Positions 1 through 64,000 of a DNA stretch of 64,000 nt are shown here, piece after piece. The translations under genes were made by a program, and so were the position numbers. Under the pieces are notes generated by a model. That model was not told the DNA's origin. It was given only the letters and a program-made list of their open reading frames with translations, and ran no database searches. The stretch is from Pseudopyrenochaeta lycopersici (Eukaryota; Ascomycota; Dothideomycetes; Pleosporales; Pseudopyrenochaetaceae), in the NCBI GenBank assembly GCA_003313425.1, contig NHZP01000050.1, positions 248,001 to 312,000 on the forward strand, in the 5' to 3' direction. Positions within the stretch are counted from its first letter, which is position 1, and each line of letters opens with the position of its first letter.

Positions 1-2448
1 ATCGGACCGTATAAAAAACATACAATAACAAGGTTCTGGCAGCGCCACGGCCACACCAAAGGTCGTCCGCAAACAAAAGAGGCATGTGCCGAGCGGGTTG
101 GTTCCGCGAATGATCTGTGCGACTGCATCATCTGAGCTTTGAGTAGTTCCGTCGTCATTCTACAAATGTATTTTCGGTACTTTCACGATTGAGGGTACAG
201 CAACGTCAGGGATATGTAAGTGCATATGGACTCCACGATTCAACTCTCATGATATTGGCAGGAATGATGACGACTTTCGCTCCCTGGGACTACACTTTTA
301 CTGGACCCGTACTGATCTTCAAAACGTTTGCAATCTTGTTTTCCTTTCAGCACATCACCTCTGCACCAAGTTGGAGGTCCGGATCAATGCAGTTGTTCGC
401 TTGCGAATAATGCTTTGTCTCATTCAATTCTCTACTCTAGAAGACGTACAGCATGTTACCCTGCCCAGCAGCTATTTTTCTCGTTGTTTCTTCAAACAAA
501 GAATTTTGGAGAAGAAGTCTTTCCTGATAGACAACAGCCGCTATTGCGTCTTTGGGCGCTTGCAACGCTGCTCACGTCATTCAGTGCACACTTTACTAGC
601 AAGTATTGGTCTTTTCACTCCTAAACCTTGTCGCAGAGCACAAGTTCTGTTTTAGGACTGAGATTGCTCATTGTTTCTTCAAATACAATCTAAGTTGCAA
701 TATAAATTGCTATAGCGTAGATCAAGTACATCTACGTCCTGACCATGGGACTTGCTAACACTGGTGCATCCGCCGAAAGGATCATCGATCCAATCCTCAC
801 ATGACGGCTTGATATCGGCATAAGTTTCAAGCTGGGCGATGTGGGCCTCTCGAGCATTCATCACAGTGGCGGGCGTCGGTGGATTCCGCTAGCGTCGGGG
901 AGTGACCGAGAACCTTGCTAGTTCAGATTTTATCTGGTCTTTGGTCTTCGTAAGGACCGTGCTACCCATACTTTGCTGCCCATGTCTTACAGTCTTTCGA
1001 CGCGTTGGGCGCGCTTATGACGCATCAAGCCTAGCGAACTAGTTACCTGCTTGTTTTGGATGCAGGTCAGGATCAAGTAAACGATGGCACCACAAAGGCC
1101 ATTTCGTATAGCAGCAAGCGCTCGCGATGGCAAACATAATAAAAACATTTTCTGCTACCTATCTCATCCAACCCTGACCTATTCCTCCTGTCGACACAGG
1201 AGGTTTGGTGTGTAAGGTTAACCCTGAAGTTCAGTCGTAACGCGCAGGCGGACACGAAAGCACACACCAAACATCAGGCTCCCAGCAGCTACGAACCGCA
1301 CCAATTCTATATGTAGAAGTTTTGCAAACAACACGCCGTGATCAATTGTACTGTGCCGCTCGCGCTCTGAGTGCTACAACAGATTTCCACGCTCAAGCTC
1401 TAGCTCGAACGCTGGTAATTGCGGTGGACTGTGCTCAACTAGACTATGTAGCTGGCTCCTACGAGAATCCTGAATAGACAGTGGTCCGCCTCATAGATCG
1501 CCTAGATAACTGTTGCCCAGCTCCTTATTGTCCCTCTACGAAATGAAATCTTATTTTACCTGCCTGTAAAATAAGTCTATGCTACAACTATTCTCTAGTA
1601 TTACGCAAAAAAAAAGTGCCTCCCAAACGCAACAGATCATAATGAGCCCTAGACGCACCATTTTTCAACTCTCATCAAGCTCACCATGCTCATTAGATTC
1701 GCTCAGATCTTGCTACAGAGCATTCATTCAGTATGCGATGTGCTTCCACTCGATGTCGCAATTTTGTTCTGTTCCGCGTTCGAAGATTCAAATGTTAGGG
1801 CGTTCGTCTTTACTCTCAATAGCGCACATTAAAAGCTAACATTCTTTGAGTAACATAGCTACCTGACAAAGAAAACATTTAAACCCACTATGGGAATGGA
1901 GAAAGGCCTCAAGTGCTCTAAGACCGTTACACAGGCTGCTCACGCTAGCTCTCTCAATTTTTCTTGAGGCTTCTCAACAAGGTGAAGTAGCTGCTACCTA
2001 CTAATGTTGTTACACACATTACTGACCTCAGTAGTACTTAGGCTGCCCGGAAGGTCTCAAAATCAGGTACATATTAGAGGGCTTGCATGAGGCATATTTA
2101 CTACTTTATCCGTTGAAAAGCGCAAAGGAAAACTTTTTCGTACAGCCTTTAATGCACCAAGCTTGTATGCCATGAAGACGACGAATACTATTTGGTTGCT
2201 TGGCTTTGATTGGAGCCGTACGAAATTGTCCACGTAACTGGCAGCAGAGCCTACAAACGTTGTGTGGCACAGGCCATAATCGCCCACGGCACACCTATGG
2301 TTTTCCTCCACTATTGATGTCAGATCTATCACGGTGATTTTGATGAGGAAAATTCCAGGGATATATTTAGATTCGAAACAAATTTGAAAACAAAACAGTG
2401 CGGGCAAGTCTCGCATACTCAGATTCCAACCTATCCAAGGCCCAATAC
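1..2448. other. Intergenic, no supported gene
   Basis: Only short overlapping open frames (under about 135 codons) occur here on both strands. None shows a recognisable domain, a plausible exon series or a signal peptide. Base composition is ordinary, with no transposon ends or tandem array seen. The right end borders the 3' end of the minus-strand 769-aa gene. Confidence 0.5.
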
Positions 2449-4758
2449 TCAAGAAGACCCTGCCCATTCTGCATTGACACCATATCCCGCTTCTCCCGTC
2501 ACAGGATCAACAATAGAAAAGCCAGAAAGATTCCAACTAATTAACCCACTATTATTGCCGGAATATCCATAACCGATCGTCAGCCGATTAGACGTGATCA
2601 AAACCTGCGCTGAGCCTGGGAGGTAGGCTGTGGCCTTTCCAGAAATCGTCACATTGACCACTTTATTAGCTCCCGTCGGAATGGGCAGCGTTGCTGTTGC
2701 GGTGGCTATGGTTGGGAAACCAGGATTCGGTTGGGAAATAGAGGGGTTGAGTGTGCGTTTACTTGCCGTGTCCCAGGTTGGGACAACTTCAAAATTCAGG
2801 GAGTCGATGTTGACTCCAATTCCGAGGCCCGGAATCGATGTCGGAATCGGTTGAGCCCGAACTGTCAGTGACCAGTTCCTGATGGGGTCTGAGAGGGAGA
2901 CGCTAAAGCTCGCGTCCTTAAAGGCAGGTGGGGCGCTGACGACGAAGGTTGGATTCGGATCGCCTAGTGCTGGCGAATAGTGAATTGTCTGGCCGGTTGA
3001 CCCTATTGGTTTCCCATTGAGATGTACGGACGCAGCTATCTGCTCGCCGTTTTCGCTATCCACCGCTGTAATCACAAATGTGACAGTTGTTCCGCGGACT
3101 GCCGTCGTTGGGTTCCCAGATAGTTTCAGTATCCCGAGAGTGACAGCTGTGAAGTCACCCTCCCCCGGCTTTGACGCTCTTTCACAGAGCATTTGCACAG
3201 CCGAGACGCGGTCTAGCTCTATAAGTGTCCGCCAAAGCCAAAGGGCATTCCCCTGTTTTCCGAACATTTGAACAGGCGACGAGGAAATGACCCCGTTGAC
3301 TAGAATATATACTACCGCACCACTCAGCACGCCATCAAGTCGGACAGTTCTTGTGCCTGGGTGAAGTGGTCGTATAATAGTCGGCGTAGGAAGCGGGCTC
3401 GGTAGAGCGTTTACCGTAGTTGATATTTTGAAGTCCGCTCCACACCCAATCGATACAATGGTTACCGTCCCTCTTCGCAGAGGCGGCCAAACTTTTAGAA
3501 CAAAGCTTAGCTCCTTGGCTTGAATCTGATCTGAAATGGACTTCCCATCAGAGTCGAGTGCCTGAATAATGGCCCCTGGAAAGACGTTCTCCAAAGGGAT
3601 GCCACAGTTGCATTCAAATAATTCGGCAGCAAATCGCGGCGGTCCTCCATCTGTCGGGATCCCCCCGCCTTGTCTGTACACCATAGCTCGCGGGCTTTCA
3701 AGATCGCAATGTAACTGCGATATTGCAATTGTAAGCTCACCAGGAGAGTTCCATGGAAAGTCGGGGGGAAGGTCAACCACATCAGTCTCGGTGGTGAACG
3801 GATGACGCCCAAGGAAAGTCTCTGTAGTAGTGCCGCCAGGAGGTGTAGTTATAGCGAAGATATTCAAGAATCCGATTGGGAAAAGGTTGGAAACAGTGAA
3901 GCGTAGGACTTCTCGACAGAGTTCGTGATTTAATTTTGGCGCTGTTAAAGAGTTGAGCCGGTCAACCGTCACGGTCCATGGAATGCCATCCCTGCTACAC
4001 CTAGGGAGCTTTTGCACTAGCTCCATGGTTCCCGCCTTCATTGGGGGGCCGTTCACGCCAGTGAATATTTCTGCTGGGTTTAGCCACGCCTCAACCTGTC
4101 CCTCGTTGTTTATCTCCGTTCGGGCGCCTGGAATCATGTTGGAAAAGTGAAGTTCTACATCGCACTGTTTCACAACATCCAAAGACCCTGCAGGAAGCGG
4201 TCCCTCGAGCGGCATGAATCTTGGAACAGGAGGGAGCGCTGGACTAGGCCCTTCGTTTAGATTTCCCCCGATAGTTGCCTGCTGAATGATTTCGATTTTC
4301 GATTCGGGATCGATTCCTCGCTCACGGTCCATTCCACACCAGGTGGGAAGTCTTGATGGCTGGATTAGGGTCTTGCCGAATACCACCCCATTTACTCGCG
4401 TCACCAAGGTTGCGCCAGGGCAAAGAGCATCAACCATCACATCTGTCATACAGGTGTGAAGCACCGATTTCAGGATCGGAGCACCTAAAACAACTCCCTG
4501 TATACGAATCGAGTATTTTGTCACCAGACTAGTGCCATCGCTCGTGGTCTGAGTTCCGCTAAGGAAGTGATCTTCTACAAGACCCGACGTGTTCAAAGGC
4601 ACCTGTACCTCTCCATCAGCATTGGATGTGATGCCACCGACTTCTGTAGTGCCGTCGAGGATGGCAACTTTGGCGCCATTAATTACGCCCGTCACCCTAA
4701 TTTTCTGTGACAACACCGTCACCGGGCCCCAAAGTGTGATTGGCAGTGGAACAGGCAT
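2449..4758 (-). CDS. Hypothetical intronless 769-aa protein with repeated beta-sandwich-like segments
   Basis: A single uninterrupted frame of 769 residues, unusually long for an intronless gene among the intron-rich genes further right. I do not recognise the family. Visible features are recurrent Gly/Val-rich segments of the form I-R-V-T-G-V-I-N-G-A (about residues 20-30), I-R-I-Q-G-V-V-L-G-A (about 84-93) and V-R-L-D-G-V-L-S-G-A (about 470-480). They look like the first strands of Ig-like or carbohydrate-binding-like modules. The protein has about a dozen Cys, many Pro/Thr linkers, no N-terminal signal peptide and no clear membrane segment. The final ~100 residues are Asn/Ser/Gly-rich and may be a separate lipid-droplet-shaped or lectin-like beta domain (speculative). 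The start chosen is the first Met; no upstream in-frame Met exists. The repeat style resembles bacterial surface proteins, so transfer from bacteria is possible but unproven. Confidence 0.6.
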   Translation of the reverse strand: MPVPLPITLWGPVTVLSQKIRVTGVINGAKVAILDGTTEVGGITSNADGEVQVPLNTSGLVEDHFLSGTQTTSDGTSLVTKYSIRIQGVVLGAPILKSVLHTCMTDVMVDALCPGATLVTRVNGVVFGKTLIQPSRLPTWCGMDRERGIDPESKIEIIQQATIGGNLNEGPSPALPPVPRFMPLEGPLPAGSLDVVKQCDVELHFSNMIPGARTEINNEGQVEAWLNPAEIFTGVNGPPMKAGTMELVQKLPRCSRDGIPWTVTVDRLNSLTAPKLNHELCREVLRFTVSNLFPIGFLNIFAITTPPGGTTTETFLGRHPFTTETDVVDLPPDFPWNSPGELTIAISQLHCDLESPRAMVYRQGGGIPTDGGPPRFAAELFECNCGIPLENVFPGAIIQALDSDGKSISDQIQAKELSFVLKVWPPLRRGTVTIVSIGCGADFKISTTVNALPSPLPTPTIIRPLHPGTRTVRLDGVLSGAVVYILVNGVISSSPVQMFGKQGNALWLWRTLIELDRVSAVQMLCERASKPGEGDFTAVTLGILKLSGNPTTAVRGTTVTFVITAVDSENGEQIAASVHLNGKPIGSTGQTIHYSPALGDPNPTFVVSAPPAFKDASFSVSLSDPIRNWSLTVRAQPIPTSIPGLGIGVNIDSLNFEVVPTWDTASKRTLNPSISQPNPGFPTIATATATLPIPTGANKVVNVTISGKATAYLPGSAQVLITSNRLTIGYGYSGNNSGLISWNLSGFSIVDPVTGEAGYGVNAEWAGSS

Positions 4759-6709
4759 AATTAATGGCTCTGAAGTTTTGAGAAGTGTAACTTAGAATGT
4801 AGAGAACGAGGAAAGCATCTATCAGCTCACTTTATATCGTTTCAGCTCCCTTCCATAGTTCCAGCTCACATCGCTTTAGTGCTATCAGCTGCAGCCGAAC
4901 ACGAACGTAATACCTCACTAAAAAGAACCTATTGGACATCTACTGGTACGAATCTCATGCCCTCGAAGCGATAGTGCACGTCAATTGGCTTCTACATTTC
5001 AGCTTGGCGTTGTAACGGCAATATCCGTCGAACTAAGCTTTCTCACAAGCAAGCTTGGGTGGTTGTGGTGTTCAAGTGGCGTAGAGCTTAACCGTGTGCT
5101 TGAATTTGGCGGGGTGGGGCATTTCCTTTGTCACCTACGTTAGCAAATTGTGCGGCAAGAAAAGAAAATACTCCGCCGGGTGCTGCCTATGGTTTTCATG
5201 TTTTCGTGTGTAGTTAGTATTCCTCAGTTTGCGTGTTCCAAAGCGTTATGATATTTAACTTGCATTTTCATTGTCATCAATCTTCGAAGATCAGACTGGA
5301 AGCAGAAAAAGGAGCAAAAACTCGTACGAAATCTTCATCTCAAATTGATTGCAATGTAAAGTAATAAGACCGCTGGTTTGAGCCTCGATTCAACATAGCG
5401 AACCCGTCAGCACAAGCGAGCGAACATGGGCGATGCGGCCGTTCGCTATCTACTGTACCCAACCATATCTCTTGTCACAACCTCCAGGCTCTTGCTTTAG
5501 CTGGGAGTTTTGGGCAGAGTTCTGAGCTATCAAGCTGCGTTCCACATAGGTTACCGCTCATGGTAATACTTCTGAACCTGGAACGAAAGGGCTGGAATGC
5601 TTGTGAATTCACCGCCCACATCAAGTACCAGATGCTTTTTAATTGCCAATAACCATGTCTTACGTGGGGGTCTATTTGATAACTTACCCGGGTTTCATCC
5701 AGTATGGTGATAGATATGCTTTTCTCGCTCTTGTTCAATGAGGTAACAGAAAGTTTGTGACACAATGGTAGATACCAAGTCAGTTGAATTTTAACTTCAC
5801 ATATTTAAATAATGACAAGTTTCCTCCGCAACTGCTTCCAAGCTTACTCTTAGTAATCATTTTTTTTATATATAATTATAATTAGGTAATTATAATCTTA
5901 AGAAGCGGGCAGAACGGCCTGAACGATAAACTTCATCAGTGAGAACACATTTAAAATACTATGCCTTTGCTATAGCCTAGTATTGGACACATTTAGTGTC
6001 TAATATTTGAAGCCAAACCCACGTGGTTCAAGCATGCTCCCACAAGCATGGCGAATGCAACAGTCATTTATCTTTGGCTATGAATGAAGCCATCGCAGAA
6101 CACAGCTGATTTGAGCCCCCCAACCATTCAAATTGCAAATCGCCCTGATGGGGTGAAGAAATATGGTTCCGGTCAAGTACCCCATTTCCAGACATAATCC
6201 CTGAGCGCTGAATACGGTCCATCAAGGGCTGAAATATCACCCCCAATAAACGATGCTCAAAGGGAGGAACCAATCCTCCTGCAAGTCATCGCCATCGTAA
6301 TTCAAGACGCCAAAGGCTGAGTCAATGCTTTCTGATGCTGAGGCATTGCATCAAGCCTGCCCATCAGGCAACCACGGTGACTGACACGCTAGTAGTAGAT
6401 GCAGCGCGAGATTGATTAGCATAAGACCACGCACTAACTTTATGATGAGTCTGGATAACAAAGAGTATGAAGAGAATGAATATTTCCTGTTTCTTTAGGA
6501 TGTGAGCATAAGAACTGATACGAAGATCCTCTACCCCTTCCAAAGCGTAGTATCTGACATGTAATTGCGGTGGGAAGCAATTGGTCTAGTTGTTGTTCAA
6601 AAAGCAACAGCACGCCCAAATCCGAACAATGAATCTGCGAAATCGTATTGGCATATGCTGCACCGTGCTATATACATGCCCGAAGTCGTCTTGTACAATA
6701 CCCTCAATT
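4759..6709. other. Intergenic, no supported gene
   Basis: Nearly 2 kb with short, unconvincing open frames only. An AT-rich patch lies near 5,855-5,900. No repeats, transposon ends or RNA genes were recognised. It holds the upstream region of the 769-aa gene (from 4,759) and the 3' flank of the esterase-like gene. Confidence 0.5.
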
Positions 6710-7709
6710 TCACCAATCGAGGAAATAGTCAAGTCCATCAGATATTGCGTTTCCACCCACTGCAGGGTGATAGCTGAATGGATATTCACGTATCTCGATG
6801 TGGCGTAGGCTAGGACTTTCCTTTATCTCATTATAAAAGCGATTGCAAAGCTCCTGCATCCTCATTGATTCTAGGAAGGTCCTCCTTTGATTATACGCCT
6901 CCTCTGTCTCTGTCCTCCGCTTCTGGGGAAACTGCTCCCATCCGCCATAAGTGAGCTGGAGCGCAGGCTTATTTGTTGCATTGGACAAAGCTCCGGATAT
7001 GAAGGGCTCGAGGTGATCAAAAATGTAAGCATTATTCCAGACCAAAAATGGCGACGCGCTTAGGAAGACGTCAAAAAGATGGGGGCGCGTCATAAGGGTA
7101 TAAATAGTAAAGAGGCCACTGAATGAGTGGCCATACAAGGCATCGCGGTTGAATTTTGCATTTGGAAAATAGCTGTGGACCCAGGGACGAAGAACGGTAT
7201 CGAGGAATTGGATGAAAGCCTCGCCGCCTGATGGAACGCCAGGCAACTCGGGTGTGGGGCAAGTCTCACAAACAGGGATCTGATAATCGTAGTATCGACC
7301 ATCCGCGTAGGGTGAATCCACGGGAAGATGTGGATATCCAATGCTTACGATAATTGTATCCGGCTGCAAAGGGTCATTGGGCCGGATCCTACGAAAAGCT
7401 TCCGTTGCGGTCTGTGCCTGAGCATTCCCATCGAGAATGTACCTGCTTGAGAGTAAATAGAGTTTTCGCGTAGATTAAAGTCTGTACTCGTGGATCGGGA
7501 AGGTGGCGCAATGACTAGGGGGCATACAAGGTTTCAACGCTGCTCTGAACGTTCGTCGAAGTCCAATTTAGTGGCCAAGAGATCTGGACTTGATATTCCC
7601 AAGTGCCATTGGTGACATTCCAGTATGCAATATTGGGAAGGACGGTAGGTGGGAAGGAGGTGATAAGAGGATGAAACGACCAGGCCCCGATCGACGAACT
7701 GTTCGTCAT
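6710..7709 (-). CDS. Alpha/beta-hydrolase, esterase-D/siderophore-esterase-like
   Basis: Two exons: complement(6710..7442, 7528..7709), with an 85-nt intron (GTATGC...CAG) that joins the frames in phase. The product is about 304 aa. It has the nucleophile elbow G-H-S-F-S-G (Ser nucleophile) preceded by a family-typical Y-I-L-D-G-N segment just after the splice junction. A late His in the Y-H-P-A context completes a likely Ser-Asp-His triad. This pattern fits the PF00756 esterase family, which includes fungal and bacterial siderophore (IroE/Fes-like) esterases that hydrolyse ester bonds in ferri-siderophores; the substrate here is not shown by sequence. No signal peptide is obvious with the start chosen at 7709 (Met-Thr-Asn-Ser). 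An in-frame upstream Met at 7811 would add 34 residues. No siderophore synthetase is nearby, so the iron link is inference. Confidence 0.72.
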
Positions 7710-8570
7710 CTTGGCTGTCGAAGCGTTGGATGAAGGTTGGCAGCTGCTGAACCAGACAACGAGTGTTGGCGCGAGTCTTGAGGAAACCAGTGCGCTAGTG
7801 CAATATTTCATTTATATCCCCTCTTGCCAAAAAGTAGCGGTGAAAAGAAACAAAAGAGGCAACCCGATTTTGGGGGCCAGGTTATTCATTTTCATGCGCA
7901 TGCTGGGCGCAACCGTCTGCCCATCACTATCACAAAACGCCCTGCTCTCTAAATCAAGCTAACACCAACAGGGTTGACAGGCATCGGACTGCCGGTCGTG
8001 AGCGGCAGCGAATACAAGCAGAACGGTGGTGCTAAAATTCGCCAACCGTACGAGTCTTTGGCGCAATTTCTAATGCCAGGTGAAGCGAAGGACGGCATGC
8101 GGGCGAATTGAGCATGCAGCGCCCGAGTCAAGCTGACGGACGGAGCGGGGATTGCACATTTTAACCCCGGTTGAATTGGAGAGACTGCAGGAGACGCCTG
8201 CGCCACACGTACTGTGGCATTGGGGTGACGATTAAATGTGGCGGTGGTCGCTTGCGCTGACAATGGTAGACACAAGGGCCAATCAACATTGCGCATGAAG
8301 AAGGCGCGCTGGGCAGGGCGCCAAGAAATTGGGACACATCAACCCTCCATCGCTATGCGACATCACGCTGAAACGGACTCATCATCTCCGGAAGCTAAAC
8401 CCTCCTTGATACTGAGGCACTTGGAATGTTGAGCAGGTGACGCGCTGCAGCACTGGAGAGAGCTCATTGCCGCGCTGAAACCACTTCCAAGTCCGAATGC
8501 AAGCCTTATGCAATCAAACTCGCCCTCTCTCTACCTGTCTATAATGAACCCAAAAGTGAGAATAGTCGCC
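7710..8570. other. Intergenic between esterase and gasdermin-like gene
   Basis: Contains the promoter side of the esterase-like gene and the 3' flank of the minus-strand gene ending at 8571. A 115-codon minus-strand open frame (7949-8296) has no domain or exon partners and is not called. Confidence 0.45.
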
Positions 8571-9449
8571 TCAAGAAGTTCTTCCATCGAGCCCCGACGC
8601 GGCAAAGAAAATCTCTCCAGACTCAGCAACAAATCTATCCCGAGCGTCTCCCTCAGCCACGGCCTCATCATCCATATCCGCTCCTACCATATCCTCCCCC
8701 TCGCAGTCCCCCTCCTCATCCTCCCTTCCCCCAACCCTCGCCGTGTCAAACCGCCTCCACCTTGTTCCTGCCTCCAGTCCCATCTTCTCCACAGCGCCCC
8801 TCTTGAACCAACCCAGCCTCACTCTACGATACTGGACCGCACACACTTGCTCTCCCTCCGCCACAAAGCTGCGCCTCTCATCTATCGTACCGCTGTGCGC
8901 GGCAGTGACGCCCGGGTCCATAAAGTCGTTGAAGGGCAGAAGTAGCCGGACGCCGCTCGCCGCGATCGCTGATGAGATGGGAAGAACGAGGCGGCTATTA
9001 GAGGAGTGGGTGGTGTTCCTGCTCTCGCTAATGCTGGCGTTGAGGAGGGTATGGTATCCGACGATGAGGTAGATGGCCCCGCCCTCGCCGACGGCTTGCT
9101 CGAGCCAGGCGCGAGTAGCAGGTTCCTGAACCGCGGTGCGGAAATATAGCGTTGCATTTGTTAAATAGTACGACCGTGCTTCGTCTGCTTTGATGCGGAT
9201 AGAGGATTTTGCGCGCTTGGTAGCAGAAGCGGAGAGGAAAGAGGTCAGCTCGGAAACGAAGTTGCGATGGAGGTTAGAGCTGTGGGTGCTGCCGTAGTGA
9301 GTCTGCAGCTTCTCCGTCGCGTGAAGCGAGAGGTCACAGGCGGGGATGTGGAAATCTTGGTGCGGCTCATTGACGCTGGTTAGGAAACGACCGAGGCTGA
9401 TGGAGGAGTGGGGAAGGAGTATGGACGGGAGAAGGACGCTGGAGGGCAT
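8571..9449 (-). CDS. Candidate fungal gasdermin-like pore-forming protein (RCD-1/HET-Q1 type)
   Basis: Intronless, 292 aa, close to the ~250-290 aa of fungal gasdermin-like proteins such as RCD-1 and HET-Q1. Seen directly: an N-terminal amphipathic beta-like stretch (S-I-S-L-G-R-F-L, about residues 15-22), a central segment with A-R-S-Y, a predicted strand in the I-Y-L-I-V-G-Y-H-T-L context (about 130-140), a basic region near 205-240, and a strongly acidic tail from about 240 to 280. Family knowledge: fungal gasdermins have a cytotoxic N-terminal domain held inactive by a short C-terminal tail, and most are encoded beside a subtilisin-like or CHAT (caspase-like) protease that removes the tail. 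The next gene, divergently transcribed, is exactly such a CHAT protein. The assignment is from recalled family pattern plus this context; a structure prediction would be decisive. If wrong, it is a conserved fungal protein of unknown function. Confidence 0.55.
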   Translation of the reverse strand: MPSSVLLPSILLPHSSISLGRFLTSVNEPHQDFHIPACDLSLHATEKLQTHYGSTHSSNLHRNFVSELTSFLSASATKRAKSSIRIKADEARSYYLTNATLYFRTAVQEPATRAWLEQAVGEGGAIYLIVGYHTLLNASISESRNTTHSSNSRLVLPISSAIAASGVRLLLPFNDFMDPGVTAAHSGTIDERRSFVAEGEQVCAVQYRRVRLGWFKRGAVEKMGLEAGTRWRRFDTARVGGREDEEGDCEGEDMVGADMDDEAVAEGDARDRFVAESGEIFFAASGLDGRTS

Positions 9450-9992
9450 GGTCCGCGGCTGAAATCATTGACTACGGCGCTGAACTGAAGGGTATTTGAT
9501 ATACTACGTTTCATACAAGGTGGATGGGCTGCAGATGGCTATGCCTCCTCCGTCGTCAGGCTAGATAACTCCACCCTTGAGGATTCTAGACAACAGAGAA
9601 AGCAAGAGAGAATGACCAATACATGGGCTCTGTGTACTCAGTTTGGGTTCGGAAAGTGCAAATAGCAATTTGTTCACCCCAAGAGGCAAGTCGATTTATT
9701 TATGCGAGTTTGTCTCGCAGGCTACTTATGGCCTATCAAGGCTCAACCTCGACGCCTGACGACGTGGCTGTGTTCAGCCGCACGGATGCTGCCGTCTCGT
9801 AGCGCCAAGTCGTGGCCTATCGAGGCTGGACCACGATGCTTGGCAAGGCGGCTGTGTTCAGCCATGCTGCCTTCACCATGCAGCTGAGCCTCGAGCGATA
9901 AGCCTTATCACCGCTCTCGAGATATACTCCAGAAACAGAGGACCCCACTTACCAAAATCTTTGCCTTCACGTAGGCACCACACGACACGGTT
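9450..9992. promoter_or_regulatory. Shared divergent promoter of gasdermin-like and TPR-CHAT genes
   Basis: The two start codons point away from each other and are 543 bp apart, so this stretch must carry both promoters. No TATA box was confidently identified. It contains an imperfect direct repeat (see separate entry). Confidence 0.5.
9731..9880. repeat. Imperfect direct repeat in the divergent promoter
   Basis: Two copies of a roughly 65-bp unit, 84 bp apart (starting 9731 and 9815). Both begin GCCTATC-A/G-AGGCT and share GTGGCTGTGTTCAGCC / GCGGCTGTGTTCAGCC followed by GATGCTGCC / CATGCTGCC. The function is unknown. Confidence 0.55.
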
Positions 9993-12900
9993 ATGTTTCG
10001 CCATGCCAGGCAAAAGGCCATTGCTGTCCTAACTAAAAAGGCCCAGCATCCAAAGAAGGAAGAAACAAACAAAGTCCTGGTTGCGAGAGCACCTACAGAT
10101 AATGATAATCTTCTGAAAAGTCTTTCTGCCTCGGCAACAACATCTCAAAACCGTTTCAAACAGACTGGAAATGTGGTCTACCTGAATGAGGCTATTCGAT
10201 TGACGAGGCAGATAGTTGCAACAGCGAGGAAATCTTCTGAGCACCACTTGGAAGGGTTGAACAACTTGGGACTTCAACTCAACTGGCGTTTCGTGCACAC
10301 AGGAAGCCTGGACGACTTGGAAGAAGGGATTCAAGTTAACTTACAAGCCATTGAGGCAACGCCAGTCCATAGCTCGGACCAAATCGCGCTTTTGAACAAC
10401 TTGGGAAACAAATATCATCGCAGGTATGATCGCATGGGGAGTTTGAAAGACCTGGAAGAGGCCATCCGAGTCACCCGTAAAGCTATTAAGCTCTCAGCTC
10501 CCGACCATCCAAGTGTTGCTGGTCCCCTACTCAACTTGGGAAACAAGCTTGAAAGACGATTCGAACGGATGGCAAAATTGGAAGACATTAATGAGGCTAT
10601 CCAAGTTACACAGCGAGCAATGGATCTCCGTATCGCAAACCGTATGGATATTACATCAGAGTCAGACGCCTTGGGGACTAAATATGAAAGACTGTGGGAA
10701 CGCACGCAAAGATTAGAAGACTTACAAGAATCGATACGCCTTAACCGACAAGCTGTTAACTCTGCAACTCAAAGTAATCCATATTATCCAGGGACACTGG
10801 CCAACTTGGCAAATAAGCTTCAGCATCGATTCGAATGTACTGGAAATTTAAGAGATCTAGACGACGCTATCCGGTTTGCCCGACAATCAATCAAATTCAC
10901 ACCCAAAAGCAGTATAGATCTTGGTGTTAGATGGACTAGTTTGGGAAGTAAGCTTGACGCTCAATATCAATGTACTGGGAAAATGCAATACTTGGAGGAA
11001 GCCATACAGGCAAACAGGCAATCAATCAAAGTGACACCGAAAGGTCATGCGGATCTTCCACACTTTCTCGATAGTCTAGGCACCAAACTCGCGCATCATT
11101 ATACATGCACGAGGAATACTGAGTACTTGTCAGAGGCCATCGCCATGTCTCAACAAGCAGTCAGACTTACACCTGAAAATGATTACCGTCTGGCAGGTAA
11201 GCTGGATAGGCTGGGGTTAAGATTGCAAATGCGATATGATCGCACGGGAGAGAAAGACGCACTAGAGGCAGCTATTGAGTTGAATCAGCAAGCTCTCGAC
11301 CTCGCGGTTGATGGCGATACCACCTTCGTCAATGCACTGCTCAATATGGGTAACAAGCTTGAAACAAGATTCAAATATGGCAAAAATATGGAAGACATTG
11401 ACGAGGCAGTCCGGGTTACCCAGAGAGCAATTGAACTTACACCAAAGACCTCGCCGAAGCTGGCAGCCTCACTGAATAATCTGGGAAATAAGTTGTATAC
11501 GCGATATTGCTTTATTGCGGACGATGATGACCTGAAAGAATCGATTCGTGTCAGTCGACAGTCCGTCAAGTTAACGCCAGAGGACAATCCAGATCTTGCC
11601 ATCCGACTGTACGCCTTGGGCACTCAGCTATCCTCCTCGCGATCTGTAAGTGTACCCGAAATTCTTGAGGTCTTTCTGCAGGGTTGGAACTGCTCCAATG
11701 GAATCCCGTTTTTACGAATTATGGCCGGTTTTGAAACTATACAGCTCCTTCAGGACGAAGGTGATTACACCAGAGCATACAAGCTATGCATAGATGTTAT
11801 CGATCTCCTACCTCGCGTTCACAACAAGTCTCTAAGACACCACGATCAACAAGATGTTGTGTCTTACTTCTCCGGTCTAGCTAGCAAGGCATGTGCTCTT
11901 GCCCTCCAGGTCGGAGAGCCAATAGAAAAAGCCCTCCAAATACTTGAACAAGGACGCGGCGTCATACTTGGACTTCTTATCGATGATCGAAGCGACATCT
12001 CGGATCTGAAGGTAGCTCATCCACAACTCGGCTCCCTATACGAAGCACTTCGATTGGAGTGCAACATGCCCATGGAATATATTGAAGACGAACAGCTGCG
12101 CCAGAAATTCCAGGAAAGACGAGCCAAAGCCATTATAGAGCTGAATGAGTGCACAAAAGAAATACAAAATCTGCCGGGGTTCGGCCAATTCCAAAAGGGA
12201 CTTACGACCAAGCAAATGATGCAATGTGCAACAGCTGGCTGCATCGTTGTTGTAAATGTTACAGACTTGCGGAGTGACGCCATCATAGTATCATCTACTG
12301 GATGCAATGCTATTCCTCTTCCGAACCTTGATGCTCCCACCGTGGCCGGTTGGGCTGCTCAGGACTTTTCTGCCGATTCCAAAACTCCAGCGGAACAAGG
12401 TGCCAAGAACAAGTACCTTCGTGGCTTTCTATCCTGGCTATGGCGAGGATGTGTGAAGTTAGTGTTGGATGAGCTCGGCTTCGACGTTAAGCAGACAGCA
12501 GACGACCTCCCACGAATCTGGTGGATTGGCACCGGCCTCGCCAGTTCCTTCCCATTTCAAGCCGCGGGCGAGTGCGACGGGGGGCAGACAGAAAACGCAT
12601 ATTCTCGTGTCATTTCCTCATATTGTCTTTCCATCAAGGCTCTCGCCTATAGTCAAGCACGCGCCCCAATCAGGCAGCGCATTGATTCTCAAGAAAGAAA
12701 GATGCTTATCGTCACCATGGCCACCACGCCTGGTGGTAATAAATCACTTCCAGGCACCATGAAAGAGAAGCAAGAGATCACTGCACTCTTGGGAAGCTCT
12801 ATTTCCTTGAAAACTCTAGACCAGCCAGATGTTGCTAGCGTCCTAGAACAGATTCAGCAATGCGAAATAGCACATTTTGCATGCCACGGAGTATCAAGCC

Positions 12901-13334
12901 GGAGCGACCCTTCAGAAAGCGGTCTGCTACTGCAGACAGCCAAGACGGGTACTTCCGAGCCCGTTCTTGACATTCTCAATGTCAGAAATGCCATCCAAGC
13001 GAATCTATCTAAGGCGGATATTGCATATCTTTCAGCCTGTTCAACAGCAGACAACCAAGTGGAAGATCTGAAAGATGAAGTCCTCCACGTTGTGAGTGGG
13101 TTCCAGGTGGCTGGGTTTAGGCATGTGGTGGGGTGCCTATGGTTATCCATGGAACCTGCATCTGTGGAGATTGCGAAGGCATTTTACTCTGGGCTTCGTT
13201 GTGGCGATGTCGTACGTTATGACGATCGATCTGTTGCGCTCGCATTGCACAAGGCGGTCATGAGTTGCCGAGAGAACGCAAGATACCGCAGATCGCCTCT
13301 TTATTGGGCACCTTATGTCCATTTTGGCGCATAA
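9993..13334 (+). CDS. TPR-CHAT caspase-like protease
   Basis: Intronless, 1113 aa. Residues ~35-560 hold about twelve TPR-like helical repeats of ~42 residues with the recurring pattern L-N-N-L-G-N-K-L...R-Y...G...D-L-E-E-A-I...R-Q-A-I. Residues ~800-1113 form a CHAT domain (caspase HetF Associated with TPRs; clan CD cysteine peptidase fold). The catalytic His is His965 in H-F-A-C-H-G and the catalytic Cys is Cys1016 in L-S-A-C-S-T. The C-terminus Y-W-A-P-Y-V is typical of the family. In bacteria TPR-CHAT proteins activate gasdermins or act with type III-E CRISPR. In fungi, CHAT genes commonly neighbour gasdermin-like genes. Here the protein would sense a signal through the TPR array and cleave the acidic tail of the neighbouring product. 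Both catalytic residues are present, so an active enzyme is expected. The start is the first Met of the frame; no signal peptide, so cytosolic. Confidence 0.9.
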   Translation: MFRHARQKAIAVLTKKAQHPKKEETNKVLVARAPTDNDNLLKSLSASATTSQNRFKQTGNVVYLNEAIRLTRQIVATARKSSEHHLEGLNNLGLQLNWRFVHTGSLDDLEEGIQVNLQAIEATPVHSSDQIALLNNLGNKYHRRYDRMGSLKDLEEAIRVTRKAIKLSAPDHPSVAGPLLNLGNKLERRFERMAKLEDINEAIQVTQRAMDLRIANRMDITSESDALGTKYERLWERTQRLEDLQESIRLNRQAVNSATQSNPYYPGTLANLANKLQHRFECTGNLRDLDDAIRFARQSIKFTPKSSIDLGVRWTSLGSKLDAQYQCTGKMQYLEEAIQANRQSIKVTPKGHADLPHFLDSLGTKLAHHYTCTRNTEYLSEAIAMSQQAVRLTPENDYRLAGKLDRLGLRLQMRYDRTGEKDALEAAIELNQQALDLAVDGDTTFVNALLNMGNKLETRFKYGKNMEDIDEAVRVTQRAIELTPKTSPKLAASLNNLGNKLYTRYCFIADDDDLKESIRVSRQSVKLTPEDNPDLAIRLYALGTQLSSSRSVSVPEILEVFLQGWNCSNGIPFLRIMAGFETIQLLQDEGDYTRAYKLCIDVIDLLPRVHNKSLRHHDQQDVVSYFSGLASKACALALQVGEPIEKALQILEQGRGVILGLLIDDRSDISDLKVAHPQLGSLYEALRLECNMPMEYIEDEQLRQKFQERRAKAIIELNECTKEIQNLPGFGQFQKGLTTKQMMQCATAGCIVVVNVTDLRSDAIIVSSTGCNAIPLPNLDAPTVAGWAAQDFSADSKTPAEQGAKNKYLRGFLSWLWRGCVKLVLDELGFDVKQTADDLPRIWWIGTGLASSFPFQAAGECDGGQTENAYSRVISSYCLSIKALAYSQARAPIRQRIDSQERKMLIVTMATTPGGNKSLPGTMKEKQEITALLGSSISLKTLDQPDVASVLEQIQQCEIAHFACHGVSSRSDPSESGLLLQTAKTGTSEPVLDILNVRNAIQANLSKADIAYLSACSTADNQVEDLKDEVLHVVSGFQVAGFRHVVGCLWLSMEPASVEIAKAFYSGLRCGDVVRYDDRSVALALHKAVMSCRENARYRRSPLYWAPYVHFGA

Positions 13335-15770
13335 TTTAGGAAGAAAGGTGATCGTGTCGTAGAGATTAAGCACGGAGCAACGCAGCTTGGGAGTGTGGGG
13401 TCAATTGAGCTAAATAGGACAACAGGGCGTTTTGGCATCAGCGGGGCCTCGAACCTGATAGAATTACTAGCAGGTTGAGAATGAAGGGAGAAGATTCCTT
13501 GCATAGTGCAGGTTGGGCGTGTAGAGATGAACCGCTTTTTCCGTTTTAAGGCTAGAACGAGCACACCCTAATTCTCGATGAAAACTAGGCCCTTGTCATG
13601 AAAATAAACTTTTCTGAATGGGAAGATCATTCTGCAATTGCTATGTGAGCATGCAACGTTTGAAATGACTTAACAGAGCGTGTGGCAGCTCGTAGACTAC
13701 AGCGGCGCTCCGGACGGGTGCGTATGCCCTGAGTGATGTCTTGTCTCCCCCTTCCCCCAGCGGTATACACTGCCGTTTTTGCAGCAATAGATTCAGCTGT
13801 ATCCGATAATTGCGGTTGGAAACATGCTGGAGCGCTACTTTCCGTGACACCACGATTTACTCTCTAACGGAGTGATAAACTGCAATATCGTGGGGACTTG
13901 CTAAATCGCAGCTGCGAGGAGAAGTTTTTGCTCAAAGGTTTCAGTGATTTAGTATGTGCGTTGTCGTGTGCTGTCATGGGGAATTAACAATCGAGGGCTC
14001 AGCGTGGCTTAGGTAAAGGTAACCATAAAATACGATCAGTTTCTCAGTTTTTGCATCATTTGTAATCAATGAGCAGCTTTGCCTTCTAGCGCTTTGGGCC
14101 CCCGGAGTACGGACCGCTGCTACTTCAAGCGTCACCTCAGACCTCTGACTCGAGGAACGGTCGCTTGCAATCCTTCCAACTTTTCGCTGTTACCTCGGTC
14201 CGTTTATCGATTCTATCGAGCATCGTGTTCGCAAAGCAATAAATGCAACGGACATTGCGCGAAGCGGTGTAATATGCTGACGTTGTATTTTGTGGCTTTG
14301 TGGCGAAAGGATTGCAGTGCGTTGCAGGGCATTGTGATGGCAGACACTTTAGTACGCGCTGATCGTGGTTAGAATGATAGCGCGCTTAGGCCGCTTTCTT
14401 ACATCCAGCGGTAAGAAGGATTCATGGGTGCTAGAACCACCCTGTCAATGCTTGTCCGGACAAATCACAATACAAACACTATTGCAACAACGCAGCACGA
14501 TACCTTAAGACTTTGCAATGATTAAAGGTTTTTTTATTGGGCATAGAAAGATACGTAGCTCGATCTTCATGTGTTTAAATTGCGTTTAGAAGTTGTCTTC
14601 GCCCTTTGGTTCTAAACGTATGCGGTATTGCGAGATCTTTGGGTTCTACTACTCAAAGAACACGAGTTCCTTCGTACAATCTAATTTGCTTCTGCATCAC
14701 GCTCCTACTTTGAGTTGCCCAATTGACGAATCTGCTGCTATAGGCAGCTAGGTTTACTGACCTGCTGCATCTCGCGTCTACTTTCAGCTGTCGATTAATT
14801 AAGCTGCTGATGCAAGCTGCTGACGGAGGCTGCTTAGTCGACTCAATTGTCCCAGAAATTAAATGCTCCGAATAGTTCTACCAATCATAGTGAATTGCAC
14901 CATTGGTAATAGATAATGTAAGGGCGGATCAGAAGTGTCAGGAATTGTCAGTGCATATTTTATCGCAGCTTTGATATGTCTTGTAAAAACTGTTCATATT
15001 ATTCTTTCATTGCTACTTGTTAAGCCTTCTAGTATGCTTATCAATATATTCATGTAGGCAGGCCAAATCTTAAACTATATCAAAGTTGCGAGGTATCTTT
15101 ATTCTCAAACCAAAAGAAAGTAGGATTGTAATATAGATGTTTAGCGTCTACTTAACTCGTTTTACTAAGAAGGTCAACTTTTAATAGAAAGTCTTTATAA
15201 TACTATTTAATACGAGCTCATCATTGTTAGTGGCGCTTCTAACATGTGAAATGCCCTGCGTTCACCTCCAATGGTACACCAGCTCGAAGCAGTTAGATTA
15301 CCGCCACCAAGCATGATTGCTCTTTTGGCTCTTTTTCAGTTAACAAGGAGTTCTTTTGGCTCCTTGTAAGCAAACGCGGTTTTTTTTTGGGCCCCAATCA
15401 GCGAATACAGTATTCGTATAGTGTCGAAAGTGTTCTTCTGCCAGGCGTACCTTATACTGCGGCGTACTGGGTGTACAGATTGATTTGCTATCAGGCAAAG
15501 AAGGGCGGGCAAACGGGGCCGACTACACCACTGGCTATGATGCACACATAGATTCAGAGAGCAATAATTGGTTCAGACAAGGTATGTAAGAATTACCGAA
15601 CACGAGGGGTGATAAAGTTTTCATGCAGTGAACTGACATTACGAAGCTTATTGGAGCTTAAGCATTTCCAACTTGCAGCCGCCACTTCCTCACCGGCCGC
15701 AGCAAAGACCAAACTGAGAAATCCTCTGGGTACTTGAAGTAAGCATCGATGGATGCTCCAGAAGCTCAAG
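13335..15770. other. Intergenic, no supported gene
   Basis: About 2.4 kb with small open frames only and somewhat AT-rich patches (14.9-15.2 kb). No domains, tandem arrays or transposon ends were recognised. Confidence 0.5.
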
Positions 15771-15778
15771 TATATAAG
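15771..15778 (+). promoter_or_regulatory. TATA box of the small secreted protein gene
   Basis: TATATAAG lies 123-130 bp upstream of the ATG at 15901, leaving a short leader. It is a good match to the TATA consensus, which is common in highly induced fungal genes. Confidence 0.55.
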
Positions 15779-15900
15779 GACCTCGTTCTCCTGCTTTGAA
15801 TCCGCACAGATAAACAGCTCAAGACACTTCAGTGAATCGACTCTCCTCTTTCGCCTTGACCTTAATTATTCTAGATTCAGGAAACTCTCGACTCTTCAAA

Positions 15901-16254
15901 ATGCGTTTCTCCATCACATCTACTGTTGCCATCATGGCTGGTCTCACTATTCGTGGTTCCGCCTTCGTCATTGACACCTTCAGTGGCACCGGCTGTGACA
16001 GTGTCGTCCAAACTGGCGTCAACATCTGGGACAACACCTGTGCAACTTGGCCTGAAGGTTTCCAGTCTTTCAAGATCACGGTCTGGGGGGGAAATCATCA
16101 ATACGCGTACTTCTTTGGGCCTGATAACTGTGGGAGTCTTCCTGGGGCCATAAGACAAGGCTATGTGGATTCCACAACAAATAATTTCAGGCTGGGAGCT
16201 TGCTATCATTTCTCCGGCGCATCTGCGAATGCGATTGCTTCGTACGCTAGTTGA
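15901..16254 (+). CDS. Small secreted cysteine-containing protein (effector-like)
   Basis: 117 aa, single exon. It starts with a classical secretion signal (basic Arg2, hydrophobic residues ~5-17, small residues at ~19-21), so cleavage near Ala21 is likely. The mature part has four Cys (32, 47, 77, 101), enough for two disulfides, and is rich in aromatic and Gly/Asn residues. No known domain was recognised; size, Cys pairing and secretion fit an effector-like or antimicrobial-type small secreted protein, but function is not assigned. The start at 15901 was preferred to the upstream Met at 15832 because it places the signal peptide at the N-terminus, is preceded by AAA and follows a TATA box at usual distance. 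Tandem stops TGA TAA close the frame. Confidence 0.7.
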   Translation: MRFSITSTVAIMAGLTIRGSAFVIDTFSGTGCDSVVQTGVNIWDNTCATWPEGFQSFKITVWGGNHQYAYFFGPDNCGSLPGAIRQGYVDSTTNNFRLGACYHFSGASANAIASYAS

Positions 16255-19244
16255 TAAGGTAAGCCTCCATGTTATGTTCTTTGAAAAGTAGCTAACTGTC
16301 CCTAGGGGTACAGTAGCACTATGGACTATTTTGAAGAGGTCATTCATTAGCAGAGAAAGCAGAAGTTGTTCAATATAAAGAACATTACGAAGTCTTGTTC
16401 GTTTTTCTTTATTAGTCAAATATTTTGAATGCGTTCTATGCCAAGATTATGCTATATGATATTCATGTTTAGCTGTTTTCCGCGTGTAAGCTTTGGTGAT
16501 AGCGGTGTTCATCTTGAAGAATAACTACACTTTATCTCATCATAGTAGTTTATGGTTTCGATGCTCTTATAAGCTCCACGTTATCAATACTACAAGATAT
16601 ATCACTCATGAGCCTTATTCTACTTCTAAGAATTGTTATTTACTCATTGAATGATCTATAAAATATTCCAATCAGACCCACCCTGTGAAAAATGTTTTCC
16701 GTGTGTTTATCGTACAGATACTACTAGGCTTATGCATCTATGAATGGTGCAGATTCGGGCCCCCAGGTTTATGTGGCGACTTGTTATCCATTACAGCTCG
16801 CAAATCCTTTCATACTCTGTTGAGCGAGATATTCAAGGAAGACACGAATTTCAACAACACATTGATTACGGCTATCTCAGTACATTTTGCTTATTGGCGA
16901 CGCTCTGCCTTGTCGTTTGCAGCTGCAATCCTTTGCAGCGCGAGGCTTTGCACCAGTGGCAGTCCTAACACTTCTCGTAATTCTGAAAAGTTGACTTAAC
17001 ATCAGCTTCTGAATTACTCACGATACTTTTCTGTACAGCAATTGATTGGACTACTCATTCAATAGATTATCCCGTACATGAAAATGTCCTCATCCATCTG
17101 CGTACGACGTAAGATGAAGCCTCCTCTGAAATGATGTTTTGAGTCTAGCACCAGCCTACTTGAGCTTTAGGCAGACTGCATTCCTAAGCCTTCAATGCAG
17201 TAATAATCACTTTTAAATGTACTGATAGTAGCTTATGTACTGTAGCATTAGTATAAATGGCTGGGGATCGTGTACAATAAGCCTGGTTAGCCCAAATACT
17301 CTTTCAGTTGACGATCTAGACGAAAGTAAAATCGTAAAGCGAATAGCAAAGGTCCTCTGCCTTGTGGTTGTATCAAGCCGGGAATTAGTGTGTGATTTTA
17401 TCTTCAAGTGCTGAAGATATTGGTGTACTTTGCTCCTATGCAATTGCATCTTCTTTTCGCGTCTCCTAAAGCGCTTCACAGTGATAGTGATGAGATTGAA
17501 TGCAGCACGACTAGTAGTTAACGAGAATTGCCCTATATCATTATGCATTAACGTGTTTCAATCTTTCCATGCACATATTTTTGGTGATGACCAGCGGCGT
17601 GTGAAACAAAGACTGCTGCACAGCCGCCCTTCCAGTAGTTGCGTTATCCAGGAAAGTCGGTAATTCTGAACCCTGCATCCGGCAGATGCTTTTTTAAGAA
17701 GCCTAACCCTAAAAGATTTTGGATTGGCAAGATTCGGCGAACCTTGCCGTTAGATCTTCGCTACCAATGGATGTAAGGTCATGGATGGAGACCTGACCTT
17801 ACCCAACGTGGAGTGGTATTTCGGTCAGTTTGATGACTCATGTTTACTTTGTGTTTGCTCAAATTACCCTACACCGAAGTTTCCTGGAGGGATTGGGAAT
17901 AAAACAGAGTTCGTATACAGTTGGCATGCACTTATTGGGAGCTAATCTTCTAGCCTTGTTATGCTCAGGAAAGCTCAAAGTCGCCGCGCAGAGCGCCTAC
18001 TAGAATATTTATTATGTAAGAGTATCAAAGAAGATAGACGCGATGGTAGAGAGAGAACTTAAGTAGTAGAAATATAAAAAGTGGTACGTGCATTACAACC
18101 CACGCAACTTGACTGTGTCTGACTGGAACAACGATCGGGAATGTGCTATTGTCTTTGCTAGTACTGCCCAACTGAGCCCAGACAAGATCAAAAATCACTT
18201 TGCTAGATAGTGTAACAAGGAGGTCAATTATCTGGGTCGATCAACGACGTTTTGAATCGAAAGGTCATGAGCGTGAGGCTTCGTCGCTAGGGTGCGGAAA
18301 TACTTATCACGCTCAAATGGCGAGATGACCAGGTGTATCCGTGCATGCGGAATACAATATGTTTGGAGTCAGAGCAGTTGAGCGATTCTATAAGTATTCG
18401 GCCTTTAGAAATCCAAGAGGTCCATAGATGGCTTACTCGTTCAATCTCATCTATCAGTCTAATCCTTTTTTAAATTCTCGTAATGGTAACCGTAATGCGT
18501 GCTCAGAGCCACGAAGACGACAGCCAGAGGTATTGAGCAGAAATAACCCTTCAGTCTAAATGTTCCTTGGCTGGGTGGGTGATACTGGCAATGCATTATT
18601 GCGACTAGCATCAATTTAACGATTTGGTAAGCATTCGGGCTACTCTATACTCAATCACTATGTATCTGCACCAAATCCTTGACGATCCTGAAACTGCCTA
18701 TACAATAAGAAAAAGGAAGATTTTTCTTCAATTTCGTGGTTCTAGCGAGCGAATATGAGTTATACAATTGTAGAACTACGGTGTATGTTTCTCTTCCTAA
18801 GCAAATAGTAGCAGGTCCCCAGCGACTTTAAAAAGAGCAAAACGTTTCCGACACGGGTGGTATTTCAACTATGAAATACCAATGGTTTCTAAATACCAGT
18901 AGTTTCCTAGATGCTGCGTGAATTGGCTCACCGCCAGGTCTATTATCGATTTCCCGTTCAAGCAGGTTGAGATTGTAGTAACTTCCTGTTGCGAGGGATT
19001 CTAATCAAAAAGCTTTTTGGGAGAGGGGAGGTTGAATGCTTTTTAGGAAACCCTTCAACTGTTTCCATCATAGAATGTGGAAACTTGGGTAATTTATTGA
19101 AAAAATGATTCGTACAACGCGTATTCCATATGCGGGCCTTCTCTGCTCTGCCCATACCAACAAGCCGAGATCGATATCAAAAATAGATACAACCACTCAC
19201 GATCTTCTATATACATCGGGTATCCATTTCGAACACCGTGTGCC
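16255..19244. other. Intergenic, no supported gene
   Basis: About 3 kb of AT-moderate sequence with only small disconnected frames. I saw no coding exons with domain content, no RNA gene and no transposon termini. It separates the small secreted protein from the terpenoid cluster. Confidence 0.5.
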
Positions 19245-20436
19245 TTACCGAAGTAAACTCCCGACATCGGCCAGACTCTCTGGGTCAGATGACGCCCGAC
19301 TTCTCTCATCAAACGTCACGGACTCTTGTTTCTTCTCTACAGGTGGGTCCGACTTATTAATCGAGCTTCCACCGCTTTTGATGGATTCCAGAGAGCTCCT
19401 GCTTTGGCTTGCTGATCTCAGCTTCTTGAGAAGAGAGCCGAGGGAGCCGCGGTTGTCAGAGTCGAAGAAGGCGGGGAAGACAAGGGCGGAGGCGCAAATG
19501 AGACCAACGTCCAGCTCGATGATACTAATGAGGACGTTAGTTGTGATATCATAGTAAATGCGGCGTGCGGGGCGATACTTACATCCAATACCCAGTCTTG
19601 ACAAATGCGAACGATTGGTCAAAGTCGTTAATATGCTGTGCGACCCAGACGAGACGCATGATGCTCGCTACCACAGTGCTGTACTACCGTCAGTGGGCAC
19701 TCATTTATCCGTGCATAACATCGACTTACAAGGCCCCCATGCCGAAGACAGCAATGAGACGAAGTTTCCGAGTAGTTTTCATTCGCAGCGTCCAGACGAA
19801 TGGAATCGGGAGGATCATAATGTATAAGTCACTGACAACATTGAAAATGCCGCTTGCCCATGGGAGCGCGGTGAATGACATGCATTTCCCGGGCAGTGCA
19901 GGATTGTATGCCTTCGCGATAGGGTCGCAGTAGAAGAGCGAGCAAAAGAAAAGAATAATGTAGAACACGGAGCACGCGAAGATACCGAACCAGATGGATA
20001 GGCGACTAGCTGTGCCGCGTTGGCTGAAGATGTTGTGATAGCAGACCAGAACGGAGAGCTTGATTGCTAGTGTTGTGGGTTGGTAGAGCAGCTGGACGAT
20101 GAACTGGTGTTTCCCGATTTCTTCAAACATGGAAAGAGGTATGTCCCATAGATGACGGCCGACTCCTTTGTAAAGGGCTGCGACCCACCAGCCTGAAAAG
20201 TTGGCCGATAAGGCCCAAGCGAGGATGATGAAGTAATCATCAGCGCGTAACTTCCCCTTGATCCATCCGCGAGTGTACAGTCTGACTAGAACGGCCAAAC
20301 TCGCCAGTGTGAGGAGACAGACGTGCGTGGCTACAGAGTCTTTGCGATAGGTATGCGGATCGTCGAAGTTGGACACAGCGCCTAGTGGGGGAGGAAACAC
20401 GGGGACTTTCGTCGCATCGATCATCGCGGGGTCCAT
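19245..20436 (-). CDS. SAT4-family (fungal rhodopsin-like) integral membrane protein
   Basis: Three exons: complement(19245..19524, 19583..19678, 19730..20436), introns 51 and 58 nt; the joined frame gives 360 aa. The first exon encodes five to six hydrophobic helices, including L-L-T-L-A-S-L-A-V-L and the family-typical L-R-A-D-D-Y-F-I-I-L-A-W segment. The membrane domain (about residues 35-280) fits PF20684, the domain found in PTH11-like and SAT4 proteins. The C-terminal ~80 residues are a Ser/Lys/Glu-rich cytosolic tail. Such proteins are putative receptors or accessory membrane proteins and frequently occur in secondary-metabolite clusters, but their biochemical role is unproven. It lies at the left edge of the terpenoid cluster, 430 bp from the FMO 3' end; membership is likely but not certain. 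Confidence 0.78.
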
Positions 20437-20866
20437 AGCTGGGTCGATAGCTGAAGAGCACGAGTGCGGTCAGAGTGTAGGATGGATGTCTGAGAAGCTC
20501 AGATCTGGGTGACTTTTGGGCACTCCGAGAGAACGAAGGGCAATGTAAGAGAAGATGACTTGTGCCAATCACAGGCTATGTGATGAGAAGGCGAAGCTTG
20601 AAGCGATCCATGATCGCAGTTGTATTACACTTGTGCATAGCGCCAAGATATCCATGTAAGCACCAGTGCGGTTGAACGTCAACATGTCCTCCTATCGGGT
20701 AATATGAGGGACAGGGATGTAGATCCCGACCTAGCTAAGCCAATCAAACCATGCAGGTTGGGAATCCTTCATGCCCGTAACCGCTGGGATTAAAACCCTT
20801 GGAATGCGATAAATACAGTATCTGACCAGCCTCGCCTAGCCAAAGGACTTAGTAGATTAATTTCTT
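20437..20866. other. Intergenic; upstream region of the SAT4-like gene
   Basis: Contains the promoter of the minus-strand SAT4-like gene and the 3' flank of the FMO gene. No further gene was seen. Confidence 0.4.
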
Positions 20867-22725
20867 TTAGCTATCACTTTCCTGGTCCCTGATCTGTTTG
20901 GAACCGTGTTTCTGCAAGTATTCGGCCCATGCCTTACCCAAGTCGCTTGGACGAAATGGCTGGAACCATTGTCTCCACCATCCTTTCTTGTGTGCCGACA
21001 AGCCCATATCATCCAACAGGGTGTCTGTATACGTGATGCTCTCGAAGTTGATTGCATTTCCCAACTCCCCATTTGTTAGGTAGCGCCTACGGCTGAAAGA
21101 AACCCATGTTGCGATAGTTTTCTCCATGTCTTGCCCTGAAGGGAGTTTCAGCTGCCCATCAAAGTATGCAACAGCCCATAGTGCCTGCACTTCAGCCGCG
21201 AGTAGCTTGTTGCCCGTGTTCAGATGGTTTAGAAATAAAATAGAGTCATCTTTCACTGGCGCCATTCCTCGATACAGCCGGTAAGTGGTCGTGTCAATCT
21301 TCTGGCGCGAGTGCTTTGGTGGGTTAGCGAGTAATGGAAATCTTGAGCAAATATCTCGATCAGCCTCCTCGAGAAGTTTCTCCCAGTGCTGCGATATCTC
21401 GCTTGGCTCCTCTTCGAGTGATACAGGCAGTCCAAGGTTGACTAATTGCTTGCTATCGAAGAATTGGAGGGATGGATTCCATCCTGTGCCGCAAACAAGC
21501 GCATCGCATTCTAAGTCTTTTCCGCCTTCTAGTCTGACAAGATTCTTGTCTAGAGACTTGACTTGATCACGATGTACGTATACGCTTGACGATACAGTGT
21601 CCCAAAAATCATCATGGTGCAGTAAACCACCCGGGCCGTTCTGCCAAAAAAATCTAGAGAAGTCAGCCTTGCAGTCTTGAAATGAGCGCAAATACAGACG
21701 CAGTTTCGTATTCTAGCTGATCGAAGCCCTTAGATTTATCTCGTCCGTGATAATTTGCTTCGGTTCGAATGGCTTGGTCTTGTTTCCCTAGCACGTTCTG
21801 GATGAGCCATCGGCCGAACCAGTTGTGCTGGAGGAAATTGGTCCACATATTTACGCCGTTGAAGATAGAGGGGCCCAGGGATGCAACCATACGCGTATGT
21901 GCGGCCTCAAATGCGTTTTTAAAAGGCCCCTTGCCCCGTGGTGAAGCGAAGAAAGAAGGCCCTGTACCAGTCGTTCTGATAACCCAGTGCACTTCTTTCC
22001 CGTTCTTTACGCCAATGTACACAACATCTGCCGCCGACTTTCCAGCTCCAATGACGACCAACTTCTTGATTTCAGGCGTTTCCATGACCTTGGTGCCTCC
22101 AAAGCCTTCGGTGTGGACTATGGGCCCTCCGAATATTTCTTTACCCGCGAGCTCGGGCATATTTGGCAGCGAACATAGCCCGCTTGCAACCATGGCTTTC
22201 GGGGCTATGAAGGTTCCAGCACTGCCAGAAACATTCCACATGCCGTCGATTTTCTTGACTGATTGAATTTCTGCATTAAAAATCATTCTGTCCCGCAAAG
22301 TACGTCCTGCATCATCTTTCCGACCACAGTATTGATGCAGATAGGCAGTGGTGTATTTGGCCCGGTAAAAGTCATGGTAGCAATCGGCCTCAGGCGGCCG
22401 TGTCATGGGGAGGTCTGAGAACTCGGAGAGGCCATGACTCCACTGCGTCCAGAATTCATCGTACAGCCGTCCTGCAGACGTTCAGCAGTCAAACTCGTCT
22501 TTCGGTAGTTTCTTTCACTTACGCTTACTGAAGACACCGCCGAGGTCACCATCTTTCTCTAGAATCACGAGGCTTGCGTCTGGGTGGGCATCGAGGAAGC
22601 GCTGTGCCGCGATGATTCCCGTTAGCCCTACAGTCAAGTCAGAACACAGCGGGTAGATTAGAATGGCGCAAACGGGCTGGCCGACCTGCTCCGATGATGA
22701 TGACGTCGTAGCTCTGCGACGCCAT
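20867..22725 (-). CDS. Flavin-containing monooxygenase (FMO/NAD(P)-binding)
   Basis: Four exons: complement(20867..21653, 21700..22471, 22523..22627, 22686..22725), all phases agree, giving 567 aa. The first 40-nt exon ends inside the FAD-binding Rossmann motif, which becomes I-I-I-G-A-G-L-T-G (residues 9-17) only after splicing. A second Rossmann motif, V-V-I-G-A-G-K-S-A-A, binds NADPH. Between them is the FMO/BVMO-type fingerprint F-G-G-P-I-V-H-T-E-G-F (FxGxxxHxxxF). The enzyme would use NADPH and O2 to oxygenate an intermediate (hydroxylation or Baeyer-Villiger insertion); which one cannot be told from sequence. It lies in the same orientation as P450-A, 357 bp downstream of it. The last intron uses a less usual GTCTGT donor, chosen because it restores the frame. 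Confidence 0.85.
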
Positions 22726-23081
22726 GGTACCTGTGAAAGTCGCTTCAAAGGCGTCAGGCGAGTTGGCAAGCTTTCGGGCATCTCAAAGTACAAGAAAAAA
22801 AAATTAGAGTGAATAGATATCACACTAGCGCTGGTTGCAGCGGGAGCAGCGGAGGGCGTTTTGCTGCGTGTGGGGTCCCTGGGCAGCGCCGTTTGGGGGC
22901 GTTTGGGGGCGGGCGGGAGTGCAAGGGTCACGTCGTGCGCTAGCTCCGGGAAACGGGTCCATGGCTGTGCCACATCAATGCCTAATATGTACATTATTTT
23001 CCATATTCTATTAACGACAACTAGACTTGGACGCCTGACGCGTGTGATTCATGGAAAACCGGAAAGCTGCCTTGCCCTAAC
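22726..23081. other. Intergenic between FMO and P450-A
   Basis: A 356-bp stretch holding the FMO promoter and the P450-A 3' end. It includes a short duplicated GTTTGGGGGC near 22,890-22,910. No gene is seen. Confidence 0.4.
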
Positions 23082-25086
23082 TTATCGCATGCCCAGGCCC
23101 GGACCGCTGCCCGCTCTCGCCACCGTCTCCGTGCTGATGGTGATACGGATCCCCTTCGAATCTAGCCGAGGGAGCGGCAGCATGAAGTCATGGGCCGGCG
23201 TAACGTCGGTTTCATCCGTCTCAAACAACTGCATCGTCGGCGCGCCTGGCCTGAAGAGCGCAGCCAGCATGATGTTAAGCTCGGCATAGGCGAGACTGCG
23301 GTGCCCGGAGTCAGCATTCCACGCATCTAATTCACAGGCGCCACTCACTTCATTCCCAAGCAGTTGCGCGAGCCTTTAGAGAACGGCACAAGATTGCGCA
23401 ACATCAACGGCGTGGCATTTCCAGGAAGCCATCGTTCCGGGACAAATGCGAATGGTTGCGAGAACACGCGGGGATCTGTATGCTGGCAGTATGCCGACAT
23501 GCCCACCGGAACCTGGTTTGCGTCTTAGCATGCGCCATCTCCCTGCATCTGGCGGGATTACGGCCAGAAACAGTAAAAGACTTTCACGTACCCTGGCTGG
23601 AATTGTCCACTGCTTGAACTGCAACGAGGTCGTGGGCGATACGCGAGGCATCCTGTGTGACACACCATAGCTGTGTCTCGGTGGTTGTCAGCAGCTGGGC
23701 CGTTGAAGTGGTAGCGAGCGACTACAGCTTACCGGAGCCCTTCCTTGATTAACGCTTGCAAAAAGGGCAATTTCTCCAGCTGCGCCCACGTCGGCACCTT
23801 GAGAGGATATTCCGACATGACCCCTTGTAGCTCTTCCACTAGCCGGGCTCGGATGCTGCTATCGGCAAGGATGTAGTAGCAGATGAAGTCCAATGTACGG
23901 GCTGTGCTGACGGTACCCGCCCCAAGAATGACTTGTGCCTCCTTACTTAGCCTATCTAGTGTCAAGTCACACGCTGGAAGATTGCTACGGACGAGGTTCT
24001 GGAACAACGTCTGCTTCTCGCCTGGTTCAGGAAGCTTCCCGCTTGCCTTTTGCTCGAGGACTTCCTGGATGTGGGCTTCCGCCATCTAGAGAAAATTAGA
24101 AACTTGCTGTCACCGCGAAACGGAGCAATGTACCAGCTTCCAGTCATTGTAGCGACGACCGCGTGAATCCAGCCGCATCAACACGGATTGCGGGATGCGC
24201 CGGACAATGCTGTGGAGTGTGAGTAGGTGATCCACTTTCGGCTGCGAAACACGATACCTGATGAGGGATGGGAAGCCCATGAAAATAGGGAGGGACTTGA
24301 TAACATCGTGGAGTAAGTTGTACCTGAGGACGTGAGCTGCAGAGTCTTCTCAGTGGAGCACATGAAGCATACCAATCGGGCGAAAATTTGGCTTCGTCGA
24401 GAAGGTTCGTTGGACTTTCACAACAGATTCTCCCAATGACATCGCCCGAAAACGCCAACATGGCATGGTCTAGGCGGATTTCCTCCCCTGTCCCTTCCAC
24501 ATCTTTGAACTTTTTCACTACTTTCTCGGCGAGCTGCCACATTGTGGATTCAAGCCTGGAAACCCCAGCACGAGAAAAGTACGGCTCTAAAGGTTTTCTC
24601 CTGCGGCGGTGGAGATCATGGGCAGTTGACAGAAAATGGGAGCCCTCAAACTCGACACCACGAGCAAAGAGCTCATAGTTGTCAGTTGGTCGGACGCTAC
24701 CAGAAACATATACTTTATCATAGAACTCTGGGTCCGCGATATGTAGTTCCCATGGATTGATTCGAACGATCGGCCCTTTGGTGGCATTAGCATAAACTTC
24801 GAGTTTTCCAAGACAACCCCAAGCCTTTCTTACCATAGACAGAGTGCAAGCGCGCAATCTCCCAAGTGAATTTTCCATTCTTAAAAAATTGAAAGTAGAA
24901 CTCGTACCAGGCCGTTGCAGCTGCAAGTTTGGGTCCAGGGAAGTTGGCGATTGGAGAAAAGACAAGCCGATAAGTGACAAGAATTGATACGTATAGCACA
25001 TTTGATAGGATCCAAAGGGCCCCCAGAAGCTGGTACTTCGTCCAAGTAACAGAGTCTAGAAGTTCAAAAATCGATTTCAATTCCAT
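23082..25086 (-). CDS. Cytochrome P450 monooxygenase A
   Basis: Seven exons: complement(23082..23295, 23349..23512, 23592..23676, 23733..24085, 24134..24323, 24373..24775, 24834..25086), all in phase, giving 553 aa, somewhat long for the family because of a C-terminal extension. N-terminal membrane anchor at about 20-45 followed by the proline hinge F-P-G-P-K. I-helix oxygen motif G-A-G-T-V-S-T (337-343), ExxR E-G-L-R (397-400), PERW (453-456), and heme loop F-S-K-G-S-R-N-C-L-G with proximal Cys479. It is an ER-bound monooxygenase, expected to oxidise the terpene. It shares a divergent promoter with the terpene synthase. An upstream in-frame Met (25107) is an alternative start. Confidence 0.88.
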
Positions 25087-25542
25087 GCTGAAAGCTGTCG
25101 CATGCATCGAATGGCACTGGCTGTTTCGCAGTTGTAGAGGGCGTGGAAGGCGTAGTACACCCTGCAATCACTGTGCATATTTGGCCTAGGCCTTATTTTG
25201 CCCAGCTGCAGATATACTTAGAAAGTGCGCAGGTCCTTAAAATGAATTCGATGTTCCAGCCGTTGACTGGGATTCTGCCTTGCTAGTTCGATAGGCTAAG
25301 GTATGACCAGGGTTTTCCGACCCCCGGGGACCGTACTTAGACTGCATCGGGGTTCAATGTACCCTAGCCCTACATATGATTGGTGATGTCGTGGCCCCAA
25401 AAGATTCAGACTAATCCAATGTGACTGACTCGCCGAATTGGCTTTCTGGAATCGCAGCCTGCGCTGAGAGGCAAATCAGGATAACTGGACTTGTCATATA
25501 CTTACGATCCTTCTAACAACATCCCATTACGAAACCGTCGCA
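25087..25542. promoter_or_regulatory. Bidirectional promoter of P450-A and terpene synthase
   Basis: 456 bp between divergent start codons of two core cluster genes, so co-regulation is likely. No cluster-specific transcription factor gene is in the window, and I could not single out a convincing binding palindrome. Confidence 0.55.
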
Positions 25543-28152
25543 ATGGATTTCCAATACTCTTTCCTTGTTGACCCAGAAACATACGACACGGAGGGTCTAT
25601 GCGGAGGCATATCCGTACGCAAGCACAGGTATGCCGACCTTGAAGAGGTGGGAACATTCCGAGCTCAAGAAGATTGGAAGAGAATGGTAGGACCGCTTGG
25701 GAACTTTAGAGGTGGCCTTGCTCCCCGGCACAGTATCATGTCCATTACGATGCCAGAGTGCAAGCCCGAGAGACTGGAGATCATTTCTTACGCGGACGAG
25801 TTTGCTTTCTTATACGACGGTACCTGAATCCTCCACAAGCTTGGTGTATGCCCAGAACTGACTTCACCGAAGATTTGATCGATAATGCTGAATCTGCCCT
25901 GGTAGGCGAAGCGGATGGATCACATTACAAAGCAAGAATTAATTTTCGTACAGGTGGCTGCAGAAAACGATGACATGTCAAACGGCTTCCGAGAAGGCGC
26001 ACGGCTCGGCAAGATCGAGGCAGATGCAAGAATGAGATCTGGGAAACGCCAGCTGCAAGCCAAGATCTTGAACGAGATGTTAGCAATCGATCGGGAGCGA
26101 GCAATGGCTGCGATGAAAGCATGGGCCACGTTCGTAGAAACGTCTTCTGGGCGTCAGCATCATACTCGATTTGACACCCTTGACGAATACCTAGTGTATC
26201 GACGTATGGATGTTGGAGCAATGTGAGTACGAGATATTGATATTCAAAAGGCCCGATACTGAAATCGTCCAGGTTCTGGCATGCTCTCGTTATTTTCGGG
26301 TATGCACTTACGATCCTAGATTCTGAGCTTGAAATCTGTCAGCAGTTAGCTTTGCCTGCAGTTACTGCAGCCAGCCTCACAAATGACCTCTATTCATATG
26401 ACAAAGAGGTGGAAGAATCTCAACATGCTGGTTGTAATCTCACAAATGGCATTGATGTCATCATGAGGGAACATTCTTGCAACCTGGAAACAGCTAAGTC
26501 TATATGTAGATCTGAGATTAAAGCAGTAGTCGCCGACTTCGAGGTCATCTTGGAGGAGACTCGGCATCGAAATGACTTGTCAGATGATTTGAAAAGATAT
26601 ATTGAGGTCATCCAGTATAGCGTCAGCGGCAACTTGGTCTGGAGCATGAGTTGCCCACGATATCATAAGGATGTACAATATAACCAGCTGCAGGCTCTTC
26701 GTGAGGCCGAGGGAGTCCTGAAATATCCTACTAAGACGTCGTTAAAGCCACTTAAACGTCAGCAGCCTGACGGTGATGACGACGAAACGCTCATGAAAGG
26801 CAACGCGGACAACATTGGTCTTCTTCCAAAGAAGCCCCGAATAATGGAAAAAAAAGTAGAGACACAAAAAAAGGACGCTAATGGTTTATTAACGCCGCCA
26901 TTTGGACTCCATTCTCCGCGACCCTCCATCGCGTCCACTGCCGATGACTTCAAATCGACCAATTCCGATACGTCTTCGCTTTTAGGCCTAGCTAAAGAAT
27001 CCCTATCAGATGAGGTAACATGAATCACCCCAGATAAAGCAATCTTGTCTAACAGCTCGTCTGCAGATCGCCTCTGAGCCATACCGCTATCAAAGCTCCC
27101 TTCCTTCCAAGGGCGTCAGAGATCGAGCCATTGATGCTTTAAATTATTGGCTTGAGGTACCAGAGCGCGATGTCGTAATCATCAAATCTATTATCCAGAG
27201 CTTGCACTGCTCTTCTCTAATGTAAGCCTACCCTGACGACTTTGGGAGCCCCCTCTTATGAATCTCATAGGCTGGACGACATGCAAGACAATTCACCCAT
27301 CAGGAGGGGAAGGCCCTCTACACATATGGTATATGGGCACGCGCAAACTATCAACTCAGCTACCTTTCAGTGGATTGAAGCTCTAAGTTCCTTGCAGCAG
27401 CTGCATGCCACAAATTGCACCCAAATATTCATAGGTATGATCTCTGGAGAGTAAGGACAGAGTTAGTGATAGCTAATGTTTACAGATGAGATGCGGAGCC
27501 TATTCATCGGGCAAAGCTACGATATCCATTGGACAAACGCGTTGACCTGTCCGTCCATTGCAGAGTACATGCTAATGGTCGACGGCAGTAAGTTATAGTC
27601 AGGGCAAACTCTAGCTTAGCTAACAGGGCTTTAGAAACAGGTGGTTTATTTCGTTTACTTGCACGACTCATGCTAGAATGTTCACCACATCGTGGACGGG
27701 TAGACTTGAACCAATTATGTCGCCTCTTTGGGCGATTCTTCCAAATTCGGGATGATTATCAGAACCTTAACTCCCCAGATGTAAGCACATGTGCGTCCTA
27801 ATCAGTTTAACTACATGATATCTGATGTAAACAGTACACTTTACAGAAAGGCTTCTGCGAGGATCTCGATGAAGGAAAGTATTCACTACCCTTGATTCAT
27901 GCTCTCAACAACGCGTCGAATATCTTGCAGCTGCAAAATCTGCTAGTTCAACGTCGCATTGCAGGGAAATGCACGCTCGAACAAAAGTATCTCATTCTAG
28001 ATCGAATGAAGGAGACTGAGAGTCTAAACTTCACGCGTGACCTGCTACGCGTTTTACATTCCGATCTTGGCGCTGAGGTTTCAAGATTAGAGACTGAGTT
28101 TGGACTGGAGAATTCGGAATTGCGGTTGCTTTTGACATCACTGCAAGTCTGA
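25543..28152 (+). CDS. Bifunctional terpene cyclase/prenyltransferase (di- or sesterterpene synthase)
   Basis: Nine exons: 25543..25819, 25873..25901, 25954..26222, 26273..27014, 27067..27221, 27271..27434, 27486..27587, 27635..27780, 27835..28152. All phases agree; 733 aa, the usual size for this chimeric family (fusicoccadiene and ophiobolin F synthase types). The N-terminal class I cyclase domain (about 1-330) has D-D-L-I-D (92-96) formed across the first splice junction and the NSE triad N-D-L-Y-S-Y-D-K-E (229-237). A Ser/Pro/Asp-rich linker follows (about 345-435). The C-terminal prenyltransferase has the first Asp-rich motif D-D-M-Q-D (493-497) with downstream R-R-G-R-P and the second D-D-Y-Q-N (619-623). 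It would make GGPP or GFPP from IPP and DMAPP and cyclise it. Chain length (C20 or C25) cannot be read safely from motifs. Confidence 0.95.
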
Positions 28153-29047
28153 AGATGTACAAATAGGATTCTTTCAGTTTCAGTATCATGTTGGCATTTG
28201 CTTTAGTACTTTCGCCGCTACAGATCACTCTAGTTTTGATTTTTGGAAGCGAACTGTTCACTGCATGTTAACCTGTAGAACACCTGCAATCGCACAATCA
28301 TTGCTATCTTTCCAATTTTTAACCGACCGTGCCAACCTCGTTTCGCAACCGAACAGGCCTCCTGGTCTCCGGCCCGCAGGGGCTTCGCATCTTTGCATGC
28401 AACACGAGACTAGGACCGGGTTGGCATTCATATTTAGCCGCACAAGCTGTCATCCTGACCCTGCGCCATAATTGTATCCTGGACATTTTACAGATATACA
28501 AAATTAATATATTCTCGGGGATTAAAACATTGACTAGTCTTGAACGTTGTTGTCGATATAGGAGTCGCCGACGGTGCTCCGGCGCGCTTCTGCATATTTG
28601 TTGTCAGCGTGGCTGAGTTGGCTGCCTTATGCCGAGAAAGTATTAGACGACTCTCCACGGCGAGCTGTAATTTCAAGGAAATGCTTACAATTTAAGTTCT
28701 AGATTACGGTGCATCTCTTAATAGCTCGGTTCTACATAGTAGGCTGAATTGCTTTCGCTGATCCGATCGCCTGAGCATGATGAGTCTTCACTTCGCATGC
28801 AGGGTTCAGATGCTAAGCACGGCGCATGATACCACTTTTGATCTATAGAGGGGACCATTTCACTAAGCTGTATTGAGACCTATGTTATGCAACTGTAACC
28901 ATACTTTTTAAAGCTTAGCAACTCAGCTATAGGCAACTGGACAGCTTGATTCCCAGCCACAACCGCTTTGGCACATTTTCTGTCTGTAGACCACCCATCT
29001 TTGACAACACAAGGAAAAACCTTTTTTTTAAGTATTGAAGTTTCATC
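28153..29047. other. Intergenic between terpene synthase and MFS gene
   Basis: 895 bp containing the synthase 3' flank and the MFS promoter. Short frames only; no domain content. Confidence 0.45.
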
Positions 29048-31094
29048 ATGCTGGGCACTGAACCTAGCTCGGAACTTGAGAAAGTAGGGACTACTTTGAG
29101 AACTAATACACAAATGGACACTGCAAGTGGCCATAAACCTACAGAATATCCAGGTCCTTTACGGCTGACAGCAATCCTAATATGCTTAGTTCTTTGTATG
29201 TTCCTGGTAAGTGGTTACCTTTGCGTACATGAACCAATACCGCGGCTGACTTGAATTTCATAGGCATCTCTTGATGTGGTATGTACATCGGGGAGTATTT
29301 GTAAATGCAAAACAGCCCTGACCTAATTCATGGTTAGACTGTCATTAGCACCGCTATCCCTTCCATTACAAGAGATTTTCGCAGCTTAGAGGATGTGGGC
29401 TGGTATGGCTCGGCGATGTTGTTCCCAGTTGCGGCGACGCAGTCCATCTGGGGCAAGAGCTTCAAGTACTTTCCCGTGAAGACTGTCTACTTAGTCAGCA
29501 TATTCATATTCGAACTTGGAAGTTTGATATGTGGTGAGTAATGTCTAAATTAATGCCAGCACATGTGCTCAGTATTTCAGCCGTCTCGCAGAATAGCGCG
29601 ACCTTCATCGCTGGCCGAGCAATAACAGGAACCGGGTGCGCGGGTACTTTCTCTGGGAGCTTTCTCATCATCGCATACTCCTCGCCCCAGCAGATAAGAC
29701 CTGCACTACACAGCGTTCTATCGGCGACATTTGCTTTTGCTTCGGTCGCTGGTCCTCTCATTGGCGGAGCATTGACGCAGAACGTGTCATGGAGATGGTG
29801 GTATGGACAGCCACCCTATTCTAGGCTGGGCATACGTCTGACTATCACAGTTTTTACATCAATCTTCCATTCGGCGCCGTTGCAGCAGTAGCTATTCTCA
29901 TCGCATTCCGAGCTCCTGACCAAAGTGACATCCTGAAGACGTCGTTCAGGGAGAAGATTCTACATATGGATATTCCAGGTGTCGCTTTTATCAGCGCTGC
30001 AGTTATTTGCTTCACGATGGCGATGCGTTGGGCTGGCGCAGAGAAAAAATGGAGCAGTGCAGATGTTGTTGGGACCCTAGTGGGAACCGTTCTGTTCAGT
30101 ATCGCGTTCGCCGTGTCGCAATGGCTTCAGGGCGATCGAGCATTCATCACGCTGAAAATACTACGACAACCAACTTTGCGCACCGCCGGAATATTTGAGT
30201 TTTTGTTCGTGTTACCTCCATTATTACGAGAATAATGCCTAGCTCATGGTCATACGCAGCGTTTCCGGCACCTTTTACATTGCTCTCTTTTATCTTCCAA
30301 TATACTTTCAAACGGTGCGAGGCGCGTCCGCTATCGCGTCTGGTGTGAGGCTAATTCCATTAATTCTTGGTTTAAGTAAGGTATCCCTGAACTTATTAGA
30401 ACTTGGTTTGACAGAACATCCAGCTTTAACTCAAATTATTGTCGGAATTGCAATTACTGCAACGTCGGTTTTCATACCGTTCATGATCGCAGGCCCAGTT
30501 ATTGCGGCCATCGGCGCTGGGCTACTTACAATACTGACAGAGCAAAGCTCGAGTGGCGCTTGGATCGGATACCAGATACTATTAGGTATTGGGTCAGGTG
30601 CTTGTTTGACTATTCCTATGATGCTCTCTCAGGTCACAGTTGAGGAGGAGGATGTTGCTATCGCAACCGCAGCAATGATCTGTAAGTTTCGAATACATAC
30701 CATAGTAACATCCAAAGCTAATCTGTACTCAGTCTGTCAGGCTGCTGGCGGGGCTTTGATCGTAGCCGCAGCACAGGGCATCTTCCAGAATCGGTTGGTG
30801 CAGTCATTGCGCGACCTTGTGCCGGATGTTGATCCTCTTGCAATCCTTTCTCTCGGTGCCGCGGAAAATGCAACATCAAATCTTCCACAAGATTCAATAC
30901 CTGGTATCATAAGGAGCTTTGCTGTAGCATTGCGGTATACACATATGTTTATCGTTCCTCTGGCCGGAATAGCTTTAGTTGTATCATTCTTTCAGCCCTG
31001 GATTAAGTATCATGATCCCCAAAAAGCAAAGAAAGAGGAAGCAGACAAAGAAGAGAAAGAAAAAAGTGAGATCACAGCGCCAGGACAAGTATAG
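29048..31094 (+). CDS. MFS drug-efflux transporter (DHA2/14-TM type)
   Basis: Eight exons: 29048..29206, 29264..29278, 29338..29533, 29581..29800, 29851..30204, 30260..30375, 30424..30681, 30733..31094, giving 559 aa. Exon 2 is a 15-nt microexon encoding A-S-L-D-V, the TM1 motif, common in fungal MFS genes. Conserved features include G-W-Y-G-S-A near TM2 and the [13 protein letters not shown] signature of 14-helix efflux pumps after TM6. The hydrophilic N-terminus (~40 aa) and Lys/Glu-rich C-tail are cytosolic. It probably exports the cluster product or gives self-protection; substrate is inferred from position only. It is co-oriented with the terpene synthase and P450-B. Confidence 0.9.
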
Positions 31095-31755
31095 TTGAGC
31101 ACTGTTTTAGAGACAAAAAATAAGCAAACGGAAAGAATTTTCACATCAACACATTCTTTGGAAGCTGCACCAACAGCCCTCGAACATTAGACGACGAGTT
31201 CAGAATATCGATGGAACTCACGTGCTTTGTGTCCAGGCGGGTCAGATAACGGACCGCACTGAGTGCAGGACCCACAGTTCCGCGGATTAGTACCGCACAC
31301 TGTGGTATGAGCCGCTAGCTAGGTTGATATACAGGGATTAACTCCGGGATCCTTGTGCCTGAATACTTTTCGGACTCCGAGATGACCCCACCCATGCTAG
31401 TTCCAGTCTGCCTTGGCGCTAGGCACAACCACTCTACGAATCAGTTCTAGGAGTGTTTTGGAGACGAAAGAATAGCTTCATTGGCTGAGGCAAAGCGACT
31501 AAATATTCATTCTCAAACAAAGTAATAATTGGCCTTAATCTTGGCTTCCATGATGCGCCATTGACAAGCCACTCTCATAGTGTCATTGTTATATGCTTAG
31601 CGTCGCTTACATTGGCCCTTTCTACCTTTACCGGTGTTGATTTGAATTCAATTACGATCTTCCTTGTATCCATTCAATAAGAGAAGCAAACACCGTTTTC
31701 AATACATGTTTGCCAAGATTAATAGTCCAGCAAACCTCAAAACAATAGAGTTGCG
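31095..31755. other. Intergenic between MFS and P450-B
   Basis: 661 bp with the P450-B promoter. Nothing else recognisable. Confidence 0.4.
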
Positions 31756-33418
31756 ATGTCTACCAATCAGATTCTTATTTTGCTTCTAACAGGAGTGCGT
31801 CTCACAGAATAAGGAAAAGCCTTGCCTCCACGAAAGTCTCGCTGATATGGTCAGGTTGTGGCGTACCAACTTTGGAAATGGACGTACAATGCTTTTTTCC
31901 ATCCTCTTTCGAAGATTCCCGGCCCTCATCTATGGGCTGCGTCTCGCCTCCCTCACGAATATCACCTCATCCGTGGACAATTACATCTTCGCCTACGGGA
32001 CCTGCATGATCAATATGGCGATGTCGTGCGCGTTTCCCCTGGCGGACTTTCTTTCATCCACCCTGAAGCATGGAAAGATATCATGGTTAAACAACAGCCC
32101 AACGTAAAGATTCCTGTGAAAGACATGTTACGTTTCACAGACGCCCTTAAAATTAATGGCGCACCGGAAATGCTCACTGCCGATGGAAAGACTCATGCAA
32201 GGCAGAGACGGCTATTGAGTCATGCTTTCAGTCAGGATGCATTGAATAAGAAGTCTCAAGTCTTGGTCAAGAGGCATATTGAGACACTAATGAAACAATT
32301 GAAGAAAGGAACAGGAGAGAAGATTGATATCACCAAGTGGATTAGCCTCACGACTTTTGATGTCATAGCAGATTTGTCCTTTGGCAGCTCGTTTGGATGC
32401 TTGGAGACAGGCGAGTATCATCCATGGACCAAGCTAATCTTTCAGTGCGTCTTTGAAGTTACAGTCCTGGGAAGCATTCGCCAATTTTCATGGATATACT
32501 GGGTTCTTAACAAGATGATCTCGAAGACCATGACACGCATGTTACTCGATCACCAAAAACTCGTGGTAGATCGCGTAAAGCAGAGACTGACCTCGGGCTC
32601 AGACCGCCAGGATTTTCTAAGCGAAATCATTAAGCATAATGGCACCGAGAAAGAAATGACAAATGATGAGATAATGAGCAATATGAATGTGCTCGTGCCT
32701 GCAGGATCCGAGTCAACCATGGAAGTCATAATTGCGACGATGTTTCTTTTACTTTCGCACCCAGCGGTCTTAAGAACACTTGTAGAAGAAATCCGTTCGA
32801 CCTTTAATGATGATAGCATGATCAGCTTTGAAAGTGTACAGGATTTGAAGTATCTCAATGCTTGTGTCAATGAAAGTATGAGAGTTCATCCGCCAGTGCC
32901 GATACACAACCCTCGCAGAGGAGATATACAAGGCTCCATGGTCCAAGGAGTGTGGGTAACGCAAGATGTAAGAGCCGAACCAATATACAAGCCTGATATA
33001 CTCATACTATTCAAAAGAGGTTTGAAATGCTAACGACGCTCAGGTAACGCTCGGCATTTACCATTTTCCCGCCTATCGGTCTACACATAATTTTACAAAG
33101 CCGGAAATATTTGACCCGTCTCGATGGTTAGGAAATGCAGTGTATGAACTCGATCGAAGAGCAGTCCTACAGCCATTCGGATTTGGTTCAAGAAATTGTA
33201 TTGGCAAACAGTATAATAACCTCCATTCGAACTTGGTGACCATTAGCTAATGTTAGTACCACAGCTTGGCATTGTCTGAGATTCGCACTATCTTATGCCA
33301 CATTCTTCTTGCGTTTGATATAGATTTATGCGACGAAAGTAGGGATTGGACCAATCAAAAGGCGTGGTGGACGTGGGGGAAGGTTCCATTGTGGGTGATA
33401 CTTCGGGCACGATTATAA
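31756..33418 (+). CDS. Cytochrome P450 monooxygenase B
   Basis: Four exons: 31756..31794, 31855..32967, 33044..33210, 33265..33418, giving 490 aa, normal P450 length. The first 13-codon exon supplies the hydrophobic membrane anchor (I-L-I-L-L-L-T-G) and was found because it joins in phase to the frame that begins V-V-A-Y-Q; without it the protein lacks its anchor. Other landmarks are the hinge I-P-G-P-H, I-helix A-G-S-E-S-T, ExxR in N-E-S-M-R, P-S-R-W, and heme loop F-G-F-G-S-R-N-C-I-G with proximal Cys436. The C-terminal L-R-A-R-L after W-V-I is typical of fungal clan CYP58/CYP65-like enzymes (approximate). It is expected to oxidise the terpene scaffold and marks the right edge of the cluster. 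Confidence 0.9.
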
Positions 33419-35035
33419 TGTTGCACACTGTTTCTAATACGAGATAACGTTTCGTGCATTCAGATTCTGTAGCTAGAGCAAGATGTACTGGAAATAATCG
33501 CATTTCTGCTTTCAGTGGCTTAATGGAGTCTCAGCGTCTTTAAATATGGTGCAGAACGCTGAAGATTTTTGCAGTGATTTTGGGCGATCTAATTCCGAAA
33601 TTCGAAAGCGGAGTACAAAAAGCTCAAAAAATCGTTTACTACACAAATATCACTACCTTCACATAAAACGTAGACACTCTAATGACTTGACTAAATGATC
33701 TCGTGAGTTTCTTAAGGGCAGATCTGCATGAACGACAAGTCGGTACTCTGTATTCCTCAAGGGTGTGAAAAAGACGGAGTATATGTGACACGAGTCCAGT
33801 ATGGTTAGATTCTGTGGTATGACTCTTCCAGGTTGGCTTTTACATGAATACCAAAGGATAGCTTTAATCTCTATAAAGGCTTGCTTGGTGCTGGCAAAGC
33901 TAGCTAAAAGGCCCATGATGATGGCGCAGAAGCACTGCATTTCGGCGACGGAGAAGAAGAGTATGCGATGACCAATTTCGCCGCAGTATGTAGAAGCCAT
34001 AATCGCGAGTATTAAAATCTAGAGTTTTAATAATAGATTAGGAACTAGTAAGATTTGAAAGGTAGAAAACCTTTTAGAGAGTAGAGACTGAACATACCAA
34101 GCAAGAGTTAATTAAGTGATCTGGACGGGCTTTATCAAACCTAAACATGTAAGGATCAATGAAAGCTAACTATATTAAGGTTAACCCGGACTCCAGTTAT
34201 ATAATTGTAAAACAAACTGACTAGGTGATGATGCCATTGTCAAACTAGTTCAGCAAAAGCGCTAAAGCGTATTAAGACTTTTTTGGTTTCCAGGCGTGCG
34301 TAGGAAGTCCAAGAAACTAGCTTGTTACAGGATGAGTTCGCGAGAAATGGCGCGCCAATCTCTCCCATCTTGAGTTTAACAAGAGTATCATCTTGTCGCC
34401 ATTGGTATGATACTTGACGACAATTTCGAGTGTTTCTTGCAGTCTTCCTTCCAAGTCACTGTATGATCTTTAAAGCGCCGCGAACCAATCAATAGAATTT
34501 TTGAGAATTGTTTACACGTGGGAATTTAGGGCATAAATCAGTAATAACGATGGTAAAAATGAGACCAAGCTTCGCAACCAGGGAGGGAAGTCGCCAATTC
34601 TAATCTCCGGGGATGCAAAGGCAAATAACTCTAATAGACATGTCGACTGTAGACATGTGAATAGAGTTTATGTGTTTACAAGTTATAAACCCAGCAAAGA
34701 AGGTCCTAGTATAGGCCAAAGTCTGTAGCACGAGCCAAGGAGAGGTCGAAGGCGAGGTAGAAAATATTGCTCGGGTCCGATCTTATCCCCTGCATTCTGC
34801 TTGCGTATATTTGTGCTGCCGCTGGAGCAGTGATATTGATGCCTGTTTGTTAGGTAGAATAACATTTGACAAAGCAAAATTGGATTGTGCAAAAGAATGT
34901 GATTATTTTTATTCACTATTTATTACGAAGAGATAAGATTAGATTAAATTTGCGTAACACTACTATCAGGCATGGCTATGCATGGAATAAAGATGGAAAA
35001 TTGCTATGGAATGACGCCCTTAGCGATTTCTAAAA
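33419..35035. other. Intergenic, no supported gene
   Basis: 1.6 kb with isolated short frames (for example 113 codons at 33659-34000, minus) lacking any domain. It separates the terpenoid cluster from the P47-like gene, suggesting the cluster ends at P450-B. Confidence 0.45.
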
Positions 35036-37372
35036 TCATTTCCCGCCCTGTTTACTTTTGTCTTCTTCCTTTGGTGGATTTGGGTTCTTCGCTGAACCTT
35101 TGATTGCGTCCGGTTGTTCTAGTTTAGCAGCATCTGCCTGAGGTTGTACGTTGATCCTTTTCTTGACGTGGGTCTCGTCTGGGTTGCGAAAGTCATCGTT
35201 ACCATTATAGCCGATTGCACAAATCAGAGCACCGTCGTGGTTCATAATTGGGCTTTTAAAGAAGAAAGTTCCACTAGCTGGAAAGTAGAACTTTTGCTGC
35301 CCCGCCATATCATTTGCTAACTCTGTCTGAAGCTGCGACAAATTGCTCAAAGCGTTTGTGTAGCAGGCTTCAAGGTATGACCAATAGCTGGTCAATGTGC
35401 CTTGCTCAAGGGTGTAGCTCTTGTCTGATTTAGGGGTATCAGCTTTGACCGCTATCTGTAGACCACCGTCATCGACAGATTGCAGAGTCAATGTCATTTT
35501 CCAAGTCGCTGAGAAGTCGAGACTAAAAAAAGTGAATGAGAGGTTGAAAGTGGGGAACTGGGATATGTACTCACGTGTCATCGTCAGTCAGCATATTCTT
35601 ATTTGAATAATACAGCCTTACGTGTGACTTTCCATTGATTACAATCTCAGGACTGCCAGCCGTGAATTTCAGTGTGTTCTCACAATCAGCTGCTTCATAT
35701 TAGTGATCCAGGTACACTGGGTATGCCACGGAACTTACAAGCGATCTGACCCCAAGTTTCAACGCCCCAACCAAGGTCCCTATGACTCCATAGATTTGCC
35801 ATTCCAGGCTGATCAGAATTGTATTTGCTGCTGAACACGTAAGTGTCTTGCGTACGGTCTTTGCGCTTGAAGTCGAAGTATTTATCATCAGCATTGGGAT
35901 GGTCGGAATTGTCCCCAACCCTACAATCACAGTTCCTACCAAGATCATTAGCTCGGTTCACAATTTCTTACGAACCTCATGATCATTTATCAGTGGTAGT
36001 TGAACGTAAAGGGCTTGGTATCCCACTCCAGATAATTGTCAAGATCTTTGACTCTTGGCTCCATCGCCTTGTTGATTCGTCTGAGCTTGGGAATGAGATA
36101 AGACTCAAGGAACGTCTGCCTTGACATTGCGAAATTGCCAAAGTCCATAGAGGCTGAGTCCGATCCTTGGTCAAGCCTTCCGTCAGTCCAATTACCCTTG
36201 TATGGCAAAGTTGCGTCCATTGGCCCAGGCATTGAATGGCCATCTGTCATCTCCAAGTAGCAAAGGTAGTTAAGCCGAGCATTTCCGTCGAGACCCGACC
36301 CTACCGCTTCACTGACGTTCTTTCCGGATTCAACCCAAGGGTAGGTTTGAAGGCGGAGACCTGTTGGTGTAAACTCGGGTCGATGTTCTTTCTCTAGTTG
36401 TCTATCAGTTACAATGCGATGAACAGAAGGGTTTGAGGAGCTCACTGAGCAATTGTTGGTCCTCAGTAGTTACTGCATAACCAACGGTGTTCAATGTATA
36501 CTCAAAAAGGCCTTCAAGTAGTTGATTGAAGATCTGCGTCGCATTTTTGCGTACTCTTTCATCCCACTCCTGTTTCCAGTTAATACCTGGCAGCGTGCTC
36601 CTTTCAAAGTCAATGGCACTGGTTCCAGCTGAACAAATCATCAGCGAATGGCAAATATTTAGATATTTTAATCATACCAGCAACAGTAACCAACAAGCGG
36701 GTGACTGAGTATTGACCCGGAGGCTGAGATTCGAGCTTCTTTTTATATACCGGATCATCCGGCTTTAACTCATCGTAAGCTTATAAAGTTAACATTGTTA
36801 TCTAGAATGTCTTATGGAAGACTTACTGAGGACTACTGGTACGCCAATGCTCCAGCCAGCCACATTGAAATTCTTATAGACAGGCTTCACTTTTGGCTTC
36901 GCTGTCTCCAATTGGACCTGTTGAAAACATGTGTAAGAACAAGTTTAGCCGGTGTCGACAAGAAGCTGTATTACATACTGAAAGATCTCCGCCCTTGAAT
37001 TTCATCAGATACAAAAGCTGATTTTGGCTGCTTGGCGACCAGATGACTTGAATTACAGGAGGATCCATATGGACGTTCTTGAGAGAGCCAGTCCATAGTC
37101 CCAGGTCGAGTTCGAAGGCTTCGGTCATCTCTTTATCATCGCTGTGTGCTTTCCACAAATTTTTGACTCCAGAATTGATCATGTGCCTGAAAGTTGCGGG
37201 GTCAGACACCAAGGTATGGTCATAGGCTCATTGGGTAGCTTACTGTGTAACAGCGATAACCTGGTCATATTTTCCAAGCTAATACAAGTGGTGAGTTTGA
37301 AAATTGTTCATACGTTGATCTTGATCTGAATGCAATTGAACTCACCGAGATCTTAGTCGTCCGATCAGTCAT
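35036..37372 (-). CDS. TULIP/P47-like protein of unknown function
   Basis: Ten exons reconstructed: complement(35036..35522, 35575..35692, 35739..35935, 36006..36393, 36446..36628, 36678..36779, 36827..36917, 36979..37186, 37244..37278, 37346..37372), all in phase, giving about 611 aa. The exon ending at 36006 uses an unusual GTTCAA donor and is the least certain junction. Landmarks: N-terminal Y-D-Q-V-I-A-V-T-Q, V-H-M-D-P-P-V-I, central L-N-Y-L-C-Y-L-E-M-T-D-G, the stretch D-F-G-N-F-A-M-S-R followed by F-L-E-S-Y-L-I-P, and a C-terminal Q-K-F-Y-F-P-A-S-G-T-F-F-F-K. Order and spacing recall the lipid-binding TULIP-superfamily P47/OrfX proteins known mostly from bacteria, where they accompany secreted protein complexes. 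No signal peptide and no membrane helix. The Lys/Pro/Glu-rich end is disordered. The function in a fungus is unknown and the family call is from recall. Confidence 0.5.
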
Positions 37373-38378
37373 CTTGATAATGGTCCACAGTTATGTTCCC
37401 TGGAAGGAGAGGCGCAAGAAGCTATTGTACTCAATAACAGTATTGATTGAAATAATAAGAAATCTACCATGGAAATGTAGGTTTCTTATCCTCTTGGGTC
37501 ACACAAATACACTGTGTAAATGTGATAGCTGCAATAGATAACGCGCATTCTGGACAGCTGAAAGGCGGGCCGAGCACTCCATCACATGCATGGCGTTCTA
37601 CAACGAGCTGACCCTACATCCGTACAGTCTCGCCGGCTCTTCGATTTCAGAATGGGCCTCAGCAGTAAAGCTGAAAGTGGTGAGGCACCAAAATAAGCTT
37701 AGTTTCCTTGTCAAGATGCATCAGCAAGAGATCCGGCTACTATCTAGACTGGAGTGAGGTGAAAATAATTGCCGAATTCGAACAATTTAGACACCAATGC
37801 TTAATTGAGCTAACTTTCATTCCACGTTCGCGTGCAGCGGCCCGCCCTATTACATGTGGCAAAGCGGTGAGTGGAGCTGCAAGTCATACGGGCGGGCCGA
37901 GTCTGGCCCCACCTCAGCTCCACCGTAATGTTGAACACACCTTTGCATCTAACGTACATGGCAAGCGAGCGGGCCATGTAACGTGTTCCACCACCACGCG
38001 CACGTCCCTACAGCTCGCACGCGTTCTGCAAAATCTATACCCTCTCTATCTTAATATATAATAGTGCTATAACTCTAAATTTTATATATATTATAAATAC
38101 ATATAGTAGCTATAATTTAAAAAAAGAACTAGTTATATTAAGCTCTTATTTTTAAAGTTATTTAGCTTTTATTATTTAGCTTAAATTAGCTATATTCTTT
38201 AATATTTTTAAATCTATTAATAATTAAAGTACTAGAATTTAAAAATAGATTTAATATATAAAAAACTAAAAAATACTAAGTTTTTAAGGTATAAAATAGT
38301 TTATATACTAAGTTATTTAGCTCCTAAAAAACTTAAAAACTTACTAAAATAAAATATACTAAAAGTATAATATATAGT
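37373..38378. other. Transition from ordinary to AT-rich DNA
   Basis: Up to about 38,040 the sequence is GC-balanced with no gene; GCGGGCCGAG occurs twice (near 37,566 and 37,891). From about 38,041 it turns abruptly AT-rich with TA-dominated words, the left flank into which the copia element inserted. It is probably an older degraded repeat. Confidence 0.45.
38374..38378. repeat. Target-site duplication of copia element, left copy
   Basis: ATAGT directly precedes the 5' LTR and recurs directly after the 3' LTR at 43798-43802, a 5-bp duplication as Ty1/copia integrases produce. Confidence 0.85.
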
Positions 38379-38501
38379 TGTTAGCTAACACGGTTAGCTC
38401 CTCACGTGCTCTGTTATATAAGCATCCACAGGGTATATAGTTCCCTTGTGTCTCATTTGATAGCAATTAACCTAGTTCCTCCTGCCTACTGCCCGCCAAC
38501 A
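38379..38501 (+). repeat. 5' LTR of copia element
   Basis: 123 bp, TG...CA ends. Carries three RIP-type transitions relative to the 3' copy. A TATATAAG-like box near 38,415 (TTATATAAGC) may be the element promoter. Confidence 0.9.
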
Positions 38502-38718
38502 GTTATGAGCCCGGTTTGCACCTCCTAAGCTACGTAACTCTGCACGAATATAGCTTTAGACGCGTAACTAATAATAACTACGTTTACTTTTACCTATTAT
38601 GTCTATTAACAGCTAGGTTAGCGTTAAAGACCTATATAGTTAATAAGTATTACTATTTAACTAGAACTGTTACTCTCCGTATAGAGATTAGTTTAGTGAT
38701 TAATTACTAAGATCACGA

Positions 38719-41700
38719 TGTTATATAACGACGCAGGAGTTACACGAGTAACTGTTTTACTAGATAAACTAGCTGACTAGGAGTCGTAGTTCTAGCTACG
38801 ACGAGAGAAAGCTATCGTAGATAGCATTTAGAAGTACCACGACATCTTAAAACTAAAGGATAAGCTACTAAAGCTTAGAGAACTAACTAGACTGTTACCT
38901 AGTAATATACGGCTAGGAGCGATAGAGATTAGCTAGCTAGACGCAGCTAAAAAGGCATTATATAGTAATCTCCTTTAAGACTAGAGATATAAAAGAGTAG
39001 AGTATATAAAACTTAAGCAGAAGGATAGTAAGCTCCTTCTTAATATTAGCCGTATAATTACTACTTAACACCTTTACCTTATTAGCAGAAAAGATAAGGC
39101 GTATAATTAACTAGTTACTCTTAAGAAGTAGTTTACGCTAACAGCTGCCTTATAAAGTAGAGAGCTAACTATTAAATATTAAGCTCTATAGGACAGTTCT
39201 TAGAGCTAAGATCTTAAGTAATAGCTTAATAACTAGATTTATATTACTAACTAAGGCGGGGAGGCAGGTCTCCCTAAAATAACAGGTTATTAAGCTTAAG
39301 AGGATTTCCTAACATCTATTAGGACGATTACCCCTAAATAGGCAGCATCGTCGCACTATAACCTTATTAAAAAGGAGACCTTAGATAAGATAAATAAGAT
39401 TTAACCTCTAGTAGACTATATAGCTTAGTTCAGAGTCTATTATTAACGAATTAGGCCTAGTATAACGTCGCTTAGCACGTTTGTAACACTTAGTGTTTTA
39501 AACAGAACAGACTAGAAAGACTAGAAGGAGCAGAGATTATTAAAATTATCTTATAAGCTAGAATGTCTCTGCAGAGGTATGCATTAGTATAGGGAGTGCT
39601 GGTACCTGTTTCTAGATCATCTAAAGAGACTAGAGAGCTTTCGACCTGTTAAAGCTGTATAGGATAGGATAGCTAAGGCCTTAAAGAACCTAGAGCAGGT
39701 TAAAAGGATTAATAAGCTCCTCGCTCGTTATAGTAAGAAAATTAAGGGCGTGGATAAGCTAATAAGCCTTAACGGTGGAAAGGAGAGCTAAGGGGGCAGT
39801 TTTGCGACCTACAGCTCTTTCTCTGTCACCTAGGTGCAACTAAAAACGCTGCTAACGATTATTAATTAATAGATCCTTAACCTAGGCTTAAACATCTATA
39901 TATGCAATTTAAGGAGGTTTAGCTGGCGAGAGACAAGGCAGGCTACAGCCTAGGAAACAGTGCTTGCAGGAGACTCAATTCTAGCAATACAGGCCTAGGG
40001 AGAGGTCGTGTTCAAGGTCAATTAACTACCTAGAATAAGTTAGATTAAGCTAACTAATATAGCCCTTATAGAATGCTTCTTTACAAACGTTATAAGCCTC
40101 TTAAGATGCTGAGAGATAGGCATTTAGTTCGACTCAGGACGAGATGTTATATATAAGCAGCATCCGTCAAACGTCACATGCCTACTCAGGTATAGAGAAG
40201 GACACTGGATCGTTGATACTAACAAGAACAATCGTCCAGCACTGAGTAGCTTCGCAACAGCTCTTTAAGGAGCGTACAAGGTCTCACAGGAAGATTAACG
40301 TCCAATTGCCGCATCTCATGTTAAAGCTTATAAGATATTTACACACGCGAGCAAGGAGGCGATCGACTACTTAAATGCAAACTTACGAGGAATCAACCTT
40401 AAGCAAGGAGCTCAAGCACCGCAGCTGCGAGAATGCGAGACCTGCATTAAGTCAAAATCGACAGCTCAGGTCAGCAGGCGTTAATTAGACGATCGAGCTA
40501 CAAGGCCTTTCTATAAGATTATAGTTAATCTCGTATAGCTAATCCTAATAGGAGAAACGTGCTATAACAGAGATCGTTACCTCCTGTATACTATATGCGA
40601 GTTCTTAAGGTAGCATAAGGCGACGACTCTTACTAATAAAATACTACCTGTTATAATAGCAGCGTTATAAGCGCTGATAAATAAGATTGAACGCTAGCAT
40701 AGACATACTATCGTTATCCTTAAGGTTAACAGCGATTACAGATATAGCTTACAGCTCTATAAGATCGCGAGGCAGGCTAGCCTTAAGGTTAAGCTTTGAG
40801 CCCCTAACACGCCTAAACAGCTAGGAGCCGTAGAGTAAGTAGAGAACGTAATTATAACGAGAGCAAGATTACTTTAAATTAAGGCAGGACTACTAAAGTT
40901 GCTGTTAAATAAGCTAGCAGTTACAGCAGCTCGAATCGTTAATGTTACTCCTACTAAGTTAATTGCATAGAAGACGCTATATAAGCTAGTCTATAGCAGG
41001 CAGCCTTTAGTTGCCTATTTCTTACAGATAGGCTGTAAAGCCTATATCCTAAATAAGAAGCTAAAGAAAGTAGATAAGCTTAAGTCTTATATATTTATAG
41101 GATACCTTATAGGGTACGACTTAACAAATATCTTCCGCGTCTAGCTGCTAAAGAAGAGCTAGGTAATACGCGTAAGAGACGAAATATTTTAGAAGAACAG
41201 CCTTTTTAACAACTATAAGAAAGCTAAGAGAGAAGCTATTATATAAGAAGATATTAACTATCTTAACATACCTTAGGTACAGGAGATAGAGGCTAATTAA
41301 GAGATACTGTAGAACCAGAGGCATCAGCTTAACGATAAGACAGCTCGTTCTACAGAGATAGCTAAAAATAACATAGTAGCAGAGTTCTATAAGGACTAGG
41401 ACTTTCTACTAACACTAGAACTATTAGATCGTGGTGCTGTACTACCTTAACAGGAGGCAGATAATAATAGAGAACTAGACTAAGCTACAGAGCTAGTAGA
41501 ACAAGTCAGTGCTAAAGATTAAGGCACTAAGGAACAGGTTTAAGAACAGCTGCTTAATGAGCTGCAGACACATTATAAGGATGACACATCTACAGTCACA
41601 AGTAGACTAGACGGACTAAGTAGGCCAGATAGACCACTTAGGCCAGCTGCAACAGGCAGGCGAGGCCAACCACAAAAGCTACTATCTAAGTGGCCTAGAG

Positions 41701-43660
41701 GATAGAGTAATACAGACAACTATGTACCAGATTGTTAGTAGAATAACGCACCTAGGATGACTAATCCTGCTATCAGGAGTAGCAGTAACATTGTAGAAGG
41801 GAAGAGAGCTAGGAAGCCAGCTAACCAGGCCCTAGCTACATACTACAGAGTATTCGCAGTAGCATTGAATCTAACAGCTCCTTTAAAGCTCACAGGTGAG
41901 ATGCCTAGGTTAAGGCTATATTGTGACTAACTGCCAGAGCTGCCAAAGCGATAGAAGGAAGTAAAGGATTATCTATTCAGTGCTAAGTTTAGAGAGGCAG
42001 TACGAGCAGAGCTTAATAGCTACTAGTTAAAAGATTGCTTCAAGCGTACAGAGGTTACTGTAACGACAGCAGATGCTGAGGTTCTACCCCTAATATAGGT
42101 GTTCTTATACAAGTTTAATAAAGACAGGTACCTATATAAGTTTAAGGCGCGTATATACGTACGAGGAGACCTGCAGGAGGCATAGGGTAAGACGTATACT
42201 ATAACGTTAGCTATTAAGGTCTTTTAATCTCTTATAGCACTAGCAGCAGTATTTAACCTAAAGATATTTTAGTTTAATGCCCTAAACGCCTTTCTTAACG
42301 CTTAACTACTACGTAAGATATACTATTATACGCCTAAAGGGTTTACAGATAAGTTTAGTAAGCTTCTTAAGCTTTAGCGAGCGCTCTATAGCCTTAAGGA
42401 AGCACTACTACTATAGTACTAGGAGCTCTTATTAACCTTAAAGAAGCTTAGGTTAAGGCCTGTGCTAGGAGCACCGTGCCTATACACGAACAACCGTCTG
42501 ATCGTCTTTTTCTATGTGGACGATATCGTCGTCCTCGTCTATCCGCTCAATATAAGCTACTACCAGACGTTTAAGTAACAGATGCTTAGAATGTACAAGA
42601 TCCGTGAGCTAGGCGAGCTGAAGTAGTTCCTTAGCATCCATATAATCCGCGAGGAGCTTACTTAATTAATCTACCTAGTACAGGACTTATTTATTAATAA
42701 GATTGCAGTAAAGTTTACCCTAAGGTCTAGCGTGAGATGCCTAGACGTACCCCTAAGGGACAACGTCCTCCTGCCTTTAACAGAGGATTTAAGTGCTGCT
42801 TGAACATAAAAGTATTAGTAGCTAGTTAGATTACTAGCGTATATATTAACATTAACGAGACCAGACATCGCGAGAGCGCACTTAATCCTTGCACGCTACC
42901 TACAGAATCTAGGGTAAAAGCACCTGCACGCTGCTAACTATATTTGGAGATACCTAATAGGCATAAAGTACCTAGCTATTTAAGCGTTAGGGGACATCTA
43001 GTACAGTATAACTAGCATTACATTACTAGCTTAGTAGGAGCTAGACTAAGAACCTCTCTTTTATAGTGTATTAGATGCGGCCTTCGCAGATAAGCCTAAA
43101 ACTCGCTAAAGCTCTTAAGGCTACATCTTTAAACTATATAGACTGCCTATTAACTAGAAGGTAACAGTCTAACAATTAGTTATAAAATTAACTACTAAGG
43201 CTAAGCTACTATCTCTATCCCTTACAGGATTAGAGATAGAATAGTAGCAACGCTTCTTTTAAGCTATTTAATTTAACCCTAAGTTTACACTAGCACTATA
43301 GTGTGATAACTAGCAGACTATCTTAATTGTGATAAAGGCAGTTAATAAGCTTCAGACGAAGCTAAAGCATATAGACGTACATTATTATTAGTTACGTCAG
43401 GAGGTAGCAGAAGGTAGACTGCAGGTAGACTAGAAGGCTACTACAGAGATGCCAGCTGATAGCCTTACAAAGATCCTTAGTTAACAGAAGCACGCTGACT
43501 TCGTACGCTAGCTAGGACTAAGTGACCTATCAAGGATTCGAGAGGAATCAGAGAGTACTGCTCTCAGTCTGCAGGACCTGGGGGGGTGGTACTACCAACT
43601 ACAGTAGAGGCAGATGCTTAAGGACCTTCATTTACAGCTTTCGTTGCTCTTCATTCACTC
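38719..43660 (+). pseudogene. copia gag-pol polyprotein, stop-riddled
   Basis: Conceptual reading from the ATG at 38719 passes through many in-frame TAG/TAA codons. Recognisable parts: gag-like start (38.7-39.8 kb), protease region with D-S-G (near 40,130), integrase core (about 40.4-41.2 kb) with G-A-V-E, reverse transcriptase (about 42.0-42.8 kb) with intact active site Y-V-D-D at 42513-42524, and RNase H with the A-R-P-D-I-A-R-A-H segment (about 42.9-43.5 kb) ending with the D-S-L-T-K motif. No full-length product is possible without removing dozens of stops. Confidence 0.85.
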
Positions 43661-43674
43661 AAGCTAGGGGGGTG

Positions 43675-43797
43675 TGTTAGCCAACACGGTTAGCTCCTCA
43701 CGTGCTCTGTTATATAAGCATCCACAGGGTATATAGTTCCCTTGTGTCTCATTTGATAGCAATCAACCTAGTTCCTCCTGCCTGCTGCCCGCCAACA
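43675..43797 (+). repeat. 3' LTR of copia element
   Basis: 123 bp, TGTTAGCC...CCAACA. It retains the presumed ancestral C/C/G at the three sites mutated in the 5' LTR. Confidence 0.9.
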
Positions 43798-44884
43798 ATA
43801 GTATATATACTTAGGTATAAAAGATAAAATATTAATTATACTATCTAAAATAATACTTATATATAATACTAACTAAAAATTATTATATATAGCTATTAAT
43901 ATATCTTAATCTTTACTAAAAAAAATTATAATAATTTAAAGTTTACTAAAATAAATAATGTTGCAGTATATAACGCCTTCAATCTCAGCGAGCAAGAGAT
44001 TAGTCTTTTGCTTGCGACAGAAGTTTTCTATAATAAGGGGTTTACGTAAGTTAATATTTAAAATACACCTGTTAAGTCTTAAGATATACCTATACCTTAA
44101 CTTAAGCGTGTAGTAGTAGTAATAGCTTCTAAGGCTTAGAAAGATCTTAGCTTACATAAGAGAAAGCAGCGTAATAGAATATAGAATTAATAAGATAACG
44201 TTTACATAAGCTACTAGAGATACCGCAGTGCAGCTATATTTATTATTTTGTAATTTATTTTCTTACTAGTAGAGATTAGGGCTAGCACTAGAGACAAATC
44301 TTAAAGTAGGGACAAATCTCAGAAACGTAGGGACGAATCTCAGAAACGTAGGGACAAATCTCAGAAACGTAGGGACAAATCTCAGCAGCCCTAAAATGTA
44401 CATGCTCAACCTTTTATTGTTGCCCCGCCCGCTATAATTAGAAGTGATTAGCTGCGACGGCGGCGATTAAATCTCTTTACTCCTCTCAACCTTATTTGCA
44501 GACAAGTTCTCACTCTAAAGTTTAGCTCTTTAGTCCTTAGATATAACGGAGTCAAATCATGCAGCGTTCGTCTCTAAAATGAAGCCCTTCCGCTTCCGCG
44601 ACTACTATAATACCGAATGGGAAAGTAAGAATAGAGGAAGAAAAGAAGAACATGTTAGAGCATACGAGATTGCGATTGGTTAGCCGCGTGATATAGGATA
44701 TAATTCAGTGTAATGTTGTTGCGTAATGTTTCCTAGCTGATCTTGCCAAAGGTTCCTCTTCACTATTCGGCCACGCGCCAGCTCATCTAACACACCATAG
44801 TGTGGGGGTGTATTATAATAAAGACCTAGACGGTTGAATCACCTCACAGTGATAGCAATCGTGCTAGCCTTCCTCGTCGTCCCC
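43798..44884. other. AT-rich right flank of copia, with a possible degraded transposase tail
   Basis: After the ATAGT duplication (43798-43802) comes TA-rich sequence continuing the interrupted host repeat. From about 43,960 to 44,270 a decayed frame with Asn-Leu-Ser-Glu-Gln-Glu-like content and Lys/Arg-rich end could be the tail of a pogo-type transposase ORF, but this is weak. A 21-bp tandem repeat follows. From about 44,400 base composition returns toward normal. Confidence 0.35.
44289..44390. repeat. 21-bp tandem repeat
   Basis: Four adjacent units of TAGGGACAAATCTCAGAAACG type begin at 44307, 44328, 44349 and 44370 (the last diverges at its end). A degenerate unit precedes them at 44289. 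Adjacent direct units without spacers make this a minisatellite, not a CRISPR array. Confidence 0.85.
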
Positions 44885-45586
44885 TCAACAGCTCACATTC
44901 GCAGTACTTGACAGCATTAACAACCCAATAATCATCCCATACAACCCTAACCGCCTTGTCAGCCAACGTCTCCTTACCGCTTACCACGGATCTTAATCTA
45001 CGACTTACCAAGCACCTCCGCAAAAATCATAATCAACATCATGCCCACGAACATTCTCGGCTGCTGACAAGTCGCCCTTACTCCCGCGTCTCCTGTAATC
45101 CCAATCGCAAAGCCCGCACCCAGCCCGCACATGCCGACAGCGAGGCCGGCGCCGAGATGTGTGAAGGAGGTAAAAAGGTGGGTTTGGGGTTTCAGGGAGT
45201 TGGCAATCATAACGGAGATGACGAGGGAGTAGATGGCAAGGATGCCAGCCATGACTACAGGGATGGAATCTTTATTGCTGGTAAGTGATTGTAGTAAATG
45301 GAGGATGAGAGGTACTAACTCCGGACAATCATGTCTGGACGAAGGACGCCTGCTGCAGAGACGCCGATTCCAGCCTTCGCAGTTCCATATGCGGCTCCGA
45401 GAACGCCAAATATAATGGCGCACGCGCAACCCATATTGCTGAAAAAGGGCTACATCCCAGGCAATTAGTCATCTGATGGAGACTTTGGCGGGGGCTACCT
45501 ACTGCGTAAACAGGACTAGAAGAAAAAGTTCCATAAGTAGAGTTCAATACAACGTTTGAAATGCGGTGGAATGCCTTACCAAACAT
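44885..45586 (-). CDS. V-type H+-ATPase proteolipid subunit c (Vma3-like), divergent copy
   Basis: Four exons: complement(44885..44946, 45009..45269, 45320..45449, 45503..45586), introns 50-62 nt, all in phase, giving about 178 aa. It has four hydrophobic helices in two repeats: [10 protein letters not shown] / [11 protein letters not shown], then [17 protein letters not shown] and I-F-A-E-V-L-G-L-Y-G. The essential proton-carrying Glu (Glu156 here) in F-A-E-V-L-G is present, and the C-terminus ends in Cys as in Vma3. The protein forms the rotating membrane ring of the vacuolar proton pump. Several normally conserved positions differ, so this looks like a diverged paralogue rather than the housekeeping gene. 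The N-terminal ~20 residues (start 45586) are uncertain. No RIP stops occur although transposons flank it on both sides. Confidence 0.8.
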
Positions 45587-45920
45587 CTGATGGATACATC
45601 TTGGTGCCTTGCAGCTACTGATAGAGTGCAGCGAAGGAGCCTTATCTGACTTCCTTTTCAACTAGTTTGCTGCCTAGATTGTCGATGAATCGGACCTTTA
45701 GGGGAGAACGCGTAATGTCTCGCATTATACGACATCTGGCGTGGCGCTATAGAGCACGCTGCTTACATAGAGGTGATTTCATTGGTCCGAAAACGGTTGC
45801 CTACATGGCAGTGAACCAACAAGTTAGCGTTCTAACCTGGATTTTTCTTGCCTCTTTTGTCCTAGTCCCGGATCCGATTCCGACCTTACCCCTGCACTTG
45901 CCCCTTTAGGTAGACCTTAC
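45587..45920. other. Short intergenic to transposon end
   Basis: Upstream region of the V-ATPase gene. An 80-codon plus-strand frame here has no domain. Confidence 0.4.
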
Positions 45921-46007
45921 GCTCGGCACGGTACTTTACGGCCACGGGGGCTTTACGGCCACCCTACCAAAATTGTCAACCTTCAAACAAATCGAGATAT
46001 CTTAACA
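45921..46007 (+). repeat. Left terminal inverted repeat
   Basis: About 85 bp; contains GGCCACGGGGGCTTTACGGCC and ends near CAAATCGAGATATCTTAAC. Differs from the right copy at a few positions only. Confidence 0.88.
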
Positions 46008-46050
46008 ACGGGGTTTAGATTTAAAAGCTAGTACACATAGATTAAAGGTC

Positions 46051-47592
46051 TTAAGCAGCTGCATCAGCTGCAGCCTTTTTAGCAGCCTTTTCTGCAGATT
46101 TAGCGAAGGTTTTTCGTCGTTTCTCTGCCTCTCTCTAAATTACAACAGCGACAGTATTAACGTCTGTAAACCTCTTATTTTAGTTAACCTTAATTTTCTT
46201 TCTAGGTAATAGAGGCCTAGCTTACTCTAGCTAGTGTTGCAGTCTCTAATTTCTAGCTTTAAGCTCTGCAGCGCGAGTATTCGCGCTTAAGATAGCCTTA
46301 GTCACTTTTCGAAGCATCAAGCGCGTCTTAGCTGACAGCTCACCCGCCTCAGCGAGCTGCTGCTGGACTTAATAGATATCGTGAGGCCTCTGAGGCGTTA
46401 AGAAAACAGTCTCCTAAGGAGATAGAGCTCTAGGAGGAGTAACTGGGCGAGATATCTATAAGGACTGAAGAACTAGGCTAGGGTTATAAGGAGAGAGGCT
46501 AGTAGCTCTCTACCTAGCTCTTATTACTCTTTCTGTAAGGCTAGCCCCTTAAGCTTAATAGTAGTAACTAATAAATCTCTGTTTCTTAACTAGTACTGTA
46601 TTATTAAGAGATACTAGAGCCTAAATTTAAGCTCTATACTTTAACTTAACTACTAAGAAGCTTATAAGATTAAGAGGCTATAGGATATAAGAGTAGTAAG
46701 GAGGTAGATAGAGGAGCTTAATTTTATTTAGCTTATAGAGTAGTATAAAGTTAATATTAATATAGCTGCTATAGTAGTTAAGTATTAGCAGCCTTATGCG
46801 ACCTAGTAGGGTTACTGTTCTAGGGATAAAGATCCTCTCTAGCTACTTATATCTAATAGATCTTAATATCTAGCTATTCTTTAAGGTTATATAGAGCTAG
46901 TTAAGTACTAAGGAGGTAGAGAACTAGGTAGTCTAGAGGCTCTTACCCTTAAAAATAATAGCGTATCTAAGTTTCCTGCCTATAGCTAAGACTATCTTAA
47001 GAATAGATACCTATTTATAAGACTCTAGAGATACTACGTAAGCCTTCTTTTTCTTTAAGCTAGTAAGTACCTGTAAGTTAGTATATACGCCTAGTCTTAC
47101 GCTAGTCTTATCTATACTCTATATATCTTCTGTCTAAATGCCTAGGCGCTCGCGCACGCGCTTAAAGAGGTTAAGAAATAAGAGTAGTAGCTTAGGAGTA
47201 GTAGCCTAAGCTCTAGTAGCCTTAATCCTTCTACTAATAATAGATGCGACGCGTAGATTGCGTTAAATAAAGCTGTGTAGCTAGTCGCGGCTGAGAGGTT
47301 TGTAGTTGCGGTTTATTGTAAGGATTTAAGCAGCTATCTCGCGCGCGCGCGTGGCTTGGAGGGTAGGCTTTTATATCTTCTTTGAGGATCTAGTTAGCTA
47401 GAAATTCCTCCTGCTCTAGAGTTAATATCTGCTGGTGGGCGTGAGCAATCGCGTGCGGTTTAGCCTAGCTTGACGCGTCTGTAGGGTTGTTTGAGGGATA
47501 CCGTACGCCTTTGCAGCTTACCTTAGGCTAGTATAAACACCAGATTCAAGATCAGCGAGTGCTTGTTGTATAGACTCCTCACGCGCGCTCAT
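46051..47592 (-). pseudogene. pogo/Fot1-type transposase, stop-riddled
   Basis: Reading starts at an ATG (47592) with M-S-A-R-E-E-S-I-Q-Q-A-L and a helix-turn-helix segment A-A-K-A-Y-G-I-P-Q-T-T-L, typical of fungal CENP-B/pogo transposases. It continues through a DDE-like region (Thr-Glu-Asp-Ile...Ile-Asp-Lys-Thr, where Asp-Glu-Thr is usual) and ends in an Ala/Lys-rich tail with stop at 46051. Dozens of TAG/TAA codons interrupt it. The length (about 510 codons) fits a full but dead gene. Confidence 0.8.
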
Positions 47593-47605
47593 TTTGAAAT
47601 ACAGT

Positions 47606-47693
47606 GCGTTGAGATATCTCGATTTGTTTGAAGGTTGACAATGTTGATGGGGTGGCCGTAAAGCCCCCGTGGCCGTAAAGTACCGTGCCGAGC
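47606..47693 (-). repeat. Right terminal inverted repeat
   Basis: Reverse complement of the left repeat; outer end CCGTGCCGAGC at 47683-47693. Confidence 0.88.
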
Positions 47694-47781
47694 TTAACTC
47701 CCTATCCTCTCTACGCCTCCTGTCCCTTTACTTGACCTACAGAGTACTTATAACTACGCAGCAAAAGCGCTATTTTTACAT

Positions 47782-48420
47782 TATGCATTCGAGGTAGAAA
47801 ATCTACACAGAAGATCCTACCGATCCTAGCTACTGCACATTGCAGACTAGCCTTTCAACCTCTCCTTCGCCTCTTGCTAAGGTGGGTAGGTAGGCGGCCA
47901 AGCGGCTGGGCTAGCGTCTTCAGGTCTGCTACCTGCTTACTTCTGAGTGTCTTATCTAAAAACCCCGTTCTGCTGTATTCTATTCACGCGCTGTCTCGAT
48001 AGAAGAGGGATATGCGCTAGACATTATTTTCTGCCTGCCGCAATATAGCTACCTTTTCTGCACTCCCTACACAAGCGCTATCCCTCTAAAGACGCTGTAT
48101 AACCACCTCCAGCGTTACCACAGTATCAACTGCAAGCTATCTTTAGCTATAGTTCGCAAGTACGAAAGCCTCCCTATAGCGCAGGAAGACTGAGATATTA
48201 TCCTAGGATAGAGGCTAGAACACATTAGGCTAGATGCGCGCTTAAAAGACTATATTGTAATACTTTTCTTCTATATTGAGTAATATAAGTGTGACGTTGC
48301 ACGGGGTACCTAGCAATCAGGTGATGATAGGTTTCCTTTGTTAGCGAAATTTGGTGATAAGACTTAGAGATGCGAGAGATCTCAACGTTTATGCACCACA
48401 CACTACGATAATTCACTTTA
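47782..48420 (+). pseudogene. OrsD/DUF3505-like C2H2 fragment, decayed
   Basis: A plus-strand reading from an ATG at 47782 gives Q-Y-S-Y-L-F-C...L-Y-N-H-L-Q-R-Y-H-S-I-N, the C...H...H arrangement of the OrsD (DUF3505) zinc-finger-like domain, followed by I-V-R-K-Y-E-S-L-P-I. TAG/TAA codons interrupt it. OrsD domains form the N-terminal part of fungal telomere-linked helicase genes. It is cut off by the gypsy LTR region at about 48.5 kb. The assignment is from pattern only. Confidence 0.4.
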
Positions 48421-48555
48421 AAAAGTAAGATTTTGCGAGGCAGCTAGTGTATTAGCTACGTTACTTTAATAAGATTTTAGACTATTTTACTTATTACTTT
48501 TAATTAGGCTTTATACTTACTTTTATTTCTAGCAGACTATACAGGCAGAGCTACT

Positions 48556-48945
48556 TGTGAAGAATCTTAAAAGCTATCAGTGAGGATAACCAATAAGATT
48601 GCAAGGTTGGTTCTCCGGGATAGAGTGAGGGACTAGATAGAAGGGGGTTTAATACTAAGACAGTAAGAGGGCGCTTCTATAAAGAGTACTAAGGGTTAAG
48701 AATAATTAGTATTACTATTACTATACTATAGAGTATAATATTAAGTTAAACACACTAGACTATAAGGGTTTATTATAGTAATCTATATACATAGAAGTTA
48801 TGCATGTTACTTAGTGTGCTCAGTGTGCTTAGTGTCACTAATCAGACTAATTAACTAAGCACGTTACGTAACTTCGGTTGTTAGTCCAATACTTTATAAG
48901 GTCCAGTTAGGGCCACTAGGACAGGGTCCTAGCAGGATCGTAACA
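48556..48945 (-). repeat. Probable 3' LTR of the gypsy element
   Basis: On the minus strand a polypurine tract (GGATAGGAGGGGGATAG) directly precedes TGTTACGATCC at 48945, the usual junction before a 3' LTR. The outer end at about 48556 (...TTCACA) is a best guess. No matching 5' LTR was found near 54.4 kb. Confidence 0.55.
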
Positions 48946-49019
48946 CTATCCCCCTCCTATCCTAGCGCTATCCTCAGTGCTTATTATATAACGCGAGCGT
49001 TTCCTACTTCTTACTGCAT

Positions 49020-49615
49020 TATGTCTTACTATGCCTAAACATCTATAAGTGTCCAGCACTATTTATCGCTAACGTCTCTATAATTTTATTAACTCCTTTA
49101 GGGAAGCTATAGTTTAAAAGTGCGTAACGTGCGCGAAGTACAATTAGGTGTGTAAGGTCTATGTTTGTTCTAGGAAATGTAGCGAGTATCTGCGTTAAAG
49201 GTAACGTTATAACGTGCGAGTTATAGAGTCTAAGTTTAAATAATTAGTAGATTAGAAGATAAAGCTTTAGGAGCAGATAAAAGAATCTAAGAATACATAA
49301 GAGGTTGTAATAAAGGCGCATAAAAAAGCTCTAGAGGAGCTGCGCGTTGCTTAGACTCGTAAAGAGTAGTTATAATAATAAATAGATTTAATTAATTAGC
49401 GCGCGGAGAAAGTAATAGCCGTAGAGGAACAAGATATTAAGGAGTAAGAAGCGGCGGAGGCCTTATTACCTAAAAACGCTTCTAATGCCCTTAGGTTTAG
49501 TTTATCGCCTAGTACTTAGGGTGCGTTTAAGGGCTTCCCTCTTAAGTACTAGGAGGTCCTAGTTAGTGATAGGCTACTAGTAGTAGGTCTAACAGTCTCC
49601 TCTAGCTCTTAACGT
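49020..49615 (+). pseudogene. Convergent accessory ORF of the gypsy element (Cys-rich plus coiled coil), decayed
   Basis: Plus strand, opposite to gag-pol. Decoding past TAG codons shows a Cys-rich start (K-C-V-T-C-A-K-Y-N, then C-S-R-K-C-S-E) followed by a long Glu/Lys/Gln coiled coil (K-A-L-E-E-L-R-V-A) and an end with F-K-G-F-P-L-K-Y. Similar tail ORFs accompany some fungal gypsy elements; function unknown. Confidence 0.6.
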
Positions 49616-49699
49616 TTCTTAAGGTTTATTTGCTTCTTCTTTTTCCTTTCCTCTCTTTCCTAGTATTCTCTAATTTTTTCTTAACAGTTTCTTAGATTT

Positions 49700-52600
49700 T
49701 CTAGTAGTTCCTACGTGCTCTCTACGCTTAGGTACCCTTTCTATTTAACTAGGTAGCTAAAGCTTAGTTCTAGGTCGTTAACTCTTCTATTTTGTTAGTA
49801 TCCCTAGATTTTCTTAACTTTAAACTCGTTTTCTTCTTCTAGTTTATACTAGAATGTTTTCTATAATAGTATAGTAAGGTTAGCTAGTTCTAATTTAGAG
49901 ATATAGAAGCAGGGGTAGATTATTGCATCTAGTAGTAGCTTAAGTGTGTAATTTACAAGTCTATTTTGTTCCTTAACTAAAAATAGTCTAACCTTAACGT
50001 GATCGAGTCCCTTACTTAGTTATTTATTACGTAGATTTTTCGTAAGTAAGTATACTTTATCCCCCTTCTTTAGCTAAGGTACTATTTTTCTTTTCTTATT
50101 TTAGTAGGAAATACTGTTACGTTATACTTTCTTAAGGTTCTCTTAGAGTTATTTATATACTTTCTTTATTTCTTTAGCTATTTTTATAGCTGCTTTAGCT
50201 TTTCTGCTAAGGTATAATTTTATAAAGAGATTAGGGTGTCTCCTATAGTTAGTAAAGAATAGTGTCTTTCTAGTTAATTCTAATAATTTATTATTATAGG
50301 CTAGTTATGCTATTAGTAATAATAAGACCTAATTATTTTATTATTAATTACTGTAAATCCTTAGGTAGGTCTTTATTATTCTGTTTATTCTTTATATTTG
50401 TCCGTCTGTTTATAGGTAATAGGCTGTTAATAATTTTCTCTTCGTTCCTATCGCGGCTATTAATGTAGACTAGAAGTTAGATGTAAAGAGCTTATCTCTA
50501 TTACTTATAATAGACTTAGGTATACTATAATATTATATCAGTCTATCTAAGATAATAAATACTAGTTGTTCTGTGTTATAGTTGTTTCTAAACAGTATTA
50601 TTTCTGCTGCTTTCATAAATCTGCAGACTATATTAAGGATAGCGTTATACTTAATTCCTGTCGCAGGATCTTTGAACAGTAGTAACCCGATTACAAAGTC
50701 TATAGAAATGTCTACCTAAGGTTTATTAGGTAGCTCTATAGCTTGCATTTCTCTGTAAGGTGCGTAGGTACTATATTTATTCTTCTAACAGTCCGCGCAT
50801 TTTTTAATAAACTGTTCAACCTTAGCCTTTATATTCTTGAAGCTGTAGTGTAGTTATATAAGTTCTATTATTCTCTTAATTCTAGGGTAACTATATACTA
50901 GGTTATTATAGTATTGTTAGATAATTACTTCTTATAATTCTTTAGGTACTTCGGACGTAATTATTATAGTGTTATTTAATAACTTATTAGGTCCTAGGCT
51001 TCCGTCCTAGTTTACTTAAAGGATAGCATCGTTGACTATTGCTTTTGTTCCTGCGATGTCTGATCTGCGGCTGAGAGCATCGGCTCTGCTGTTATCCTTT
51101 CCTAGTGTATACATAATCTTAAACTTATATTATCCTAATATTTTAGCCTATCTAACTTGCCTTTAGTTTAAATCTTTAGTAGTAGTAAAATTAACTAAGT
51201 TCTTATAATCTGTAAATATCTTAAGATCTAAGTAGCTTTCTATGTAGATCTGCTAGTAGTTAAAGGCGTTAATAATTACTATAAGTTCTTTATTATACAC
51301 GTTGTAGCGTTCCTCTAGGTCTGTAAATTTCCTAAAGTAGTAGGTAATTAGGTACTATTTCCTATTACGTTCTTATTTTACTGTTACACCTAGTGTAAGG
51401 TCTAAGGCATCTATTTTAAACTGTAAGAGTTCTCCTGTTTAGAATATAATTAACACTAGTAGTATAATATAAGCTTCCTTAAGCATCTAGAATACTTTTC
51501 TTTATTTATTTCTTTATTCTTATTTTACCTTTTTCTTTATAAGTTTAGTAAGTAGGATAGATTTCTTAAAGAAGTCCTTAATAAACTGTTAGTTAAAGTT
51601 AATAAATCTTATAAATAACTATATATCTTTAACTATTTTAGGTTTAGGCTATTCTTTTACTACTCTTATTTTTTCTTTACTTATCTTTACTCTATATATA
51701 CTTACTATATATCTTAAGAATTTAACTTCTTTCTTATAGAACTTATATTTCTTAGGTTTAAGTAGTAGACTAAATCTTCCTAAGCAGGTAAGAACTATTT
51801 TAACGTGTATAATATATTCCTGTAGATTATTAGAGTATATAAGGATATTATCAAGGTATATAATAATAAATACGTCTAGGTGTTCTCTTAACACGTTATT
51901 AATAAGTGCCTAGTATGTAGCTAGTGCATTAGTAAGACTAAAAGGTATTACTATATACTTATAGTAGCTATAGCGTGTTCTAAACGCAGTCTTCTATTCT
52001 TTACTTTCCTTTATATAAATAAGGTTATACGCCCCTCTTAAGTCTAATACTGTAAAGACTTTTATAAAGGCTAGTTAATCCTGTAATTCTACTATATTTA
52101 GTAAAAAGTATTAATTCTTTATTATAATATTATTAAGCTTCTAGTAATTAACGCATAATCTTAACTTCCTATTCTTTTTTAGTATAAATAATATAGGGTA
52201 TCCTGCTAGTAACTGTAATTCCCTAATAAATTTTTTCTTTAAGTTTATCTTAATATATTCGCGTAAGGTTTTAAGTTCTTTTTCTAATAAACTGTAAATT
52301 AGGCTAAAAGTTAGTTACTTTCCTTCCTGTAGGATAATCTTATAATCCTAGAGTTAATACTTAGGTAATACTTTTATAGTTATCTCTTCCTAAAAGAGTA
52401 ACTTATATTCTTTATACTTATTAGGGATTTCTAGAGTTACGCTTTACTCCTTAACTCTAGCTTATTAGTCTAAGGGCCTCCTTTTAGTACCTACTAAGTC
52501 GGACCCTTGTATCTTAAGGTTGTCCTTATTTAAAGTAAGGATCCTAATTATTATCTTCTTATCTACCTAGGCACTCAGCCGCAGCGTAGGCTTACTTGTA

Positions 52601-52950
52601 GTTACGTCTGTTCCACAGCATTTAAACAAGAACTTCTTCTTTTTCTAATCTATTTCTAGACTGTGTTCTCTTAACTATAGAAGTCCTAGTATCACATTAT
52701 GTTATAATAGTCTAAAGACGTCTAGGTTAATTGTTTCCTTATAGTTCTAGATAATAAGTTGCACATTCTGTACTTCGTGTGTGATTACAGACTCTAATAG
52801 TATTAGTTGTCTATCAGCTACTATTAATAGGTATAGTACTAATTTTAATAATAGGATAAGGCTAGCTTATTCTATTACTCGCGCAGAAATATAGCTCTAT
52901 TATGCTCTAGAATCTACTAGTGCCTTTATCTAGCTTCTATTAAGCTTAAT
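49700..52950 (-). pseudogene. gypsy pol (protease-RT-RNaseH-integrase), stop-riddled
   Basis: Reverse transcriptase core lies at 51649-52060: L-D-L-R-G-A-Y-N, F-R-T-R-Y and the active-site box reading Y-L-D-N-I-L-I-Y, where the second catalytic Asp of the usual YLDD has become Asn (a G-to-A change). Integrase at about 49.9-50.9 kb shows C-A-D-C of its zinc finger, I-D-F-V-I-G-L and T-D-G-Q. Inactive. Confidence 0.8.
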
Positions 52951-54869
52951 ATTTAGCTTAAGAAGTCCTTATACGCCCGTTACGTATAGAGTTCGTAATT
53001 CTTGCCTATTAGTAGGCGCGACTCTAAAAAAGGCTCCTCCTAATACTTATTTAGTGTCTTAACGTTTTTATACTTAAGGTAGTTAGAGTTAAGGCACGTT
53101 TACTATTAGCGCTAATTACAATCTCTATTAAAGACTAGCTACATCGCTATAGTAGCCGCAGGGTTATTATTTCCTAGAAAATAGAGGACAGTCCTCTTAT
53201 CCTATAGGTAGTTGTCGCACTTAACTTTAGGATAATTATACTATTAGTACTTGCATTAGTAAAATAAGTAAGGGAAGTATCCCTGTTCTGTTTTACTTAA
53301 ATAGTAGATTACGTATAGGTCTATAGTATAAAAGGACTAGTAGACGACACCGTGTTACTTATTGCGTGGATCTATTAAGTAGTCTAGTACTAGTTTCTAT
53401 AGTCTCTTACGCATAGTATATAGGGTTTAAGCTGCCTCTGCGCGCTTATAATAGTCTCTAGCTTCGTCCTCTGTAAGAAGCTAGTTAGGGTTAACGTTTT
53501 CTTTATTATCCTCCTAATATATTTATTATTTAAGCTAAGTATAGATATCTTGTTTCTTACTATCTATAAGTATAATCTCGCCGTAGGAGTTAACTTAAAG
53601 GTACCCTTATTATACTAGGTCTTAAGTATTTAGTATATAGAAGGCGTCTTCCTGTATTAATAGTAGTAGTATTTAGCGTTATAGTGTGTATTTAAGGGTC
53701 TTAACTACTAGGGGTTCTAGTGCCTATATTTATCTAGCTTGTTAAAGTTTCTGTAGTGCGTCCCTAACGCTTGCAGGTTACTATACTTCCTTAGCTTTCT
53801 CTGCCTATTCCTATATTACCTTTATATAATATTTAGGGTAATAGTAGTGTTCCCGCAACATGTCTTACATCGCTTATTTAGCTAGGATAATTATACTTAT
53901 TTCTTATGCTATAGCTACTTCCTATTCTTCTAGGGTTAACGCGTTAATATATTATACTTTATACATATATTGCGCGTGTAGTTAGTAGTTAAGTTCTGCG
54001 ATATCTTTTTCTGCTTCTATAGGCGTAGATAGCCTTAGGGTTCCTAGTTAATGTTAGCTCTAGAAGTTCTCTTCTTTTTATTCTTTAGTTAACAGCACTA
54101 TAGTATTACTAAGGTCTTCTGTAGTATCTTTATAGACTAGGGACAGAGAGCTATTACTCTCTTCCTCCTTGTTACTATACTAGGTTCCTAGAATCTCTTT
54201 CTTAGTAGGTTCCTAGAGAGGTAGCTGTAATATCTCTGTGTCTTAAGTCCTTTCCTCTTAGGTAGTAATAACTTCCTATATTTTATTATCGCTATTTTCT
54301 TCTTTTACAGCTAATATATTAATCTAAGGGGTTACCTTATTCTTTTATCTATAGTCTTTAGCTATATAGCCTTTCTTATTACAGTTAAAGTAAGTTATTT
54401 CTTTTTTCTTCCTACCTTTACCTAACTTTCCTCTGTTAAGGTTATCTAGATGTATTACCTTAGGGCCCCAGGCATATGGATCCCCAGAACTATGAGGTCT
54501 GCCCCTTTTTTCTCTTGCCCCGTGCGTTCGCTAATCTTACGAAACAGAAGGAGAACACCTAGAAGAATGCGTCCGCCCCCTTTATTCTGCGACTAAACCT
54601 TTCTTAGCTAGTGCTCTAACCTAGATTAGCTAGTACCTACGCGTAACGCGTTAGAGCATAAATCGCGTTCCTAGACGCGTAACTACGCGTTCTATATAAT
54701 AGCCTTAATAGGCACCTTAAGGAGTACTATAGCATGCATGCAGCAGCGCAGAGAGCGCAGCTTGCCTTATACTAGGATTTCGCGCTCCTTGCGCTAGCAG
54801 AGGTAGCCTAGCTAGCGCCCTACAGCAGCCCTATTAAGGCGCTTAGGCCGGCGTAGGACGGGTTCCTCT

Positions 54870-54870
<1 letters not shown>

Positions 54871-54908
<38 letters not shown>
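54871..54908. repeat. (CAG)n microsatellite
   Basis: About twelve uninterrupted AGC/CAG triplets inside the helicase relic, in a frame encoding Ser here. Further short CAG runs occur at 55,733-55,760 and 56,634-56,672. Confidence 0.9.
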
Positions 54909-54912
<4 letters not shown>

Positions 54913-55139
54913 CAGTAGCGTCTGTAGCTTTATTAGTACAAGCCGCGCGAAGATGCAGCAGCATATTAATTAGTAACATAGCGTTAAGCTTATGCGCTGG
55001 TTGTCTGCCTCAGCTGCCTTGTATCAGGAGCAGGTGACGCAGCTATAGAAGGCTGTTAAGGTACAGACCTTCTTCCGCGAGCGGCGCTACGTTCGCTATT
55101 TTATTGTACAGGAGGAGGAGGAGGAGCAGGAGGAGGAGG

Positions 55140-55290
55140 AGGCAGCTGAGCAGCAGGCGCAGGCAGAACAGCAGCAGGCAGGGCAGCAGCAGGCAGGGCA
55201 GCAGCAGGCAGGGCAGCAGCAGGCAGGGCAGCAGCAGGCACGGCAGCAGCAGGCAGGGCAGCAGCAGGTAGGGTGACAGCAGACAGAGCA
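55140..55290. repeat. 15-bp imperfect tandem repeat (GGGCAGCAGCAGGCA type)
   Basis: Seven or so units of GGGCAGCAGCAGGCA and variants, coding Gly/Gln/Gln/Gln/Ala in the helicase frame. Confidence 0.85.
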
Positions 55291-55728
55291 GCAACAGCAG
55301 CAGGAGGCGCTAGCTCATCTCACGTTAAGCTGGCAGGCCCTTAAGCGCGACGATAGCGAGGCTATGGATCGCATCGCAGAGGAGACGGCCGCCAAGGACC
55401 GTACAGGCTGGATCAAGAGGACGCGCTGGGAGGAGCACCTGCAGGCCTATCCTAACTGGAGGCTGCTAGCCCACGCGATCCGGCTGCCAGGCGACGACGA
55501 GCCTGCGCTGCAGCAGCTGGTAGCCGCAGTAGAGCAGCTGGTAGAGCAGGCGGTACAGGGCCTTAGCACGCTTGCGATTGATACGCTGCGCTGGCTGCGT
55601 AGTGCCAAGGCGCATGAGCCTGACGTACGGCTGCTGGCTAAGATGCAGAATAAGGAGAGCTAGCAGCGCGCGGCCAGGCTGTGGGCTCGTCTACTCTGCT
55701 ACTGCCTGCGCCTAGTCGCTATAGAGGA

Positions 55729-55764
<36 letters not shown>

Positions 55765-56414
55765 CGAGGCTGAGGCAGAGGCAGAGCACGGACTGCAGCA
55801 TATCGCCCGCCTATTCCCCTGGCATGGTAGGCAGAGGCTAGCAGCTAGGAGGCTCTGGAAGCTTCTCTCGTACCACCAGGATAGCAGCGACAGCCAGGTA
55901 GCTCAAGATCAGCAGAAGTACGTGCTGCGCCTGTTTGAGGAGCTGATCTGCTAGGAGGTTGTCCACCAGCCGTTTGAGAGCGGCGTTGTACACTTCCTTG
56001 CCGTGCTAGGTATTAATCCAGAGACGCTGCGGCTGCGTAGGGCAGCAGAGTATTTAATACTGCTTGGCTCGCTTGTGTACTGCGTAAGGGTAATAGCAGC
56101 TGAGGCCTTCCTGCCCTCCGCGCAGCGCAGTAATCAAGGCGCTACAGAGACGCTAGTACTACTACAGAAGCGAGCTAGGCACCTCGTAGACGGCTCGCAC
56201 AGCCTAATGAGCATAATGCTAAGCCTGCTAGCATACGCTAAGTTTATCTCGCAACGGACGCCTGGCAGCATTGCAGGTAGTATGTGGTGGTTAGCTAATT
56301 GGCAGACGTTCTTTATTAAGGGCCGTCCTGTTGTGCTAGCGCAGCTCTGCGTGATGGCGCAGGGTATTGTAGCAGAGGCTGCGCAGGTACTGTGGGAGCA
56401 GGTGCTCTGGGTAC

Positions 56415-56627
<213 letters not shown>

Positions 56628-56632
56628 GGGCG

Positions 56633-56672
<40 letters not shown>

Positions 56673-58970
56673 CGGCTAGCAGCCCGCCACCTCTTAATCT
56701 CGCAGCGATCCAAGACGACGTGAGTATAGTACGGCGTGGGCTCTCGTTTCTCTCAGCAGCACGCCTGCAGGAGGGCGAGCAGTGGATGCTGCAGCAGCTG
56801 TCAACTACGCCAGCAGGCCAGCGCTTATATAAGCAGCAGAAGGGGGTAGCAAGCGAGCAGCAGGAGGACGCGCAGCAGCCAGTACAGTGGAACAGACGCA
56901 GGGTGCGGCAGCACCTACGCCAGATTAATCGCTTTCTTAACCTACTCTGCCTCGCGGTCCACATAACAGGCGGCCAGCCAGCGCGTAGGTCTGAGCTGCT
57001 CTTAGTTCGGTGGCGGAACGGGGTGCTTCAGGATCGCAACCTCTACGTAATTGATGGGCAGGTAACGCTAGTAACGCGCTACTATAAGACGCAGGCGCAG
57101 TGGGATCAGCCTAAGGTAGTAGCGCGCTTCCTGCTAGAGGCAGTAGGGCAGCTAATTGCGGCGTACCTGCTCTACGCACGGCCACTGCGGGCGATGCTGC
57201 TCAGCGGGCTGGGGAAGCAGGCGTCAGCGCACACGACTGACTATCTCTGGGCTAATAAGCAGGGCCCGTGGGAGACAGATTAATTAACGCGTGTGATAGC
57301 GGCTGAGTCAGCAGCCTGGCTGGGCACGCGGTTGACGACGCAGGACTACCGCCATACTGCTGTAGGGATTGGGAGGGAGGTAGTAGGCGAGCGGTTTGCT
57401 GCCAGCTATCGCGCAGAGCTAGCTTAAGGTAGGACAGCAGAGGAGGCAGAGGCAGGCAGCGAGGACGATGGTGAGGATCTGCTTGAGCTACAGAACGGGC
57501 GGACGACAGCGATTGGCATGGTAGCGTACGCTGTGTAGGCTGATCTGGTGCAGGGGCTTAGCGCGCGGTCAATTGACGTGTTCCGCACGCTGAGCTGTAC
57601 GTGGCACGCGTTTCTTGGCTTTGCAGAGGCAGGGGCAGGAGTAGGAGTAGGGGCAGGAGTAGGAGTAGGGGCAGGAGCAGGGGCAGAGAAAGAGAAGCAG
57701 CAGGAGAAGCAGGTATCAAAGCGGAAACAGGGGGGAGGCGTTACTGAGCAGGCGCAGGATAGTAGCGAGCACAGCTGCAGGCAGAAGAGGGTAAGGGTAG
57801 GTGAGGAGGGTACCGCGGCTGTAGCAGCAGTATCTGCTTAAGGCAAGGGCAATAAGGAGAGGAGAGGGCTCGAGGACGCTATTTGATAGGTGCTCTGTCT
57901 CTTAGCCAATTATCTAGTTAAGTATAAGTTAGCTACACAGGAAATTACACTACAGGCTGTTGTACGAGGGCTTAGTCCGCTGGTAGTAGTACTACTAATA
58001 GGCGGAGGTAAGACGCTACTCGCATTTGCTCCAGCAGTACTTGAGCAGCAGCAGGCAGAACAGAAGGCAGAGATAGGTAGTATTATAATCTTTGTCGTAC
58101 TATATCGCGCACTAATCTAGGATATGCTTGTACGGCTTAGGTAGGCAGGTATTAAGGTAGCTGAGTGGAAGGCAGGGATTGAGGGCGACTATTAGAACCG
58201 CCGGACGCTAGCTACTATTATAGTAGTTAGCGCTGATTACGTAGGGAGTAGTAGCAGGCAGTTTCTCTCATACGCTAGCTTACTTGCACGGCAGGGAGTG
58301 CTACAGTAGGTAGTAGTTAATAAGTCGCATGTTATTATTACAGCAGACTCGTGGCGGACAAAGCTGCAGAGGCTAAAGGATCTTTAGCTACTGCCGTGCT
58401 AGTAAGTACTACTTACAGCTACGTTGCCGCCGTCGCAGGAGAGGCAGCTACAGGAGGTAATATTAATACGCGGAGCAACAATTATCCGCGTAGAGACAAC
58501 GCAGCGACGTAGGACGCAGTACACAGTAGTTCGCTGCAGGCGTAAGGTAGAGCTACAGGAGACAGCTGTAGAGCTCGCGCGCAGGCTGATAGACGAGGCA
58601 AGGTTACTTAGTAGCGCGCAGGTAGCAGAGGTAGCAGTAGGACGAGAGGTAGCAAGAGCGAAAGGGGTCGTGTACTGTCGCAGTAAGGTGCTGTGTGAGC
58701 AGCTAGCAAGGCGGCTAGGCTGCGTAGCGTACCACGCAGGCATGCCTGAGCGCGCAGAGGTGCTAGAGAGGTGGAGGTAGTTAGAAGGGCTAATTACGTG
58801 CACGTCAGCGCTTAGAGTAGGAGTAGATATCGCGCAGGTGCTCTTCACGCTGCATGTAGAGAGGCCGTAGGGGATAGTTGATTTCGTGTAGGAGAGCGGG
58901 CGAGCGCGAGGGGCAGGCAAGGCAGTGATTCTAGTCGTGCAAGGACAGCAGTGGCAGAAGGCTAAGGTAG

Positions 58971-59035
58971 AGGCAGAGGCAGAGGCAGAGGCAGAGGCAG
59001 AGGCAGAGGCAGAGGCAGAGGCAGAGGCTGAGGCT
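58971..59035. repeat. (GGCAGA)n hexanucleotide array
   Basis: About ten copies of a 6-bp unit giving Glu-Ala repeats in the helicase frame, just after motif VI. Confidence 0.9.
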
Positions 59036-59479
59036 GAGGAGCAGCAACTGATGAACGATAGCGACGTGATGGACGCGTTTATCAGCACAGTAGGCTGTCA
59101 AAGAGCAGTAATAAGTTAGTATATAGACGGCAGGCGATTATCTTGCAGACAGCTACAGGCAAGAGCAGATACAGGAGTAGGCGGCGCAGCAGACAGGGCA
59201 GCAGAAGGCGCAGAGATAGCGTTCTGCGATAACTGTGAGGAGCAGGAGTATGGAGGGCAGAAACAGTGGCGGGACGAGGAGCAGGTACAGGCGAGGCAGG
59301 AGCAGGTAGTACGGGCGAAGCTCGATGAGCTATCGCAGACGACGTGTCCATACTGCTAGGGTATGTTGCATGAAGTATTCAGGAGGGAGGAGGGCAAGGT
59401 GGCAGTACAGCAGGAGGAAGAGGAGGAGGAGTATGAGGCAGGGCAGCAAGAGGAGGAAGAGGCGGAGCAACAGACTAAG

Positions 59480-59700
59480 CTGCAGACTGAGCAGCAGGCC
59501 GAGCAGGCCGAGCAGCAAGCTGAGCAGCAGGCCGAGCAGCAGGCCAAGCAGCAGGCCAAGCAGCAGGCTGAGCAGCAAGCTGAGCAGCAGGCCGAGCAGC
59601 AGGCCAAGCAGCAGGCCAAGCAGCAGGCCGAGCAGCAAGCTGAGCAGCAGGCCGAGCAGCAGGCCAAGCAGCAGGCTGAGCAGCAGGCCGAGCAGGAGCT
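59480..59700. repeat. GAGCAGCAGGCC/AAGCAGCAGGCC tandem array
   Basis: A 12-bp unit repeated about eighteen times with G/A and C/T variants, encoding (Glu or Lys)-Gln-Gln-Ala. Confidence 0.9.
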
Positions 59701-60196
59701 CGAGCAGAGAGAGCGCGAGGCGGCAGTACATAGTCTGTGGCAGTGTCCGCGGCTTGGGCAGGAGGGGTTGCAGGATATAGAGGAGCTGCGGAGCAGGGTA
59801 AGGTATAAAAAGGAGGTTCAAACGTGCTGGAAGTGTGGGATAATGGAGTATCTCTGCGGCAGAACGCAGGGTAGTAAGCAGAGCAGCAAGCAGAGCAGCA
59901 AGCAGAGCAGCAAGCAGAGTAGTAGGCAGGCAGATTGCGCATGGCCGAACGTAGCGATAGCAGTACTATATGGGCTACAAGTAGCAGCAGAGGCAAAAGC
60001 AAAGCTAGAGGTAGGTAGAGGAATTCAAGATAGTAGGCTTTGGGAGGTAGGATATCGAGGGCAGGTAGATAGTAAGGAGGAGCTAGGTAGATGGATAGGA
60101 GAGGTATATCAAGATAGGCGGGTTTTTAAGCATATTACTAGTAAAGGAGTAGCTAGTATTATATATAGTATCTTAGAAGAGGAAAGAAAGAAATAG

Positions 60197-62360
60197 ATAT
60201 AATTTATATAGTATTTATAAAAGAATAGTTAACTAGTTTAAATAAGAAAAAAGAAGAAGAAAGTAAAGTAATTTAATATAAGATATTAGAAAGAGAGTAA
60301 ATAATAGATAGCTGTATTTAATAAGAAAAAGAAGAAAGAGAGTAAAGTAATTTAATATAAGATATTAGAAAGAAAGTTAAGAATCGCTAGCTACTTTAAA
60401 TAATATATAGAATAGCTATAATTAGGTTAATTTTTAGAAAAGTTAAGTTTATATATAAGTTTTAGTAGAAAATACTATATAAATAATAATAGTAAGAAGC
60501 TATTGTATATAAAACTATTCTAGAAATATAGTAGTATAACTTTTATAGTAGTATAATAAAAAGTTATTAAAATATAATAGTTAAAAGATAAAAAGAAAAG
60601 AAGAAGAAAAGTATTAGACTTAATAATTAATAATATTATAGTAAAGAATAGTTTTTAAAGTAAAGTAGATAAAATAGTCGTAAAGAAGAATATAGTAAGT
60701 AAAGTAGTAGTAGGTAAAGCAGGAGTAAGTAAAGTAGAAGATAAAATAGTAGTATATAAGATAGTAGAAAGTAAGGTAGTAGAAAGTAAGATAGTAGAAA
60801 ATAAGATAGTAAGTCAAAGTATAGCTAAAGTAGTACTAAGTAAAAGAGTAGATAATATAGTAGTAGGTAATATAGTAGATAAAGTAGTAGATAGGAAAGT
60901 AGTAGGTAAAGTAGTTAATAAGTAAGTAGGTAAAATAAAAGTAGATAAAGTAGTAGTAAAAGAAGTAAAAGTAAATAATAGGTTAGGAGTATTAATAGGA
61001 AAAAAGAAGAGAAAAGTAAAATAATTAAAATATAGTATAAGGACAAGTAAATAATAAGTAATTATAATTAAAAGAAAGAGGTTAAAAAGAGTAAAGTAAT
61101 AAAAGATAAGTTAAAAAGTGCAAAGTAATAAAATAGAGGTTAAAGAAGAATAGATAGTAAGTAAGTAGTATTACTTAGAAAAAAAAAAGATAGTATAATA
61201 ATATAAAAGAGTATAGTATATACAGTTATTATAAGTAATAGAGTAGATAGTATAGTAGAAGTAATATTATAAAAGTTTAGAATTTAAAAAGAATAAAATA
61301 GTAGGAATAGTTTTAAAGTTAATAAGAATAATTAAAGTAGGTAGTAAGTAGTTAAAGACTAAGTAGTAAATAGTTTTATAAAAAAAACAAAAGTAAAGTA
61401 ATATAATATAGTAGAGAAGAATAGTAAGTTATAAGTAATAGAGTAGGTAGTATAGTAGAAGTAGTAAAATTAAGATTTAGCATTTTAAGAAAATAGGACA
61501 GTAGAAATAGTTTTAAATTTATTAAGAAATATTATTTAAAGTTAGTATAAGTAGATAGTAGTACGTAAAAAGTAGTTTTATGTTATTAAGGTTAAAAAAA
61601 GGAAAGTAATAGAATATAGTATAAGAGTAGAAAGATAGTAGGTATATAGTTTATAGTTTTAGTTAGTTAAAAAAGAGATTAGTAATTTAATATAGTATAG
61701 AAGGAGATAGATAGTAGAGTTTTAGTTTGTAGTTTTATAGAGTTAAGAGTTAAGAAAACAAAGTAATAGTATAGAAGTAATGGTATAGAAGTAATAGTAT
61801 AGAAGTAATAGTATAGAAGTAATAGTATAGAAGTAATAGTATAGAAGTAGATAAATAGTAAGGTTTTCGTAAGTAGTATTATAGAGAAAAGAAAAAGAAG
61901 AGTACAGTAATTATATAAAGTATTAAGGGAGAAAAATAGTAGGGATTCGCTAACTAGTTTTATAGGAGTAAGAGTTAGGAGAGTAAAGTAATATAATATA
62001 GTATAGAGAGAGATAAATAGTAGGGATTTACTAACTAGTTTTATAGGAGTAAGAGTTAGGAGAGTAAAGTAATATAATATAGTATAGAGAGAGAAAGATA
62101 GTAGAGATTTGCTAACCGCTTTTATAGAGATAAGAAAGAGGAGAGCAAAGTAGTATAATAGAGTATAAAGAGAGAAAGATAATAAGTTTTCGCTAAGTAG
62201 TTATATAAGGTAAAGAGTTAGGAGAGTAAAGTAATATAATATAGTATAGAGAGAGTAAGGTAGTAGGGGTTCGGTAACTAGTTTTATAGGGTAAGGAAGG
62301 GGGGAGTAAAGTAATAAGGTATAGTATAAAGAGGGAAAGATAGCAGAGATTTGCTAACCC
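60197..62360. repeat. Decayed ~81-bp minisatellite, purine-rich
   Basis: No gene. The clear part spans about 61,856-62,360, where units beginning TAGTAGGG/TAGTAGAG recur at 61937, 62018, 62099, 62180, 62261 and 62341 (period 80-81). The unit core GAGTAAAGTAATATAATATA also appears at about 60,263 and 60,342 (79 apart) and repeatedly between, so the whole stretch is probably one decayed array. It is strongly strand-asymmetric: few C on the plus strand. Confidence 0.75.
61762..61848. repeat. 14-bp tandem repeat
   Basis: Six units of AGTAATAGTATAGA, one with T-G-G in place of T-A-G, nested in the larger minisatellite. Confidence 0.9.
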
Positions 62361-62895
62361 ATGGCGGTAACTGGAATCAGATCTAATTCCAGTTTTTTGT
62401 TAATGACCAGATATTTAAGGTTTGCGGGAGATTGTGTCACGTAGCCAGAGTCTAGTATACTTTAAACTACATTCCAGTTAGGTTCCCATTAGCTTATATA
62501 CCCTAAATTTAAGTATGTTAATTAGCGCATTAAGTTCTATGTTCCGTTTAATTTGCATCCCTATAACCTATGTAGTTAAGGTTATTAGGGTTGCGTGTTA
62601 AGGGTTAGGGTTAAGTTAGTAAGGCTATTAGTGCGCAGCAACACCGTTAGTGCGTAACAAACACTAGAAGATTAGTATCAGAGCAGGTTCTGATATAATA
62701 AGGAGCAATCATAAAAACAAATATATAACTCGCTACGCAGCAGAAAATAGGGGATAAGGAATATAAGTAATGTATAACCCGCAGTAAAGTATTATTAATA
62801 GCACGCAATTATTTTGCACCCGTTAAGCAGCTAGTAACCCGTTGCTGTCATCTATTTTAATTTAATCCCACTAGTGCAGTTTAAATACAGCGAGA
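62361..62895. other. Unassigned 535 bp between minisatellite and OrsD relic
   Basis: Contains a near-perfect inverted repeat (AACTGGAAT ... ATTCCAGTT, 62369-62394), a second one (TATCAGA...TCTGATA, 62676-62695) and TTAGGG-like words around 62,585-62,615. It could be the 5' flank of the OrsD-type gene. Confidence 0.4.
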
Positions 62896-64000
62896 ATGGC
62901 AGAGAGAAGCATAGCAGGCTAGTATTTTAAGCATTTAGTAGAGTATTCGTTAGCTATTTATAAGGAGTGCAGATATAGGGTTTTACCTAGCTAGATCAAG
63001 AGTTATTTGCAGCGTGTCCACCAGGTTAGTCGTAAGCAGGCCGAGTTGGTGGAGGAAGAGGTTAGCCGTTAGGCCAGTTTGATCCAGTATACTAGCGAAG
63101 TAGAGGTGCCCAGTGAAGTTGTTCAGCCCATTCGCCAGTTGCCAGTATACCTAGACAGGTTAGTGTGTAATGTAGGCTCCAGCTGTTGCCGCCGCGTGTT
63201 TCAAAGCGCAGAGACCATGAGGAAGCATTAGCAAAGGGCCCATACTTAGTTAGTAGCAGGGAAAGGAGGTTGTCTGAGTTGATTGGCGAAGAAGACAATA
63301 CAGACACGCAGCAAAGAGGGTTACAGGGCAGTTTATTGCCAGCGGTTATTGGTGCAAGGTCAGGGTTCGCAGTATTTCGAAGTGCGAGAACCAGCCTAGG
63401 GCCAGGAAGACAGCCTAGAACCCGTTCCCGTTAACGGCGAGGCGGCGTGGGCCCAGGTAGGCGAGGAGATGGCCAGGACGTGGGCTAACGTCGAGAAGCG
63501 GGCATAAAACACTATCCAAGAGGGTGAGAGGGATAAGGTGAATCCGTAGTTAGAGCGGACGCAGTGGTTGCCATATTTAGTAGGTATAGAGAGGCTTGAT
63601 TTATTAGCATGCACCGAAGAGCTAAATGCCGAACCTAACCCTAAGAAGGACAAGGAGCCGGAGCCTGTCAAGGCAGCGATTTAGGCAGCTATGGATAGGT
63701 TAGCGCGGTTCAGCTAGGCATCCGTAATTGAGCGGATTAGTGTGTTTATGCAGTTAGAGGCAATTTGGACGGAGAAGCACTAGACGCGGTTCTAGCTATT
63801 GCAGCCGTATATAGATAAGAAGGCGATCGTAGAGCACGCACGGCCGTAGAAGTAGATGTTAATGTTTTTTGCGCGGACACAGAAAGAGTATACATAGAAA
63901 AGCCCTAAGTACTGATTTACGCGCCGGCAGCGGGAGGCATAGGAGGCATTAGTTAAAGAAGCAGAGGGGGGTGTAGAAGCAGAAGAGGCGGAAGAGGGGA
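62896..64000 (+). pseudogene. OrsD/DUF3505-domain protein relic (start of a TLH-type gene), truncated by window end
   Basis: Reading from the ATG at 62896 through TAG/TAA codons gives a zinc-finger-like start (C-R-Y-R-V-L-P, L-Q-R-V-H-Q-V), then L-P-V-Y, a second Cys/His pair with S-A-E-T-M-R-K-H, Q-Y-F-E-V, and later G-E-A-A-W-A-Q-V-G-E-E-M-A, E-R-T-Q-W-L-P-Y-L and F-T-R-R-Q-R-E-A. This order is typical of long fungal DUF3505 proteins that begin telomere-linked helicase genes. Glutamine and tryptophan codons have become stops, as RIP makes. The gene runs off the window. Confidence 0.65.

What the first reader, a model, noticed from the sequence alone, without database searches (positions are those of the whole stretch)
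8571..13334. Divergent gasdermin-like / TPR-CHAT protease pair
A 292-aa protein with features of fungal gasdermin-like pore formers sits head to head with a TPR-CHAT protein whose His965 and Cys1016 are both present. Fungal and bacterial gasdermins are known to be activated by a neighbouring protease. Here the protease uses a TPR array instead of an NLR-type sensor, so the trigger may be new. The whole locus is intronless, unlike the terpenoid genes.
Basis: partly seen in the sequence, partly recalled or inferred. Interest (0 to 1): 0.85.

Follow-up and report, generated by a model that had tools for sequence, protein, structure and literature searches.

The report
Fungal gasdermin with neighbouring TPR-CHAT protease

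Summary

The novelty claim fails. Reviews say most fungal gasdermin genes are clustered with protease genes, many partners carry TPR or similar repeats, NLRs are a small subset, and a TPR-bearing CHAT protease was shown to activate a gasdermin in Podospora anserina.

Added here: an invariant Arg238 at the core/tail junction as candidate cut site; further CHAT-linked gasdermin-like loci in the same genome (one decayed, one with a caspase-C14 gene, one with a CHAT-NLR); an unnamed family near two other CHAT genes. Cleavage, trigger and death are inferred.

The parts
8571..9449 (-). Gasdermin-like pore-former gene, 292 aa, no intron seen
   Evidence: ORF; relatives; fold
8757..9428 (-). Gasdermin core, residues 8-231 (span aligned to the RCD-1 pore structure)
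8736..8738 (-). Arg238 codon, Arg in 37 of 37 aligned sequences, at the core/tail junction; candidate cleavage site (inference)
   Evidence: also Arg in the C34 and C50 paralogues
8574..8735 (-). Acidic, mostly low-confidence C-terminal tail (residues 239-292), proposed inhibitory piece (inference)
9450..9992 (.). Shared intergenic region (putative two-way promoter) with an imperfect 51-nt direct repeat pair (9729-9779, 9813-9863, 80%)
9993..13334 (+). TPR-CHAT protein gene, 1113 aa, no intron seen
10182..11666 (+). About eleven TPR units in a 45-residue register (residues 64-558)
   Evidence: units cut at fixed 45-residue steps, mean pairwise identity 31%; TPR_10 E 1.8e-7, one stretch over threshold
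12429..13328 (+). CHAT protease domain (residues 813-1112)
   Evidence: PF12770, E 9.6e-36
12885..12887 (+). Catalytic His965 codon
13038..13040 (+). Catalytic Cys1016 codon

Best explanation
This is a two-gene fungal pyroptosis-like module. The TPR-CHAT protein is a sensor fused to a caspase-like cysteine protease. When its TPR array meets an unknown cue, the CHAT domain cuts the gasdermin near the junction of core and tail (I propose at or near Arg238). The freed N-terminal core then oligomerises into plasma-membrane pores and kills the cell, as defence or as rejection of a non-self fusion partner. Shown here: both genes, the predicted gasdermin fold, the His/Cys pair, recurrent linkage and matched divergence of the two genes. 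Inferred from the known family: cleavage, pore formation, death and biological role. The cut site is my own hypothesis.
Against: No sequence match to a solved gasdermin: 0 PDB hits with the single sequence at E up to 1 and 0 with the 37-sequence profile at E up to 10. Model confidence is moderate, and residues 247-273 fall below pLDDT 50. For 15 of the 25 relatives on longer contigs no CHAT partner was seen on the same contig in the capped list; in Penicillium cosmopolitanum, Trichoglossum hirsutum and Lindgomyces ingoldianus the listed CHAT relative lies on another contig. One of the four own-genome loci (C27, a fragment) has no CHAT gene on its contig in the list. The window protein departs from its family in the tail: a 7-residue insertion, and Gly256 where 35 of 37 have Glu. 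A protease structure was not obtained. Nothing here shows expression, cleavage or killing. The matrix correlation partly reflects species phylogeny, and its pairs were chosen for sharing a contig.
Confidence: 0.85

Rival explanations
1. The pair is real but the gasdermin is controlled without cleavage, as RCD-1 is by meeting an antagonistic allele. The TPR-CHAT partner would regulate it in another way or be an unrelated neighbour.
For: The closest fold match is RCD-1, which is reported not to be controlled by cleavage (PMC12881547 passages).
Against: Recurrent linkage and matched divergence of gasdermin and CHAT; the catalytic pair is kept in 43 of 43 aligned sequences; a 54-residue tail beyond Arg238 with an invariant position, Asp253.
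Confidence: 0.08
2. The pair is a decaying or inactive relic. The window copy has diverged in the tail and may no longer be cut or lethal.
For: Tail departures of the window protein; its N-terminus lacks a segment seen by a crude pattern in 10 of the 120 listed relatives; decayed sister pair on contig C34 and fragment on C27.
Against: Both window ORFs are uninterrupted over 292 and 1113 codons; catalytic residues and the residues invariant in the family are kept; TpA/ApT in both genes is 0.72 and 0.63, below the 1.01 of the first 50 kb of the window.
Confidence: 0.06
3. The 292-aa protein is another type of membrane-inserting beta-sheet protein (MACPF/CDC-like) rather than a gasdermin.
Against: The first nine rows and the first 13 are gasdermins; the first nine gasdermins superpose at rmsd 4.8-8.1, the pleurotolysin, complement and perforin-2 rows down to rank 18 at 21.7-27.7.
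Confidence: 0.02

Closest known systems
Podospora anserina gasdermin / TPR-bearing CHAT protease two-gene cluster (Clave et al. 2022; not held, known here only through reviews PMC12881547 and PMC10197012)
   Same: Gasdermin gene next to a TPR-CHAT gene; activation of the gasdermin by the CHAT protein was reported there.
HET-Q1 / HET-Q2 of P. anserina
   Same: Short gasdermin with a small C-terminal piece removed by a protease (cut likely at F238, ~5 kDa lost; PMC12881547 passages).
   Different: HET-Q2 is a subtilisin-like serine protease and the two genes are idiomorphs at one locus; here the protease is CHAT and both genes sit side by side.
RCD-1 of Neurospora crassa
   Same: Best fold match (8jyz).
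   Different: RCD-1 is triggered by an antagonistic allele, not by cleavage; 10-11% identity in the structural alignments.
Bacterial gasdermins with adjacent proteases
   Same: Same fold (8sl0, 9a84, 7n51); adjacent protease genes as described in the reviews.
   Different: Bacterial proteins; no PDB sequence match detected here.
Craspase TPR-CHAT (Csx29)
   Same: TPR array with a CHAT domain; weak profile matches to 7zoq and 7y9x (E 0.016 and 0.052).
   Different: Works in a CRISPR-guided complex (abstracts in the listing); no such partner was seen among the ORFs examined here.

Membership tests
Fungal gasdermin | Gasdermin N-terminal pore-forming fold | tested here: met
Fungal gasdermin | Detectable sequence similarity to characterised gasdermins | tested here: inconclusive
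   0 PDB hits with single sequence or profile; HET-Q1 was not available for comparison
Fungal gasdermin | Short C-terminal tail after the core | tested here: met
   core aligned to 231, tail 232-292 largely acidic and low-confidence
Fungal gasdermin | Pore formation and cell death | not testable with these tools
   needs expression
CHAT protease | CHAT domain above Pfam cut-off | tested here: met
   124.1 bits against a cut-off of 24
CHAT protease | Catalytic His and Cys | tested here: met
   43 of 43 in alignment A3; in A4 Cys 39 of 39, His 38 of 39 with one gap (P0141)
CHAT protease | Proteolytic activity on the neighbouring gasdermin | not testable with these tools
   needs a biochemical or co-expression test
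Protease-clustered fungal gasdermin (Q2-like two-gene cluster) | Protease gene within 10 kb, recurrent linkage | tested here: met
   543 bp apart; 3 of 4 own-genome loci; 10 of 25 relatives on longer contigs, from a capped list
NLR-type sensor | NB-ARC or NACHT domain | tested here: not met
   none in the window TPR-CHAT at E up to 1; an ORF with CHAT and NACHT/NB-ARC matches lies beside another gasdermin-like gene on contig C1
Heterokaryon-incompatibility (het) locus | Alleles or idiomorphs segregating in the population and causing incompatibility | not testable with these tools

The most novel reading that the evidence does not exclude
In this fungus CHAT proteases would be a common execution engine wired to exchangeable sensors and partners: plain TPR (window), an NLR (C1), a caspase-C14 gene in the same cluster as gasdermin and TPR-CHAT (C50), and an unnamed non-gasdermin family beside two further CHAT genes (C29, C59), with cutting of gasdermins after an invariant arginine (Arg238) rather than after the aspartate that animal caspases prefer (the last point recalled).
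Probability: 0.2. Interest if true: 0.65.

Novelty: new member of a known kind. Interest (0 to 1): 0.35.

Why it matters
It is an intact-looking gasdermin/TPR-CHAT pair in a genome that also holds a decayed sister pair, a gasdermin/caspase-C14/TPR-CHAT cluster and a gasdermin-like/CHAT-NLR pair. One organism therefore offers several sensor designs on what is probably one execution route, which makes the open question of what triggers fungal gasdermins easier to test. The invariant Arg238 gives a specific cleavage prediction. The pair itself does not change the accepted picture.

Tried and rejected
Pfam, NCBIfam and PADLOC gave nothing above threshold for the 292-aa protein; the two weak Pfam hits (dihaem cytochrome c, Nup88) are below cut-off and were rejected. 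NCBIfam and PADLOC did not name the TPR-CHAT protein either.

RIP was considered as the cause of decay of the C34 pair; TpA/ApT is 0.54 (gasdermin part) and 1.02 (CHAT part), so RIP is not supported there. Recent repeat expansion of the TPR array was considered; the units are on average 46% identical in DNA, at most 59%, so the array looks old (no shuffled control). A missing upstream exon for the TPR-CHAT N-terminus was sought with four relatives' N-termini, six best matches each; none lay in the upstream intergenic region.

Caveats on counts. The fifth gasdermin-like locus (C1:2523374-2524465) was found only by scanning CHAT neighbourhoods, so it is left out of the chance estimate; its fold was not tested. 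Only Pfam families CHAT and caspase C14 were searched genome-wide; S8 proteases were not, so the C27 fragment may have another protease partner. The same-contig count uses only the best 120 of 848 CHAT relatives and is a lower bound; contig identity was inferred from equal longest-contig lengths, which on chromosome-size contigs does not prove adjacency (consecutive tags do for P0015/P0076). P0038 has no contig length and was not counted. The gasdermin alignment used 37 of 47 sequences (the window's and 46 relatives); fragments, the fused P0035 and near-duplicates were left out. The CHAT alignments used 43 and 39 sequences of the 121 in hand.

The Clave et al. 2022 paper was not held and was not read; what is said of it comes from reviews. 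Seen: PMC12881547 (passages and section 21), PMC10197012 (passages and section 15), PMC10989679 (passages), PMC11138114 (passages); other papers only in search listings. No claim of absence from print is made.

Full report
What is there. Two divergent ORFs sit at the stated coordinates: 8571-9449 on the minus strand (292 aa) and 9993-13334 on the plus strand (1113 aa), with 543 bp between start codons. The window lies at G000:C50:248001-312000 of a 62.7-Mb assembly in 188 contigs. The relatives that carry an organism name are ascomycetes as far as I know the names (taxonomy was not looked up), so the host is most likely one too; it was not identified further.

The 1113-aa protein is a TPR-CHAT protein. 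CHAT scores E 9.6e-36 over residues 813-1112. Residues 965 and 1016 are His and Cys and occur in 43 of 43 aligned sequences; in a second alignment of 39, Cys is in 39 and His in 38, with one gap. Residues 64-558, cut at fixed 45-residue steps, give eleven TPR-like units with mean identity 31% in protein and 46% in DNA, so the array looks old. No NB-ARC or NACHT domain was found. Its first 35-50 residues are not shared with the four relatives compared.

The pairing is not chance. A whole-genome search with the gasdermin gives 4 loci and a CHAT search gives 10 (lower bounds). Three of the 4 gasdermin-like loci lie within 10 kb of a CHAT match, chance about 1.3e-7. In detail: (i) the window pair; (ii) C34, a head-to-head pair at 44% and 50% identity with one stop in the gasdermin match and five in the CHAT match, near ORFs that look transposon-derived by eye; (iii) C50:74701-81812, gasdermin-like ORF, a caspase-domain (C14) frame of 766 codons and a TPR-CHAT frame. 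The fourth, C27, is a fragment with one stop and no CHAT match on its contig. A further divergent gasdermin-like ORF on C1 (2523374-2524465; HMM E 7e-12 among the ORFs scanned) is head to head with an ORF whose NACHT, NB-ARC and CHAT matches are each below Pfam's cut-off in a protein scan of most of that frame (E 0.0004-0.0014), although CHAT passes the cut-off in the genome search.

Elsewhere the same holds in part. Of 25 relatives on contigs of at least 5 kb (of 45 with a contig length), 9 share the longest contig with a CHAT relative among the 120 listed of 848, and P0035 is a gene model that joins a gasdermin-like part to a CHAT part; for the other 15 no partner was seen in that capped list, and in three named species the listed CHAT relative lies on a different contig. 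P0015 and P0076 carry consecutive locus tags in Penicillium longicatenatum. For 11 pairs (these nine, the window pair and C50) the gasdermin and CHAT distance matrices correlate at r = 0.97, with 0 of 10,000 permutations as high; without C50 r is 0.96. Species relatedness contributes to that figure.

A candidate cut site. At the end of the aligned core and just beyond it, the family keeps Trp231, Arg238 and Asp253 in 37 of 37 sequences; between Arg238 and Asp253 no residue is shared by more than 29 of 37. The C34 and C50 paralogues also have Arg there; the C1 relative's tail could not be aligned. An invariant arginine at the start of an otherwise loose acidic tail suggests recognition by the protease. 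This is a hypothesis. The window protein departs from its family around it: a 7-residue insertion, and Gly256 where 35 of 37 have Glu.

How it most likely works. A cue recognised by the TPR array activates the CHAT protease, the gasdermin tail is removed, and the core forms plasma-membrane pores and kills the cell. Genes, predicted fold, catalytic residues and linkage are shown; the rest is inferred from characterised fungal gasdermins.

What is known. PMC12881547 section 21 says more than 80% of fungal gasdermin genes are clustered with protease genes, that a large fraction of the partners carry WD40, ANK or TPR repeats, that NLRs are a small subset, that about 17% of the protease domains are cysteine proteases including CHAT, and that a TPR-bearing CHAT protease was shown to activate a gasdermin in P. 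anserina. PMC10197012 section 15 gives 19% near CHAT genes within 10 kb. PMC11138114 passages report a CHAT-domain protein encoded by one of the two idiomorphic hetB alleles in Aspergillus fumigatus.

Verdict. The pair is a new member of a known kind. The most interesting leftovers are in the same genome: caspase-C14 genes beside CHAT genes at two places (C50, and C1 at 1400879-1411949), and a two-copy unnamed family near CHAT genes on C29 and C59 (26% identical over 190 aligned columns, no Pfam match, no other copy found at E up to 0.01). That family was noticed because it lies near CHAT genes, so its linkage is a lead and not a tested association.

Noticed in passing
L015/L016 (G000:C50:74701-81812): Three-gene cluster: gasdermin-like ORF, caspase-domain (Peptidase_C14, E 1.3e-13) frame of 766 codons, TPR-CHAT frame; a possible two-protease route to one gasdermin.
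   Followed up: partly
L029-L031 (G000:C1:1400879-1411949): A 688-codon caspase C14 frame lies between two CHAT frames; no gasdermin-like ORF was found by profile in the 30 kb examined.
   Followed up: partly
L033:4136-5017 (C29) and L027:2991-3869 (C59): Two copies (26% identical, no Pfam match) of an unnamed protein family, the only ones found in the genome, each near a CHAT gene: head to head on C29; on C59 3.7 kb away with a hAT transposase-like ORF between. Possibly another CHAT partner.
   Followed up: partly
L038:7374-8465 and L039:3-3371 (G000:C1:2523374-2529371): Divergent gasdermin-like ORF head to head with an ORF carrying CHAT plus weak NACHT/NB-ARC matches, that is, a probable CHAT-NLR pair in the same genome.
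   Followed up: partly
L017 (G000:C34:375649-379604): Decayed head-to-head sister of the window pair, stops in both genes, near transposon-like ORFs (by eye); RIP indices not raised.
   Followed up: partly
window 56000-62300: Strongly strand-asymmetric stretch: the plus strand is nearly without C at 60.2-62.3 kb (GC skew 0.80 in 60001-62000), with a repeat-rich stretch full of TAG triplets upstream at 57-59 kb.
   Followed up: no
window 9729-9863: Two 51-nt imperfect direct repeats (80%) in the shared intergenic region of the pair.
   Followed up: no
   Followed up: no
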